A stretch of DNA of 33,782 nt. Origin: a virus. The notes under the pieces are model-generated. The model saw nothing but the letters and a program-made list of their open reading frames with translations, searched no databases and had not been told where the DNA came from. Location of the stretch: IMG/VR virus record IMGVR_UViG_3300049847_000468, positions 1 to 33,782 of that record; one strand, 5' to 3'. Below are positions 1 to 33,782 of this stretch, piece after piece (the stretch's first letter is position 1; the number at the start of each line of letters is the position of its first letter). The position numbers were made by a program, and so were the translations under genes.

Positions 1-57
1 ACCTGGCTGCGCCGCGCTTCGGGTTTGCTGGTGGGGGGCCGGCGCGCAGGGCTGCAT
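1..57 (-). CDS. Start of a gene cut by the left edge
   Basis: An ATG at 57 opens a reading frame that stays open for 19 codons to the window edge. A strong GGAGGG Shine-Dalgarno lies about seven bases upstream, overlapping the stop of the preceding gene at 61. The visible residues are Ala, Pro and Gln rich and show no recognisable domain. The tight spacing makes it the next cistron of the operon that starts at 3234. No function can be assigned. Confidence 0.55.
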   Translation of the reverse strand, partial: MQPCAPAPHQQTRSAAQPG

Positions 58-60
58 GGC

Positions 61-780
61 CTACCCTCCGATCCTGCCCAGGCTGGTGCGCGCAGCCAGG
101 TACGCCTGCCGGCCCTGCTCACTGGAGAAACTGCCGGCGCGCGCGCGCGCCGATCTGATGGCCGCGGTGAGCTCGCGCTCGAAATGGGCGCCGTAGGTGC
201 TGGTGGCGCTGGTCTCCACTTCTTTGGGCAGCGGCCACCTGGGCTTGATGTGGGCCTCGGTTACCAGGTTGTAGAAAGTGCCGAGCTCGCCGAGGTTGAG
301 CAGCGCGCCCTTAGAACGCTTGCCCAGGCGCTTTCGGATTTCCTGCTGGGCCACGAAAACGTCCTCGCGGTTGCGCAGCTGGCGCGGTTTCAGGGGCTTG
401 GGAACGGCCCCAGAGCCTGTTCGCCTCGAGGTGACCAGCCTGGTGGGCACGGCGATGTGGGCGGCGCCACGTTGCGGCCGTTTCGTGCCGCCGGTTACTT
501 GCAGGGCCATGAACTCGTCCGCGGTGCCCACTTTGGCGTGCACGTTGGGCCAGTCTTTTTTGTTGGCGCGCTCGATGCGCACGCCGGCCACCACGCGCTT
601 GCTGCGGATTTTGAAATGGTCCGGCAGGTTGCGCACTACCTCGGCGCGCGCATCCTGCGCCACCCTGGTGAGGGCCACCGCCGTGGCAAAAGGCAGCTGC
701 TCCATGGCGAGATAGCGCAACGCCCTGGCCAAGGCCGGGGCGTTGGTTTGCACCGTCACCGCTATGGACTGCCCAGACAT
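61..780 (-). CDS. Putative phage virion morphogenesis / minor tail-completion protein
   Basis: This 239-residue protein has an N-terminal helical segment (about 25-55) and a middle part with a conserved-looking 'lp.hF.irsk.v..gvriera' pattern. It then has a basic, beta-rich region with a TGGTKRP motif near 95-101. This layout is common in small phage minor tail or head-tail completion proteins, such as gp10-like families, and would place it in virion assembly. The start overlaps the stop of the upstream gene by one base at 780. It is the only gene of the left cluster that looks structural. The assignment is by general resemblance only; a DNA-binding accessory protein is also possible because of the high Arg/Lys content. 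Confidence 0.45.
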   Translation of the reverse strand: MSGQSIAVTVQTNAPALARALRYLAMEQLPFATAVALTRVAQDARAEVVRNLPDHFKIRSKRVVAGVRIERANKKDWPNVHAKVGTADEFMALQVTGGTKRPQRGAAHIAVPTRLVTSRRTGSGAVPKPLKPRQLRNREDVFVAQQEIRKRLGKRSKGALLNLGELGTFYNLVTEAHIKPRWPLPKEVETSATSTYGAHFERELTAAIRSARARAGSFSSEQGRQAYLAARTSLGRIGG

Positions 781-1133
781 CAGCTCTTTCTGGCCCAGCA
801 GGGAAAGGCCGATCCCCCGTCGAGGTTGGCGCCGCCTGCAGGCTCGGGGCCGATGCCCTCGAGGATGTTGGGCACGCCCTTCGCGGTCAGGGTAGAAACG
901 TCGAGCAGCGGGCCGTGCAGGCTGCCGGGCTTTCCTTTGTGCACGCGCACCACGGTACCGGGCACCGTCACAATCTTGGGCCCTCCAACCACCACGCGCA
1001 CGGCCACGTTGTCGCCCACTTTGAGGCCCTCGGCCACCTTGGGCGGCTGGGCGCCGCCCTTTGTTTCGGCCTCGAGCTCGGGGGCGGGTGTTGCCGGCAG
1101 AGTTTGCTGGCCCATGGGGGTGTCGGTTTTCAT
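780..1133 (-). CDS. Small hypothetical protein with a beta-barrel-like middle
   Basis: This 117-residue protein has a Pro/Ala/Glu-rich, probably disordered N-terminus (1-30). A beta-rich core follows (about 35-75, 'gLKVGDNVAVRVVVGG'), resembling a small SH3- or KOW-like barrel, and the tail is Gly/Pro-rich. No family is recognised. The ATG overlaps the preceding stop in an ATGA arrangement at 1130-1133, and its own stop overlaps the next start at 780, so translation is probably coupled on both sides. The product may be an accessory or structural adaptor, but nothing in the sequence decides this. Confidence 0.5.
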   Translation of the reverse strand: MKTDTPMGQQTLPATPAPELEAETKGGAQPPKVAEGLKVGDNVAVRVVVGGPKIVTVPGTVVRVHKGKPGSLHGPLLDVSTLTAKGVPNILEGIGPEPAGGANLDGGSAFPCWARKS

Positions 1134-1438
1134 CGGCTCAGGATATCACGCAACCGCTCGCGGGTTTCTCCAAGGAACGCGCGCCAGCCTAGATCCTTGG
1201 CCGTCTCTCGCTCGCTCTCGCGGTCGATTTCGCACTGGTCTGCGCCAACCACTCGGGCAACGGCGTGGGCCTTGGCAGCGCAGTGCCGATGCCACCTTCC
1301 GGTCAGGAAGTCGCGGCCATCGCGCTGCGTCACTTTCTGGTAGTCGGCGCCTGGCCTGATTGGATGCCGGCAACCACCGCACCGATGCGCCTTCCTGGCA
1401 CGCTGCACCTGGTTGGAGAGGATCTCGCCATAGCACAT
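1130..1438 (-). CDS. Small zinc-finger-like hypothetical protein
   Basis: This 102-residue protein has an N-terminal CGGC pair near residues 20-23, then 'IRPGADY', and a WHRHC motif about 30 residues later. Two Cys followed by His and Cys in this spacing is typical of the single zinc-ribbon proteins common in GC-rich phages. The rest is charged and helical. The ATG at 1438 lies two bases after the stop of the upstream gene at 1441, and the end overlaps the next ATG. The family has no established role known to me. Metal binding is inferred from the Cys/His spacing only. Confidence 0.55.
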   Translation of the reverse strand: MCYGEILSNQVQRARKAHRCGGCRHPIRPGADYQKVTQRDGRDFLTGRWHRHCAAKAHAVARVVGADQCEIDRESERETAKDLGWRAFLGETRERLRDILSR

Positions 1439-1440
1439 AG

Positions 1441-2154
1441 CTAATTGTCCTCCACGTTGCCGGTGCGGCTTTCGTGCGGCGTTTTGCGCCAGGCCATGCC
1501 CAGGAATATCACCGGGCCAACCAGGCAAAGCCTGGCCCACCGGTATGCCCAGCCAGCGCCGAGCTGGCAGGCCCACCAGGCGCGCTCGAACGGCCACCAC
1601 CAGCGCCATCGCTCTGGCTCTGCCCAGCCGCCGCCGTGCATCCTGGCCATTGGAATGGCATTCCTATGCAGTTCAATTCCAGCCAGCTGCGCATCATTCC
1701 AGCGCCGGCCGCCCTTGTAGGCTTCCGTGCACTTGCACGGCCCTGGGCGCGCGCCAAAGGTCACCACGGAACACACCGAGCAGGTCCAGGCGGGTGTATA
1801 GGGTGCTGGCTCACCGGCCGGCGTGCTTTGGCTCTCGAGCTCCAGGCGGTCGGCCTGCGCCAGGCCGTCCATGATTTCGCGCGCGCGGCGCGCAGCGGCG
1901 AGGGCTTTTCCGGTCCGTTGAACCAGCACCAGCTCGAGGTGCTCGCGGCCGTGGCCGTCAAACCATGAAATGCGGCGTGTGGAAAGGCCGTTATCTGCGC
2001 CATTCGCCGTTTCCGTGGTTTTCCAGGTCCAATCGCACCCCCAGCACTTTCCAGAATGCTCGGCTGCGTCCAATTGGCTCTGCCGCGGCTTCCCTAGCTC
2101 GAACTCAACGTGTGGAAGGCTCACGTAATTTCGATGGCAGTTGGGGCAGCTCAC
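1441..2154 (-). CDS. Multi-zinc-ribbon protein with C-terminal membrane-proximal hydrophobic part
   Basis: This 237-residue protein carries three Cys-pair elements. They are CPNC at residues 3-6 with CWGC at about 37-40, and a second cluster around 125-145 (CSVC, then CKC). The first two pairs resemble a zinc ribbon of about 40 residues. The C-terminal third is Trp-rich and ends with a hydrophobic stretch ('LCLVGPVIFLGMAW') that could be a membrane segment. The ATG overlaps the preceding stop (ATGA at 2151-2154). Function is unknown; a membrane-tethered zinc protein is the best description the sequence supports. Confidence 0.5.
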   Translation of the reverse strand: MSCPNCHRNYVSLPHVEFELGKPRQSQLDAAEHSGKCWGCDWTWKTTETANGADNGLSTRRISWFDGHGREHLELVLVQRTGKALAAARRAREIMDGLAQADRLELESQSTPAGEPAPYTPAWTCSVCSVVTFGARPGPCKCTEAYKGGRRWNDAQLAGIELHRNAIPMARMHGGGWAEPERWRWWWPFERAWWACQLGAGWAYRWARLCLVGPVIFLGMAWRKTPHESRTGNVEDN

Positions 2155-2471
2155 TGCGCACCTGCCGCGGCTTCGAGCTGCGCCTGCTCGCGTGAAATGT
2201 CCTCGGATTCCAGCCGGCGCTGCTCGGCCATGGCCTCGCCGTCGCTGTAGCTTTGCAGCGCGCCCTCGAGCGCGCGGCGCACAATCTCGCCAACACTGTG
2301 GTGCTGCAGCTTGGCCCTGGCTTCCAGGGCCTGCAGCATCGGCCTGGGCACGCGGCAGTGCAGGCTTACCTGCCGGCCGGCCTCGGGGTACATCGCTCTC
2401 CGGCCGCCGTTGCGCTGGCCGCCGGGCCGTTTCGTTTTGGTGGCCGCTGCTTTTTTTGTTTTGAGTTTCAT
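2151..2471 (-). CDS. Ribbon-helix-helix-like DNA-binding protein
   Basis: This 106-residue protein starts with a very basic tail (about 1-30, Lys/Arg/Gly). A segment then reads 'vsLhcRVPrpMLqALEARAKl...SVGEIVRRALEGAL', which fits the strand-helix-helix of RHH (CopG/Arc/MetJ-type) regulators. The C-terminus is Gln/Glu-rich. RHH proteins bind operators as dimers, so this is a candidate regulator of phage promoters, for example the three repeats at 3250, 4048 and 6061. That link is inference. The start ATG at 2471 overlaps the stop of a 51-codon membrane gene. A longer upstream extension in this frame exists but would overlap two genes, so it was not used. Confidence 0.6.
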   Translation of the reverse strand: MKLKTKKAAATKTKRPGGQRNGGRRAMYPEAGRQVSLHCRVPRPMLQALEARAKLQHHSVGEIVRRALEGALQSYSDGEAMAEQRRLESEDISREQAQLEAAAGAQ

Positions 2472-2623
2472 CGTTTCGGGTCTCGGTTGGGGAGTGCCGG
2501 CGGTGTTTCCGCGCTGCCGGCTTTCGCGGTGTGCGATCTGTGCATGGCGTAGAACCAGCAGAACAGCACCGCCTCGATGGCCCAAAGGATCACCATGGCG
2601 GTGCAGAAATGGCCGAGGCTCAT
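2468..2623 (-). CDS. Small single-span membrane protein (51 aa)
   Basis: This short gene occupies what otherwise looks like a 148-base gap. The ATG at 2623 overlaps the stop of the upstream gene (ATGA), and its TGA overlaps the ATG at 2471 in the same way, so it completes an unbroken chain of coupled cistrons. Residues 6-27 form one hydrophobic, aromatic-rich helix; the remainder is a short polar, Pro-rich tail. The size and topology fit a small phage membrane peptide such as an accessory holin or inner-membrane modulator. No family is recognised. Confidence 0.6.
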   Translation of the reverse strand: MSLGHFCTAMVILWAIEAVLFCWFYAMHRSHTAKAGSAETPPALPNRDPKR

Positions 2624-2985
2624 GGCCTGGAGCCCTTGCCTGCCGCAATTTTCGCGGCCCGTTTCTCTGCGGCGGCCAGGTACTTTCCTATGGCCTGGTC
2701 TCTGGCGGCCTCGCTGGCAAACCGGGCAATAGGCTGGCCGGCGCCGTAGGGCAGCCTGCCGCGCATCGCCTGCGGCCTGTAGCAGAACCAGACGCCTGGG
2801 CCGGTGGCGCCAAACCGTTGCTGCCAGGTTGTGGCGGTTGGATCGTTGGCCAGCACCTCGATGCTGCGGGTGATTCGGGCGCCAATTTCGCGGCCCTTGT
2901 TGTCGCCCAGGATGTGCAGGGCGTAGTAGGAAACGCTTTCTTGCGTCGTGCTGGTGATAACCAGGCGCATTTCGGTGGTCTCCAT
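2620..2985 (-). CDS. Hypothetical protein
   Basis: This 121-residue protein has an alternating beta-like N-terminal half and a helical, Ala/Lys-rich C-terminus (about 92-121). One Cys (WFCYR) lies mid-protein. It resembles no family I can name. The ATG lies three bases after the preceding stop at 2989, and the gene is the second of the unit transcribed from the promoter-like repeat at 3250-3379. Confidence 0.5.
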   Translation of the reverse strand: METTEMRLVITSTTQESVSYYALHILGDNKGREIGARITRSIEVLANDPTATTWQQRFGATGPGVWFCYRPQAMRGRLPYGAGQPIARFASEAARDQAIGKYLAAAEKRAAKIAAGKGSRP

Positions 2986-2988
2986 GAC

Positions 2989-3234
2989 CTAGCTCTCCAG
3001 GCGGCGGCCGGTGCGCACGGACACCAGCAGGCAGGGGCCATTCGAGAGCTGCACGGAACCGCGGCCGTGGCGCACCTTGAGGTTGCCGCCGGAGCTTTCC
3101 GAGAACCAGCCGGCGTGGGCCTTCGAGTAGAGGGTGGAACGGGTGTAGGTGGCCACCTGGACAAGGCCGCCGGCGGCCAGGTGGGCGTTGAGCTCTGCGG
3201 CGGTGCAGCGGGCGGTGGTGTTGGCGGTGGACAT
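2989..3234 (-). CDS. Hypothetical protein, first gene after promoter-repeat copy 1
   Basis: This 81-residue protein is Ser/Thr/Gly-rich with predicted short strands and no recognised domain. Its importance is positional. It is the first cistron downstream of repeat copy 1, with about 54 bases between the predicted -10 box and its ATG. The leader contains an A/C-rich CCAACCAACC tract instead of a clear purine-rich Shine-Dalgarno. The downstream gene follows after three bases. Confidence 0.5.
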   Translation of the reverse strand: MSTANTTARCTAAELNAHLAAGGLVQVATYTRSTLYSKAHAGWFSESSGGNLKVRHGRGSVQLSNGPCLLVSVRTGRRLES

Positions 3235-3249
3235 TTCGGTGGGGTGGGG

Positions 3250-3379
3250 TTGGTTGGGGTGGTGGCCGGCGTTTCCGCGCCGGTGGTATTATGTTCGGCT
3301 ATTCCTGGTGGAATGGTAGCGCAATCCGAGAAAAATCGCGCCGCTGTAACTCCGCGCCGCCGGCCGTGTTGTGCGCCAC
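3250..3379 (-). promoter_or_regulatory. Promoter-like repeat, copy 1
   Basis: This is one of three near-identical blocks, each ending just before a minus-strand gene start. Reading on the minus strand it has a T-rich tract, then CCATTC, an ATTCC-N4-GGAAT palindrome (3301-3314), a -10-like CATAAT (3293-3288), and a perfect 6-bp inverted repeat CCGGCG/CGCCGG with a 6-base loop (3266-3283) at about the expected RNA start. No good -35 hexamer exists at 17 bp; the palindrome sits there instead, suggesting activator control. It matches copy 2 without indels over 130 bases, with scattered substitutions in the upstream half. Confidence 0.75.
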
Positions 3380-3391
3380 AGTGGTGGCGCA
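3372..3391 (-). terminator. Hairpin between the 4034-3417 gene and repeat copy 1
   Basis: TGCGCCAC and GTGGCGCA form a perfect 8-bp stem with a 4-base loop, 26 bases after the stop of the gene at 3417. There is no U-tract, so it is at best a weak or factor-dependent terminator. It overlaps the upstream end of repeat copy 1. The other two copies keep only one arm. Confidence 0.35.
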
Positions 3392-3416
3392 GCTCGACGC
3401 GGGCGGCGGGTTTCGC

Positions 3417-4034
3417 TCAGGCGCACACCTTGGCCATGGCGGCCAGGCGGCCCTTGTGTGTGCGCAGGCCGCAGGCGCGCGCGAGCTCGCGGCGGTCAGC
3501 TTCCCAGGCCCAGTAGGCATCCTCGGCCACGTGCACGCCCGCGCTGCGCAGGGCGATGGTTTGGGCGTGGCGCGCGGCATAACGCTGGCCGGCTGCAGCG
3601 CGCGCGGCGAGAAACTCCGCGGCGGTTTTCGCGGCGGCCTCGGGCGCTTGGAGCACCGGCGCGCCGCCGGCACCGATTACCACGGCCACCACGGCGTTGG
3701 TTCCGTGAAACTTGCCGCCGCAGGAGCAGGAGCAGTTAGGGCCCACCGCGCTGGCGCATTTTTCGTTGCAAGGGCACTCGAGCTGGGTGGTGACCAGGTG
3801 GCGGTTGTTGAACTTGGACACCAGGCCCATCAGCGAAACCGTGCCGCCGCAGCTGCAGCGCGCTTTCTCGCCCCAGTAGTACGCATCGGTGCGCGCCAGC
3901 TCTTCGCTGCAGGCTCCGATAATGGTGCCGGTAGTGTTGAACTTTGCGCTGCGCACTTGGAGCTCCACGGCCATGGGGGTCAGGCACGTATTGCACTTGA
4001 AGTAGGCCAGGCGAGGGGTGGTTTGGGTGGTCAT
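3417..4034 (-). CDS. Cys-rich zinc-binding phage protein
   Basis: This 205-residue protein has an N-terminal CNTC pair (14-17), a CSCGG element near 60-64, and a dense cluster from about 87 to 110 (CPCNEKC, then CSCSCGGKFHG). The last motif is a recognisable signature of an uncharacterised zinc-binding protein family found in phages of GC-rich hosts. The C-terminal half is helical and Ala-rich. It forms a one-gene unit between repeat copy 2 and repeat copy 1. The clustered Cys/His suggest several structural zincs; nucleic-acid binding is possible but not shown. Confidence 0.6.
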   Translation of the reverse strand: MTTQTTPRLAYFKCNTCLTPMAVELQVRSAKFNTTGTIIGACSEELARTDAYYWGEKARCSCGGTVSLMGLVSKFNNRHLVTTQLECPCNEKCASAVGPNCSCSCGGKFHGTNAVVAVVIGAGGAPVLQAPEAAAKTAAEFLAARAAAGQRYAARHAQTIALRSAGVHVAEDAYWAWEADRRELARACGLRTHKGRLAAMAKVCA

Positions 4035-4047
4035 CGGCGCGGGCTGG

Positions 4048-4177
4048 TTGGTTGGGGTGGTGGCCGGCGTTTCCGCGCCGGTGGTATTATGTTCGGCTAT
4101 TCCTGGTGGAATGGTAGAACAATCCGAGAAAAATCTCGCGGCCGTAAGTCCGCGCCGCCGGCCGAGTTGTGAGCCAC
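4048..4177 (-). promoter_or_regulatory. Promoter-like repeat, copy 2
   Basis: This is the second copy of the block at 3250, offset by exactly 798 bases. The -10 CATAAT is at 4091-4086, the ATTCC-N4-GGAAT palindrome at 4099-4112 and the start-site hairpin at 4064-4081. It differs from copy 1 just upstream of the palindrome (GAAC in place of GCGC on the plus strand). It lies 14 bases before the ATG at 4034. Confidence 0.75.
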
Positions 4178-4193
4178 CATTCCAGGCTGGCCG

Positions 4194-4571
4194 CTATTCG
4201 CTCTGCAGCTCGCGCAGCTCGAGCCTGCGGCCGAGGTCTGGGTGCTTGGCCGCCAGCAGCCTGGCGTAGCGGCTGCGGTAAGTGTTGTTGAGCTTGAACG
4301 TAGAGGCTGGGTCCTCGGTGTGCATCAGCCGCTGCCAGCGCAGCACCTCGAACACCATGCCGATGCCGAAACGCTGGTGGCCTCGGTCAGCGAGGCCCTG
4401 CGCGAGGCGCACGATTTCCTCGAACACCCAAGGGTTGGTGGCGTGGAATTCCTCGAACCGCGCCTGGATTGTGGCTTCATGCTCGGGGCCCATCGGCGGC
4501 ACAACCAGCGGCGGCGGCGGGTAGGTCCACGCCGGCCGCGGCCTGGCGAAAAAATCGCCCTGGTGGCTCAC
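4194..4571 (-). CDS. Conserved phage hypothetical protein
   Basis: This protein is 125 residues long from a GTG at 4571 that overlaps the upstream stop (GTGA). A longer ATG start at 4610 would overlap the previous gene by 43 bases and break the local coupling pattern. After a Pro-rich lead (about 10-35) comes a helical domain with 'NPWVFEEIVRLA...G', 'fgIGMVFEVLRW' and 'KLNNTYRSRYARLL'. This is a pattern I recognise from many phage and prophage hypothetical proteins of about 100 residues. No function is established for them. It is the last gene of the unit starting at 6039. Confidence 0.65.
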   Translation of the reverse strand: MSHQGDFFARPRPAWTYPPPPLVVPPMGPEHEATIQARFEEFHATNPWVFEEIVRLAQGLADRGHQRFGIGMVFEVLRWQRLMHTEDPASTFKLNNTYRSRYARLLAAKHPDLGRRLELRELQSE

Positions 4572-4819
4572 CGGCCGGCCCCCCACCTCTTTGAATAGTC
4601 GCCTGGCCACCTGCGCTGGGCCTCGCTGATGATTGCGCCGATCACGAAAGGCCAGAGCAGCGGGTTGGCCTCGAGCACCGCCCAGCGGTACGCCTGGCGC
4701 AGCTCAAGGTCAGGTAGCGCGCGCATCTGGCGCGCCAGCTGGCGCTGCCGCAGGAACGCACCGGCCACGGCCGCGCCGCAGCCGAGCACCACGCCAGCCC
4801 ACATATCCGGCCAGCTCAC
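4568..4819 (-). CDS. Small membrane protein
   Basis: This 83-residue protein starts at a GTG at 4819 that overlaps the preceding stop (GTGA). A hydrophobic, Gly/Ala-rich segment at about 6-23 is a likely transmembrane helix. A second apolar stretch near 51-63 ('LLWPFVIGAII') may be another. The loop between them is Arg-rich and should face the cytoplasm. The size and topology are compatible with an accessory holin or membrane modulator, but no family is recognised. Confidence 0.5.
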   Translation of the reverse strand: MSWPDMWAGVVLGCGAAVAGAFLRQRQLARQMRALPDLELRQAYRWAVLEANPLLWPFVIGAIISEAQRRWPGDYSKRWGAGR

Positions 4820-5259
4820 GGGTGCACCTCGCGGCCATCCCAGCGCAACACCGTTGCGCCGCCTCGGCGCAGAACCGCCTCGGCCGCCTCGCGGTCGGCT
4901 GGGCAAAGGGCTGCCAGGTGCTCAACGGTCACCCGGCTGCGGTCGGCCAGGCAGGCCCTGGATTGAGTGTCGGCCCATATTTCCGGCTCGCCGTTGCCGC
5001 TCGGCAGCTGCCGGTAGCAGAGTTTGGAATGCACGCTGCAGCACGTGCCAGGCAGGCCCTTTCGGTTGTACTTTGCGCAGGCAGTTTTATGTCCGTCCTG
5101 CCATAGCTTGAGCAGCTCGAGCTCCACGGCCACGGCCTCGGGGGTGCTTGTTGTGTTGCAGAATTCCGAGCTGCCGTTGCACGCCATGGCGTACGCATTG
5201 ATTGCGCGCCAGGTCGCCAGCCAAAGGGCATCGGCCGCGGTTTCCTGTTTGTTTTTCAT
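4816..5259 (-). CDS. Cys-rich hypothetical protein
   Basis: This 147-residue protein starts at the ATG at 5259, which overlaps the previous stop (ATGA); a longer upstream extension in frame would overlap most of the preceding gene. It has eight or more Cys spread through residues 25-110, including a CC pair with a nearby CSVHSKLC pattern. These suggest zinc binding or disulphides. There is no signal peptide, so zinc is more likely. No family is recognised. Confidence 0.5.
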   Translation of the reverse strand: MKNKQETAADALWLATWRAINAYAMACNGSSEFCNTTSTPEAVAVELELLKLWQDGHKTACAKYNRKGLPGTCCSVHSKLCYRQLPSGNGEPEIWADTQSRACLADRSRVTVEHLAALCPADREAAEAVLRRGGATVLRWDGREVHP

Positions 5260-5570
5260 TGTGCTGCGCTCGCTTTTTGCGCGGCTTTGTAGGCGGCCAA
5301 CCGGGCGGCCTTTCGGGCTGTTTCGTCCGCGGCTGCTTTTGTATTCCAGGCCGGGTTCCGCACCTGCACTACCACCGTGCCCTTGAGATTGCCGAGGGCC
5401 GTTCGGTTGAGCAGGGAAAAATCCTCTGGGCACGCCGGCAGGTCTGCCAGTCTGGTGTTTCTCGTTGGACGCCAGGCATAAACCACCTTGCACGTTGGGC
5501 AGCGGCCATGCGTAAAGAGGTGTCGGAACAGCTGGTAATCGGTCGTGATTGGTTTGGGTTGGGTGGCCAT
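5256..5570 (-). CDS. Hypothetical protein with one CxxC and basic helical tail
   Basis: This 104-residue protein has a single CPTC near residues 24-27 and a C-terminal Ala/Lys-rich helix (about 75-104). It starts at the ATG at 5570, 76 bases after the upstream stop. The gap holds a strong hairpin (5607-5639) and a CCAACCA-type leader. Its end overlaps the next ATG. Function is unknown. Confidence 0.5.
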   Translation of the reverse strand: MATQPKPITTDYQLFRHLFTHGRCPTCKVVYAWRPTRNTRLADLPACPEDFSLLNRTALGNLKGTVVVQVRNPAWNTKAAADETARKAARLAAYKAAQKASAAQ

Positions 5571-5606
5571 GGCGGTGTAGTGGTGGTTGGTGGTTTGTGT
5601 GGCAAT

Positions 5607-5639
5607 GCCAGCCGGCGCGCTCGAGGCTCGCCGGCCGGC
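5607..5639 (-). other. Intercistronic hairpin
   Basis: Two 11-base arms (5607-5617 and 5629-5639) pair with one G-U wobble around an 11-base loop. It lies between the stop at 5647 and the ATG at 5570. It lacks a U-tract, so it may be an attenuator, RNA-processing or stability element rather than a full terminator. Confidence 0.4.
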
Positions 5640-5646
5640 CGATAGA

Positions 5647-6039
5647 TCAGGCCAGGTCGATGCAGGCCACGATTTCGTACTCGGTGCCCATGTAAGGCCC
5701 GTGCTCGCTGCCGGCGAGCTCAGGAAATGCGCCGAGGATGGCCTGGCGCGCGAAAGCCGCGGCCTCGGCGCGCAGCGCCTGGAACCGCTCGAAACGCTCT
5801 TCGCCGAACGGCATCGCGTCGATGGTGGCGTGGTGCATTTCAGAGCCCACCAGGCCGAACATTCCGAGCCCAAGGCCCAGGCTGCTCATGGTTTGGTGGT
5901 CGCCCGTGATGGAGCTGGCTTCCCAGGCTCGGAAAATCAGCTCGCCGGCGGCGAACGGGCAGCGTGTGGCGTGCACCGTGATGGTGCGGCCGTTGAGGGT
6001 GAGGGTGCGGGGGGCGGGAAGGGTGGAGAGGGTGGCCAT
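5647..6039 (-). CDS. Hypothetical protein, first gene after promoter-repeat copy 3
   Basis: This 130-residue protein has a beta-like N-terminal 35 residues, a Gly/Leu-rich middle (about 52-64), and a charged helical segment at about 78-105. It ends with an acidic, beta-like stretch. No known family is recognised. It heads a five-gene unit (6039 to 4194), and repeat copy 3 lies immediately upstream with its -10 box 57 bases from the ATG. Confidence 0.5.
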   Translation of the reverse strand: MATLSTLPAPRTLTLNGRTITVHATRCPFAAGELIFRAWEASSITGDHQTMSSLGLGLGMFGLVGSEMHHATIDAMPFGEERFERFQALRAEAAAFARQAILGAFPELAGSEHGPYMGTEYEIVACIDLA

Positions 6040-6060
6040 GGCGGTGGTTCTCGGTTCGAG

Positions 6061-6188
6061 GTTGGGGCGGCGGCCGGCGTTTCCGCGCCGGTGGTATTAT
6101 GTTCGGCTATTCCTGGCTGGAATGGTAGCGCAATCCGAGAAAAATCGCGCTGCCGTAACTCCTGGCTCCTGGCCTACTTATGTGCCAC
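6061..6188 (-). promoter_or_regulatory. Promoter-like repeat, copy 3
   Basis: This is the third copy of the block. The -10 CATAAT is at 6101-6096 and the start-site hairpin at 6074-6091. The palindrome ATTCC/GGAAT (6109-6123) has a 5-base spacer instead of 4, a single-base insertion. The far upstream part is the most diverged of the three, but AATCCGAGAAAAATCGCG is kept. Confidence 0.75.
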
Positions 6189-6193
6189 ACTTC

Positions 6194-6457
6194 CTAGCGA
6201 GGGTCGTCTAGGGTGTCACCGATCACCCTGGCCGCTTCCTCGAACGCCTGCGCGCCGGCGGTGTTTCCTCTGGTCCTGGCGGCCGCGGCCTTGCGCCTGG
6301 CAATTTCGAGCACCTTGCGCAGCACCGCCCTCTCGGCCTCGAGGGCCAGGGCGTAGTGGTCGCGCGCGGTAATCAAGGCCGGCCGAAACCGCTGCGCCAT
6401 GTCGAGGGTGTGCGGCCGCTCCGGCCACTTGACGCCCTGGATTTCCGGCAGGCTCAT
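6194..6457 (-). CDS. Hypothetical helical protein
   Basis: This 87-residue protein is mostly one long charged helical region from about 30 to 87, with an Arg/Lys/Ala-rich middle. A short N-terminal segment holds a WPERPHTL motif. The ATG overlaps the preceding stop (ATGA at 6454-6457). It is the last gene of the unit that begins with the winged-helix protein at 7688, and repeat copy 3 follows at once. The role is unknown. Confidence 0.5.
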   Translation of the reverse strand: MSLPEIQGVKWPERPHTLDMAQRFRPALITARDHYALALEAERAVLRKVLEIARRKAAAARTRGNTAGAQAFEEAARVIGDTLDDPR

Positions 6458-6738
6458 GGGCCGCGCTCCAGCCTGGCCGTACGCTTCCAATCGTCGCCAA
6501 CCTCGAGCTCCAGATCCTCGATGGTGAACTGCTCGAGCAGCTGGCTGCTGGCGCCTGCACTCTCGCCATGCAGCAGAACCGGCGGCAGCGACGGCATGTT
6601 CCACGCCAGGCGCGGCCAGTCAGGGTTCGCAATCTCAACCAGCCGCTTCCACCTGCGCAGCGCGCGAAACACGCGCCGCCAGCCTGCGCCAGCGCGCTCC
6701 TGCCTGGTCCTACGCTTCCACCTGGTGCCTGCTTTCAT
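6454..6738 (-). CDS. Small basic hypothetical protein
   Basis: This 94-residue protein has a strongly basic N-terminus (residues 1-35, many Arg/Lys) and an acidic, Ser/Glu-rich C-terminal part. It is translationally coupled to the upstream winged-helix gene by ATGA overlap at 6735-6738. A small basic partner next to a candidate initiator could be a nucleic-acid-binding helper, but no family is recognised. Confidence 0.5.
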   Translation of the reverse strand: MKAGTRWKRRTRQERAGAGWRRVFRALRRWKRLVEIANPDWPRLAWNMPSLPPVLLHGESAGASSQLLEQFTIEDLELEVGDDWKRTARLERGP

Positions 6739-7688
6739 GTTGTGCCCTCTCTAGTCTCTGGCCCGTGCAGCCAACCGTGGGCGCGCTCGAGCTCCTGCGC
6801 ATCGGCGCAGGCGAACGCTCGCCACACCCAGCCGCCGGCGTTTCGTACTCGGTCACCTCTCACCAGCGCGCGCGCCAACATGGCGCCGGCCAGCCGCAGC
6901 CGCTTCCACCCTGCCGCCGCCTTGAACGTCCCAGGCCCGCGCAGGCCGGCGCCGGCAGCAGCCAGCGCGCCGAACACCTCGAACGGCCCAGCAGCCGAGC
7001 GCAGCGCGCGCGCGAGCTCCACGCCTGCGGCACGTACGGCCTCGAGCTCCCCATGGTTGGCCGCGGCGCGCGGCGGCGGCGGTTTCGGCCTCGCCAGCAC
7101 ACCCTCGAACGCCAGCTGGTGCTGCACCGGCTTGGTGCGCCAGCCGGCGAACAGCCGCCGCCAGACTTCCGGCGAATGCCTGGCAGCAGGGTGCTGCTCG
7201 AGCAGCCTGGCCCCAGGCCCTGCCCAAAACTCGGTGGCGGCCTCGCCGTCGAGCAGGTGGAAGGTATCTGGCCAGCGCGGCCTACGCTCCCGGTGCGCAG
7301 GATTGCGGCGCACCGGCAACCAGTCGCCTGGGCTGCGTTGAAGGATTCCGCTCTGCTCCAACGCACCAAGGTGCGAGCGCATCGAGCGCAGGCAGGGCGC
7401 GCCCTCGCCATAGAAGCCAGCCCAGGCGCGCAGTAGGCCCTCGGCGCCCAGGCGCGCAACCGCACCAGGCACGTACCACGGTTTCGATGGGCGAGCTCCC
7501 AGCGGGCAGCGCAGCGCGAACAGCAGCAGCACGATACGGGCGCGCACCTCGCGCACATCACGCCGGCGGCTTGCGGCCTCAACCAGGCCGGCGAGCAGCA
7601 CCGAGCGGCCTGCCAGCTCATCGAGCGGGCTTGCGCCCTGGACCAGCGGCGCGGATAATCCACGCGCCAGGGGGTTGAGACTCGACAC
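6735..7688 (-). CDS. Winged-helix DNA-binding protein, possible replication initiator
   Basis: This 317-residue protein has a helical N-terminal half (about 25-130) ending in a winged-helix pattern. The pattern is 'SMRSHLGALEQSGIL' followed by a basic wing 'LPVRRNPAHRERRPRWP'. The C-terminal half is Ala/Arg-rich and helical. This architecture resembles the DNA-binding part of phage and plasmid replication initiators, but also of ordinary regulators. Its context favours replication. It lies directly downstream of a gene-free stretch with two DnaA-box matches and a TCTACC/GGTAGA palindrome. No helicase or primase motif is present. It heads a three-gene coupled unit. Confidence 0.5.
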   Translation of the reverse strand: MSSLNPLARGLSAPLVQGASPLDELAGRSVLLAGLVEAASRRRDVREVRARIVLLLFALRCPLGARPSKPWYVPGAVARLGAEGLLRAWAGFYGEGAPCLRSMRSHLGALEQSGILQRSPGDWLPVRRNPAHRERRPRWPDTFHLLDGEAATEFWAGPGARLLEQHPAARHSPEVWRRLFAGWRTKPVQHQLAFEGVLARPKPPPPRAAANHGELEAVRAAGVELARALRSAAGPFEVFGALAAAGAGLRGPGTFKAAAGWKRLRLAGAMLARALVRGDRVRNAGGWVWRAFACADAQELERAHGWLHGPETREGTT

Positions 7689-7741
7689 CGAAACCTCCGA
7701 AAGGGCCGGGCCCGCGGGTACTGCCGCTGGCCTGGCCCGTT

Positions 7742-7761
7742 TCTACCTTGATCCTGGTAGA
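7742..7761 (-). promoter_or_regulatory. Palindromic operator and promoter-like site upstream of the winged-helix gene
   Basis: TCTACC-N8-GGTAGA is a perfect 6-bp inverted repeat 54 bases before the ATG at 7688. On the minus strand a TTGCGC with a 17-base spacer to GTAGAA overlaps it, so a bound regulator would block or set the promoter. The TTGCGCTA...CCAGGA arrangement loosely echoes the three promoter repeats. Autoregulation by the downstream protein is inferred. Confidence 0.45.
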
Positions 7762-8014
7762 TAGCGCAAGTGCCGCGCGCGCTTTTCCGTTACATCGATT
7801 CGAGGTTAGCACTCGAGCGGGTTGCGCCATGCCTGGGGCTTTCCATTTCCCATTCGTATGCAGAGGGGTGCAAGTTTGCGGCGCGCTCGCTGCGTTATCC
7901 ACATCCTGCCAACACTCCGCGGAGAGCCTGGGGATTTTGTGAAAAACCTGCCACAGATCGGCCTCGGCGCGGCACCGAGGACCACTTGCATTGAGGTCCA
8001 CTTATTCCGGCAGC
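7762..8014. other. Gene-free origin-like region with DnaA boxes
   Basis: Between the genes at 7688 and 8015 lie about 326 bases without a credible gene. They contain a consensus DnaA box TTATCCACA (7895-7903) and a second match to TTWTNCACA on the other strand (TGTGAAAAA, 7938-7946). They also hold a locally A/T-richer patch around 7840-7860 and a 6-bp hairpin CCTCGG/CCGAGG (7962-7980) that may end the upstream operon. No clear iteron array was found. Replication-origin function is inferred from the boxes and the initiator-like neighbour. Confidence 0.4.
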
Positions 8015-8293
8015 TCACCGCGGCCGCGGCCGGCGCCAGATCCACGGCACGAAACCACCGGCCGGAACCGGGCGCGCCACGCCGGCACCGCCGAGCTCCT
8101 GCAAGGCCCCAGGATGCACGCCGGCCTGCTCGCGTCCGAACACCTGCACCGGTTGCGCCGCGCATAAGCCAGGCGGCTCGCGCGGCGTTACCTCGAGCCC
8201 TGCCGCTGCACCTGGTCCAGCAGCGCACACCGGGCAGGTGAGCACACCCTGGCTTGACCACCAGGTGGGGCCGGCGCACACCGGGCAGGGCAT
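8015..8293 (-). CDS. Zinc-ribbon hypothetical protein
   Basis: This 92-residue protein starts with CPVC at residues 3-6 and has a second CPVC at about 20-23, a compact four-Cys zinc ribbon. The rest is Gly/Pro/Ala-rich and ends in an Arg-rich tail. It starts 17 bases after the stop of the secreted-protein gene. A GTG at 8306 would add only a few residues and is an alternative start. Small four-Cys ribbon proteins are common in phages and usually unassigned. Confidence 0.5.
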   Translation of the reverse strand: MPCPVCAGPTWWSSQGVLTCPVCAAGPGAAAGLEVTPREPPGLCAAQPVQVFGREQAGVHPGALQELGGAGVARPVPAGGFVPWIWRRPRPR

Positions 8294-8310
8294 TGAGGCC
8301 GGGTCCACGC

Positions 8311-9882
8311 TCAGGGCTTCCAGAGCCAGGTATCGAGGTCCGCGGGCGTCACGTACGTGGTGCCGATCTGCACTCGGCCGAACCAGGCCGAGGGTGGCTT
8401 GCGAGAGTAGAAACGGCATTGCTGATTCCAGCCAGCACCGAGTTGCACCGGCACCTTGCCGGCCGGCTTGCCTGGCGCCTGCGCCGGCCCGCATTGCGAG
8501 CCCTGGCCGGAGCTTGCGAACTGAACCCAGCGGCCGCTGCCCAGGCCGCTCACCGAGAGTTTTGGCGCCTGGCCCTCGCCATCGGTGAAAGAGACCAGTG
8601 CAACGTCGCGCAGCTTGATTAGCGGCGGCTGCAGGTTTTGCACCTCGAACGTGCCACCGATCACCTCGAGGCTGCGGGCGGCGCCGTAGCCGTCCCACGG
8701 CAGCGTGCCGTTATCCACCAGATCCTGCACGCCGTCGCTCATGGGCAGGCCGGTGCCGGTTTCTAGCGAGTAGCCCAGCGCAATGGGCACGCTGCCAGAA
8801 TTGACGGGCGGCACCAGCTCATAGGCTTTGTTGTCAGTGTAGAACTGAATGGCGCCGCCGGCCCACTTAGGCGGGTTGGCGCCGTCGTCACAGTTGACGC
8901 GGTAGTGGTAGTTGCGGAGCACCACGTGCAAAAGGCCGCCGCAGACATTCACCGCAAACGATCCATTCCGGCCGCAATCAATTGCGGTGAGGTTTTCGAG
9001 CAGCAGCGTGCCGTAGCCGAATCGTTCGGACCAGCCGGCGCCCAGGTCGATGCGGTCGAGAAACCGAGTTACCCAGTACACCGCGGAAATGGCGCAGCCG
9101 TGAAATTCGCAATCCACCAGCTCCGAATCGCCTGGCGGGCCATTCTGGTAAATGCCGTGCTCCACGGTGCCGGCCAGGCCGTCGCCCTTGGTGACACCGC
9201 CCACCATGCGCACGCCTTTGGCGTGCAGTTGCACGTGGCCGTCGAATCGGCCAACCCAGGTGGTGAGGCCGGCGCCTTTGGCGGTTTGGTTTTGCTGGTC
9301 TCGGCCAATTGAAAGCACCTCGATTTCCTCGAGGTACAGGTGGCCGTAGGTGGGGTTGGCGTGGGCCGCGGTGGTGCATGGCCGGTTGTCCCAGCTATCA
9401 ATTGTGAGGTGAAGGAAGGCGATATCCCGATTGACGCCAACGTATTGGGCCAACTGAAACCCAGCGAGCACGGAACCGTCGCTGGAGAAAGAATCGGCCT
9501 CGAGGCCCACCACGGAAATGCCCTGGTAACCGATCTGGCGCGCGGTTTCGTCTTTGTCCACGCGCGAACCCACCTTGACCGAGCCCTGGCGGCCAAAAAA
9601 ACCGATCCACTCGCCGGCATTGTTTTGCATCTGCTCCATGGCCACGGCCATCGGCAGGCGGCCGCCGGTGGGAACCACCACCGGCTTGCCGCTGCGCCAG
9701 TTGGTGACCACGCCCAGGGCGTCAATCACCACGGTGGCGGTGGGCTGCAGGGTTGGGTGCCAGGTCAGCCTGGGGTCACTGTTGAGGCCATCGGGCAGCG
9801 GCGGCGCCTGGGAGAAACCGCAAACCGATGCGAGAAAGAGGAAGAGGGCAAGGGAAAGGCCGCGCAGGTAGGGGGTTTTCAT
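8311..9882 (-). CDS. Secreted parallel beta-helix-like protein
   Basis: This 523-residue protein has a convincing signal peptide (about 1-25: two basic residues, a hydrophobic core, and a likely cut after FSQA). The mature part starts with a Pro-rich linker. Repeated short strands with 'VDCEFHGCAISAV'-type rungs follow (about 80-420), typical of right-handed parallel beta-helices such as pectate-lyase-like and tailspike folds. No catalytic motif was identified. A Sec signal is not expected for a virion tailspike, so the product is more likely exported by the infected or lysogenic cell. It lies far from the tail genes, downstream of an intrinsic terminator, with its own leader. Confidence 0.6.
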   Translation of the reverse strand: MKTPYLRGLSLALFLFLASVCGFSQAPPLPDGLNSDPRLTWHPTLQPTATVVIDALGVVTNWRSGKPVVVPTGGRLPMAVAMEQMQNNAGEWIGFFGRQGSVKVGSRVDKDETARQIGYQGISVVGLEADSFSSDGSVLAGFQLAQYVGVNRDIAFLHLTIDSWDNRPCTTAAHANPTYGHLYLEEIEVLSIGRDQQNQTAKGAGLTTWVGRFDGHVQLHAKGVRMVGGVTKGDGLAGTVEHGIYQNGPPGDSELVDCEFHGCAISAVYWVTRFLDRIDLGAGWSERFGYGTLLLENLTAIDCGRNGSFAVNVCGGLLHVVLRNYHYRVNCDDGANPPKWAGGAIQFYTDNKAYELVPPVNSGSVPIALGYSLETGTGLPMSDGVQDLVDNGTLPWDGYGAARSLEVIGGTFEVQNLQPPLIKLRDVALVSFTDGEGQAPKLSVSGLGSGRWVQFASSGQGSQCGPAQAPGKPAGKVPVQLGAGWNQQCRFYSRKPPSAWFGRVQIGTTYVTPADLDTWLWKP

Positions 9883-9928
9883 CCTGCCAGGTGTACGCGC
9901 GCGCCTGGGGAGCTTCCAGGGTGTCTAG

Positions 9929-9994
9929 CTGTACGGTCGCCCTATACAGGCGCCGCGCAGCACGGTTTTATCGGGTTGCGGTGCACCGATAAAA
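9929..9994 (-). promoter_or_regulatory. Candidate promoter and operator region for the secreted protein
   Basis: The 174-base leader before the ATG at 9882 holds a -10-like TATAGG on the minus strand (9946-9941) inside a CTGTA/TACAG inverted repeat (9929-9949). It also has a 10-bp palindrome CGGTGCACCG (9979-9988) and a perfect 9-bp inverted repeat TTTTATCGG/CCGATAAAA (9966-9994). The last overlaps the U-tract of the upstream terminator. No convincing -35 was found. Confidence 0.35.
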
Positions 9995-10029
9995 AACGCC
10001 GGCGCTGCCACCCCAGGCAGGCGCCGGCG
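9991..10029 (-). terminator. Rho-independent terminator of the ParB-headed operon
   Basis: On the minus strand a perfect 9-bp GC stem (10029-10021 with 10005-9997) and a 15-base loop are followed directly by six Ts. It lies 27 bases after the stop at 10057. This is the clearest intrinsic terminator in the window and marks the end of the operon that starts at 15706. Confidence 0.85.
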
Positions 10030-10056
10030 CCACCATGGCCAACTACAGGCGCCAGT

Positions 10057-10506
10057 CTACCCTGCCGGTGGCGTAGGTGAACCAGGCGGCGCGCCAGCGG
10101 CCGGAGGTCTGGCTTTGTCCCAGTCCACCCCGCTGCCGTCGTGGAATCGCGGAACTCCGAACAGCGCGCCCAGCACCAGCTCGGCCTTGTCGTGTTCCGT
10201 GCGATCACCGCAGCAGCCGCAGCCCTCAGTTTTGCGGTACTCAAGAAAGGCCGCTAGCAGCTTGGCCACCGCCTTGTCGGTCCTGTTTCGTGAAAGGTTG
10301 TCGATTTTTATGGCGTGGTGCGCCGTAGCGGCGCCCATCGCCTCGGCCACTTGATCGGCCCGCTCACGGTCTGGAATCGGAGGAAACGCGGCATGGATTG
10401 CGCAGCCAAACTCGATGGCGAGCTGGCCTGCCTTTTGGCTCACGGTTGCCGGCGGGATAGCAAGGAAATACCTGGGGGGGAAAATAAAACGGCCGCTGGT
10501 TTTCAT
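10057..10506 (-). CDS. Hypothetical protein with CGCC motif
   Basis: This 149-residue protein has a helical middle (about 45-95, including an 'AMGAATAHHAIKIDNLSRNRTDKA' type stretch) and a CGCC cluster near 107-110. Its C-terminus is Pro/Gly-rich. It starts at the ATG at 10506 after an A/C-rich CCAACCAACAC leader with no obvious Shine-Dalgarno. The leader separates it from the gene ending at 10527. It is the last gene before the terminator. No family is recognised. Confidence 0.5.
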   Translation of the reverse strand: MKTSGRFIFPPRYFLAIPPATVSQKAGQLAIEFGCAIHAAFPPIPDRERADQVAEAMGAATAHHAIKIDNLSRNRTDKAVAKLLAAFLEYRKTEGCGCCGDRTEHDKAELVLGALFGVPRFHDGSGVDWDKARPPAAGAPPGSPTPPAG

Positions 10507-10526
10507 GGTGTGTTGGTTGGTGCAGG

Positions 10527-10763
10527 TCAGCTCGGGCAGGGGTGCTCGCCCTCTATGCGTAGGCTCACGTGGTAGCCGCAGGGGTGCTCGAACCACCAGG
10601 CGAGTCTGGCACGGCGCAGCTCGAACACCGTGCCGTTGTTGAGCGCCAGGCGAATCAGCGCGGAGTCGCTCTCGAGGGTGCTGCAGAGCTCGCGGAACTT
10701 TGAGCCGGTTACGGTGGTCTCGAGGCTCGGGCAGTCGTTGACACCGTAATAGCCGCAATTCAT
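10527..10763 (-). CDS. Small hypothetical protein
   Basis: This 78-residue protein is translationally coupled to the DUF5131 gene by ATGA overlap at 10760-10763. It has Cys at 3, 11 and 27, then 'FEHPCGYHV' and 'HPCPS' near the end, and a central 'ALNNGTVFELRRARLAWWFEHP' type beta pattern. The Cys/His content could bind metal. Being directly coupled, it may work with the DUF5131 protein, but this is inference. Confidence 0.5.
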   Translation of the reverse strand: MNCGYYGVNDCPSLETTVTGSKFRELCSTLESDSALIRLALNNGTVFELRRARLAWWFEHPCGYHVSLRIEGEHPCPS

Positions 10764-11713
10764 GGCCGGCCGCTCCACACCTGGCCGTCGATCAGGCGCC
10801 CAACCAGCTCGGGGTTGTGGGGCATGATGCGGGCGGCGCCGTGATAGCGGCACTCAATCAGCTTGGAACCAGGCACCTCGCGCTCGGTTGGTGACCAGGC
10901 CCCCCACTGTTTGAAAAAAAAAGCCGTATCGGTGGCCTTGCACTCATCGCGCAGGTGGCGGGCGTGGGCTGGGTGCATCGGCCGCGCATCTGGGCCAGAC
11001 TCACCTCCGACAATCACCCAGCGCACGCCGTGGGGCGCACCGTGGCGCGCCGGCGTTTCGTGCGCTGGCGCCAACCACCTCGAAAGGCTCACCGGGCCCA
11101 GCAGCGGCTCGGCCGAAACGAACCGCAGGGCGGCCGGCGCGGCGATCAGATCCGGCAGCCGCTGCTCGGCGCGCGCCTGGTCCTCCACCGAGGTGCCCAG
11201 CCAGACGTTAGCCGGCGGCCAAAGCTTGACGGCCACCTGGTGGTCGGCGCGCATCAGCATGGCACGCTCGCGCGGGCCCTCCAGCAGGCGCGCCGCGGCG
11301 GCCAGGGCGTCGTTGCGGGTGGAACGGCCCAGGATGTCGCGCGCGCGCGCCGGCCGCTTGGTGAGAGCCTGGAAGGTCCAGCGCGGCAGCGCGGCCATAA
11401 TCCCCCACACCGCCAGCGAGCATTCCTCGGGCAGGTTGTCCTGGAACACATCGGAAAGGCTCGCAACGAAACAATGCCTGGGCGCCACGCGCAGCGGCCA
11501 GGCCAGTGCCTTGGGGCGCAGGATGGCCTTGCCGGTCCAGCGCGGCCCGATGTCGCTTTCACGCACCAGGCCCTCGAAGGGCAGGCCCTCGCCCGAGAAC
11601 CGCCAGGCGAACCGCTCGGCGTAGCAGTTTTGGCAGCCTGGCGAAACACGCCGGCAGCCGGCCACCGGATTCCAGGTGCTATCGGTCCATTCAATGCCGG
11701 TGGTTGCTCCCAT
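10760..11713 (-). CDS. DUF5131 / phage Gp37-Gp68 family protein
   Basis: This 317-residue protein begins with the family signature 'IEWTDSTWNPVAGC', followed by C27 and C30 (C-x6-C-x2-C at 20, 27 and 30). Further blocks conserved in this family are 'HCFVASLSDVFQ', 'WLGTSVEDQ', 'RFVSAEPLLGP' and 'WVIVGGESGPDARPM', ending with 'FFFKQWG'. The three-Cys motif recalls radical-SAM iron-sulphur binding, and the family is found in many phages, but its reaction is not established to my knowledge. The ATG at 11713 overlaps the upstream stop by one base; a longer in-frame start would overlap the previous gene. All signature blocks are intact. Confidence 0.9.
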   Translation of the reverse strand: MGATTGIEWTDSTWNPVAGCRRVSPGCQNCYAERFAWRFSGEGLPFEGLVRESDIGPRWTGKAILRPKALAWPLRVAPRHCFVASLSDVFQDNLPEECSLAVWGIMAALPRWTFQALTKRPARARDILGRSTRNDALAAAARLLEGPRERAMLMRADHQVAVKLWPPANVWLGTSVEDQARAEQRLPDLIAAPAALRFVSAEPLLGPVSLSRWLAPAHETPARHGAPHGVRWVIVGGESGPDARPMHPAHARHLRDECKATDTAFFFKQWGAWSPTEREVPGSKLIECRYHGAARIMPHNPELVGRLIDGQVWSGRP

Positions 11714-12246
11714 CAGTCGCCTGGCTCCTGCTCGAGGCCCTTGGTTGGCTTGGCTGCCAGCCGCGCGAACAGCCGGCCCTGGCACCAGGCCACGATACGG
11801 TCGGGGTCCGTAGTCACCAGGCTGGCGGCGCCGGCGGCCAGCGGCAGGTCCTGCACGCCGTGCAGGCCGGCCGGCCGATCCTCGCCGGCGGCGGTAATCA
11901 GCACCGCCAGGCGCAGGCTGGTGCTCGAGCGCAGGGCCCAGAGCGCGCCGAGGGTGGCCCAGTCCGATGGAGCCGCCGGCAGCACCAGCACAACCAGGTG
12001 CACCTGGGTGAGCTGGGCCCTGGTCACCCGGTTTTGCACCGAAAACTCTTCGCCCTCGGAACTCTCGAGCGCGCGCAGCAGCTCAGGCTCGCCAACCCAT
12101 GGAGCGCCGGCCAGCTGGTTGCTGCGCGGCAGGGACCAGAGCTCGCCGTGCCACGCGCGAAAGCCAGCGGCGTGCAGCGAGTCGGCCAACACTCCGAGGC
12201 CCGAACTCCTGGCGCCGGCTCCGAGGATCAAAACCACCGAGCTCAT
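11713..12246 (-). CDS. Rossmann-like protein, possibly nucleoside deoxyribosyltransferase-like
   Basis: This 177-residue protein opens with a beta strand and a glycine loop ('VVLILGAGARSSG', residues 4-16). It later has 'VHLVVLVLPAAPSDWATLGALWAL' (about 82-105), a strand followed by a Ser/Asp and helix as in nucleoside 2-deoxyribosyltransferase or TIR-like folds. The usual catalytic Glu in the 'S-x-H-x-E' type motif is not obvious, so enzymatic activity is doubtful. It is coupled by ATGA overlap upstream and by a one-base overlap to the DUF5131 gene. A nucleotide-linked partner of DUF5131 is a reasonable but untested idea. Confidence 0.4.
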   Translation of the reverse strand: MSSVVLILGAGARSSGLGVLADSLHAAGFRAWHGELWSLPRSNQLAGAPWVGEPELLRALESSEGEEFSVQNRVTRAQLTQVHLVVLVLPAAPSDWATLGALWALRSSTSLRLAVLITAAGEDRPAGLHGVQDLPLAAGAASLVTTDPDRIVAWCQGRLFARLAAKPTKGLEQEPGD

Positions 12247-12506
12247 GGTGTGGGCCTGATAGTGGCCACCGGCTCAGGTAGGGCTGGCGGGTTGAGCTTG
12301 CGCACGCTGCGCTGCCAATAGCCGAATAGGACGCGCTCCTGCCAGGGGTAGGTCCGCTCCTGGGCCTCAGTCCACTGCTCGGCCCGCACGTGCTGGACCA
12401 GTCGGCGGTCAACGGTGTGGAAGGGCTTGGCGAACCAGTACCACTCGCCCAGCTCTGGGGTTTCGGTTGTCCACGGGTCACGTATTTTTAGCCGCCACCA
12501 GCTCAT
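12243..12506 (-). CDS. GEWYWF paralogue B
   Basis: This 87-residue protein shares its layout with the preceding gene: a Trp-rich start, then 'TPELGEWYWF' at about 17-26, 'QWTEAQERTYPWQ', and a C-terminal 'W-Q-R-S' region with a Pro-rich tail. The two are tandem paralogues that have diverged outside these blocks. The many Trp and Tyr and the small size suggest a compact beta-domain. No family is recognised. Its ATG overlaps the stop of paralogue A (12503-12506). Confidence 0.55.
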   Translation of the reverse strand: MSWWRLKIRDPWTTETPELGEWYWFAKPFHTVDRRLVQHVRAEQWTEAQERTYPWQERVLFGYWQRSVRKLNPPALPEPVATIRPTP

Positions 12507-12736
12507 GGGATTGGTTGGGCAAGGGTCATCGGGTCAGGCATGGCCGGCAATTTCAGAGCTCGCCAGCTGCGCTGCCAGCCGCACATCCGCACACGGACCT
12601 GCCAGGGAAAATGCCTTTCCTCGGCCTCGGTCCATTGAAGGGCCACGCGCGAGCGGCTTGGCAATGCCATGGGGTTGGTGAACCAGTACCACTCGCCCAG
12701 CTGCGGTGTGCTGATTGTCCAGGTCTGGCGTTTCAT
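12503..12736 (-). CDS. GEWYWF paralogue A
   Basis: This 77-residue protein contains 'TPQLGEWYWF' near residues 10-19, then 'LQWTEAEERHFPWQVRVR' and a 'CGWQRSW' element, matching the downstream gene block by block. It begins at the ATG at 12736, two bases after the stop at 12739. A gene duplication within the operon is the simplest explanation. Function is unknown; the conserved aromatic core could be a ligand or protein-binding surface. Confidence 0.55.
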   Translation of the reverse strand: MKRQTWTISTPQLGEWYWFTNPMALPSRSRVALQWTEAEERHFPWQVRVRMCGWQRSWRALKLPAMPDPMTLAQPIP

Positions 12737-12738
12737 AG

Positions 12739-12957
12739 CTACTGCAGCGGCTCCACACTCGCCTGGCACTTGATGCAATAGCGCCAGGCGCGCGGTGTCT
12801 TCGAGGCCATTGCGCAGGGCTTCCCATGCGGGCAATGGTGCATCACCGGCCTGGTCTGTGTGCGCAACGGAACCAGGCGGCCGCAGCCGTGGCAGGGCAC
12901 GCGCGCGGCTTTCTTCCGCAGCTCGGCCCAGTGCTGTTCCCAGGTTTTCGGGCTCAT
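12739..12957 (-). CDS. Small zinc-finger protein
   Basis: This 72-residue protein carries CHGC (22-25), a middle HHC/HGKPC group, and CIKC near 61-64. These could form one or two zinc sites. The start overlaps the preceding stop (ATGA at 12954-12957). It is one more member of the small Cys-rich set in this phage. No family is recognised beyond zinc-ribbon type. Confidence 0.55.
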   Translation of the reverse strand: MSPKTWEQHWAELRKKAARVPCHGCGRLVPLRTQTRPVMHHCPHGKPCAMASKTPRAWRYCIKCQASVEPLQ

Positions 12958-13208
12958 GGGCCAGCCTGCCGGTTGAGCACCGCCCAGGTGCTCATGGTGT
13001 GGGCCAGGCTCTCGCGCTCAAGCACCGCCACCGCCTCGGAAAGTCGCGCGTATTCCTCAGCCGGATCTGCGCCGTTATAGACGGACACCGCCTCGCGCTT
13101 GCGCGCGTACTGAATGGCGGCCAGCACCAGCTCCGAAACCGCGCCGGCGGCGTTGTAGGCCGCGCGATCACCGCCGCCGTACTTTGCCACGATGTCCATG
13201 GCATCCAT
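12954..13208 (-). CDS. Small helical hypothetical protein
   Basis: This 84-residue, mostly helical protein has an acidic and Ala-rich middle. It starts at the ATG at 13208, with GGGAG nine bases upstream and the preceding stop ending two bases away. A second in-frame ATG three codons later (13199) is an alternative. It has 'GGGDRAAYNAAGAVSELVLAAIQYARKR'-type helices and no Cys. No family is recognised. Confidence 0.5.
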   Translation of the reverse strand: MDAMDIVAKYGGGDRAAYNAAGAVSELVLAAIQYARKREAVSVYNGADPAEEYARLSEAVAVLERESLAHTMSTWAVLNRQAGP

Positions 13209-13210
13209 GG

Positions 13211-13813
13211 TCACAGACTCCCAACCGGCTCGATGGCCTGCCAGCTCTGCGGGCTGCCGGCGAGAATCCAACCGCGGCCGGTTTTGTTGTCGATCAGCAG
13301 GCCCACGCCGGGCTCGATGGTGAGCACGTGGAAGTCGTCCACGCGCCTGGGCAGGTCCTCCCAACCGCCAGGAGCTCCAGGGCCAATCGGCGCCTGTGCC
13401 GCCACCGGCGCGCAGCTCCAGGCCACCAGGCCGAGGCCCAGCACCAGCAGCAGCCGAAAGAGCTTGAGCTGCCCGAGGCTGCGCAGCATCAACCGCAGGC
13501 TGCTTTCCTCATCCTCCAGCTTTGCCGCCAGCTCTTTGGCCTGCAGCTTGGTGCTTTCGTGGTCGTGCTGCAGGCGGTCGCACTTGATCCGCTGGTCTCG
13601 AATCGCGCGCAGGGCTTCCTGTGGCGTTTCCCAGGGCGGTCGGCCATCGTCCACGATCAGGTCGCGGGTGGCGGCGCGCTGGGCCACCTTGCCCACCATG
13701 TCGGAAAATTTCTTGATGCCCTCGGGCGATCCGTCCACGTTGATGACGGGGCCGCTGCTCACCTCGCCGGTGTCCGTATCCACTACTTCGCTCGCCATTT
13801 TTCGCTTTGCCAT
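13211..13813 (-). CDS. Hypothetical protein with internal signal-peptide-like segment
   Basis: This 200-residue protein has a charged N-terminal half (1-108) with a coiled-coil-like region at about 80-105. Met109 is then followed by basic residues, a hydrophobic run ('LLLVLGLGLVAW') and an Ala-rich VAAQA at about 134-138 that looks like a signal-peptidase site. The last 60 residues are beta-like and polar. Either the protein spans the membrane once, or an internal start at 13489 yields a separate exported protein. GAGGAA precedes the first ATG. It is the second gene of the ParB-headed operon. Confidence 0.5.
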   Translation of the reverse strand: MAKRKMASEVVDTDTGEVSSGPVINVDGSPEGIKKFSDMVGKVAQRAATRDLIVDDGRPPWETPQEALRAIRDQRIKCDRLQHDHESTKLQAKELAAKLEDEESSLRLMLRSLGQLKLFRLLLVLGLGLVAWSCAPVAAQAPIGPGAPGGWEDLPRRVDDFHVLTIEPGVGLLIDNKTGRGWILAGSPQSWQAIEPVGSL

Positions 13814-13855
13814 GGTTTCAATTCCTCGCTGCTGGGGTTGGTGGCCGGCGCACGC

Positions 13856-15706
13856 TCAGGCGCGCGCCGGTGTGCGTTTCTTGGATTTGTGCTGCTTGGC
13901 CTTTCCTGATTTCTTGCCCTTCGAGGCCAGCCGCTTGGCGATCTGCTCCACGGAAACACCGTAGGCGGCCGCGGCCATGGCCAGGGCTGGGCTCACGCCA
14001 TAAGACTCCACCGCCAGGTCCGGCAGCAGCTCCAGGCCGGTTTCAACGAACCCAACCGCCTGGCCCTGGGTGCCATGTTTGGCGTCTGTCCTGGTTCCAA
14101 GCACCGCCAGCTCGATGGCGAATCGCACCCAGGTGCAGGAATCGATCTGGCTGCCTGGCCCGCCCTCGAACAGGTATGCCTCGAGGTCCTCCACCGGCGC
14201 GCCATTGATTGCCGAAAGCCGCCGGCGCATCGCGCTCAGGGATCGGTGGCCTGCGCAGCCCAAAAGCCGCCTGGCCATCAGCTCGAGTACGCCATCATGC
14301 GTAGAGCCAGGCCCGCGAACCCTGCTGCACGCCTCGGCCACCACTGCATCGAGCACCGCATCCTCGAGCTGTTCGAGCCTGCGCGCGGCGGCGAGCTCGT
14401 TGGCGCGCCGGGCGTCGTCTCCGTCGCGCTGCGGTTTCTTGTCCGGCTTGACCAGCCCAGAGCGGCGGGCCTCGGCCATCAGCGCGCGCCGCTCCACCAG
14501 GGTGTGCAGGATTCCCAGCTGGTCAGTTGCCACGGCCTTGTCCAGGTCGCCAACCAGGCCGGCGCACGTGGCGCGCCAGGTGCCTGCCGTTCCAGGCAGC
14601 TCGCACGGTGCATCGAGGTCCAGCAGCTCTCGGTTGGCGAGCATCGATCCGTAGGGGTAGAGCTCTCGGGATTGTTTGGGCGTCAGGATTTTGGCGCCGT
14701 CGTGCATCGCGGCCTCGATTCCCAGAGCCCTGGTGGCGTCCACCTTGGTGCGCCAGCAGGCAGAATCCAGGCAGAAGTCCGCGGCGCCGTCGCCAGCGGC
14801 GAAGAGTGAAGTCTGGGCACCGCTGCGCTTTGGGCAGGCCGAGCACGCACCAGCCGCTGCCACCAGATCGGTGGCCTCAAGATCCCACGGGGCCTGGTCC
14901 AACGCCCTGCACGCCATTTCAACCGCCACCGCGGCCGTGTGGGCCCCAACGGCCTCGCGGCCCTGGTCGCGCGGCGGGGCATCGATGTGCCTGGAGCTGC
15001 CGAGGTAAAACCGCAGGCTGGTGTCGGCCTCAGCCGCGGCGTGCTCCTGCTGTTCGCTCGAGGGCAGCCGCGCAAACTGCTCGGCCGCGCCGGCGGTGAT
15101 CCAGCCGCCCTCGAGCATCGCCAGGAGTTTTGGCGAAAGCCCGAGCAGGAGCAGCCGGCGGCGCACGTGGGCGATGGGGCGGCCAACATGCGCGGCGATA
15201 TCCTCGACGCCCAGGCCCGTGCTCTGCAGCACCTGGTAGGCCCTCGCCTCGTCCATGGGCGCCTGGTCCTTGCGGTGCAGGTTTTCGACCAGCGCCAGCT
15301 CCAGGGCGCGCTGGGCGTCCACCTGCGCGCGGTCGTAGACCAGCACCGGCACAACATCGAGGCCCAGGCGGCGGGCAGCTCCGAGTCGGCGGTGGCCGGC
15401 GATCAGCTCCAGGGCGTGCCAGCGCAGGCCGTTGCCATCGTCCACCGGCAGGCCGCGGGCCAGCAGCGGCTCGAGGATGCCGTGCTGGCCTATTGAGGCC
15501 ACCAGGTCCGCAATATCGTCCACCTCGGCACTCGAGCGCGGGTTATTGCAGTTCTGGGTGAGCTCCTGGGTGTGCACGTAGTGCAGGGCCGGCCGTGGCA
15601 ATGCCGGCAGGATTGGATTGGCTTGCACGTGCTCCAGGCTGGGCGGCAGCCCATGCTCGCCCACCGCCGTTACCTCCAACCCCAGCGCGCGCTTTTGCTT
15701 GGCCAT
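13856..15706 (-). CDS. ParB/RepB/Spo0J-family protein, large variant
   Basis: This 616-residue protein has an N-terminal ParB nuclease-like/CTPase fold with 'DLVASIGQHGILEPLLAR' (67-84), GHRR at 104-107 in place of the usual GERR, and ENLHR at 141-145. A helix-turn-helix lies at about 160-190. C288, C291, C312 and C317 then form a probable zinc finger, a long helical region follows, and the tail is Lys-rich (595-616). Canonical ParB proteins are about 300 residues, so this is an extended type as seen on phages and plasmids. The usual role is binding parS-like sites for partition or gene control. No ParA is visible. The upstream intergenic space has three matching half-sites. Confidence 0.8.
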   Translation of the reverse strand: MAKQKRALGLEVTAVGEHGLPPSLEHVQANPILPALPRPALHYVHTQELTQNCNNPRSSAEVDDIADLVASIGQHGILEPLLARGLPVDDGNGLRWHALELIAGHRRLGAARRLGLDVVPVLVYDRAQVDAQRALELALVENLHRKDQAPMDEARAYQVLQSTGLGVEDIAAHVGRPIAHVRRRLLLLGLSPKLLAMLEGGWITAGAAEQFARLPSSEQQEHAAAEADTSLRFYLGSSRHIDAPPRDQGREAVGAHTAAVAVEMACRALDQAPWDLEATDLVAAAGACSACPKRSGAQTSLFAAGDGAADFCLDSACWRTKVDATRALGIEAAMHDGAKILTPKQSRELYPYGSMLANRELLDLDAPCELPGTAGTWRATCAGLVGDLDKAVATDQLGILHTLVERRALMAEARRSGLVKPDKKPQRDGDDARRANELAAARRLEQLEDAVLDAVVAEACSRVRGPGSTHDGVLELMARRLLGCAGHRSLSAMRRRLSAINGAPVEDLEAYLFEGGPGSQIDSCTWVRFAIELAVLGTRTDAKHGTQGQAVGFVETGLELLPDLAVESYGVSPALAMAAAAYGVSVEQIAKRLASKGKKSGKAKQHKSKKRTPARA

Positions 15707-15715
15707 GCCCTGATG

Positions 15716-15786
15716 ATGTCACGGAATGGAAGGGGCGGCTACCTGATTCCGTGATTTCCTGCTAGGCTTTTCCCATGTCACGGAAA
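15716..15786. promoter_or_regulatory. Divergent operator with three TCACGGAA half-sites
   Basis: TCACGGAAT (15719-15727) and ATTCCGTGA (15746-15754) form a perfect 9-bp inverted repeat with an 18-base spacer. A third half-site TCACGGAA (15778-15785) lies inside the first codons of the plus-strand gene. The element spans the whole 68-base space between the ParB-like gene and the HTH gene. It is a natural operator for either protein, or a small parS-like centromere. Confidence 0.6.
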
Positions 15787-16005
15787 CCCAGGCAGCCGGC
15801 ACCGGAAACCCTCACCACCAAGGAACTCGAGCGCCGATGGAAGGGCCGGCTATCCCCCGGCACCATTCGCAATTGGCGCAGCCTGGGCCGCGGTCCAGGC
15901 TTCCAGCGAGTCGCTGGCGGGCGGGTGGTCTACAGTCGCGCGGCCATCCTGGCTTTCGAGGCCCTCCACGATTTTCGCAAACCGCCCACCACCAAGGAAC
16001 TTTGA
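15775..16005 (+). CDS. Small helix-turn-helix regulator (MerR/excisionase-like)
   Basis: This 76-residue protein has a basic N-terminus, then 'LTTKELERRWKGRLSPGTIRNWRSLGRGPGFQRVAGGRVVYSR'. The pattern is helix, turn, recognition helix and wing, typical of the MerR-like/excisionase DNA-binding fold used by phage regulators. It is transcribed away from the ParB-like gene, and its first codons contain one of the three operator half-sites, which suggests autoregulation. A TAGGCT -10-like box ends six bases before the ATG and no clear Shine-Dalgarno exists, so the message may be leaderless. Confidence 0.65.
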   Translation: MSRKPRQPAPETLTTKELERRWKGRLSPGTIRNWRSLGRGPGFQRVAGGRVVYSRAAILAFEALHDFRKPPTTKEL

Positions 16006-16008
16006 ACC

Positions 16009-16353
16009 ATGCAGAGACTCGAAGCCTACCCAGTCCATCGAATTGCGGCCCTTGTCATCCTCACGGTCTGCCTGCTGGGCGGCCTGGCGCTTTCCCTCTC
16101 GACATCGAGCTGCTGCGCTCCTGGCGTTGGTGTGCTGCCCAGCCGGGCCTTTGTGGACGCCTCGCGCGAGCTCCACGGTGTGATTGGCCCCAGGTTTCTG
16201 GCCTATGTCGCGGCCGATCCTGCGCTCGATGCCGTCACCAAGGAAACGCTCGCCGGGGCCGTTGGTGATTGGGAATTCATGCTGCGCCAGGCCGAGGCCG
16301 CGCTGCCGCCGGCAACGCCTGCGGCGCCAGTTGCCGGCGCGGTGGTGCGCTGA
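16009..16353 (+). CDS. Membrane-anchored small protein
   Basis: This 114-residue protein has a short N-terminal cytoplasmic part, one transmembrane helix at about 12-33, a CC pair near 35-36, and a helical external part ending in an Ala/Pro-rich tail. It starts three bases after the HTH gene with an AAGGA Shine-Dalgarno, so the two are an operon. One membrane anchor plus a periplasmic helical domain would fit an inner-membrane spanin or a superinfection-exclusion protein, but there is no partner gene to support either. It could also be lipidated at Cys35, though the lipobox is poor. Confidence 0.5.
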   Translation: MQRLEAYPVHRIAALVILTVCLLGGLALSLSTSSCCAPGVGVLPSRAFVDASRELHGVIGPRFLAYVAADPALDAVTKETLAGAVGDWEFMLRQAEAALPPATPAAPVAGAVVR

Positions 16354-16658
16354 TGGGCCTAGAACTTCGCCATGTGGTTGACGGCATCGCGCAATCCGCC
16401 CTCGAGGAATTGGACCGCACCGGCGCGCCGGCGGCCGGAGAGCTGCGCCAGCGGCTGCGCAAGGTGCTCGAGGATCAGGCCATGGTGGCCGCCCGTGCGA
16501 TGTCCGGCCAGGATGTCAGCGTGGCCCAGGCCGCGGTCAAGGCTCGCCTTGATGCCCTCGGAGTTGCCGGCCTGCTGCTTTCGGTCGGCCAGGTGCAGCG
16601 CGCGGTGCAAGGTGCCATCCTGACCGCGCTGCGGCTGGCGTTCACCGCACTGCTCTGA
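16353..16658 (+). CDS. Hypothetical helical protein
   Basis: This 101-residue, almost fully helical and amphipathic protein is Ala/Leu/Arg-rich, with an apolar C-terminal 30 residues. It begins at an ATG overlapping the previous stop (TGATG at 16351-16355). A longer frame from 16269 would overlap the previous gene deeply and was not used. It ends eight bases before the strong hairpin at 16666. No family is recognised; membrane association through the C-terminus is possible. Confidence 0.5.
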   Translation: MGLELRHVVDGIAQSALEELDRTGAPAAGELRQRLRKVLEDQAMVAARAMSGQDVSVAQAAVKARLDALGVAGLLLSVGQVQRAVQGAILTALRLAFTALL

Positions 16659-16660
16659 AA

Positions 16661-16702
16661 ACCCTGCGCCGCTGGAGACACTCCCCAGGAAACCAGCGGC
16701 GC
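16661..16702. terminator. Bidirectional hairpin between convergent genes
   Basis: GCGCCGCTGG (16666-16675) and CCAGCGGCGC (16693-16702) form a perfect 10-bp stem with a 17-base loop. It lies between the stops of converging genes at 16658 and 16724. On the minus strand the stem is followed by AGGG and four Ts, so it probably ends the tail operon; on the plus strand there is no T-run. Confidence 0.65.
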
Positions 16703-16723
16703 CGGGCCCGTCCCCCGTCAGGA

Positions 16724-17032
16724 TCAGGGGATGTTCTCGGCCACGGTGAAGGCCACGGGGTCTAGCGGGAACCGAAACGCTGCGGTGGCCACCTCGAACT
16801 GGTAGCGCCACTCGCCTGCCTGGTCGATGTCGCCTGGCTGCACCACGTACACCACCAGGCCGTCGAGGCCGGTGGTCCCCAGCTGGGCCGTTTTGTGCAG
16901 CGTGGTGCTGTCTGGCTTTTCCAGCCGGAACTCGAGCAGGGTGGCGCCGGAGATATCGGCCGGCACGCCGTCGAGCAGTAGCACCGCCTCGATGGTGTAG
17001 CCGGAAGATCCAACGCGCAAAAGGTCGCTCAT
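16724..17032 (-). CDS. Phage baseplate/fibre-associated Ig-like small protein
   Basis: This 102-residue beta-rich protein has 'YTIEAVLLLDGVPADISGATLLEFRLEKPD' and ends 'FPLDPVAFTVAENIP'. It resembles the BppU N-terminal or phage Ig-like domains that attach fibres or decorate the baseplate, where the 'dg.p.dlsgat...f.l.kPdg' pattern is typical. The start overlaps the preceding stop (ATGA). It is the last gene of the tail/fibre operon, just before the hairpin at 16666-16702. Confidence 0.6.
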   Translation of the reverse strand: MSDLLRVGSSGYTIEAVLLLDGVPADISGATLLEFRLEKPDSTTLHKTAQLGTTGLDGLVVYVVQPGDIDQAGEWRYQFEVATAAFRFPLDPVAFTVAENIP

Positions 17033-17958
17033 GGGGCTGGGGTGGTCATCTGGCGCCTGGTGGTCTGCCGAGTCGATCCTACCTCGCTGGTCGTGCGGAT
17101 ACTCGGGGTGCGGTTGGAGCTCTGGGCCGTCTGCAATTCCACCGTGGTGCGGCTACTGGTTTGGCGGCCAGAACGCACTAGCGAGACTCGACGCCCGAGC
17201 CAGGGGAAGTAGCCGCCGCCGGCGTGGCCCTCGCTCAGGCCCTCGAGCGCGCCGCTGCCGCTCAGTGCCGCCAGGCATTCCGCCCAGCCCTCAACGGTGC
17301 CCGAGAGGTTGGGCGGTAGGGCACCGATGCCGATAGCCACCGCGCTGCATTCCGCGGCGAACGCCTCGGAGCCAGCCAGCGCGCCCATGGCCGCCGGGGT
17401 GGCAACGGCCTCGGCCGCGCCCTGCGCTGCGGCCTGCAGCGCGCCAGAGGCCGCGGGCACCGCCTGCGCAACCGCCACACCTTGCGCAACCGGCGCCAGT
17501 GCACCGCTCGCGGCCGGCACCGCCAGCTGCTCGGATACACCCTGCGCAATCGGAACCAGCGCCGTGGGGGCTCCGGCGGTGAGCTCGGCCACCGCCTCGG
17601 ATACGCCCTGCGCCGCGGCCACCAGCGCGCCCGTTGCTGCCGGGGTGGCAACGGCCTCGGCCACGCCCTGCGCAGCAGCCTGCAGCGCGCCAGAGGCCGC
17701 GGGCACCGCCTGCGCAACCGCCACACCTTGCGCAACCGGCGCCAGTGCACCGCTCGCGGCCGGCACCGCCAGCTGCTCGGATACACCCTGCGCAATCGGA
17801 ACCGCGGCGCCAGTGCCGGCCGGGGTTGCCGAGCCATCGGCCACACCCTCCACCTCGGCAATCAGCGGCGAGGTAGAAACCTCGAGCAGGTAAACGCCCG
17901 TGCCGTCCTCCAGCAGGTAGCGGTCGGCCGTGGTTTCGAGCTGTAGGGCGTCGGCCAT
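17029..17958 (-). CDS. Repeat-rich fibre/adhesin-like protein
   Basis: This 309-residue protein has a short N-terminal beta part ('RYLLEDGTGVYLLE', about 13-26). About eight Ala/Val/Gly-rich repeats follow (about 45-195), each roughly 20 residues, of the form 'AQGV-xE-x-AVPAASGAL'. The C-terminus is Ser/Thr/Arg-rich. The repeats look like a low-complexity beta or coiled fibre shaft. An 82-codon block is duplicated almost exactly at DNA level (17393-17557 and 17639-17803). The C-terminus lacks the usual carbohydrate-binding look, so this may be a decoration rather than a receptor-binding protein. Confidence 0.5.
   Translation of the reverse strand: MADALQLETTADRYLLEDGTGVYLLEVSTSPLIAEVEGVADGSATPAGTGAAVPIAQGVSEQLAVPAASGALAPVAQGVAVAQAVPAASGALQAAAQGVAEAVATPAATGALVAAAQGVSEAVAELTAGAPTALVPIAQGVSEQLAVPAASGALAPVAQGVAVAQAVPAASGALQAAAQGAAEAVATPAAMGALAGSEAFAAECSAVAIGIGALPPNLSGTVEGWAECLAALSGSGALEGLSEGHAGGGYFPWLGRRVSLVRSGRQTSSRTTVELQTAQSSNRTPSIRTTSEVGSTRQTTRRQMTTPAP
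17393..17803. repeat. Internal 165-bp direct repeat in the repeat-rich protein gene
   Basis: The blocks 17393-17557 and 17639-17803 are identical except for about three substitutions, with an exact 246-base (82-codon) period. The in-frame period shows expansion of the protein repeat by a recent duplication or recombination event. Confidence 0.85.
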
Positions 17959-17993
17959 GGTGAGAGGTTAGCGCGGCGCGCGGCCGGCCAGAC

Positions 17994-18773
17994 TTAGCTC
18001 CACTTGCCCACAGACACCGCGCCGGTGGGCCCCACGCGGCGGCAGGTGAAGAAACTGCCGGCCTCCACGGTGCCAGCTGCGGCGGTGACTAGGGCCACCG
18101 AGGGAATGATTGTTCCGGCCGCCGTTACGTCGAAGGTTCCGGTCACTTCCACCCAGGCGCTGGTGCCGGTTCCGGCGGTCAGGATCGACGCGGCCGAATT
18201 TGAGGCCGCCGCTCGGCTGCCCGTGATGGTGCCGGCGTTTCCAATGGTGCCCTGGTCAATCCCAACAGCGCGGTAGAGGGTGGTCCCCAGGGTCGCGCCG
18301 CCGCCTCCCAACAGCTGGAACTGCAGATTGCCCGATGTACCGCTCAGGCCGGTGATGCCGAACAGGCATTGGAAAAAGTAGACGCCAGCAGCCAAGTCTA
18401 GGGTGCCGTTGGTGACCGCATCGAACAGCTTTTGGGCCGAGGTCGTGCTGGTCAGGGTCCTGCTCGACGCCTGGCGTATCCAATGCTCGATGGAATAAAC
18501 GCCACGGTTCTGCGCCTTGGGCGTGCCGTAAAAACAATCGTTGGCGAATTCCTCCGCGCCATCCTCGGGCGTGGTCAGCAGCGTGCCCGAGGTGCGCCGC
18601 GGCCAGGTGTTTGCCGATGCAGTACCGGCGGCCCAGAGCGGCGCGGTGTTCACCAGTGTTTTGATCTGGGCCGCGGTCACTTTCTTGGAAGTGCCGGCCT
18701 CGTTGATGGCGAACTCATTGGCCGCTGCCGCGGCGCCGGCCGCGGTCAGGGCGGATATTTTGGTGTCGGCCAT
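17994..18773 (-). CDS. Phage tail fibre-like protein
   Basis: This 259-residue protein begins with 'MADTKISALTAAGAAAAANEF...SKKVTAAQIKTLV', a recognised N-terminal signature of phage fibre and tail proteins. The rest is beta-rich and Gly/Thr-rich, ending with an 'SFFTCRRVGPTGAV' strand segment. Such N-terminal modules attach to the baseplate or another fibre and carry a C-terminal receptor-binding domain. It sits within a run of five fibre-type genes downstream of the small membrane proteins. Confidence 0.65.
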   Translation of the reverse strand: MADTKISALTAAGAAAAANEFAINEAGTSKKVTAAQIKTLVNTAPLWAAGTASANTWPRRTSGTLLTTPEDGAEEFANDCFYGTPKAQNRGVYSIEHWIRQASSRTLTSTTSAQKLFDAVTNGTLDLAAGVYFFQCLFGITGLSGTSGNLQFQLLGGGGATLGTTLYRAVGIDQGTIGNAGTITGSRAAASNSAASILTAGTGTSAWVEVTGTFDVTAAGTIIPSVALVTAAAGTVEAGSFFTCRRVGPTGAVSVGKWS

Positions 18774-18800
18774 GGTCTAGGCGCCGCGCGCGGCTGGCTC

Positions 18801-19484
18801 TCAGCCCTCGGTGACCACCAGCTGGCCCGCGGTCACCTTGGGGGTGATGCCGTTGGAAATGGCGAGCTGCTTGGAAAGGGCAATCTTTCCGCCGCCGGCG
18901 GCGGTGATGTCGAGGGTGGAACCGCCCTGGGTGGTCGAGATGGTGATAACGTCGCCGGAAACCGATTTCACCCAGTACACCGTGCCAGCCGTGATTCCGC
19001 TGGGCATGGTCACCAGAGGCAGCGAGTAGAACACCACGCGGTCGTCTACCACGAACGCATTGCCGGGCACCGTGATGTTGTCGGCGGTGGTCGCGGTGAA
19101 CACCTTGGCACCAGAGGCCAGCGGGCCGGAGTGCAGGATTTTGCCGGCGCCGCTCGAGGCCGTGCCGAGGCTCCAGTGCGTGGCGGTCTCGCTGCCGCCC
19201 GTGCACGCCGGAAAGTTGATGTCCGCGGCGTTCACCACCTGCTGGCCGGTCTGTGTGAAGCCGGAGCCGGAGCGCGCAACGGCCACGCGGGCGTAGCCGG
19301 TCCAGGTGCACTCGCTGGTATTTTGCGAGCCAGCGGCGCCGGGGTCCGCGGTGTGCAGCGCCAGGTACACGCTGCCGGCGGTGGCCGAGGGCTGCAGGCC
19401 AGACGCATCGCCAACCAGCGCCAGGGCCGTGTTGGTGTAGAGGTGTGCCAGGCTCTCGCCGGCGTAGGTATTGCCCTTGCCCAT
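18801..19484 (-). CDS. Phage tail fibre/structural protein
   Basis: This 227-residue protein has 'VYLALHTADPGAAGSQNTSE' and 'GYARVAVARSG', followed by 'FPACTGGSETATHWSLGTASSGAGKIL'. I recognise this pattern from an uncharacterised family of phage virion proteins that occurs next to fibre genes. The C-terminal half (about 135-227) repeats beta-rich elements and looks like a second module that sits on the conserved head. It is probably a virion surface decoration or fibre component. Confidence 0.65.
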   Translation of the reverse strand: MGKGNTYAGESLAHLYTNTALALVGDASGLQPSATAGSVYLALHTADPGAAGSQNTSECTWTGYARVAVARSGSGFTQTGQQVVNAADINFPACTGGSETATHWSLGTASSGAGKILHSGPLASGAKVFTATTADNITVPGNAFVVDDRVVFYSLPLVTMPSGITAGTVYWVKSVSGDVITISTTQGGSTLDITAAGGGKIALSKQLAISNGITPKVTAGQLVVTEG

Positions 19485-19506
19485 GGTGGTGTCTGGTTGC
19501 TCGAGG

Positions 19507-19977
19507 TTAGCTCAGTGCGGTGACCGAGCGGGCGCGCCAAAGGCCCTTGGGGCCGGGCACGATTTTGATGGGGCCGCCGGCAGGGCTGTAGGGGAAACTG
19601 GGGCCGTTGGCCACCGAGTCCAGCCAGATCAGCGGCCGGCGCGCGGCATCGCTGGCGCCGTCGAGGTAGATAATTGCGCCCTTGACCTGCCGGGTGCCGT
19701 TGCTGATGGTCGCGCCGAAATTCACATCGTCACAATCCACGATCAGGTCGCCGGTGGGCAGGTCGTCGGTGACCGTCACGGTGGTGAGGGTCTGGCGGCT
19801 GTAGCCGGCGCCGTTCATTTCGTCCAACGTGGTGAAACTGGACAGGAACGTGGAGCGCAGCTCGAGGTCGGCCGTGGTGTTGCTCATCACCAGCAGGGCC
19901 TTGAGCGTGGCGCTGGTCCAGTTGATGCCCGTGGTGAGCATGAAACTGCGGCCGGGCACGTAGAAAAAATTGGCCAT
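19507..19977 (-). CDS. Phage virion-associated protein
   Basis: This 156-residue protein has 'INWTSATLKALLVMSNTTADLE' and later 'GAIIYLDGASDAARRPLIWLDS', followed by a Pro/Gly-rich 'SFPYSPAGGPIKIV'. The pattern matches small phage structural proteins found beside fibre or head-fibre genes. The end is short and basic. A fibre accessory or capsid/tail decoration is the best guess; no catalytic motif is seen. Confidence 0.55.
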   Translation of the reverse strand: MANFFYVPGRSFMLTTGINWTSATLKALLVMSNTTADLELRSTFLSSFTTLDEMNGAGYSRQTLTTVTVTDDLPTGDLIVDCDDVNFGATISNGTRQVKGAIIYLDGASDAARRPLIWLDSVANGPSFPYSPAGGPIKIVPGPKGLWRARSVTALS

Positions 19978-19986
19978 GCCGAGAGT

Positions 19987-20220
19987 CTACGCGGCGGGCT
20001 GCGGCGGGTCTTGGGTGTCGCCGGCGGGCTGCGGCTCCTGGCCGATGGCCTGCGTGGTCAGGTGGCGCAGCACGATGTTGCAGGCCGCCACGAACGCCAC
20101 CGCGGCCGCAGTCAAGGGCGGCCAGTAGTGCGCCACCGCGGGAACGATGGCGGCGGCCACGGAAACGCCAAGGGTGGCGTAATTGAACCGCAGGGTGCGG
20201 CTGCGCAGTTTGGTTTTCAT
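19987..20220 (-). CDS. Holin-like two-span membrane protein
   Basis: This 77-residue protein has a basic N-terminus (LRSRTLRF), two hydrophobic segments (about 16-30 and 36-50) separated by a short 'HYWPP' turn, then 'VLRHLTTQAIG' and a polar, Pro/Gln-rich tail. This is the layout of small phage holins with both ends inside. It neighbours two other small membrane proteins, as expected for a lysis module, but no endolysin gene is present in the window. Holin is therefore a likely but unproven call. Confidence 0.55.
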   Translation of the reverse strand: MKTKLRSRTLRFNYATLGVSVAAAIVPAVAHYWPPLTAAAVAFVAACNIVLRHLTTQAIGQEPQPAGDTQDPPQPAA

Positions 20221-20223
20221 CGT

Positions 20224-20496
20224 CTAGGGGTCCTGTAGAAATTGGAGCAGCATGGCGGTGACGCGGCGGCGGTGCCTGGCCGCCCAGTCCGCATCGCTCT
20301 CGCCCTGCTGCTGGTTGGTGGTCACCGTGATGGTGATGCCGGCGCTTTTCCAGGTTGCTGTCGCGGGGTCCATGGCAATGCCCTTTTCGGTTCTCAGGTC
20401 CTGGGTGTTTTGTTCGATGGTGTGGGCCGTGGTGGCCACGTAGGTGATGCCCAGGAGCGCAAGGCCCAGGAGCAGCACCAGGAGTTTGTCGCGCAT
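20224..20496 (-). CDS. Small single-span membrane protein (possible inner-membrane spanin)
   Basis: This 90-residue protein has an N-terminal transmembrane helix (about 4-22), then a polar and partly helical domain ending in 'RRRVTAMLLQFLQDP'. One N-terminal membrane anchor with a soluble remainder is the topology of an i-spanin (Rz-like), but it is shorter than usual and there is no overlapping lipoprotein gene. It lies three bases upstream of the holin-like gene in the same transcript. Confidence 0.45.
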   Translation of the reverse strand: MRDKLLVLLLGLALLGITYVATTAHTIEQNTQDLRTEKGIAMDPATATWKSAGITITVTTNQQQGESDADWAARHRRRVTAMLLQFLQDP

Positions 20497-20500
20497 GTAT

Positions 20501-20794
20501 TCATCTGCCGCGGGCCGCCTGGTTGACGGCCTCGAGCTTTGCGGACAATTCCGAGAGCCGAGCCATTACTGTGTCGTGCCGATACTGGATTTCCTTTTTC
20601 AGGGAATCCATTTCGGCCTCGAACACCTCGCGCGAAACGAACCGGGTGCGCATGTTGTCCTCGATCCTGGCGAACATCGTCACCGCAACCGCCACGCCGG
20701 CCACTAGCAGCGAGAGCAGCGCATAAACGCCTGCCAGCGGCACCTTGGTTGCGCCGGTGATCGATTGGCCGTCGCCCTCGATTCTGTGTGCCAT
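20501..20794 (-). CDS. Membrane-anchored coiled-coil protein
   Basis: This 97-residue protein starts at the ATG at 20794, with a GAGGA Shine-Dalgarno eight bases upstream; a GTG at 20809 is a weaker alternative. One transmembrane helix lies at about 20-40, followed by a coiled-coil (about 55-92) rich in Glu, Lys and Leu. This topology is typical of phage membrane accessory proteins near holins. It probably acts as a lysis-module partner, but this is inferred from position and shape only. Confidence 0.5.
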   Translation of the reverse strand: MAHRIEGDGQSITGATKVPLAGVYALLSLLVAGVAVAVTMFARIEDNMRTRFVSREVFEAEMDSLKKEIQYRHDTVMARLSELSAKLEAVNQAARGR

Positions 20795-20809
20795 GGGCTG
20801 GGTCCTCAC

Positions 20810-22009
20810 TTAGAGCTCGGCGTCAGCCGTAAAGTGCCCGTTGAGCAGCGAGAGGCCGCGCACCGAGGCCACATTGGGATAGCCGCTGGAAACCTGGTTG
20901 TTGTCGCTTGTGCTGGTCACCGCGCGCGCCGCGCCTTCCCAGTCCACGTTGCCGGCTGTGCCAGCGCCGGGCGAATACCAGGTTAGGGTTGGTGTGGCGC
21001 GCATCTTCACCGGGTAGCGGGTGTCTAGGGTGTGCCCTGCCTGGCCGGATATCCATGCCCTGGACGATCCTGGCGTGCTCACGGTGCCAGGCGGGTTATT
21101 GGTGCTGGAGTTGGGGTCCGTTATGTAGGTGTTCCAGTAGTACCGCGCGCAGCGCAGTTGGTCGAGCGCCAGGGGCATTTGCACGAACGGCGAGGCCGCG
21201 GCGCCGGCCTCGAATTGCACGCTGCCAATAAGCACCGAGAACAACAGCGCGCTCTGGAATTTCAGCCGCACGGCCAGGTAGGTGTCGGAATTTATGCCGT
21301 TGTAGGTTTTGGCGGAAATGCTGGGAAGGGCCACGCTCGCCTGGTGGCGGTTCTGCCCGGCTCCAAGGGTGAGCACGATATTGGGGCCAGCCGTCACCAC
21401 ATCAGCACTGCCGCCACCGCCAAAGTTTTGGACGAACTCGGTAGCGATGGTCAGCGTGGTGCCAGCGCCGAGACTCTCGAGCTCGGCATAAAACGAAACC
21501 ACCGCGGTTTGAGCCTGGAAGGTGCGCACATCCTCCACGCGCTGTTCGAGAAACGGCACCGTGCCCACCGCGGTCTGGTTGTGGCGCAGGCAGACATCAT
21601 GCCCGGCGGCCAAACCTTTGGCGTGCGTGCTCCACGATGCTCGCGCAACCGTGGACGCAGCCGCGCCTGCGGTTCCTGGCGAGGATTTCCAGCGGTCGGC
21701 CAGGTAAAGCACCTGGCCCACGGTCAGGTTGTTGGAATAGGGAACTCGGTTCCAGAGCAGGAAATTGGCATTTAGCAGCACATTGCGGAACACGCGCGGC
21801 GGCCTGGCAAAACCGTCAATCGCGGATAGCAGCTGGGTGTTGGTGGGCTTGTTGAGCACGATTCCGGCGCCCTCCACCACGTTCACCAGCTCGGCCTGCA
21901 CGGCGTTGAGCCAGTCATCGGTCACCTGGGTGGCCGGTGTGCCGGCCTGCGGGTCACCCTCGAGAAACGTATTGCCGGGGCCTGGGTTTGCGCCGTCGAT
22001 TTTGTGCAT
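20810..22009 (-). CDS. Tail fibre protein
   Basis: This 399-residue protein has an N-terminal attachment module ('FLEGDPQAGTPATQVTDDWLNAVQAELVNVVEGAGI', about 15-50) that I recognise from phage tail fibres near gp48/gp49. A 'NVLLNANFLLWNR...ADRWKSS' segment at about 76-110 follows, recalling the beta-sandwich domain in many fibres. The C-terminus is beta-rich. The expected role is host recognition at the baseplate. It follows gp48 by 15 bases, the usual place for fibre genes in Mu-like tails. No separate fibre-assembly chaperone gene is recognisable downstream. Confidence 0.75.
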   Translation of the reverse strand: MHKIDGANPGPGNTFLEGDPQAGTPATQVTDDWLNAVQAELVNVVEGAGIVLNKPTNTQLLSAIDGFARPPRVFRNVLLNANFLLWNRVPYSNNLTVGQVLYLADRWKSSPGTAGAAASTVARASWSTHAKGLAAGHDVCLRHNQTAVGTVPFLEQRVEDVRTFQAQTAVVSFYAELESLGAGTTLTIATEFVQNFGGGGSADVVTAGPNIVLTLGAGQNRHQASVALPSISAKTYNGINSDTYLAVRLKFQSALLFSVLIGSVQFEAGAAASPFVQMPLALDQLRCARYYWNTYITDPNSSTNNPPGTVSTPGSSRAWISGQAGHTLDTRYPVKMRATPTLTWYSPGAGTAGNVDWEGAARAVTSTSDNNQVSSGYPNVASVRGLSLLNGHFTADAEL

Positions 22010-22024
22010 GGTCCGCGGTCCTGG

Positions 22025-22690
22025 TCAGGTGATTGAGTCGATGGGCGGGGCGTAGAAGTCCAGCGCGAGCTCCTGCGGCTCAAACTCGCCGTAGTAGAAC
22101 ACCAGCACCACCTGCGCCGGCAGGCGGTGGCCCAGTGCGCACTCGAGCAGCGCGCGGTCGGCGCTGCCCAGGTACTGAATGCCCAGCACGTACTGCCAGG
22201 CGATGCCATAGACGAAATGGCCGGCCAGTGCGCTGCCGGCTTTCAGCGGCGAAAAGTGCAGCAGGGTCACCGTGTAGCCGAGCGCGGCGAACATGGCGAG
22301 CACCTCGGGCGTGGAAACTCCGGCGTTGCCGGCGAGCCTGGAGGTAATCGAGGCCCTCCTGGTTTCCATGTTCTGATTCGAGCCCAGGCAGGGGTCCGGC
22401 AGGCCAAGGGCCCGCTCCCACTCGCTCACCAGGTCGATGGTGCGCGCCGGGTTGGTGTCCGTCTGGAATCGATCCACCTGCAGCTCCACCTCGACAATCG
22501 CGGCGGCGATGGCGCGCAGCACTCCGGCGGTGACCGAGGCCGGCGCGGTGCTCCAGGCGCGGCCGTTGGGGTACAGGTCGCGCACCAAGCTCTCGAACGC
22601 CGGCAGCCGCGCGGCGGCGGTGTCCACCAGAGGCAGTGGCAATTCCGCCTCGAACTCGAGCACCAGGCTGGCGAATTCAAAATCGGCCAC
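22025..22690 (-). CDS. Mu gp48-like tail protein (tail protein I / DUF2313 type)
   Basis: This 221-residue protein contains 'LVRDLYPNGRAWS', a hallmark near the N-terminus of Mu gp48-like proteins, and 'FQTDTNPARTIDLVSEWERALGLPDPC' in the middle. It is expected to connect the baseplate wedge to the fibre. The order gp47, gp48, fibre is the usual Mu arrangement. It begins three bases after the gp47-like stop. Confidence 0.85.
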   Translation of the reverse strand: MADFEFASLVLEFEAELPLPLVDTAAARLPAFESLVRDLYPNGRAWSTAPASVTAGVLRAIAAAIVEVELQVDRFQTDTNPARTIDLVSEWERALGLPDPCLGSNQNMETRRASITSRLAGNAGVSTPEVLAMFAALGYTVTLLHFSPLKAGSALAGHFVYGIAWQYVLGIQYLGSADRALLECALGHRLPAQVVLVFYYGEFEPQELALDFYAPPIDSIT

Positions 22691-22693
22691 TGC

Positions 22694-23746
22694 TCAGGTC
22701 CAGGTGATGGTGCCCACAACGGGAATCTGGCCGCCGCCCAGCACCAGGTCGCTGGCTGGAACGGTGAGCACGTGATCGGTTTCGCCAGGCGCCAGACTGA
22801 TGGCCTCGCGCAGGTGAGAAAGGGGCAGCGTGGTGCTCGGGCCGCCCTCGCGCAGAAACAGGTCGGCAAGGCTCTGCGCAACCGCGGCGCGCACCTCGGC
22901 GGTGTCTGGCACCACGTGAATCGTAAACGCCACGGTTACCTGCACCGGCGCAAACACAAGCACCGGCACCGGCTCAGGCCGGCGGGCGTCGATGTAAGCC
23001 TGCACCTCGGCCACCTTGGTGGCGCTTGGAATCGGCGTCACCGGGTCGTCGTCGAGCACGAAAGTAAGCCCAACGGTGCCGGGCCCTTGGTTGGCCGGCA
23101 GCGGCCACGCCCTAGTCACTCCTGGCACCTCGAGGGCCCACCGCTCGTAGTCGGCCGCGGTTCCAGAGCCTGGCGCATTGCCCAGGCGCTGAATCAGGCG
23201 CGCGCGGAAAGGCTCGTCCAGCTCCTGGTCCACACCGCCAGAGAGCCCGTTGGCGTCCACCTGCACGCTGGTGATGGTTCCCACCACCGTCGAAACCAGG
23301 CCGAGCGGCGCCAACGCCGGCGTGTTTCCCAGGGTCCCATCGGTGACGGCCAGCACGCTCACGGTGGCCGCGCCGCCCATCACCGTCGAAACCACCTGGG
23401 TAGCGAATTGCTCGCCATCGGCGCGCTGCACCAGCGTGCCCAGGGCAATCACGGTTCCATCGGTGCCGGCGAACACAATCAGGCCGCCGGCCGGTCCTGC
23501 TGGCTTGCGCGGCAGGGTGAGCAGGCCACCCCAGCGGTCGAGGTTGCTGGAATCGCACGTGTCCGGCCAAACCTGCGCCACTTCGTAGTCGATGCGGCCA
23601 AACTGCAGATGGCAGGCGCCGGCCACCACGCGGGCAATGGCAGCGAGCGGGCCGCGCGGGATCAGTTGGCCCAGCGAAAGCCGGCTGGCAAGGTCCTGCT
23701 CGGTGCGGGTGATTAGCTCGGGCAGCGTGGGGCGCGGGAGTGCCAT
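22694..23746 (-). CDS. Baseplate J-like protein (Mu gp47-type)
   Basis: This 350-residue protein has the baseplate J order: an N-terminal 'LPELITRTEQDLASRL', then 'DNLDRWGGLLTLPRKPA'-like, 'GTVIALGTLVQRADGEQFAT', 'GGVDQELDEPFRARLIQRL' and 'GTAADYERWALEVPGVTRAW'. The C-terminal 'FAPVQVTVAFTIHVVPDTAEVRAAVAQSLADLFLREGGP' domain completes the family. It builds the baseplate wedges that join spike and fibres. The length is normal for the family. Confidence 0.92.
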   Translation of the reverse strand: MALPRPTLPELITRTEQDLASRLSLGQLIPRGPLAAIARVVAGACHLQFGRIDYEVAQVWPDTCDSSNLDRWGGLLTLPRKPAGPAGGLIVFAGTDGTVIALGTLVQRADGEQFATQVVSTVMGGAATVSVLAVTDGTLGNTPALAPLGLVSTVVGTITSVQVDANGLSGGVDQELDEPFRARLIQRLGNAPGSGTAADYERWALEVPGVTRAWPLPANQGPGTVGLTFVLDDDPVTPIPSATKVAEVQAYIDARRPEPVPVLVFAPVQVTVAFTIHVVPDTAEVRAAVAQSLADLFLREGGPSTTLPLSHLREAISLAPGETDHVLTVPASDLVLGGGQIPVVGTITWT

Positions 23747-23767
23747 CGCCCCAGGATACGGTAGGCC

Positions 23768-24340
23768 CTAGCCGAATAGCAGCCTGGTGGAGTCGCGCGC
23801 GGCGCCGCTGCCGCTCTCGAGCTCGGTGCCCAGCCAGTATTCGCTCCAGCGCGGCCGTGTGTCTGGGGTGATGGTCAGCTCGATGCGCAGGTGGCCCTGC
23901 TCCACCCAGCTCGCGGCGGCCTTGATGTTGCTGGCGATGCCGCGCGCGCGCATCCATTCCAGGCTTTCGCTGGCGTACGCCTCGGCTTCGCGCAACGTTT
24001 CCTCGAGCATTTTGCTGCGCTCGGTGAGCCAGAGCAGAGAACCCCAGCGATCACCTGGGCGGTCGGCCCAGTAGCCGCGCGGGTCATCCTCGACGGCCAG
24101 GCCGTCCTCGGAGCTCGCGCGCCCATCGGTCCACAGACTGGCCAGCACCGAGGTGGCCAGGCCCTGGTCCATTACCAGGTCGCCGTTGGCAAGCTCCAGG
24201 TCGATGTCGGCACCGCCTGGGCTTGAAAGCCGCAGATCCACGCCCTTGGGGTTTGCGCCAGGCGGCAGGCCGCTGCCCATGCTCACGGCAAACCAGTTGA
24301 GGCTGCCGCTCGCCCCCAGCACGATCACCCAGGCGGCCAT
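23768..24340 (-). CDS. Mu gp46-like baseplate protein
   Basis: This 190-residue protein matches Phage_Gp46: 'DLVMDQGLATSVLASLWTDGRA', then 'DDPRGYWADRPGDRWGSLLWLTERSK' and 'EETLREAEAYASESLEWM'. It is a GpW/gp25-like baseplate component. The ATG at 24340 overlaps the stop of the hydrolase gene (ATGA), so it is translationally coupled to it. An N-terminal extension of about 40-50 residues before the conserved region is present. Confidence 0.9.
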   Translation of the reverse strand: MAAWVIVLGASGSLNWFAVSMGSGLPPGANPKGVDLRLSSPGGADIDLELANGDLVMDQGLATSVLASLWTDGRASSEDGLAVEDDPRGYWADRPGDRWGSLLWLTERSKMLEETLREAEAYASESLEWMRARGIASNIKAAASWVEQGHLRIELTITPDTRPRWSEYWLGTELESGSGAARDSTRLLFG

Positions 24341-25902
24341 CAGTCGAGGTCGAGCCCAACTGTGTCTCGAACCCAGTTGTAAATTTGGGTGGTCAGGCTG
24401 CCGCCCTGCACGTAGTTGCCGGCAGCATTGTGGAAGCACACTCGGCCGGTGTTGGCGTTGTAGGCGCCGTTGCCGGCCGAGAGGTCCAGCGAAAACTGGG
24501 TGGAGCTGATGCGGGTGGCCGAGCGCACGCCGTTGGCGCCGGTGTTGCCGGTGGCCTGGCCTACCTTGACCACATCGCCTGTTCTGATGCCGTGCTCGGC
24601 CGCCGTCGTGCAGACGATGGGGCTGGCGTTGGTGGCCGAGACAATCACCTGCGCCGTGCTGGTTGTGCCGCTGGTGTCGGCATCTTCGCCCCAGTAGCTC
24701 ACCAGCGAGAAACCACCCAGCGCGGCCAGTGCCACCTCGGCCCAGCGCACATCGTAGGAATCATCGGCGGCGTACTTGTTGGGCACCTTGGCCACCAGCG
24801 AATCGCCCACCTGGTAGCCCACGCTGGGGTTGGTGGCGTTGAACATGAAAATGGGCACCGTTCGAGCCACGGCGAGGTCGCGCGCGGTCATCTGCGCCAG
24901 CAGCAGGCCGGGGCTCATCGCCTCGCGGCGCGCGCGCGGCATGTCCTCGTAGCCGTAGCGGTCCTGGATCGTCGGCACCGCGGTGGTGGTGAACGTCTGC
25001 GCCGCATCCCCGTGCTTTTGGAACGTGTTGCCGTTGGCAAAACTGTTGCCGTTGCCCATCAGCGGGTTGAGCACCATGGTGCAGGCCGCGCCAGAGCCCG
25101 AAATGCTGTAGATAATCCCGGAAACGTTGGGATTGCTCACGCCGTCCACCTGGTCGCCAACCACCAGCGTGCCCACCAGGGTGCCGAACAGCGAAACGCG
25201 CGGCCGGTAGCGGCTGGGGGTGGCCGCGGCGGCGATGAAAGGGGCGTAGGCCGCCGGGCTGCCCATGATCCTCGAGGGGTCTGCCTGGCAGGGGAGGAAC
25301 GGCGGGCCGCCCAGGATTATGCAGCGCGGGCGGTGGTCCAGCACCAGCACGTTGTCGCCCATGGCCGCCTGCCGGCCGCCAACGCGCGCGAACATCCCCC
25401 AGGATTCCGGCAGCCATTGCGAGGCCGCCAGGTTGCCGGCGCCGGCCGAAGAGCCGTAGGCGAAAACCTGGTTGGAATCGCCCAGGCCGTCGAGCCATCC
25501 GCCAGGCAGGCACTCGGTTTTGAGGTACTGAATGGCCTGGCCAACGCAAACCGAAATTTCCGGGAACAGCGCCGGGTTGGGCCCGTTGGAGCCAAAGGTT
25601 TCGAGGCCGCCGCCCAGCGGGTACTCGAGCAGCACCACGATGGCGCCGCCGTTGGCGAATGCGTTGGGCAGGTCGAGCCTGCTAATCATCGCCAGGGTGG
25701 GGTAACGCTCGTTCGATTCGTCGGCGCCAGGTTGCGCCCAGCCGCCGCCATGGATGTCCACGTAGATCGGCCGCGGGCTGCCTGGGTAGCCGCCAAAACC
25801 GTTGCTGGGGGCAAAAGCGTAGCCGTAGGCTTTTGAGTGTCCGGTGTTGTACTGGAACCGCCGGAAGGAAACGGCCCTGGAGAAAATCGGGGGTGTGGGC
25901 AC
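24340..25902 (-). CDS. Tail-associated alpha/beta-hydrolase (esterase-like) with inserted fibre domains
   Basis: This 520-residue protein has HGGGW at 51-55 (oxyanion hole), GSSAG at 150-154 (nucleophile Ser152), and a final 'CFHNAAGNY' with His491. A C-terminal helix then closes an esterase-lipase fold like those of acetyl-xylan or BD-FAE-type enzymes. Two extra segments interrupt the fold. One is at about 241-300. The other is a phage fibre-type domain (about 410-488, 'NASPIVCTTAAEHGIRTGDVVKV...SSTQFSLDLSAGNGAY') just before His491. The catalytic acid is not obvious. The likely role is removing acyl groups from host surface glycans during adsorption. It starts with a GTG at 25902 directly after the upstream stop. 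Confidence 0.7.
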   Translation of the reverse strand: MPTPPIFSRAVSFRRFQYNTGHSKAYGYAFAPSNGFGGYPGSPRPIYVDIHGGGWAQPGADESNERYPTLAMISRLDLPNAFANGGAIVVLLEYPLGGGLETFGSNGPNPALFPEISVCVGQAIQYLKTECLPGGWLDGLGDSNQVFAYGSSAGAGNLAASQWLPESWGMFARVGGRQAAMGDNVLVLDHRPRCIILGGPPFLPCQADPSRIMGSPAAYAPFIAAAATPSRYRPRVSLFGTLVGTLVVGDQVDGVSNPNVSGIIYSISGSGAACTMVLNPLMGNGNSFANGNTFQKHGDAAQTFTTTAVPTIQDRYGYEDMPRARREAMSPGLLLAQMTARDLAVARTVPIFMFNATNPSVGYQVGDSLVAKVPNKYAADDSYDVRWAEVALAALGGFSLVSYWGEDADTSGTTSTAQVIVSATNASPIVCTTAAEHGIRTGDVVKVGQATGNTGANGVRSATRISSTQFSLDLSAGNGAYNANTGRVCFHNAAGNYVQGGSLTTQIYNWVRDTVGLDLD

Positions 25903-27207
25903 TTACTTAGCTCCGCGGGTCAGTTTGGCTATGAACGCGTGCACGTTGCAGTAGGCCACGCCCGAGGTCGCCACGCCTGGGCCTATGGCCATCCACACTC
26001 CCACGTTGCGCTTGCTGCGCTTGTTGGTGAGGTCGTCGCCGTCTTCGAGGTCCCAGCCGGTGTGGGCGGCGTCCACGATGTTGTCCGATCCACGCTGGCG
26101 GCCAACCACGTACCCAGATGCCGGCGAACCCCAGCCGCCGCCAGAGTAGGCCGCGGTTGAGAGCTCCAGCCGCAGCATTCCAATTAGGCCCTGGCTTCGG
26201 TCCAGCTTGCGGGCCGCCTGCAGCCTGATGGTGGCCATGAACGGCGTTTCGCTCGAGATTGTCGGCATTGCCGGCGAAACGAACATCATGCGCGCGCGCT
26301 TGTTGGCGGCATCGAGTCCGGTGGTGATCCAGATGGGCTCATCGATGTTGAGCGTGAAATAGAGCAGGGGGTTGTCGGGGGTGGTGTTGACCATCACGCC
26401 CGAGCACGTGATCTCAAGCACCGCGCCGTCCGCAAACTCACCGCGCGGCAGCTCGAAGGATTGGTTGTATCCCCAGGGGTCGAGCGGGAACCGGTACAGG
26501 CTGGTGCCTACCTGCTCTTCCTGCGCCACGCCCAGGCAGTTGTAGTAGCAGGTCGGCCCAGTCGAGAACCGCGGCGCTTTCTTGCCGGTGGTGTCGCCGT
26601 AGCCGGTGGTGGAGCCGAGAAAGGTCCCAACGTCTACGCCGGTCAAGGTGCCAATGGGTCCGGTGAGCACCTCGGCGCCGGCGCCGGCGGCCGTGCCAGA
26701 AAATTGCGAGAGCACCACGGTGCCGCCTGGGCCCACGTGGTTGATGGAGACCAGGCGAGACACCCATGCGCCGGTCGAACCGGTAACTAGGTCGTTCGCC
26801 ACGGGCCTGGTGCCGGTGCTGCCCGAGTAGCTGGCGTTCACGCGGGTGCGGTAGCGCGGCGAGAGCACCTCGGGGTTGGTCTCCACGCCGGCGAGCTGGG
26901 TGCCGCAGGTCCACAGACCAGACGCCTGGGCGAGCACCACGGTGCCGCCGCGGTGGCGGTCGTAGAGGTTGAGCGGGCCGCGCGGACTGGTCGAGAGCAG
27001 GCGCGGCTCGGTGGTGCGCTGCACGGTGCCGTCGATCAGCTCCGAACCCACCCTGGGCACACCGGCCACCGAGTCGAGCAGCGGCACGCCGTCAAGGTCC
27101 ACGATGCCGCTGGGGACCATCAGCGCATCGCCCACCGGCAGCTCGTCCATTGAGGCCAGGTTGGTGCCGTCGTCTGCGCCGAGTGCTACGGGGCGTCTGT
27201 GTGCCAT
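25903..27207 (-). CDS. Tail fibre-like structural protein
   Basis: This 434-residue protein begins with 'PVALGADDGTNLASMDELPVGDAL', a phage fibre-like N-terminal segment. It contains 'RRGGTVVLAQASGLWTCGTQ'-type repeated strands, then a large C-terminal domain (about 235-434) with 'PLLYFTLNIDEPIWITTG'. It lacks an enzyme motif. Position just upstream of the esterase-like gene suggests it carries or holds that enzyme at the baseplate. It may be a host-specific receptor-binding protein. Confidence 0.5.
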   Translation of the reverse strand: MAHRRPVALGADDGTNLASMDELPVGDALMVPSGIVDLDGVPLLDSVAGVPRVGSELIDGTVQRTTEPRLLSTSPRGPLNLYDRHRGGTVVLAQASGLWTCGTQLAGVETNPEVLSPRYRTRVNASYSGSTGTRPVANDLVTGSTGAWVSRLVSINHVGPGGTVVLSQFSGTAAGAGAEVLTGPIGTLTGVDVGTFLGSTTGYGDTTGKKAPRFSTGPTCYYNCLGVAQEEQVGTSLYRFPLDPWGYNQSFELPRGEFADGAVLEITCSGVMVNTTPDNPLLYFTLNIDEPIWITTGLDAANKRARMMFVSPAMPTISSETPFMATIRLQAARKLDRSQGLIGMLRLELSTAAYSGGGWGSPASGYVVGRQRGSDNIVDAAHTGWDLEDGDDLTNKRSKRNVGVWMAIGPGVATSGVAYCNVHAFIAKLTRGAK

Positions 27208-27211
27208 GGGG

Positions 27212-27346
27212 TTAGCTGGTGTGGATTGTCACGTACACCATGGTGCCGTTGGCTCGGCGCACGGGCAGACCGAGCTCGGCGCGCAAGTAGCGCAGCAGGG
27301 TGCCGTCCGCGCGGATTACCTGGTGGGCTTGGACAATTGCGAACAC
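27212..27346 (-). CDS. Very small hypothetical protein
   Basis: This 44-residue gene starts with a GTG at 27346, preceded by a strong GGTGAGG Shine-Dalgarno at eight bases. The peptide 'FAIVQAHQVIRADGTLLRYLRAELGLPVRR' is beta-hairpin-like and basic. It fills the 180-base space between the PAAR and fibre-like genes. An ATG in the Shine-Dalgarno area is out of frame and stops after 12 codons. Function is unknown. Confidence 0.4.
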   Translation of the reverse strand: MFAIVQAHQVIRADGTLLRYLRAELGLPVRRANGTMVYVTIHTS

Positions 27347-27395
27347 GCGGCCATCCTCACCGAACCGTGCTGGAGAATCTAGCGAGCTGCGCCGG

Positions 27396-27662
27396 TCAGC
27401 TCTGCACGCTTGCTGCCGGGCTTCCGGTGGCCGTGTGGCCGCAGCTGGCCGCCATTCCGGCCGCCACCACTGCCTGGCCATCGATGCGCACGAAAGTCGA
27501 ACCCGTGGGCAGCGTGGCAGCCAGGTGGGCTCCAAGGCCGTGGCCCTGGACTGTGGCGCCAACCACCGCGGCCAGCGCGCCATCGAGTCGCACGAACGCC
27601 TGGGCGGTTGCCTGCACCAGGCCGCCGGCGCTGTCGATGCCCACTCGAGTTATGCCGGGCAT
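27396..27662 (-). CDS. PAAR-like spike tip protein
   Basis: This 88-residue protein follows the PAAR pattern: 'MPGITRVGID' at the start, 'VQGHG' with His41 and His46, then 'STFVRIDGQAVVAAG' and a final 'CGHTATGSP' (C74, H76). His and Cys at these positions would bind one metal ion and build the sharp cone that tips the membrane-piercing spike. Many Mu-like phages use the C-terminal tip of gp45 instead, so a separate PAAR here is notable. It begins two bases after the gp45 stop. Confidence 0.8.
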   Translation of the reverse strand: MPGITRVGIDSAGGLVQATAQAFVRLDGALAAVVGATVQGHGLGAHLAATLPTGSTFVRIDGQAVVAAGMAASCGHTATGSPAASVQS

Positions 27663-27664
27663 GG

Positions 27665-28273
27665 TCAGCTGCTGTTGATGTCCACCGCGGCGCCGGTAAT
27701 CACCACGCCGGCGGGGGTCACCTCGATGCTCGAGGGGCCAGAGGCAATGGTCGCGCTGGTGGCCGCGGTAACCTGCAGGGTGTCCGCAATCACATCGACG
27801 CTATCAGCCTTCACGGTCACCACCTGGCCCAGGGCGGTCACCGTGATGGCGCCGCCGGCGTCGATGTCCACGCTCCCAGCAGAGGCAACGCCCAGGCCGG
27901 CGTTAGTGGTGCTCACCGCTATGCTGCCGTCTGCTTTCAGGTGCACGCGCGAGCCAGCCGGCCCGTACACCATCACCTCGCCATCTTCGAGGCCGGTGGG
28001 GCGCGCGCGCCGGTCGTCAACAACCACCACCAGCGGGTGGTCACGGTTGCCCTGGGCGAACACCACCACCGCCTCGGCGCCGGCCGCCGGCCTCGAGCTC
28101 AGGCCGTAGGGCTGGAAGTGCTCGGCCCGAGGAATACGCTCGGTGCCCATTACGGCCAGCTCGAGCTCCTGGAGCTTGGGCGTATCGTTCGAGCTGCGCA
28201 CCACCGCGCGCGCAATCATGCCCACAACCCTGCCGCGCAGCGGTGCGAGCCACCTGGCCAGCGGGCTGCTCAT
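27665..28273 (-). CDS. Baseplate spike protein gp45-like (Mu gp45/gpV type)
   Basis: This 202-residue protein has an N-terminal OB-fold region ('RGRVVGMIARAVVRSSND', 'LQELELAVMGTERIPRAEHFQPYGLSSRP'), then 'EAVVVFAQGNRDHPLVVVVDDRRARP'. Regular short strands with Thr/Val/Ile alternation (about 120-200) form the spike shaft. The C-terminus ends 'AAVDINSS' without the metal-binding His/Cys tip, consistent with a separate PAAR protein capping it. It overlaps the gp44-like stop in ATGA at 28270-28273. A much longer frame starting near 29101 overlaps gp44 and was rejected. Confidence 0.9.
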   Translation of the reverse strand: MSSPLARWLAPLRGRVVGMIARAVVRSSNDTPKLQELELAVMGTERIPRAEHFQPYGLSSRPAAGAEAVVVFAQGNRDHPLVVVVDDRRARPTGLEDGEVMVYGPAGSRVHLKADGSIAVSTTNAGLGVASAGSVDIDAGGAITVTALGQVVTVKADSVDVIADTLQVTAATSATIASGPSSIEVTPAGVVITGAAVDINSS

Positions 28274-29376
28274 TGGTCTGGGTCCTCGATGTCGTCTGGC
28301 TCGGCCTCGCCGGCGGTGGTGTTGTCGAGCCATTCGCGCAGCAGATCGTCCTCGGCCTTGAGGTCCGGCTGTTTCTGGTAGGCATCTGCGCGCACCAGCT
28401 CGAGGCTGGTGGTTTCTTCGCGCTCGTTTTGCGTGAAGGTCACCGATTGCAGCAGCAGGTCGCCGTCGAGGTCGATGGACGGGGCCCGCACGGCCACCAG
28501 CTCGTTGATGTCCCAGAGCCTGCCAGGGCCGGCCTCGAAGTGCTGGCGCCAGCCCTGCACCGTGGCCTCGAGCCTGACCGCGCGCGCGGCTCTCACCGTG
28601 GCTTCCCATTGCGCGCGCTCTTTCGCGGTCTGGTTGCTCAGGGCGGCCTCGGCGATGATTACCAGCGTGCGCCCAGCGCGCGCGCTCTGGTCTGTGGCTT
28701 CGCCTTGCACCAGCGCCACCAGGTCGGCCGAGCTGGAATCCGAACCAGGCCGCTGGCCCAGCACGGTGTACGTGCGAAAACGGTCTGCATCGCCAGCGGT
28801 AAACGCGCCGCTGGCAAGGTTTTCGCCCTCCACCAGCTCGACATCGGCGTGCAGCAGCCCAGGGTCTCGAACCACCAGGCGGCCGGTGCCATCGGAGTAG
28901 ACCAGCACACCGCGCAGCCGGCAGGCGCGCTCGATGGCCGCCCAGGCGGTATCCCCAGGCCGCAGGGCAAAGGTATCGAAGGCCGCCACCAGCGCGCCGG
29001 CTCCCCAGTGCACCGCTACACCGAAAGGGCTGGCCAGATCCTTGAGCAATTGCACGGTGGAAACGTTTACCCAGCTGCCTGGGTTGTTGCGCGCGGTGCA
29101 ATCCACCAGGTCCGCGGTGTTGTCGCGGCCGGAAAACCGCACGCTGCTCGAGCTCGAGCCCAGGGTGCGCACCACTTCCTCGATGTGGCCGGAGAGTAAT
29201 AGATCGCCAGACGCCAGCACCTGCACATCGTCCCCAGGAGCCAGCGGGTAGGGCGAGCGCGCCGGGCTGGTGATCTCGAACGAACCGCTGGCGGCATCGA
29301 TGGCGCGGGTGACCGATACGCTTTGCCAGCCGGTAAGCACCTTGCCGCGCACCAGCACCTCAACGGTTTCAGGCAC
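28270..29376 (-). CDS. Tail hub protein (Mu gpP/gp44-like)
   Basis: This 368-residue protein starts with 'VLVRGKVLTGWQSVSVTRAIDAASGSFEI' and follows with 'PGDDVQVLASGDLLLSGHIEEV', the usual gpP/gp44 (T4 gp27-like) beta-barrel blocks. 'DCTARNNPGSW' and 'LRGVLVYSDGTGRLVV' are also present. The C-terminus is acidic (DDIEDPDQ). It forms the hub to which the spike attaches. The first eight bases overlap the end of the gpN-like gene. Confidence 0.88.
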   Translation of the reverse strand: MPETVEVLVRGKVLTGWQSVSVTRAIDAASGSFEITSPARSPYPLAPGDDVQVLASGDLLLSGHIEEVVRTLGSSSSSVRFSGRDNTADLVDCTARNNPGSWVNVSTVQLLKDLASPFGVAVHWGAGALVAAFDTFALRPGDTAWAAIERACRLRGVLVYSDGTGRLVVRDPGLLHADVELVEGENLASGAFTAGDADRFRTYTVLGQRPGSDSSSADLVALVQGEATDQSARAGRTLVIIAEAALSNQTAKERAQWEATVRAARAVRLEATVQGWRQHFEAGPGRLWDINELVAVRAPSIDLDGDLLLQSVTFTQNEREETTSLELVRADAYQKQPDLKAEDDLLREWLDNTTAGEAEPDDIEDPDQ

Positions 29377-30535
29377 TCAGCACCTCGATGGGCACGCCGG
29401 CGGGCAGGAAACCGGGGTGCGGCACGTGGTTGCGGGCGGCGATTTCGTCCGCGCGGCCCACATCGTCGTGGATACGGTAGGCCAGCACGATGGAGCTGGT
29501 GGCCCTGGCGAGCACCAGGCGGCGGCGGCGCGGCAGAGTCGAACCAGGCGGCGGCACCTGCGCGGCCAGGCGCGCGCGCAGCTCCTGCAGCGCCACGAAT
29601 TCCGCATCGGTGACGCTGGCAGCCTGGTCGTCGATGGCATCCTCGAGCAGCGTGCGGGCCGCCACGGCGTCCTCGTAGCTCTCCCAGGCCACGCGGCCGG
29701 CAGCCCTGGCCCAACCGGCGAGCGCGGCGCGGCGCGCGGCGCCGGCCACCAGGTTGGCATTGTTGAGCTGCAGATAGGTCTGGTGGCCGTTGGGGCGCAG
29801 GGTCTCGAGGTGCTGGTATGCGTACAGGCTCGCCAGGGCGTCGTTGATGGTCACCAGCACCAGGTCATAGCTGGCTTTCATCTGCGCAGCCAACGCCACC
29901 GGCTCGAGTACCAGGGCCTGCGCATCGCGCACCATGCTGGCGGCGTTTCTGGCCAGGGCCGAGGCATCTTCCACCGCGCCGCGCACCACGCCGATGGCGC
30001 CCAGCGCGCTGCCCACCTTGGCCACTTCATCGCTGGCGGCGGTTAGTACGTTGTTGGGCACCAGGGACACCTCGAGGCCGGCGGCCATGGCGTCCACGCC
30101 GGCCTGGCTCAGGGCGTTGGCTGCGGTGTCGAGGGCCTGCAGGCCCTGGGTGCGCCGCAGCGGCGCCGGCAATAGTTCCACCTCCACGAAACTCAGGGAG
30201 AATCGGGCCATGCCCTTTTCGTCGCTGGTTTCGCGGCGAATGCACGAAACCGGGCGAACCACCAGGTTTTCGTGGTAGGGCAGCTGCAGCTTGCCGGGCG
30301 TGTTGCGGTCGGCGCAGGCATCAATCAGGGCCAGGGCCTTGTCCAGATACCTGGAGCCCATCACGAACGCATCGAAGGAAATGGTCCGCGGCTGTTTGCC
30401 AAAGTCGCTCACTAGCGGCAGGTCGCGGCCGGGCAGCGAGTCGATGGAAAGTCGCCGGCCGGTGTCCTCCTGCGTCGAGGCCACGAAAAACCGCACACCG
30501 CGGTAGCTGCCATCGCGCATGGTCGGGGTGGGCAT
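29369..30535 (-). CDS. Mu gpN/gp43-like protein (DNA circularisation N-terminal domain)
   Basis: This 388-residue protein has an N-terminal 'SYRGVRFFVASTQEDTGRRL...DLPLVSDFGKQPRTISFDAFVMG' block, typical of the domain named for DNA circularisation. In Mu-like phages it is the gpN baseplate or tail component. The middle and C-terminal parts are helical and Ala-rich. Its role in virion assembly is well supported; an actual DNA-circularising role is not established. The order tape measure, gpN, gpP is normal. Confidence 0.88.
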   Translation of the reverse strand: MPTPTMRDGSYRGVRFFVASTQEDTGRRLSIDSLPGRDLPLVSDFGKQPRTISFDAFVMGSRYLDKALALIDACADRNTPGKLQLPYHENLVVRPVSCIRRETSDEKGMARFSLSFVEVELLPAPLRRTQGLQALDTAANALSQAGVDAMAAGLEVSLVPNNVLTAASDEVAKVGSALGAIGVVRGAVEDASALARNAASMVRDAQALVLEPVALAAQMKASYDLVLVTINDALASLYAYQHLETLRPNGHQTYLQLNNANLVAGAARRAALAGWARAAGRVAWESYEDAVAARTLLEDAIDDQAASVTDAEFVALQELRARLAAQVPPPGSTLPRRRRLVLARATSSIVLAYRIHDDVGRADEIAARNHVPHPGFLPAGVPIEVLSA

Positions 30536-30555
30536 GGCCTCAGTGTACGGGCGGC

Positions 30556-32244
30556 CTAGTCGGGGATCATCGCCCAGCCCATATCCACGCCCACATCGAT
30601 GCCGGTGGCCTTGGTTACGCTAGCTTTTGTGCCCTTGGGCGCATTGTCAAAGCGCACGTTTACCTCGGCAGCCGGCGCGCCTGCTGGCGTGCTCGCCTGC
30701 CTGCGCATTTCGACGGCCTGCTGCAGGGCCCGAGAGCCTGCGCCAACGGCCGGCGCCTGGCTTTGGCGGTTGATGGGTATGGCGGCCTCGAACCGTGCGC
30801 GGTCCTCGGCGGTGACCACGTGGCCGAACGCATCGGCCTTGCCGAAGAGCAGGTTTTCCTCGATCCAATTGGCCGCGGCTTTCACGGTGTCGAACTTTTG
30901 GATAAACCGCGCCAGCGCCGCGGTCAGATCGTCCCACCAGAAAATCGCGGCTGGAATGGCCAGGGCCATGGCGGCCACCAGCTCGAACGGCAGACCGAGC
31001 GCGGCGGCCACGGGCACCAGGATCGAACCGAGCCACTCGGCGGCTGCGGCGATCTTGCCAAAGGCCGTAACCACGTTTCCGGCCAGCCAGATGATGGGCC
31101 CCAGCGCCGCGGCGATGGTCGCCAGCGTGATGCCGAGCTCCAGCAGGCGCGGGTCCAGTTTATTCGCGCGCTCGAGCACATCGGCCAGGCCGTGTGCCAT
31201 CTTGGTGACACTCTCGAGGATGCCCGAGCGCGCCAGCGTGATTTTCAGGTCGTCTAGCGTGTTGTCGAGCTCCCACAGGGCGCCCTCGGTCGAATTGATG
31301 CGCGCGCCGGCCTGGGCCGCGGCGGTGCCCACCTTGGAGAGGTTGGTGGCGGTCGCGCGCAGCGCGCTCGAGCCCTGCTGCAGCAGCGCCGCCATGCCTG
31401 GGCCGGCCTTTTTGCCGAAGATGTCGAGCAGATCGCGCGCGCTGGCACCGCGCTTTTCGAGCACCTCCACCACCTCGGTGAGGCCGCGCAGGTCACCGGT
31501 CGAGGTGAAAATGTCGGCGCGGTGGATTTTGAGTCTGGCCAACGCCTCGGCCGCCTGCTTGGTTGGTTTCAGGAGCGCGGCCATTGAGGCCCGCAGCACC
31601 GCGGTGGGCTCGGCGCCCACCTTGCCCAGGGCAATCACCGCCGCGGCCACATCCTCGAGGCCAAGGCCCAGGTCATGCGCGAGCGGCGAAACCTTGACCA
31701 GCTGCTCGGCCACGCCGGCCAAGCCAAGGTCGCTCTGGCTGTTGGCTGTCGCCAGCAGATCGGTGACGCGCGCAACGTCGGCCACCTCGAGGTTGTAGGC
31801 GCGCAACACCTTGAGGGTGAGGCCGGCGGTTTCGGCGAGGTCGCTTTGCGAGGCAATCGCCAGGTTTGTAGCCAGCGGCAGCGCGGCCATGGATTCGGCC
31901 AGGCTCAGGCCTAGCTTGCCCATGGCGGTCAGGGCGTCGAGGCCGTGCTTGGGGTCGAAGTCGCCAGGGATAGCTGCCGCGGCGCGCGCGGCCTCTGCCA
32001 GCTGGTCGGCCGTGGCGCCGCTGGTGGCGCCAAGGCTCGCCATGGCGCGGTCGGTTTCGATGGCCTTGGCCGTTGCCAGCGTGAACAGTCCAACCACCGG
32101 CGCTGTAATCCCCAGGGTCAGGCTCGCGCCCAGCTTGCTGGCCTTGGCCCCAAAGGCATCGATCCTGCCGCCCAGCTTGGCCAGCGGCGCGCTGGCCTTG
32201 TCGATGGCCGAAATAACAACGGCGAGCGGGAGAGTTTTGGCCAT
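30556..32244 (-). CDS. Tape measure protein (TP901-type)
   Basis: This 562-residue protein has a TP901-type core at about 60-330 ('AIETDRAMASLGATSGAT', 'ATNSQSDLGLAGVAEQL', 'KKAGPGMAALLQQGS'), hydrophobic segments at about 368-437, and a C-terminal 'VNVRFDNAPKGTK' typical of Mu-like tape measures. It sets tail length and leaves the tail during ejection. It is rather short, so the tail is expected to be short to medium. It follows the chaperone frameshift ORF by six bases. Confidence 0.9.
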   Translation of the reverse strand: MAKTLPLAVVISAIDKASAPLAKLGGRIDAFGAKASKLGASLTLGITAPVVGLFTLATAKAIETDRAMASLGATSGATADQLAEAARAAAAIPGDFDPKHGLDALTAMGKLGLSLAESMAALPLATNLAIASQSDLAETAGLTLKVLRAYNLEVADVARVTDLLATANSQSDLGLAGVAEQLVKVSPLAHDLGLGLEDVAAAVIALGKVGAEPTAVLRASMAALLKPTKQAAEALARLKIHRADIFTSTGDLRGLTEVVEVLEKRGASARDLLDIFGKKAGPGMAALLQQGSSALRATATNLSKVGTAAAQAGARINSTEGALWELDNTLDDLKITLARSGILESVTKMAHGLADVLERANKLDPRLLELGITLATIAAALGPIIWLAGNVVTAFGKIAAAAEWLGSILVPVAAALGLPFELVAAMALAIPAAIFWWDDLTAALARFIQKFDTVKAAANWIEENLLFGKADAFGHVVTAEDRARFEAAIPINRQSQAPAVGAGSRALQQAVEMRRQASTPAGAPAAEVNVRFDNAPKGTKASVTKATGIDVGVDMGWAMIPD

Positions 32245-32250
32245 GTTCGC

Positions 32251-32394
32251 TCAGGAGTGCCGGCCGGATTGCTCGCCGGCTATGGCGTGAATTTCGAGCC
32301 AGAAAGCGTAGTCGGCACCGCTCAGGCCCAGGAGCTGGTCAGGGGACCACCCGAAGGTCACCGCGAGCGCGGCGATACCCTGCCGGTAGTCCCC
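32251..32394 (-). CDS. Frameshift extension of the tail assembly chaperone
   Basis: Minus-one relative to the chaperone gene, this frame encodes 'DYRQGIAALAVTFGWSPDQLLGLSGADYAFW', a chaperone C-terminal pattern seen in gpG-T and Mu gp41-type fusions. It has no good start of its own and overlaps the chaperone from 32358 on. The G-run 32394-32391 (GGTGGGG) is a candidate slip site. The boundary used is the candidate slip position, so the extent is approximate. The fused protein is expected in small amounts and binds the tape measure. Confidence 0.6.
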   Translation of the reverse strand, partial: GDYRQGIAALAVTFGWSPDQLLGLSGADYAFWLEIHAIAGEQSGRHS

Positions 32395-32723
32395 ACCGAA
32401 GGGTCCACCATGGTGGCCACCGCCTGGACCACGGCCAGCACATCCTGCGCGGAGAGCAGATCGAACAGCGGCGGCGGATAGCCGGAAACCGCGCTGGCGA
32501 GCTCGAGGTAGTAGTGCGGCGGCACGTTGCGCTGGGCTGGCAGCGGCACGTGCCGCATGGCCGCGCCGGTGATCGGCTGGAGCTCCAGCTTGGCCACGAT
32601 TTCGCTGCCGAAATGCACCGGGCTTGAGAGCTCGATGCACACCGGGGCCGCGGTCATGGCCCTGGGTGTGGGGGTTGTGCGCGGCGCGGGGCTGCCGTTG
32701 GTGTCCTGGGGAGAACGGACCAT
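32358..32723 (-). CDS. Tail assembly chaperone (Mu gp41-like)
   Basis: This 121-residue protein starts at the ATG at 32723, four bases after the tube stop. It has an N-terminal Pro/Thr-rich lead, then 'CIELSSPVHFGSEIVAKLELQPITGAAMRHVPLPAQ', typical of tail assembly chaperones between tube and tape measure genes. A longer upstream extension would overlap the tube gene and was not used. It most likely undergoes a programmed -1 frameshift near its end to add the C-terminal part read from 32394 to 32251. Confidence 0.82.
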   Translation of the reverse strand: MVRSPQDTNGSPAPRTTPTPRAMTAAPVCIELSSPVHFGSEIVAKLELQPITGAAMRHVPLPAQRNVPPHYYLELASAVSGYPPPLFDLLSAQDVLAVVQAVATMVDPSVGTTGRVSPRSR

Positions 32724-32727
32724 TGGC

Positions 32728-33102
32728 CTAGACTTCCTCGAGCACGGTGCCCTCGAACCGGATAGGCAATTCGCCCTCATCTGCGTTGAGGGTGCCATCC
32801 GCCGCCTGCCAGGCATCGCGCAGCACCAGGGTTTTGCCGCCCTGAAACTGCAGGGTGATCGTTGCGCCCTCCACCTGCAGCAGGGCCTTTACGTCAAGGT
32901 CGCTGCGGTTGGTGATGGTGCCCTCGATGAACGCCACTTGGCTCTCGCCTTTGTAGCCCTGCACGCCGGAAACACCGATCACCGCGGTTTTCTTCTCGAG
33001 GCCGTAGCCCACGGAAAAATTGCCCTTGGCCGGCAGCGTGGTGCCGTTGACGGCCAGGTAGAGGGTGCCGGCCACCCGGTTGGATTTCGTGCCCGTTGCC
33101 AT
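32728..33102 (-). CDS. Tail tube protein (Mu gpM-like)
   Basis: This 124-residue protein has 'GTLYLAVNGTTLPAKGNFSVGYGLEKKTAVIGVSGVQGYKGESQVAFIEG', a recognisable phage tail tube pattern, and the length is right for Mu gpM. It has an AAGGA Shine-Dalgarno eight bases before the ATG. It polymerises into the inner tube inside the contractile sheath encoded by the gene that precedes it. Confidence 0.92.
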   Translation of the reverse strand: MATGTKSNRVAGTLYLAVNGTTLPAKGNFSVGYGLEKKTAVIGVSGVQGYKGESQVAFIEGTITNRSDLDVKALLQVEGATITLQFQGGKTLVLRDAWQAADGTLNADEGELPIRFEGTVLEEV

Positions 33103-33131
33103 TGTTCGATCCTTCTTGGGGGTGGGTCAGG

Positions 33132-33782
33132 TTACAGGGTGAACTCGATGCGGGTGCCGATCACCTGCAGCTGGTTCACCAGATTGACGGGCAGCAGGAA
33201 GTCCATGCGGTTGGGGTCCGTGGCGTTGCGCTCCACCACTAGGTCGCGCTTGAACTGCTCGCGGCCTTCCACCAGGCCCAGGGCTTCCATGGCCACGAAC
33301 CAGGCCACGGCCTCGGCGCGGCCGCGCTCGGGCGTCATGATTGGCTGGCCGGCGGCGAAGTTGGTGCCGTCGTTGGCCAGCTTGTGCCTGGGGTATTTGG
33401 TCAGCAGGTTGGTGCGCCAGGAGTAGCGCAGGAAACTCAGCGTGGCCCAGGTGTTGACATCGAGGTAGGTGGCGTCCGCTGCGCCGCCACTGTTCACGCG
33501 CGAATTGGTGATTAGGCGGTGGATCATCACCGAACCGTCGCCGGTGATTTTGTAGGTGGCCATGCCACCGCGCAGCAGTAGCTCGCGCTCCGGCTGGGTG
33601 AACACATCCGAGGTTTTCGGCGCCATCACGCCCTTGAGCACGATGGTGTGCAGCTGCCGCGCGGGGTCCTGGCCGAGGTAGAAAGCCGCCTCGGCGGCCA
33701 GCGCGGCGCCAACCACCCAGCTCGGGCTCGGGCTCGCCTTGAGCGGCATCTGGTGCGAAAACTGGCTGTTGAGCAGCAGGCC
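33132..33782 (-). CDS. Tail sheath protein, C-terminal part (Mu gpL-like)
   Basis: The reading frame is open from the right edge, so only the last 216 residues are seen; an internal Met at 33749 is not the real start. It has 'LNSQFSHQMPLKASPSPSWVVGAALA', then 'YLGQDPARQLHTIVLKGVMAP' and 'SVMIHRLITNSRVNSGGAADATYLDVNTWATLSFLRYSWRTNLL', matching the C-terminal region of Mu-type sheath proteins. Contraction of the sheath drives the tube into the host. It is immediately upstream of the tube gene, as in Mu. Confidence 0.9.
   Translation of the reverse strand, partial: GLLLNSQFSHQMPLKASPSPSWVVGAALAAEAAFYLGQDPARQLHTIVLKGVMAPKTSDVFTQPERELLLRGGMATYKITGDGSVMIHRLITNSRVNSGGAADATYLDVNTWATLSFLRYSWRTNLLTKYPRHKLANDGTNFAAGQPIMTPERGRAEAVAWFVAMEALGLVEGREQFKRDLVVERNATDPNRMDFLLPVNLVNQLQVIGTRIEFTL

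Follow-up and report, generated by a model that had tools for sequence, protein, structure and literature searches.

Repeated elements placed before or between genes have been described in several phage lineages. Cluster K mycobacteriophages carry repeats, named start-associated sequences (SAS) and extended start-associated sequences (ESAS), before the start codons of some non-structural genes of different families, and their function is unknown; SAS is 13 bp long, is present in 11-19 copies per genome and is apparently related to ribosome binding, and ESAS are imperfect 17-bp inverted repeats with a variable spacer (PMC3203893). In cluster O phages (Corndog), more than 30 copies of a 17-bp dyad repeat with perfect 7-bp arms are found, without being tied to start codons (PMC4351075). 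Phage Mu, for its part, has several late promoters with a poor -35 that depend on one common phage activator, protein C (PMC4461284).

Here we describe a block of about 130 bp that occurs three times in a record of 33,782 bases from an uncultivated Mu-like phage (the window, analysed at its full length), each time before a minus-strand gene. We argue that it is probably a duplicated expression cassette, that is, a promoter for the host polymerase joined to a 5' leader, placed before three unrelated small-gene units. The 13-bp SAS sequence GGGATAGGAGCCC is absent from just before the start codons, where the block leaders have no Shine-Dalgarno (SD) complementarity, and the arms in the block measure only 5 and 6 bp, compared with the 17-bp inverted repeats of the ESAS type.

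The repeated block

The window is an entire virus record with a GC content of 67%. Its right half holds the genes of a Mu-like contractile tail, whose baseplate J protein shares 46% identity with its counterpart in Bordetella phage PBb001. Its left part consists of consecutive small genes on the minus strand, nearly all without family matches. Genes for a terminase, a portal or a capsid were not seen, and the record is therefore probably a fragment. Elsewhere on the map, the phrog_13625 protein at 4194-4610 is related to proteins of phages that infect widely differing hosts (Mycobacterium, Polaribacter, Prochlorococcus and Tunturiibacter); a 187-nt direct repeat (17371-17803, 96% identical) lies within an Ala/Val-rich reading frame (17029-17958); and a 51-nt repeat (12423-12473 and 12671-12721, 82%) is found in two adjoining small genes with a common GEWYWF motif, which are probably paralogues.

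The three blocks lie where the initial annotation had reported them, with copy 3 beginning at 6060. Our alignment also agrees with its description of copies 1 and 2 as gapless and of copy 3 as bearing a one-base insertion in the palindrome.

3250-3379, minus strand: block copy 1, before gene 2989-3234
4048-4177, minus strand: block copy 2, before gene 3417-4034
6060-6188, minus strand: block copy 3, whose palindrome is one base longer, before gene 5647-6039
2989-3234, minus strand: 81-aa protein without family match, downstream of copy 1
3417-4034, minus strand: 205-aa Cys-rich protein with a weak phrog_6842 match, downstream of copy 2
5647-6039, minus strand: 130-aa protein without family match, downstream of copy 3

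In all three cases, and in the same orientation, the block takes up the intergenic space from a stop codon to the following ATG. The proteins they serve (81, 205 and 130 aa) have no evident relation to one another, and all three genes open with ATG-N-CC-ACC. The presence of one non-coding block before several genes of the same direction is a feature of a repeated phage promoter cassette, and we find it here.

Pairwise identity among the copies is 88-94%: copies 1 and 2 are 91-94% identical, and copies 1 and 3 agree at 88% across 130 nt, with one inserted nucleotide within ATTCC-N4-GGAAT (blastn E of about 1e-45 for 1 vs 2 and about 1e-36 for 1 vs 3). The core CATTCC-N4-GGAATAGCCGAACATAAT had no occurrence in shuffled sequence, even with three mismatches permitted. 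The 57 nt running from the GGAAT end region through the -10 and the hairpin to the leader are 96-100% identical among copies, compared with merely 75-88% for the upstream 48 nt; copy 3 departs from copy 1 at 12 positions of the initial 48 and, counting the insertion, at only 5 of the 83 that start with the TTTTTC run. In a looser blastn comparison the similarity reaches through the start codons (3202-3380, 4011-4177 and 6004-6189). The copies are probably duplicates of one original, and the features they have in common therefore count once, not three times. A repeat that regulates nothing, be it a mobile repeat, a site of recombination or the product of a recent duplication, would suit the high identity of the copies and the lack of relatives described below, but we hold it to be quite improbable: 3/3 copies exactly span stop-to-start gaps in one orientation, and it is the promoter and leader that are best conserved, not the ends of the block.

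Putative promoter elements and direction

Read on the minus strand, each block contains in order GATTTTTCTCGGATTG (about -61 to -46), ATTCC-N4-GGAAT (about -33 to -20), CATAAT (-12 to -7), the hairpin CCGGCG-CGGAAA-CGCCGG at the predicted +1, then 29-34 nt of leader, and ATG-N-CC-ACC. The palindrome had been assigned to the -35 position; with CATAAT counted as -12 to -7, it sits in the spacer.

3288-3293, minus strand: CATAAT, putative -10 of copy 1, with a predicted start (+1) at 3281
4086-4091, minus strand: CATAAT, putative -10 of copy 2, with a predicted start at 4079
6096-6101, minus strand: CATAAT, putative -10 of copy 3, with a predicted start at 6089

CATAAT and the hairpin are found in every copy, as previously noted, and the block CATAATs make up 3/5 of all minus-strand hexamers with a 5/6 match to TATAAT in this record of 67% GC. 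As for the core elements of a sigma-70-type promoter, a putative -10 is there and the -35 is absent. No hexamer at spacings 14-26 exceeds a 3/6 match to TTGACA in any block, which bears out the earlier remark that a strong -35 is missing, and a scan for sigma-70 sites found none.

The plus strand at this site carries TGGTATTAT in all three copies, an extended -10, and promoters of the extended -10 type do not require a -35. The motif alone thus leaves the direction of the promoter unfixed. It could in principle point in the plus direction and yield an RNA antisense to the preceding gene, but this seems to us very unlikely, as we found no terminator and no conserved reading frame downstream on the plus strand, as the peptide there loses its frame in copy 3 through the insertion and its changes between copies 1 and 2 are mostly non-synonymous (read by eye), and as the end of the copies at minus-strand start codons and their open leaders would be left unexplained. 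We favour the minus direction because the block is arranged before minus-strand starts. The plus-strand peptide, MFGYSWWNG, was discarded as a coding sequence on account of its broken frame in copy 3.

The inverted repeat and its candidate binding proteins

In the initial annotation, a phage protein, likely an activator, was proposed to bind the palindrome and to coordinate the three units as one regulon, and the RHH protein was named as a candidate.

3301-3314: ATTCC-N4-GGAAT inverted repeat of copy 1, from pattern scan
4099-4112: ATTCC-N4-GGAAT inverted repeat of copy 2, from pattern scan
6109-6123: ATTCC-N5-GGAAT inverted repeat of copy 3, from pattern scan

A phage protein, RHH or other, that recognised ATTCC/GGAAT in dimeric form and switched the three promoters on or off as a regulon would make sense of several observations. 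The inverted repeat lies between the -35 and -10 positions in 3/3 copies. In the motif search that had been suggested as a check, ATTCC-N2..8-GGAAT was found at the blocks and nowhere else in the 33.8 kb, and no related block appeared in the other collections searched; ATTCC or GGAAT singly has 64 occurrences in the 33,782-base record. The blocks lack a -35, and a 5-bp inverted repeat with a spacer of 3-8 nt falls within the 32-nt promoter piece in just 2% of shuffles. Against this, the arms are only 5 bp long, and one such repeat is expected per 130-nt block (it occurs somewhere in 56% of shuffled blocks). Within the promoter piece the repeat is mildly unusual, and it is suggestive at best of a regulator site. 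Moreover, the sole insertion of the conserved core is at the centre of the repeat in copy 3, where the half-sites are 5 nt apart, versus 4 in copies 1 and 2: a dimer with a fixed half-site spacing would notice this change, and the fixed spacing of ParB/KorB-type sites is not kept (5 instead of 4).

Candidates among the phage's own products are an RHH-like, a ParB-like and an HTH_17 protein. The RHH protein (2151-2471) scores 18.2 bits, below the Pfam cut-off of 20.5; its single-sequence model has a mean pLDDT of 76, and a fold search with this model ranked RHH structures first at E of about 0.4 to 1, a weak likeness. It is one of several possible binders, and we found no specific support for it. 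The ParB-like protein (ParB_N/HTH_ParB) and the HTH_17 protein, whose match is below the Pfam cut-off, are associated with three arms of TCACGGAA(T) (15719-15727, 15746-15754 and 15778-15785), placed between the two genes (divergent promoter) and at the start of the second gene. The stretch 15719-15785 is likely the autoregulatory operator of the pair, and its inverted repeats have only ATTCC in common with that of the block. For the protein that would bind the block, no further independent site is known. The winged-helix label given to the 6735-7688 protein is tentative, the predicted model (pLDDT 46) being too poor for use.

The initial interpretation is supported in part: the shared promoter-like unit is the best reading, whereas the claim of a regulator is weak, with the 5-bp arms and the altered spacing of copy 3 speaking against it; for a site between -35 and -10, moreover, an activator is no better supported than a repressor. 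A dimer governing the three units together appears to us possible, if doubtful.

Hairpin, leader and translation starts

3266-3283, minus strand: hairpin CCGGCG-N6-CGCCGG of copy 1, from pattern scan and folding
4064-4081, minus strand: hairpin of copy 2, with competing pairings when folded with downstream sequence
6074-6091, minus strand: hairpin of copy 3, with competing pairings when folded with downstream sequence
3235-3265, minus strand: A/C-rich leader of copy 1, without Shine-Dalgarno
4035-4063, minus strand: A/C-rich leader of copy 2, without Shine-Dalgarno
6040-6073, minus strand: leader of copy 3, without Shine-Dalgarno
2485-2514, minus strand: putative hairpin and leader in diverged form, ahead of the RHH gene 2151-2471 (20/30 ungapped, blastn E 0.11, a weak match)

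The predicted +1 positions (3281, 4079 and 6089) coincide with the base of the hairpin. When the region from -30 to +30 was folded at 40 gene starts, the block genes took ranks 1, 4 and 5 for least structure, and ranks 2 and 6 fell to genes 5256-5570 and 2151-2471 (RHH), whose leaders resemble those of the blocks and lack the promoter part. The openness of the block starts may come in part from their lack of overlap with an upstream gene. A possible gene for a 51-aa membrane protein (2468-2623) overlaps the RHH start and contains the leader-like hairpin before RHH.

The hairpin and open leader, and the similar leaders of two genes that have no promoter part, could also be read as signs of a block acting mainly at the RNA level, on translation or stability, in longer transcripts started elsewhere. 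This is in our opinion improbable: the conserved part extends well upstream of the hairpin and includes the -10, Rfam gave no match at the blocks, and a further hairpin upstream is lost in copy 2. We do not count this upstream hairpin (GCGCGATTT/GGATTGCGC, present in copies 1 and 3) as conserved, since copy 2 breaks the pairing with no compensation.

The absence of a Shine-Dalgarno from the leaders has its counterpart at the scale of the record, where we found no SD enrichment at gene starts among the 33,782 bases: the mean SD energy is -2.9 kcal/mol at hand-picked starts and -2.2 kcal/mol at automatically called ones, vs -3.0 kcal/mol at random positions. Enrichment is present in 16/16 comparison loci, although the effect is small in one (L094), and another (L155) has only its strong-site fraction to be used (0.32 vs 0.14), its control mean being a numerical artefact. 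Non-SD genes tend towards relaxed starts in species where SD genes are few, and the planctomycetes are one of the phyla poor in SD genes (PMC5397173).

Relatives and possible host

Scans of viral contigs and species genomes with the core pattern gave no match, and a DNA search with the block in 392 genomes (the phylum of a planctomycete prophage) gave one chance-like match, to its GC-rich first 27 bases. Four single proteins of the record, used as queries, retrieved no near relatives, and protein searches of plasmids and phages retrieved distant ones only. A profile search with the baseplate protein yielded 80 loci from viruses and 80 from genomes; identity did not exceed 49%, and the block was in none of them. 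Repeats of 50-400 nt were also surveyed in the other loci; the examples looked at were for the most part of coding or tRNA type, and a block-like arrangement was seen in none. Because no relative with the block was found, its function is not separable from recent duplication or gene conversion, and conservation, the best computational test of function, is not applicable with the collections searched.

Planctomycete genomes (L120 and L094) supply two of the three best matches of the tail protein 20810-22009, and no relative of it was found at E 1e-20 in 390 other genomes of the phylum sample. A planctomycete host is plausible; L120 shows SD enrichment, unlike the phage record.

Discussion

The reading that best suits our data is a shared promoter-like unit before three small-gene units, because its position, its -10, the missing -35, the hairpin at the predicted start and the unusually open translation start all fit together. 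In the cassette that we propose, host RNA polymerase would start at each block in the minus direction, about 7 nt past CATAAT. Without a -35, the polymerase would presumably be helped or controlled by a bound protein or by the A/T-rich sequence upstream. Starting at the base of the hairpin, each RNA would carry a stem-loop at its very 5' end, which could protect that end, and a largely unstructured, SD-free leader would leave the start codon open to the ribosome. The three units would thereby be expressed alike. Several points count against such a cassette, namely the -35 match of at most 3/6, the lack of a sigma-70 site in the scan, the plus-strand TGGTATTAT, and the competition met by the hairpin in copies 2 and 3.

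A bolder version, which we offer as a rather unlikely one, is that a phage of a low-SD host has standardised a whole part, made of a protein-dependent promoter, a stabilising hairpin and an open SD-free leader, and has built a regulon by copying this part before newly acquired unrelated genes. If right, the block would be a compact natural expression part from a phage seemingly translated without Shine-Dalgarno, a setting in which few promoters and leaders have been studied, and an example of unrelated small genes brought under shared control by the copying of one block.

A literature search on repeated phage promoters found nothing. The closest systems are those introduced above. Like SAS and ESAS, the block is repeated before the starts of unrelated genes and has an inverted repeat, as some of them do; unlike them, it is about 130 bp long, has three copies, includes a -10 and has no Shine-Dalgarno. 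With the Mu late promoters it shares the occurrence of several promoter-like units without a good -35, in a phage whose tail is Mu-like, but it serves small genes without assigned function and its dependence on an activator is only putative; no C/Mor homologue was found among the scanned proteins, which cover part of the ORFs of a record that is probably a fragment. As in Corndog, an inverted-repeat sequence recurs between the genes of one phage lineage, here in three copies with 5-bp arms, each before a start codon. 5'-terminal stem-loops of the ompA type slow the decay of some bacterial mRNAs, and the block would resemble them in having a hairpin at the very 5' end of the RNA, given the predicted start, and a putative stabilising effect. 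Most likely, then, the block is a further example of repeated phage control elements, with a sequence of its own, rather than a new kind of system.

Follow-up and report, generated by a model that had tools for sequence, protein, structure and literature searches.

Virion depolymerases are usually sought among beta-helix or beta-propeller tailspikes, and gp63.1 of coliphage G7C is a tailspike of the SGNH type. The G7C protein is an O-antigen deacetylase, that is, an esterase tailspike (PMC10743462). Virion lipases in Cellulophaga and Pseudomonas phages are known from prediction only, according to a review (PMC5380687). A structure-based survey of depolymerases in cultured phages screened for the alpha/beta-hydrolase fold and included a few alpha/beta-hydrolase proteins in its benchmark set; its Fig. 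2 shows only four other folds (PMC11326577). Among enzymes in general, the closest described groups to the protein reported here are the BD-FAE, Abhydrolase_3 and carboxylesterase families (PF20434, PF07859, PF00135), which have HGGGW, GxSAG and the order of strands and helices in common with it, and its best structural matches come from the group of Thermogutta Est2, 9x6a and 4zrs. The closest described genomic setting is the Mu- or SfV-type baseplate operon, with the order gp43-gp44-gp45-PAAR-gp46-gp47-gp48.

The window analysed here is a whole 33.8 kb IMG/VR virus record (33,782 nucleotides) from an uncultured Mu-like phage. It has this gene order but carries ~3 kb more than the Mu- and SfV-type operons, namely ORF434 and an esterase-like gene, between the PAAR gene and gp46 (Table 1). 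The neighbouring genes match the gp44, gp45, gp46, gp47 (baseplate J), gp48, tape measure and tail fibre families, which bears out the baseplate-operon position given in a preliminary description of the sequence. The 520-aa product of the esterase-like gene is predicted to have an alpha/beta-hydrolase fold. We favour the reading, which we judge to have an even chance of being correct, that it is a virion-associated serine esterase or deacylase borne on a cassette together with the fibre-like ORF434. A GGAG lies just 5' of its GTG start codon, which abuts the ORF434 stop codon without a gap, and its 3' end forms a TGATG overlap with the start of gp46. GC content by codon position (0.61/0.53/0.85) is similar to that of the neighbours, as fits a real gene.

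Table 1. Positions in the window of the esterase-like gene, its motifs and inserted domains, and the adjacent genes.
Feature	Coordinates	Strand	Details
Alpha/beta-hydrolase gene P0001 (predicted)	24340..25902	-	520 aa, GTG start
HGGGW oxyanion-hole motif	25738..25752	-	residues 51-55
GSSAG nucleophile elbow, Ser152	25441..25455	-	residues 150-154; model strand 141-151, helix 153-161
Insert 1, beta-rich	24964..25206	-	residues ~233-313
Asn358	24829..24831	-	catalytic Asp here in phage BD-FAE relatives (alignment-dependent)
Insert 2, E1-FCCH-like phage structural domain	24442..24678	-	residues ~409-487
His491, candidate catalytic His	24430..24432	-	between last core strand and last helix
gp46-like baseplate wedge gene	23768..24341	-	overlaps esterase stop
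ORF434, fibre-like partner gene	25903..27207	-	relatives directly upstream of esterase relatives in L172 and L154
PAAR-like spike-tip gene	27396..27662	-	88 aa

The nearest relative of the window, L002 (71% in gp47), does not contain the ORF434-esterase cassette: its PAAR gene is followed directly by gp46, and the span from gp45 to gp46, PAAR gene included, is ~0.3 kb. Among 80 loci found by means of gp47, the largest measurable gp45-gp46 interval was 830 bases, and none of the loci with a measurable interval has room for ORF434 and the esterase gene. These comparisons identify ORF434, the esterase gene and a short stretch after the PAAR gene as the addition at the PAAR-gp46 junction. The two genes recur together in two other uncultured phages, L172 and L154, with a tail-sheath gene beginning downstream of them in L154. 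Judged from these loci, the esterase gene and ORF434 are a travelling two-gene cassette that was inserted between the PAAR tip and gp46. The relatives of ORF434 are 43% identical over 378 residues in L172 and 33% over 211 in L154. ORF434 itself matches no family, its L172 relative weakly matches phrog_1084, and in L240 the comparable ORF upstream of the hydrolase has a weak match to a tail fibre family; we infer that ORF434 is fibre-like. Positions 27212-27395, which separate the PAAR gene from ORF434 and are likewise extra with respect to L002, contain a short unassigned frame ending in ...MVYVTIHTS.

Direct homology searches with the 520-aa protein returned nothing from cultured phages, viral contigs, genome contigs, plasmids or the PDB. 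Its family was retrieved from uncultured virus contigs by a DNA pattern combining HGGGW and GxSAG at limited spacing. The pattern DxHGGGW alone gave 59 viral stretches with one clear hydrolase ORF (L125) and is therefore a weak motif, and genome matches of an HGGGW...EYPxG pattern proved not to be relatives. Over its length, the window protein is 45% identical to the L172 protein and 32% to that of L154. When profiles were compared, a second clade (L191/L240, L156 and L188) matched the N-terminal half (98% probability, E=1.4e-14). The window protein and its counterparts in L172, L154 and L191 had no matches among 50,697 cultured-phage records, and a core profile had none at 1e-8 in 398 Pseudomonadota genomes, a set without a positive control.

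The proposed fold is borne out by profile matches to carboxylesterases and by the esterase matches of a structural model. A profile of the three close members (window protein, L172 and L154) matched carboxylesterases in the PDB with a best E=0.007, and a six-member profile matched a carboxylesterase at E=1.2e-4 and the feruloyl esterase 4zrs at 0.0015. An AlphaFold2 model of residues 1-520, built from 13 sequences, has a recognizable hydrolase core at low confidence (pLDDT 44, pTM 0.54; pLDDT exceeds 70 at 77 residues, chiefly within the N-terminal half). It matches PDB structures (Foldseek E=3e-6; VIA Z 16.1, rmsd 3.9, 223 residues aligned), and nearly all of the top 50 are esterases and related hydrolases. 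The alignment spans residues 7-520 with ~225 residues matched, which implies that both ends of the protein would form one domain around the insertions. Strands (14-17, 26-30, 44-50, 88-92, 141-151, 194-198 and 351-354) and helices (77-84, 114-131, 153-161, 381-396 and 503-515) follow the order of the alpha/beta-hydrolase fold; the stretches that contain the two inserts are of low confidence. In this low-confidence model the GxSxG nucleophile elbow comes after strand 5 of an alternating strand-helix core, and the oxyanion motif HGGGW follows strand 3 (44-50). Because the alignment behind the model contained clear BD-FAE proteins and may favour a hydrolase fold, the profile of the three close members gives the more independent support. 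When an alignment included FCCH fragments or truncated rows, the strand-7 region was misplaced, and alignment A6 was chosen for the model for this reason. In the BFVD library of viral structures only weak matches were obtained, the best being a Tupanvirus alpha/beta hydrolase (E=0.0022).

The protein differs from the described esterase groups in several respects. It falls below the Pfam cut-off for them (E=0.12), carries two nested phage domains, shows no clear Asp where the acid usually lies and is encoded in a phage baseplate operon. No Pfam family reached its cut-off over the whole protein; BD-FAE (PF20434) scored 12.3 bits against the N-terminal core, under its cut-off of 26.8, so that membership of BD-FAE or Abhydrolase_3 (PF07859) at the curated threshold is not supported. 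The phage relatives L143, L145, L165, L177 and L178 exceed the curated cut-off for BD-FAE or Abhydrolase_3. An SGNH/GDSL tailspike deacetylase was ruled out by the lack of any such Pfam match; the string GDSL at residues 366-369 lies mid-protein and is not conserved in L154.

Both insertions noticed in the preliminary description are real, and comparison with relatives has shifted their limits, from ~241-300 in the case of insert 1 and from ~410-488 in the case of the fibre-type domain ahead of His491, to those in Table 1. L172 lacks insert 1 and L154 has it. Insert 2, with the last core strand on one side and His491 on the other, is kept in both L172 and L154 and also occurs in phage structural proteins. 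It matches the tail-protein family phrog_584 (E=2.9e-4) and, below the curated cut-off of 29.5, E1_FCCH (PF16190; E=0.018, 15.5 bits). Relatives of this domain were located in 26 phage loci, where they are frequently part of virion proteins; some large proteins with matches to tail families carry it in tandem. In the second clade, a different insert is found elsewhere in the fold, after strand 7, and the BD-FAE hydrolase of L143 contains a stretch resembling part of the L156 fibre-like ORF (E=9e-5). Phage structural domains thus seem to have been inserted into the hydrolase fold more than once. An FCCH-like domain is also nested in proteins of ~200-280 aa in L219 (2934-3539), L213, L218 and L220, and outside this domain the L219 protein belongs to phrog_644, the family of window 19507-19977.

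The preliminary description had placed HGGGW, GSSAG and His491 exactly where we find them, and had taken the last of these as the catalytic His. Support for a working triad of this kind was not obtained. HGGGW and GxSAG (Ser152) are invariant in 13/13 aligned phage hydrolases, most of them fetched by those very motifs, so that members without the motifs would have been missed. His491, one of six His in the protein, sits where the catalytic His of the fold belongs, and L172 has Asn there. Asn358 probably occupies the site after beta7 where the acid is normally found; it aligns with the D of NDTLV in one alignment, other alignments placing the strand-7 site otherwise; the sequence N358-P-S-V is invariant in the three close members. 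Given an apparent Asn at the acid site and the Asn in L172, a standard triad is not established, and in the family of the window protein, L172 and L154 either another acid would be used or catalysis would be weakened.

The second of these options leads to the main rival of our reading, which is possible but doubtful: a degenerate hydrolase fold, its catalytic activity lost or being lost, that would serve in the virion as an adhesin or scaffold for the inserted domains. The Asn at the apparent acid position and the loss of His491 in the nearest relative, L172, point this way, as do the second clade (L191, L156 and L188), where by eye no Asp occupies the acid site, and the repeated acquisition of structural domains at different loops. 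Against it, both clades retain HGGGW and GxSAG although they are only ~21-24% identical to each other, and Asp208, after strand 6, is invariant in six members. The catalytic acid of the alpha/beta-hydrolase fold can, moreover, shift to another loop. A broader proposal, somewhat less probable still, is that fibre-associated hydrolases would form a family in uncultured phages for which the esterase fold serves as a chassis, with repeated insertions of phage structural domains at different loops; some members, such as L172, would have lost the triad and become adhesins.

Under the favoured reading of a virion esterase, Ser152, the HGGGW oxyanion loop and His491 would strip acyl groups off the host surface polysaccharide at adsorption. 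The FCCH-like and small beta domains would be phage structural modules that interrupt loops of the hydrolase, and these nested domains may hold it in a fibre or the baseplate, or contact glycans. Activity, substrate and the role of the inserts are what we infer here. A location in the virion is supported indirectly, by the fibre-like partner, the match of insert 2 to a tail family and the tail-fused phage relatives. Links of phage BD-FAE hydrolases to tails take two forms, the hydrolase being the N-terminal part of a minor tail protein in L165 and standing beside tail-fibre genes in L145 and L178.

It is also conceivable, though rather improbable, that the gene is a moron, encoding a non-virion cargo enzyme that acts inside infected cells or lysogens, for instance by altering acylation of the host surface, and that its place in the baseplate operon is incidental. 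The gene is missing from the closest relative and from all gp47 relatives with a measurable gp45-gp46 interval, and its codon usage is slightly off that of core genes (cosine 0.90, versus 0.96 for gp48), both of which would suit such cargo. The gapless fit between ORF434 and gp46 argues against it, and the fibre-like partner and the tail-protein domain nested in the enzyme suggest a place in the particle. That the protein is a structural baseplate or fibre component with chance motifs is very improbable and was rejected, since, for all that Pfam assigned no family and a single-sequence prediction was useless (pLDDT 29), profile and fold matches lead to esterases and only 3 of 200,000 shuffles of the protein gave HGGGW and GxSxG with a hydrolase-like spacing.

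Like G7C gp63.1, the window protein is proposed to deacylate surface polysaccharide from the virion during adsorption; it differs from it in its predicted alpha/beta-hydrolase fold, its nested domains and the fibre-like gene that accompanies it. The Cellulophaga and Pseudomonas lipases, likewise predicted virion ester hydrolases, are set beside it by description only. The proposed function is thus of a known kind, virion deacetylases being known and virion lipases predicted, and the protein family, the nested architecture and the cassette appear to be new. If the esterase reading is correct, the search for depolymerases would be widened by a hydrolase family in a movable cassette with a fibre-like partner, and soluble enzymes could be seen to be attached to the particle by nested structural domains, without end-to-end fusion.

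Several related arrangements were seen in other phages. In L165 (4480-11904) a 2474-aa protein has a BD-FAE hydrolase at its N-terminus and the body of a minor tail protein, and L202 has a similar ORF of ~2240 aa; both are direct hydrolase-tail fusions. BD-FAE hydrolases of ~700 aa are encoded in L145 (5788-7830), L177 (1474-3669) and L178 (7470-9650), with collagen-like tail-fibre genes directly upstream in L145 and L178; the L178 hydrolase domain had no match in cultured phages. In L240 (2825-6413) and L156 (1683-5139) a large ORF that has fibre-like features precedes the second-clade hydrolase, which lies near apparent capsid genes and is followed by a small membrane-type protein. These upstream ORFs have one short motif in common with ORF434 (hhalign probability 9.5%). 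Window 18801-19484 (Gp80 fibre) has a relative nearby in L156. Elsewhere in the window, 17029-17958 encodes an Ala/Gly-rich repeat protein whose L002 counterpart has different repeats (TTGDTRVAA), and the left half contains a DUF5131 protein and a ParB-like protein, at 10760-11785 and 13856-15706.
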